NCBI GenBank assembly: GCA_008636095.1
Contig: VSJD01000272.1
Location: forward strand, 1 to 10,000
DNA: 10,000 bases
Reading direction: 5' to 3'
Source: Kiritimatiellota bacterium
GTDB lineage: Bacteria; Verrucomicrobiota; Kiritimatiellia; JAAZAB01
Shown here piece after piece: positions 1 to 10,000 of the stretch. The notes beneath the pieces were generated by a model. It ran no database searches and had not been told where the DNA came from. It saw only the letters and a program-made list of their open reading frames with translations. Position 1 is the first letter of the stretch; every line of letters begins with the position of its first letter. The position numbers and the translations under genes were made by a program.

Positions 1-2044
1 GTTGCAGGATGCCTTGTAGCATGTGTGACATGCCGCCAATAGTGTAAGTCATATCTGAAAAGAAACCGGGATATTTAAGCATTGCGTTGAACACGTCTTC
101 CGCCTGGCGGGCGTATGCAAAAGCTTCTGAAACGCGGTTTTTAGCCGCCAGTTCTTGAGACTTGATAATGTAAAGCCCGCCAAGGTTGATTAGCTTGTGG
201 GGAGAGTAAGGATCGTATTTTGTGGCGGCTTCAACCTCGCGAATTTTATCATCCACCGACACGGGAATATTCCGGCCCGTATAGTTGGGGTAAATCAATG
301 CACGGTATTCTTGCAGGCGGACGTTCCATATGTAGTAGTCCATGGATTTTCGCAGATATAGAAGGGTTTGTTCGTCAAATCGGCCGGAAGAGGCCAGCGC
401 GATGGCTATTTTCAGGTACTGGTCTCCCTTTCTACGCGACCAGTCGTCCCGGAATACGGCCCAGCCGCCCGCAACGGCGGCTATGGTCAACAGCATGTAA
501 ACAAAGCGGGGTATGGTTAATTTTATCTGTAGTCCCACGCCTGCCTTCTCAACGTGCATGACATATATGCCGGTTAGCATGCCGGCAAAGCTCCATAGCA
601 GGGTGGGCGCCAGGGGAAGCTGTAAAGGAAAATCCATCAGCGCGTTGATACTCAGCCCGACAATTCCGGTCATCAGACACAGAGACAGCAGGCGGGGTTC
701 GTAGATTTTGGCGCTGGTCCCGATCCGCCAAGTCATCACCAGAAGGGTCAGAAAGACACCAAGATACGCCAAGCCGCCCAAAATTCCCAGTTCCACAAAG
801 GCTTGTTCAAGGTCGTTATGCATCCGGCTGGGGCGCGCATACATTGAAAAACCGTCGGGAGGCGTCGGGAAGACGGCTTGGTAGTAGGCGGGATACACCG
901 TATGAAAAGCCCCGATGCCCACACCGTGAAAAGGACGGTCCTTGATCATGGCCAGTCCATTCAGGTCGTAGGCAACACGTACGTCGTTATTGTCTTGCAT
1001 GGTCATCCGGATAAGACTGCGAACCTGCTCAATTACGCTTTGCATCCCGAGCTTACCCCGCAAGCTAGTGCCGCCAATGGTCGCGAGACAAACTACGGCC
1101 AGCAGGATCAGAACTGTTTTGGTAAAGAAAGTTTTAATGGTTTGCCGATATTGTTGATGCAATAACAGCCAACTTACGAAAAAGATTGCCGCGCATAGGG
1201 CGGAAAGCCAGCTGGCGCGGCTACGGGTATACAACAAGGTGATCACACCCATGGCGAATAACGTAATTGCGGCAAGCCGGGCCAGCCTTTTGCGGCTGGA
1301 CAGGAACAAGTAAAAAACGGCAGGCAGGGTCAACACCAGGTAAGAACCAAACAAATTTTTATTGGCCTGGGTGCCGGCGGGAGGGGCTACTTGGCAGAAA
1401 TAGTCCAGAAATAAATTATGGTGAAAAAAAGGCAGTGTGTCGGCAATGGGCTTATCCATCCCATCCGGAAAATGAACGGCGCGCAAGAGGGCGGTAAATC
1501 CGGCGGTAACATAATTCCATGGCGGGAAAACGGCCGTAACGCTGGCGTCGGTGATGACATGGAACTGGGCAATGCCGATCAGGCAGTTAAATCCAACCCC
1601 AAAAGCCACCATCCACAACAGGCTTGTATACCATTTTTCATGACGTAGCAGATAAATGAACCCAAACACAGCGGTATATCCTGAAAAATGCTTTAAAGAC
1701 CACCAGCTGTGATAGGGGCTAAGAGTCCACAACATGGATAGAGCAGAAAAAAAAATCAAAAAAACCACCAGCCATATGATGGGTGGCGCGCGGAACGTGA
1801 TCACATTCTGGCGCCGGTTCAGGCAGAAGAGAAAACAGGCAATTACCAGGATTATGACGGTCCAGTGGGTCAAATACCAGCGGGAGTCGCCGGACACCTC
1901 GGCAACGGAAATGTCATAGGATACTGACACTGCCAATAGGGATAGGGCAATCAGAAACCGCCCGAATTTATAGAACCAGACCGGGGTTTCCGGTACACGT
2001 ACAGAGGCGGCCGTCTTTTTGGCAGTCTTTTTGGTTATGGGCAT
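1..2044 (-). CDS. O-antigen ligase / Wzy-C family membrane protein with TPR-like C-terminal region (3' end outside window)
   Basis: This frame stays open from the ATG at 2044 to the left edge (681 residues visible). It is a polytopic inner-membrane protein of the O-antigen ligase/polymerase superfamily, whose members join lipid-linked polysaccharide to lipid A core or polymerise it, or glycosylate proteins, on the periplasmic side. Hydrophobic segments lie near residues 28-42, 61-75, 88-103, 122-132, 142-158, 232-248, 257-271, 278-295, 309-325, 418-437, 452-468, 481-497 and 512-529. Family signatures are TQANKNLFGSYL (225-236), YTRSRASWLSA (272-282, candidate functional arginines) and SRMHNDLEQAFVELGILGG (406-424, candidate functional His409) before the last membrane segments. 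Residues from about 540 onward are soluble and helical, resembling TPRs, as in ligases with a periplasmic extension. Ligase, polymerase and protein O-oligosaccharyltransferase cannot be separated from sequence alone. The start is uncertain: the same frame is open further upstream, with GTG codons but no clear Shine-Dalgarno site. Confidence 0.85.
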   Translation of the reverse strand, partial: MPITKKTAKKTAASVRVPETPVWFYKFGRFLIALSLLAVSVSYDISVAEVSGDSRWYLTHWTVIILVIACFLFCLNRRQNVITFRAPPIIWLVVFLIFFSALSMLWTLSPYHSWWSLKHFSGYTAVFGFIYLLRHEKWYTSLLWMVAFGVGFNCLIGIAQFHVITDASVTAVFPPWNYVTAGFTALLRAVHFPDGMDKPIADTLPFFHHNLFLDYFCQVAPPAGTQANKNLFGSYLVLTLPAVFYLFLSSRKRLARLAAITLFAMGVITLLYTRSRASWLSALCAAIFFVSWLLLHQQYRQTIKTFFTKTVLILLAVVCLATIGGTSLRGKLGMQSVIEQVRSLIRMTMQDNNDVRVAYDLNGLAMIKDRPFHGVGIGAFHTVYPAYYQAVFPTPPDGFSMYARPSRMHNDLEQAFVELGILGGLAYLGVFLTLLVMTWRIGTSAKIYEPRLLSLCLMTGIVGLSINALMDFPLQLPLAPTLLWSFAGMLTGIYVMHVEKAGVGLQIKLTIPRFVYMLLTIAAVAGGWAVFRDDWSRRKGDQYLKIAIALASSGRFDEQTLLYLRKSMDYYIWNVRLQEYRALIYPNYTGRNIPVSVDDKIREVEAATKYDPYSPHKLINLGGLYIIKSQELAAKNRVSEAFAYARQAEDVFNAMLKYPGFFSDMTYTIGGMSHMLQGILQ

Positions 2045-2051
2045 ACGCGCC

Positions 2052-2080
2052 ACGATAGATGTAAAGATTACTACTGTCAA
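2052..2080 (-). promoter_or_regulatory. Candidate sigma70-type promoter of the O-antigen ligase-like gene
   Basis: On the minus strand a perfect -35 TTGACA (2080-2075) is followed after 17 bases by TATCGT (2057-2052, four of six consensus bases). Only seven bases separate the -10 element from the ATG at 2044, so transcription would begin at or next to the start codon, giving a leaderless message. No Shine-Dalgarno sequence is visible before this ATG, which fits. An alternative is that the real start is an upstream in-frame GTG or TTG and this match is fortuitous. Confidence 0.4.
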
Positions 2081-2148
2081 GATTGCCCAGGGTGGGAATG
2101 ACAGCACGTAGAGTGTGGAGCGTATAGCGTAAAAGCGCGGGAATCGTC

Positions 2149-2194
2149 AAAAACGAAACAGGCTGGAGCGGGTCACGCTCCAGCCTGTTTCGTT
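2149..2194 (-). terminator. Strong rho-independent terminator downstream of the six-repeat protein gene
   Basis: A perfect 19-bp inverted repeat (arms 2152-2170 and 2176-2194) encloses a 5-base loop. Read on the minus strand, the hairpin is followed by a run of five T (2153-2149, overlapping the stem base). It begins 18 bases after the stop codon of the gene ending at 2212. Its polarity suits the minus strand, since the plus-strand side lacks a comparable T run directly after the stem. It should separate transcription of the exoprotein genes from the ligase-like gene. Confidence 0.85.
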
Positions 2195-2211
2195 ATCTTT
2201 TACAGACTACT

Positions 2212-4356
2212 TTACTGCACGGGGGTCCAGCCAGGCCCACCCCAAGCGCCACCTTGGTTGAGGAGGATTCCGTTCACCAACGAGTAGATGGACCAATAGC
2301 CTTCACGATACACGGCCAAGTCGGACTTACCGTCACCGTCATAGTCCCCTCGCACCGGGGTCCAGTTCGACCCGCCCCACACGCCACCGTTAAGCATGAT
2401 CATTCCGTTCGCCAACGAGTAGATTGACCAATAGCCGTGACTGTAAACGGTCAGGTCGGACTTGCCGTCACCGTCATAGTCCCCTGATACCGGGGTCCAG
2501 CTCGCCCCACCCCATTCGCCAGCGTTGAGCAGGATCATTCCGTTCGCCAACGAGTAGATCGACCAATAGCCGGCACTATACACGGCCAGGTCGGACTTAC
2601 CGTCACCGTCATAGTCCCCGGGCACCGGGGTCCAGTTCGCCCCACCCCATTCGCCAGCGTTGAGCAGAATGATTCCGTTCGCCAACGAGTAGATTGACCA
2701 ATAGCCGTGACTGTACACGGCCAGGTCGGACTTGCCGTCCCCGTCATAATCCCCTGACACCGGAGTCCAGTTCGCCCCACCCCATTCGCCAGCGTTGAGC
2801 AGGATCATTCCGTTCACCAACGAGTAGATTGACCAATAGCCGTGACGATACACGGCCAAGTCGGCCTGACCGTCACCGTCATAGTCACCTGGCACCGTGA
2901 TGTATTCAGCCCCGCCCCATTCGCCAACGTTGTTGAGGATGGTTCCGTTCGCCAACGAGTAGATGGTCCAATAGCCGTGACGATACACGGCCAGATCGGT
3001 CTTGCCGTCTCCGTCATAGTCCCCAAATACGTCCGTAGCAATCACTCCCATTTGAGCGGCAACGGGACTATGGAAAGTAAAGGTCAACCGCGTTTCGAAG
3101 CCGGAATCACCGTTGGTGCCGCTGTTATAGGCATAAACGATGTTCGTGCCGCCGGCAATCCGGGTAAATTCCGTCGTCACTTCAGTGGTGTCTCCTTCAC
3201 TGACGTTATTGGAAGTGTAATGCGTGACATAGCCTGCGAGCAAGTTGGTCGCTCGGTCCACAGGAACGCCCCACTCGGCCAGCAGTGTGTCAGAGATAAA
3301 GGCCTTGAGATAACTGGTGGTATTGCTTTGGCCATTCACCTTCAGACCTATGCCCGCACGGCCGCCGCCAATGTCGCCGACTTCCGGGCTCACATCCATG
3401 TAATGCGCGGTGGTGCACATGATCATGCCTTCCATAAACGCCGCATCATTGGTATCCGCCACGAACAAGGGCGCACAACCAACGTGCGCCTGGTAATTCG
3501 TCGTGTCTCCACTACGCCACGGCTGGCAACTAAGGACATCCGTTTCCAGAATGCCTTCTCCAGCCGGATTGGTTGCCACGGTCGGCGTCCATACAAAGCG
3601 CTCTATTTCGCCAAAGCCCATCAAACTGGTCGGGCGCGCATGCAGGGTCATGTTAAACCGGAACGGCGTGCCGTTCGTCCGATACGCGCCGGTATCCATG
3701 TAGGCCTTTTCTTGTTCTTCTGCATTCATTTCGGCAGTGATCGTCACACCCGTCGGGTTGTTCATGAGGTTGCATCCGATACTGACCGAGCCGACATTCG
3801 TATCCGCAATCTTGATGTTATGAACTGCGACCAGGTTAAGATCAATATTTGTAAACGCCATGTTGGCGTCATAGGCAGTGGGGCTTACATCAGCCGCGAC
3901 TTTCACGCTGTTCATAGTCCCGCCGATTGTCCGGACCACGGTTACGGCAGTGGCGCTTACATCCTGGCTGCCGATCGTCAGGTCCGTTGCGACAACCTGT
4001 ACATTAAAGTCGCCGGTAAAATAAGGATTCCAGGACGTATTAGTCCAAGTACAGATACCTTGCTCCACGTCGTATTTGGGCAACCCGTCTTTCAATGCGG
4101 GAAGAAGAGGAAGGAACGTGAGGACTTCGGGCTGGAACAACTGGCCAATCAGGCCGTTGGTTGACATGACACTGAGCATCACCTGGGCGGGATGTGTGAT
4201 ATCGACTATTTCGATCGTGGCCGTGACCGTCACATTACTACCATCGGCATTCGTGGCCCCAGTAACGATTGGGGTCGAGACCGAAATAGTTACCGTCGCC
4301 TGTGCGCTGATCGCCAATGCCACCAGCAAACCTGTCAGAACGACTACTGTTTTCAT
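2212..4356 (-). CDS. Secreted protein of unknown function with Ig-like N-terminal part and six-repeat Ca-loop C-terminal module
   Basis: A 714-residue protein. Residues 1-20 (MKTVVVLTGLLVALAISAQA) form a Sec signal peptide with likely cleavage after AQA. Residues 21-143 are beta-rich and threonine/valine-rich, reading like one Ig-like or cadherin-like domain. Residues 144-440 are a larger part that I do not recognise; no protease or glycosidase motif was found. It has four cysteines in its middle (Cys195, 277, 294, 314), possibly disulphide-forming. Residues 445-714 are six exact 45-residue units with GDYDGDGKSDLAVY and GYWSIYSL cores; the protein ends at the last unit (GWTPVQ). The start is secured by AGGAGGAG (4368-4361) four bases before the ATG. 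Leader and promoter resemble those of the cysteine protease gene upstream, from which it is separated by 168 bp. The shared tail suggests a third exported effector or binding protein of the same surface set. Confidence 0.85.
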   Translation of the reverse strand: MKTVVVLTGLLVALAISAQATVTISVSTPIVTGATNADGSNVTVTATIEIVDITHPAQVMLSVMSTNGLIGQLFQPEVLTFLPLLPALKDGLPKYDVEQGICTWTNTSWNPYFTGDFNVQVVATDLTIGSQDVSATAVTVVRTIGGTMNSVKVAADVSPTAYDANMAFTNIDLNLVAVHNIKIADTNVGSVSIGCNLMNNPTGVTITAEMNAEEQEKAYMDTGAYRTNGTPFRFNMTLHARPTSLMGFGEIERFVWTPTVATNPAGEGILETDVLSCQPWRSGDTTNYQAHVGCAPLFVADTNDAAFMEGMIMCTTAHYMDVSPEVGDIGGGRAGIGLKVNGQSNTTSYLKAFISDTLLAEWGVPVDRATNLLAGYVTHYTSNNVSEGDTTEVTTEFTRIAGGTNIVYAYNSGTNGDSGFETRLTFTFHSPVAAQMGVIATDVFGDYDGDGKTDLAVYRHGYWTIYSLANGTILNNVGEWGGAEYITVPGDYDGDGQADLAVYRHGYWSIYSLVNGMILLNAGEWGGANWTPVSGDYDGDGKSDLAVYSHGYWSIYSLANGIILLNAGEWGGANWTPVPGDYDGDGKSDLAVYSAGYWSIYSLANGMILLNAGEWGGASWTPVSGDYDGDGKSDLTVYSHGYWSIYSLANGMIMLNGGVWGGSNWTPVRGDYDGDGKSDLAVYREGYWSIYSLVNGILLNQGGAWGGPGWTPVQ
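2215..3024 (-). repeat. Six 135-bp direct repeats encoding the C-terminal module (array A)
   Basis: Six contiguous in-frame units of 135 bp (45 codons) occupy the 3' end of the 714-residue protein gene. Each has D-Y-D-G-D-G-x-x-D, a calcium-loop pattern as in FG-GAP/integrin-type and EF-hand-like loops, then an aromatic segment GYW[ST]IYSL, then NG and [EAV]WGG. Internal units carry SHGYWSIYSL and AGEWGGANWTPV variants, different from the internal units of the other two arrays, so this array is the most diverged. The unit length fits one four-stranded propeller blade and six copies fit a closed propeller, but the fold is inferred. Confidence 0.9.
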
Positions 4357-4360
4357 ACCG

Positions 4361-4368
4361 CTCCTCCT
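4361..4368 (-). promoter_or_regulatory. Ribosome binding site deciding the start of the 714-residue protein
   Basis: AGGAGGAG on the minus strand ends four bases before ATG 4356. It is close to a perfect anti-Shine-Dalgarno match and sits directly before a clear signal peptide, so the start is secure. The equivalent site of the cysteine protease gene has the same spacing. Confidence 0.8.
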
Positions 4369-4421
4369 GGTTGGATTAATTAAACACCGACGTTTCAGAG
4401 GGAAAAGAATCTGCAGCCTTT

Positions 4422-4443
4422 TAAAACGATTCTAAAACGATTC
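4422..4443. repeat. Perfect 11-bp tandem duplication in the exoprotein 5' untranslated region
   Basis: The unit taaaacgattc occurs twice back to back (4422-4432 and 4433-4443). The corresponding place upstream of the cysteine protease gene has a single related copy (taaacaattc), so one copy was gained here or lost there. It lies between the candidate promoter and the ribosome binding site, and could be a binding site or a slippage product. Confidence 0.7.
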
Positions 4444-4458
4444 CTATACTTCTTTTCT

Positions 4459-4488
4459 AAAATAGATTATCCCTGCTAACTATGTCAA
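4459..4488 (-). promoter_or_regulatory. Candidate promoter of the 714-residue exoprotein gene
   Basis: On the minus strand TTGACA (4488-4483) is followed after 18 bases by TATTTT (4464-4459). This predicts a leader of roughly 95 bases. The surrounding sequence, including the GTGTTGAC context and a CCTATACT block (plus strand, around 4443-4450), recurs upstream of the cysteine protease gene, which supports a functional regulatory region. The -10 match is only moderate. Confidence 0.45.
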
Positions 4489-4524
4489 CACTTATTTTCA
4501 TTTATTTTTCAGGCACAGACAATA

Positions 4525-6762
4525 TTAACGCACTGGGGTCCAGTCCGGCCCGCCCCACGCGCCTCCGTTGTTGAGGATGATTCCGTTCGCCAACGAGTAG
4601 ATGGACCAATAACCGGCACGGTAAAAGGCCAGGTCAGACTTGCCGTCACCGTCATAGTCGCCGGGCACCGGGATGGAATCTGCATCGCCCCACGCCCCTC
4701 CGTTGATGAGAATTAATCCGTTCGCCAGCGAGTAGATGGACCAATAGCCGGCATTATACACGGCCAGGTCGGCCTTGCCGTCACCGTCATAGTCACCAGG
4801 CACCGGGATGGAATCTGCATCACCCCACGCGCCTCCGTTGAGCAGAATCATTCCATTCGCCAACGAGTAGATGGACCAATAGCCGGCATTATACACGGCC
4901 AGGTCGGACTTGCCGTCACCGTCATAATCCCCGGACACCGGGATGGAGTCTGTATCGCCCCACGCCCCTCCGTTGATGAGAATTAATCCGTTTGCCAACG
5001 AGTAGATGGACCAATAACCGGCATTATACACGGCCAGGTCAGACATGCCGTCACCGTCGTAGTCGCCGGGCACCGGGATGGAATCCGACCCGCCCCACGC
5101 CCCTCCGTTGATGAGAATTAATCCGTTTACCAGCGAGTAGATCGACCAATAACCGGCATTATACACGGCCAGGTCGGCCTTACCGTCACCGTCATAGTCA
5201 CCGGGCACTGTGGTCCAGCCCGACCCACCCCACGCGCCCCCGTTGAGCAGGATCATTCCGTTCACCAACGAGTAAATGGACCAATAGCCCTCACGGTACG
5301 CGGCCAAGTCAGACTTGCAGTCACCGTCATAGTCGCCGACGACAGTCCGAACATACGCAGCATAAGCTTTGATGCACACGTTGGCAGTGGGATCGTCGGT
5401 TGTCATGTCGCTCCACGAAGTTCCATCTGCGCTCGTGTAACTTTGGCCGGGGGCGGACGTTGCCCGACTGCTGTATCCTGGCCTGGCGTATTCATACGCC
5501 ACCGGGTATGTGTACGAGGAGTTGACGAATTCAATCACCACCGAAAACAACTGGCCGGATGCGAATGTCACCGGCGTGTTCAAGGCAACGGTGTGATAGC
5601 CGGAGTATGCGAAAGTGCCGGTTTGCGTCAACTCCAGGGTCCCGCTCCGGGGACTGCCAGCCGTTATGTTCCGGTAGATATAGATTTTATAATGCATATC
5701 AATATCCGTCGCGTAAAACCCCACGCCGCGCAAGGTTCCGCTGTTCGTGGCGGTAAAAATGTTGGCGCCCCAGGCGTTCGTGGAGCTGTAGCCTGTTTTG
5801 CCTACCATGCCCAGCGGATCGTACTGATAAACCGAGTTGTAATTAGTGACGGCTTCCGCGTTGTTAAATGTCGCATTCTCGTCATAACCCATTTTTGAAT
5901 CATAATAGGAACAGTAGAAATAACCATTGTCGCCCCAGTTCGTGCCCCAACTGTTCCGAACGATGAAAGCGCCGTTCCCGGCCGGGGTTTGCACGAAGTT
6001 TGTGGCGGCATAATTGTCATCCCAGCCGACAATCGCCACGGCATGATCGGAATTTGAGGTGCCGTAATAATAGAATGAGAAATTGGTGGAATTGTAATAT
6101 AAGTTGGTAAAATCGGAGCACATGCTCACATACATGGCGCCATAGTTCACGACCGCCTGTTTGATGGTGGTGTTGTCCAGGGCAGAGGCTTTCAGGGAAA
6201 GAAACAGAACTTCCTGCACGTGTTTCTGCACGGTCAGGTTGGCAGGACTGTGGCCCGGGCCATTGGTGTAGGGATCGTCCACCTCATTAATGGGGCCCGA
6301 CCAGCGCGTCAGGTAGGCCGTGGACATCACCGCATCGCCGCCATTGTTATACAGGTAGTCAAAACCATGATTATTTGCCATATTGTTGACTGAAAAATAG
6401 CGTTCTTCAGCCGGCATCAGGGTGGATTCCAGCGACGAATAAGTGGCAAACGCCCAGCAGGTACCATAGGGATCCTGATCTTTAATGGGCGTCAGCTTGC
6501 CCTGCGTCCGCAGGTCGTAGGATGACGGCAGGGCCCGAAGCGCGCGGGTATGGGCCGGGGTTCGGCCTTTCAGGTAGGAAAAATCCACCGGTGACGGAAT
6601 ATAACCAAGACCATGCCCGTCAACGGTTTTCATGGCGGCTGCCTTTTGGATGCGCTCCTGCTGATACTTAAGAAATGCGGGATTATCCGGCGCATATTGA
6701 AGTTCCTGCGCGCTGATCGTCAATGCCGCCAGCAAACATGTCAGAACGACTGCTGTTTTCAT
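4525..6762 (-). CDS. Secreted papain-like (C1A) cysteine protease with lectin-like domain and six-repeat C-terminal module
   Basis: A 745-residue exported endopeptidase. Residues 1-19 (MKTAVVLTCLLAALTISAQ) are a Sec signal peptide. Residues 20-77 form a short pro-region. The papain fold begins near LPSSYDLR (78) and shows the oxyanion Gln96 and nucleophile Cys102 in KDQDPYGTCWAFA, His240 in SDHAVAIVGWDD, and Asn270 in RNSWGTNWGDNGYF, so all four active-site residues are present. Residues about 305-468 (GVGFYATDIDMHYKIYIY... and ...GQLFSVVIEF) resemble the lectin-like beta domain that follows C1 peptidases in other bacterial secreted proteases. Residues 476-745 are the six 45-residue calcium-loop units, ending PVR. 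The first unit reads DGDCKSD, a Gly-to-Cys change inside the loop. GGGAGGAG (6774-6767) precedes the ATG. It probably acts outside the cell or at its surface in protein degradation; the substrate is unknown. Confidence 0.93.
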   Translation of the reverse strand: MKTAVVLTCLLAALTISAQELQYAPDNPAFLKYQQERIQKAAAMKTVDGHGLGYIPSPVDFSYLKGRTPAHTRALRALPSSYDLRTQGKLTPIKDQDPYGTCWAFATYSSLESTLMPAEERYFSVNNMANNHGFDYLYNNGGDAVMSTAYLTRWSGPINEVDDPYTNGPGHSPANLTVQKHVQEVLFLSLKASALDNTTIKQAVVNYGAMYVSMCSDFTNLYYNSTNFSFYYYGTSNSDHAVAIVGWDDNYAATNFVQTPAGNGAFIVRNSWGTNWGDNGYFYCSYYDSKMGYDENATFNNAEAVTNYNSVYQYDPLGMVGKTGYSSTNAWGANIFTATNSGTLRGVGFYATDIDMHYKIYIYRNITAGSPRSGTLELTQTGTFAYSGYHTVALNTPVTFASGQLFSVVIEFVNSSYTYPVAYEYARPGYSSRATSAPGQSYTSADGTSWSDMTTDDPTANVCIKAYAAYVRTVVGDYDGDCKSDLAAYREGYWSIYSLVNGMILLNGGAWGGSGWTTVPGDYDGDGKADLAVYNAGYWSIYSLVNGLILINGGAWGGSDSIPVPGDYDGDGMSDLAVYNAGYWSIYSLANGLILINGGAWGDTDSIPVSGDYDGDGKSDLAVYNAGYWSIYSLANGMILLNGGAWGDADSIPVPGDYDGDGKADLAVYNAGYWSIYSLANGLILINGGAWGDADSIPVPGDYDGDGKSDLAFYRAGYWSIYSLANGIILNNGGAWGGPDWTPVR
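4528..5337 (-). repeat. Six 135-bp direct repeats encoding the C-terminal module (array B)
   Basis: Six in-frame 135-bp units end the cysteine protease gene. Internal units read NAGYWSIYSL-x-NGLILINGGAWG and DSIPV. The first (5203-5337, REGYWSIYSL and GSGWTTVP) and last (4528-4662, NNGGAWGGPDWTPVR) differ from them and match the first and last units of the serine protease array. By my base count the first units of these two genes differ at 6 of 135 positions and the last units at 11 of 135. Confidence 0.9.
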
Positions 6763-6766
6763 CCTG

Positions 6767-6774
6767 CTCCTCCC
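6767..6774 (-). promoter_or_regulatory. Ribosome binding site of the cysteine protease gene
   Basis: GGGAGGAG on the minus strand ends four bases before the ATG at 6762 and directly precedes the signal peptide, fixing the start. The flanking bases resemble those before the 714-residue protein gene. Confidence 0.8.
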
Positions 6775-6849
6775 GGTTTGATTAACTAAACACCGAAGTT
6801 TACGAAAGAAAGAATCCGTGCCTTTTTAAACAATTCCTATACTATTTCA

Positions 6850-6878
6850 AGCTTATTACCCTCCAAAAACCACGTCAA
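6850..6878 (-). promoter_or_regulatory. Proximal promoter-like site of the cysteine protease gene
   Basis: TTGACG (6878-6873) stands in the same GTGTTGAC context as the promoter of the downstream exoprotein gene. The best -10 at 17 bases is TAAGCT (6855-6850), which is weak; TAATAA (6858-6853) is closer to consensus but the spacing of 14 is too short for a usual sigma70 promoter. Homology to the other regulatory region is the main support. Confidence 0.25.
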
Positions 6879-6922
6879 CACTTATTTCATTTGTTTTTTG
6901 GGGAACCATTGCCTATTTATGG

Positions 6923-6951
6923 TTTAAATCTACCCTCGTCCAGTATGTCAA
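6923..6951 (-). promoter_or_regulatory. Distal candidate promoter of the cysteine protease gene
   Basis: A perfect TTGACA (6951-6946) is followed after 17 bases by TTTAAA (6928-6923). This lies about 160 bases before the ATG and would give a long leader that passes through the proximal site. Together with 4459-4488 and 6850-6878 it forms a recurring GTTGAC...GGGTA-like block. Confidence 0.4.
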
Positions 6952-7083
6952 CATCTTTTTTAGATTTCTTTCTTGATAATGTTTAGTCTATGGGAAGAGC
7001 GAAAAATACGCTATTGGCAAAACCTGATTCGGGTGTAGGAGGAAACACTACAGGAATGGCGGATTGCCTGCCCTGCCTGTCCG

Positions 7084-7163
7084 CCGACGTGTCCTCCGAC
7101 GTGTCCGGCGAAGCCTTGGCGAAGACGGAAGCCTTGGCGAAGACGGGAGCTTTGGCGAAGATG
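7084..7163. repeat. GC-rich compound tandem repeat (12-bp and 18-bp units), possible interspersed element
   Basis: Two 12-bp units ccgacgtgtcc[tg] (7084-7095, 7096-7107) are followed by 18-bp units gaagccttggcgaagacg at 7110-7127 and 7128-7145 (identical) and a diverged third copy at 7146-7163. Both unit lengths are multiples of three, so the array stays open in several frames on both strands. The ggcgaagccttggcga-type core contains short self-complementary stretches. It is reminiscent of the short interspersed repeats common in intergenic DNA of some environmental bacteria; that comparison is recollection only. Confidence 0.75.
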
Positions 7164-7333
7164 GGAGCGGAGTTGAAGAGCGGACTTATCCACACACAAT
7201 ATCTGGTGGCAGGCATTCCTCCGTCGTCCTGGGGATTCAGATGGTTATAGAAAATATACCCCTCAATCCGTGCCGCCGGCAACTCGTTACGGAACGAACG
7301 CATACGGGCGGGTGAAAACATCCACAGACAACA

Positions 7334-10000
7334 TTAACGCACGGGAGTCCAGTCCGGCCCGCCCCACGCGCCTCCGTTGTTGAGGATGATTCCGTTCGCC
7401 AACGAATAGATGGACCAATACCCGGCACGATACACCGTCAGGTCAGACTTGCCGTCACCATCATAGTCACCGGGCACCGGGATGGAATCCGACCCGCCCC
7501 AGACACCACCGTTGATGAGAATTAATCCGTTTACCAACGAGTAGATGGACCAATAACCGGCATTATACACGGCCAAGTCGGCCTTGCCGTCACCGTCATA
7601 GTCCCCGGGCACCGGGATGGAATCTGCATCGCCCCACACGCCTCCGTTGATGAGAATTAATCCGTTCGCCAGCGAGTAGATGGACCAATAGCCGGCATTA
7701 TACACGGCCAAGTCGGCCTTGCCGTCACCGTCATAGTCCCCAGACACCGGGATGTAATCTGCATCGCCCCACACGCCTCCGTTGATAAGAATTAATCCGT
7801 TCACCAATGAGTAGATGGACCAATACCCGGCATTATACACGGCCAGGTCAGACTTGCCGTCACCGTCATAGTCCCCGGGCACCGGAATGGAATCTGCATC
7901 GCCCCACGCGCCTCCGTTGATGAGAATTAATCCGTTTACCAGCGAGTAGATGGACCAATAGCCGGCATTATACACAGCCAGATCAGCCTTGCCGTCACCG
8001 TCATAGTCACCGGGCACTGTGGTCCAGCCCGACCCGCCCCACGCGCCTTCGTTGAGCAGGATCATTCCGTTCACCAACGAGTAAATGGACCAATAGCCCT
8101 CACGGTACGCGGCCAAGTCAGACTTGCCGTCACCATCATAGTCCCCGATTACCACCGCAGGTGTGGGAGCGGATTCATGGATCACCAAAGCATAAGGCTG
8201 GGGTCCGTTTGGCACGTTGTATCCGCTGACTCTGATCTGAATCGTTCCAGGGGTGACGGAAGACACATCAACGCCTTCCACATTGTTGAGCCGATCGGCA
8301 CTTGTCAATCCATTAGGATAATGAACGACGCCATCGGGCATTGTAACCGTCAAATCCAGATCATTGACCAACTGTTCCGAAGCCGAGAGACTGGCCGGAT
8401 AATCGGACCAACACAGCGTGATGCTGAGGCGGTTGGTTCCGGAGGGGATAAACGAGTACTCCTTGGTGACCCCCGTGACTATGGCGTCAACCGAGTTTGT
8501 CATATCATAATATGCATTGGTCCGACCCGATGAAGGAAAGAGGGTGTTGACCAAGTCCACCTGGCCCCAGCCTTCGACATTGTTTGGCCGCGTGCCCGGT
8601 ATCTCGAGATACTGACCCCAGCCGTACTGACCCGGTGACAGGGAACGGGCACCATTGACCATGACCGCTTTCATTAAGGCTGCGCTGGGCGCGGCAAAGC
8701 CGCGATACTCCTGAAGATACTGGCGCACCAAAGCGGCCGCTCCAGCTGTCAATGGCGTGGACATACTCGTGCCGCCGCAAAACGTATAATAATTGCTGGC
8801 GGCATTAGCCAGCACCCCGTCGCCCGTGCCCCATAACGTTTCCGCCCCCGGCATGCTGGAACGACAGGAAATGATATCCGTGCCCGGCGCCACGATATCG
8901 GGCTTGAACCGCCCGTCAACACACGGGCCGCGACTGGAGAAGGCCGCCATGCCCTGGTATGTGTCAAAAGCGGTGGAGATCAAGTCGTTACGGATCGGAT
9001 CGACGGGATAATAAACAAGCCAGCTCCCCGTGCCGTAAACATAGGCCGAATAGCCGCCCGATCCGGAAGGTCGCTTGGACTCGGCCGCGCCCACGGTCAT
9101 CACATTCTTGGCCGTGCCGGGCGCACCGATCGCGGTTGCATCAATCACGCCATTACCGTCTGCATCTTTGCCGCTATTGCCGGCAGAGAACAGGACGAGC
9201 ATGTCCCTGACATCCCACATAAACTGGTCGGCGCTTTGGGAGTCAACGGTATATTCCCCATAAACGGAAGACCCCCAACTATCGGTATGGATCCGCGCGC
9301 CCCCGGCATAGGCTTGCCAAAAAAGATTGGTTAATTCGTCGGGAATACCCCCCAGATGTCCGCCACTATCCATGATACTTTGCATCACCAGCGATGCTTC
9401 ATAGGCCGCACCCCGGAACAAACCGTTACTCCAGGCCGCGCCACTGCCCAACACAGATCCGGCCACATGCGTGCCATGCCCACCATTCGTGGTTGAATCG
9501 GACCAGTCATTGCTGCGGCCCAAGGCAAAGGCGGCGATGACACGGTTGCTGAAATCCGGGTGAATAGTGTTGGTATTGCCGGTGTCCAAGCCCGTATCGG
9601 CCACGCACACGACTTGTCCTGAACCCGTAAGATTATAGTTGGTCCACAGGCTTTGCACATTCATGTGTTCACTATCTGTAGCCACATTGTTGTGCAGTTG
9701 CGGCACAACATAGACCTCGATGAATTCGACTTCGGGCAAGCCCAGGATTTCGGACGCGCTTGCCACGGACATTCGGACGCGCAGCAATCCACGGCGCCCG
9801 CTGGACGCAACCGACATGACCTGCCCATTTAGGCCCAGGACGGCATCCCGCACCACGGAAACCGCTTCGGAAGAAAAGGTCTGGATCGTAAAGGTCTCAT
9901 CCGATACTGCGACAGGACCGAAAGGGTTCCGCGCCCCGGCAACCCGGCGGCTTAGCGTGGGATCTATTTTGTAATCCGGTTTAAATGGACCTATCCACTG
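7334..10000 (-). CDS. Subtilisin-like S8 serine protease (Kp43-type) with beta-barrel domain and six-repeat C-terminal module (5' end outside window)
   Basis: The frame is open from the right edge to TAA at 7336-7334; 888 residues are visible and the true start lies beyond position 10000 (the GTG at 9856 is internal). Counting from the first visible codon, residues 1 to about 104 are pro-domain, beginning QWIGPFKPDYKIDP. The catalytic domain shows Asp135 in VADTGLDTGN, His175 in GGHGTHVAGS, the oxyanion Asn275 in FSAGNSG and Ser412 in CGGTSMSTP, so the triad is intact. Residues about 498-610 (SITLCWSDYPAS, LVNDLDLTVTMPDG, NNVEGVDV, YNVPNGPQPYALVIHE) match the C-terminal beta-barrel of Kp43-type alkaline subtilisins, which binds calcium in that family. 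Residues 619-888 are the six 45-residue units. It should be an exported, probably calcium-stabilised endoprotease. The signal peptide cannot be seen. Confidence 0.94.
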   Translation of the reverse strand, partial: QWIGPFKPDYKIDPTLSRRVAGARNPFGPVAVSDETFTIQTFSSEAVSVVRDAVLGLNGQVMSVASSGRRGLLRVRMSVASASEILGLPEVEFIEVYVVPQLHNNVATDSEHMNVQSLWTNYNLTGSGQVVCVADTGLDTGNTNTIHPDFSNRVIAAFALGRSNDWSDSTTNGGHGTHVAGSVLGSGAAWSNGLFRGAAYEASLVMQSIMDSGGHLGGIPDELTNLFWQAYAGGARIHTDSWGSSVYGEYTVDSQSADQFMWDVRDMLVLFSAGNSGKDADGNGVIDATAIGAPGTAKNVMTVGAAESKRPSGSGGYSAYVYGTGSWLVYYPVDPIRNDLISTAFDTYQGMAAFSSRGPCVDGRFKPDIVAPGTDIISCRSSMPGAETLWGTGDGVLANAASNYYTFCGGTSMSTPLTAGAAALVRQYLQEYRGFAAPSAALMKAVMVNGARSLSPGQYGWGQYLEIPGTRPNNVEGWGQVDLVNTLFPSSGRTNAYYDMTNSVDAIVTGVTKEYSFIPSGTNRLSITLCWSDYPASLSASEQLVNDLDLTVTMPDGVVHYPNGLTSADRLNNVEGVDVSSVTPGTIQIRVSGYNVPNGPQPYALVIHESAPTPAVVIGDYDGDGKSDLAAYREGYWSIYSLVNGMILLNEGAWGGSGWTTVPGDYDGDGKADLAVYNAGYWSIYSLVNGLILINGGAWGDADSIPVPGDYDGDGKSDLAVYNAGYWSIYSLVNGLILINGGVWGDADYIPVSGDYDGDGKADLAVYNAGYWSIYSLANGLILINGGVWGDADSIPVPGDYDGDGKADLAVYNAGYWSIYSLVNGLILINGGVWGGSDSIPVPGDYDGDGKSDLTVYRAGYWSIYSLANGIILNNGGAWGGPDWTPVR
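7337..8146 (-). repeat. Six 135-bp direct repeats encoding the C-terminal module (array C)
   Basis: Six in-frame 135-bp units end the serine protease gene. Unit order (REGYWSIYSL first, four NAGYWSIYSL internal units, RAGYWSIYSL with GGPDWTPVR last) is the same as in the cysteine protease array, and DNA similarity is high, so the whole array was copied or homogenised between the genes. All six loops keep D-Y-D-G-D-G-K-[SA]-D. Confidence 0.9.

Follow-up and report, generated by a model that had tools for sequence, protein, structure and literature searches.

We propose that many exported proteins of this bacterial family would close with a six-bladed β-propeller as their final folded domain, that this propeller would hold its bearer on a glycan, that export would be by Sec, and that the tail has been copied between genes at the DNA level; we put the probability of this overall explanation at roughly 55%. 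The ring type is already known; here it is found on many unrelated proteins and is copied from gene to gene. The window, 10 kb long, is one of the 357 pieces of a 3.8-Mb draft genome from an uncultured bacterium that is of Kiritimatiellae type, judging by its best named relatives. It contains three consecutive minus-strand open reading frames (ORFs), each consisting of a passenger followed by a C-terminal tail (Table 1).

Table 1. Tail genes of the window and their parts
Feature	Position	Strand	Description	Basis
Protein 1, secreted-type	2212–4356	−	714 aa; passenger without Pfam family, C-terminal six-unit tail	ORF, Pfam
Tail 1	2212–3033	−	Six 45-aa units, closing PVQ, stop codon	
Signal-like N terminus MKTVVVLTGLLVALAISAQA, protein 1	4297–4356	−		Hydrophobicity heuristic only
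Protein 2	4525–6762	−	745 aa; papain-family protease, Lectin_like domain, six-unit tail	ORF, Pfam
Tail 2	4525–5346	−	Six units, closing PVR, stop; sequence used for folding	
Signal-like N terminus MKTAVVLTCLLAALTISAQE, protein 2	6703–6762	−	Resembles that of protein 1	Hydrophobicity heuristic only
Subtilase (S8) with six-unit tail	7334–10000	−	5′ end beyond window; ORF open at piece end	ORF, Pfam
Tail 3	7334–8155	−	Six units, closing PVR, stop	
Noncoding DNA 3′ of subtilase stop	7304–7333	−	Common to other tail genes with unrelated passengers	

In all three window proteins the tail is 273 residues long and consists of six units followed by PVR or PVQ. The unit pitch is exactly 45, and the distance from the last GDYDGD to the stop is likewise 45 residues in each ORF. 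The DxDxDGxxD loop is present in 18 of 18 units (with Cys replacing the second Gly in unit 1 of the papain-type protein), as is the motif GYW[ST]IYSL, and in an alignment of 14 tails, which contains no gaps, the Asp and Gly columns of the loop are invariant or nearly so. The FG-GAP families PF01839 and PF13517 match all three proteins directly (PF13517 scores of 73.8, 50.7 and 62.2 bits versus a cut-off of 26.9). Among the passengers, Pfam assigns Peptidase_S8 (1.3e-45) to the subtilase and both Peptidase_C1 (3.9e-25) and Lectin_like (1e-53) to protein 2; protein 1 matches the two FG-GAP families and nothing else. An earlier note on this DNA had described three adjacent, co-oriented proteins that each end in exactly six 45-residue units with a DxDxDGxxD loop and a GYWSIYSL core, had named the subtilisin and papain-like passengers, and had drawn the link to FG-GAP repeats; all of this is borne out in the window, and the Lectin_like domain is added to it. 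The heuristic behind the signal-like N termini is also positive in 21/38 and 14/31 control ORFs.

Piece C85 of the same genome starts with an ORF that is open towards the window and bears a signal-like N terminus, and which is therefore most likely the rest of the subtilase gene. Three further co-oriented tail genes lie on C85, which would give six tail genes in a row if C85 continues the subtilase gene. Directly downstream of the window's tail genes (2–2107) is a membrane protein of the Wzy_C/O-antigen-ligase type. It matches PEP_O_lig_1, a ligase associated with exosortase, weakly and below the cut-off; the genome gave no exosortase match. An inverted repeat of 19 pairs, possibly a terminator, lies between protein 1 and the ligase gene (2152–2194). 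The tandem repeat of about 18 bases at 7080–7170 (GCCTTGGCGAAGACGGAA) is a dispersed repeat, with 20 own-genome matches at two or fewer mismatches from the typed pattern, in about 20 places.

As judged by structure prediction, the 273-residue tail almost certainly forms a closed VCBS-type β-propeller of six blades. The predicted model of the tail is a closed ring of β-blades, and the best structural match of the Tail 2 model is six-bladed. Each blade would carry one DxDxDG metal loop, and the ring would be shut by a velcro in which, from the strand pairing that we infer, the C-terminal T-P-V strand would give the innermost strand of blade 1. A first AF2 model, for which 14 close paralogues were used, scored lower (pLDDT 80.7, with other models down to 36.3) and had seven-bladed lectins as its best matches; the Foldseek superposition of the tail on UmbA4 is loose (TM 0.59, rmsd 7.6). 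The closed six-bladed propeller that the earlier note had guessed, proposing structure prediction as the check, appears right in its essentials.

PVL-type fungal lectins (2bwr, 4up4, 5mb4) are stand-alone lectins, and the FG-GAP propeller of α-integrins, which resembles the tail in its calcium-loop motif and its Pfam name, is N-terminal in its protein. Both have seven blades according to PMC8023676, whereas the tail has six units and a six-bladed best match. The C-terminal propeller of UmbA4, the Streptomyces umbrella toxin lectin (PDB 9oee), is like the tail in being C-terminal and six-bladed (as predicted for the tail), but is longer for six blades (350–701 versus 273 residues). In UmbA4 the propeller is preceded by trypsin-like and bulb-lectin domains and the ligand is a known foreign glycan: PMC13274773 reports that the pockets of the propeller bind a teichuronic-acid-like polymer found on the surface of the target cell, and W668, Y551 and N633 (UmbA numbering) are the sugar-contact residues. 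The trypsin-like N-terminal domain has no counterpart in the window, where the passengers are S8, C1 and a protein without Pfam family. The C-terminal domains of the PEP-CTERM/exosortase and T9SS systems are comparable in that one C-terminal module occurs on many unrelated exported proteins, but we saw no sequence relation between them and the tail, and neither signal was detected in the family.

As far as sequence comparison goes, the number of units is quantised, with exceptions. In the stretches of the own genome that were scanned, a unit profile finds 44 ORFs with at least one unit, of which 27 have exactly six; among tails of 45-residue pitch with both a stop and retained upstream sequence (a count that excludes two short remnants, C291:8888–9040 and C83:9709–9786, and six contig-cut tails), 14 of 17 have six units, the exceptions being C294 and C168 with five and C301 with two. 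The public protein P0008 has five units at 99.3% identity to the C85 gene at 6943–9963, and hence close variants can lose a unit. Stretches that score highly in five of the ten family genomes contain 35 complete ORFs of three or more units; 27 of these have six units, and in 34 the last unit lies no more than 25 residues from the ORF end. The best 120 homologues by bit score, a choice that favours many units, have 4 (one), 5 (seven), 6 (27), 10 (one), 11 (two), 12 (73), 13 (seven), 14 (one) or 16 units (one), and none has 7, 8 or 9; the source is absent for nine of them, eight of which match own-genome proteins. In 59 of the 73 twelve-unit homologues the longest spacing (at least 53 residues) follows the sixth unit, as would fit two blocks of six. 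Named genomes (Kiritimatiellae, Lentisphaerae, Acidobacteria and others) supplied a set of 80 complete ORFs, of which 65 have six units, six have twelve, three have seven and six have 3, 4, 16 or 17; in 69 of the 80, no more than 25 residues separate the last unit from the ORF end. Both sets were ranked by similarity to a six-unit query and are therefore biased to six or more. Exceptions to six include 2, 5 and 11 among others in the own genome, 3, 4, 5 and 7 in relatives, and 3, 4, 7, 16 and 17 elsewhere. At L090, two ORFs of four units each (816–2021 and 5039–7855) lie beside a six-unit ORF, counter to a rule of six. For highly repetitive VCBS propellers, which are likewise built of amplified near-identical blades, a median of six blades is already published by Pereira and Lupas (2022; PMC9218822); there, blade number changes protein by protein (3, 4, 6 and 9 in one group), whereas here six predominates and whole tails are common to unrelated genes.

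The own-genome passengers comprise a subtilase, a papain, two β-lactamase-fold, four RCC1 and two DUF5122 proteins, a metallophosphoesterase, a Calx-beta protein and several without family, and more diverged tails occur on caspase-like and thermolysin-type proteins. A caspase-like protein of family Peptidase_C14, whose diverged tail has six units, is at L050 (C235) 2574–5783. The own genome has many tails beyond the window's three; a contig scan with the whole third protein as query found no relative. Passengers are also mixed in the related genomes (34 of the 35 ORFs scanned). The same C-terminal arrangement is seen, at about 40% identity, in Acidobacteria and other groups. Of 7993 scored candidates, 7657 match at E ≤ 1e-3, a very large set of "VCBS repeat-containing" proteins. 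The earlier note had proposed checking whether the module is always of six units, always C-terminal and attached to varied hydrolases, and its reading is partly supported. Its predicted six-bladed ring and its mixed passengers stand, and in the own genome these are not hydrolases alone; the count of six holds in the window (3/3) and in most own-genome and related tails, and gives way in tails of two and five units and in P0008, while the C-terminal position is prevalent without being universal.

Sequence comparison indicates that the tail has probably been copied as a 3′ cassette at the DNA level. Whole-tail DNA identity between own-genome genes is 72–92%, and most passengers are unrelated or have diverged much further than the tails; two C85 passengers share 41% amino-acid identity versus 91% DNA identity in their tails. 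Of 91 gene pairs, only 4 have DNA in common within the 150 bases that precede unit 1, all with homologous passengers. The flank downstream of the stop is common to 24 of the 91 pairs, involving 9 of the 14 tails, and 22 of these are among the 82 pairs without homologous passengers; control flanks, taken from stop-to-stop ORFs of at least 250 aa that are not all real genes, are shared by 1 of 6903 pairs. Since the shared 3′ flank occurs on genes with unrelated passengers, tail and flank would have been copied together onto different genes. The core of this flank has 15 own-genome matches: the ten with at most one mismatch all lie just past a tail stop (one of them past a tail remnant), and the five with two mismatches all lie elsewhere. 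A general dispersed repeat as the source of the flank is ruled out by these positions together with the control pairs. For 34 of the 84 units the nearest neighbour belongs to the same protein, for 32 it occupies the same position in another protein and for 18 it lies elsewhere; by this comparison, units are also homogenised within proteins. The dN/dS of the tails, 0.11–0.39, shows that they are under purifying selection. A decayed remnant at L038 (C291) 8858–9040 has one in-frame stop and still has the shared 3′ flank. At L048 (C301) 5542–6606 and L060 (C260) 5320–7791 the passengers are 55% identical over 262 residues; the former ends in two 45-residue-type units, whereas in the latter a diverged six-unit block is followed by a further 210 or so residues. 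The pair is a candidate tail swap.

We suggest that the tail serves to tether its passengers, whether proteases, other enzymes or proteins without catalytic activity, to a glycan. This glycan would most likely be a polymer belonging to the surface or matrix of the cell itself, and pockets in the propeller would bind it in the way that sugars are bound by the UmbA4 and PVL propellers. That the tether is to the cell's own glycan is a tentative reading by analogy, to which we give slightly less than even odds. The own-genome passengers have no common enzymatic theme, so a shared ligand of this kind is the simplest reading; given that the same arrangement recurs at about 40% identity in Acidobacteria and other groups, the ligand need not be one and the same throughout. 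PMC8023676 and PMC9218822 link VCBS propellers in general to the recognition of carbohydrates or proteins, and typically of carbohydrates. This, the binding of other cells' glycans by UmbA4 and the presence of several hydrolases among the passengers would also suit a carbohydrate-binding module that brings hydrolases to a substrate or prey polysaccharide, but one substrate could hardly be common to proteases, β-lactamase-fold proteins, RCC1 and DUF5122 propellers and proteins without family, all of which carry closely similar tails, and we regard this as rather unlikely. A neutral origin, in which the tail would be a harmless stabilising cap with no adaptive job in common, spread by gene conversion between 3′ ends rich in repeats, is highly improbable: the shared flanks, the homogenisation within proteins (34/84 units) and the decayed C291 remnant are what such a process would leave, but the low dN/dS, the gap-free alignment, the predominance of six units and the presence of tails in all ten family genomes speak against it.

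Export of the tailed proteins would be by Sec, perhaps with type II secretion; GspD matches occur in 58/58 genomes, and type II secretion does not separate tail-rich from tail-free genomes. Tail matches, each of which may be a tail fragment, are found among the candidates scored (at most 43 per genome) in 10/10 family genomes (16–49 each) versus 9/48 other genomes of the class. PEP-CTERM is present in 0/10 versus 43/48, and exosortase in 1/10 versus 45/48, the one family match being partial (G003:C20:41232–41696, model positions 100–251, 35.7 bits, above the Pfam cut-off); the own genome, at 87% completeness, gave none. Across the class, among sampled genomes that are at least 80% complete, exosortase is found in 1/7 family genomes versus 232/241 others, and tails in 7/7 versus 27/241. 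The other nine exosortase-free genomes come from families in which further members do carry exosortase, so that within the sample only this family lacks a full-length match throughout, and it seems to lack its relatives' usual protein-sorting tag. Tailed proteins as PEP-CTERM or T9SS substrates are rejected by the absence of the PEP-CTERM signal and of the Por tail (TIGR04183), respectively, from 10/10 family genomes. This contrast, together with the near-terminal position of the tail in 34 of 35 relatives' ORFs, is what a true sorting signal for a dedicated export or anchoring machine, replacing exosortase/PEP-CTERM, would predict. We nevertheless consider such a signal very unlikely: one clade represents at most one evolutionary event, the tail-rich genomes G025, G048 and G039 carry exosortase too, G037 is without exosortase yet has only three tail matches among the candidates scored, the C-terminal position is common for such propellers elsewhere (69/80), and the machines sought were T2SS, T9SS and exosortase. 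The restriction to one clade and the tail-rich exosortase genomes elsewhere make the contrast a hypothesis, not a correlation. A search of the open-access literature found nothing joining Kiritimatiellae with FG-GAP or Kiritimatiell with VCBS, and no Kiritimatiell paper was among the matches listed for PEP-CTERM/exosortase.

Glycan retention by a propeller tail, which we prefer, rests on a known fold; the 3′ cassette copying and the missing class-typical sorting system are what goes beyond it. The window offers a concrete case of unrelated secreted proteins tagged with one folded module that spread by DNA copying past the stop codon. A bolder version, which we consider quite unlikely, is that this family of Kiritimatiellae lost exosortase/PEP-CTERM and uses the six-bladed lectin propeller, as a 3′ DNA cassette, for a general retention or sorting tag, a glycan-binding ring instead of a short peptide signal. 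If the family has indeed made this exchange, surface retention would have been solved in a new way, and a use would suggest itself for very many "VCBS repeat-containing" proteins of unknown function.
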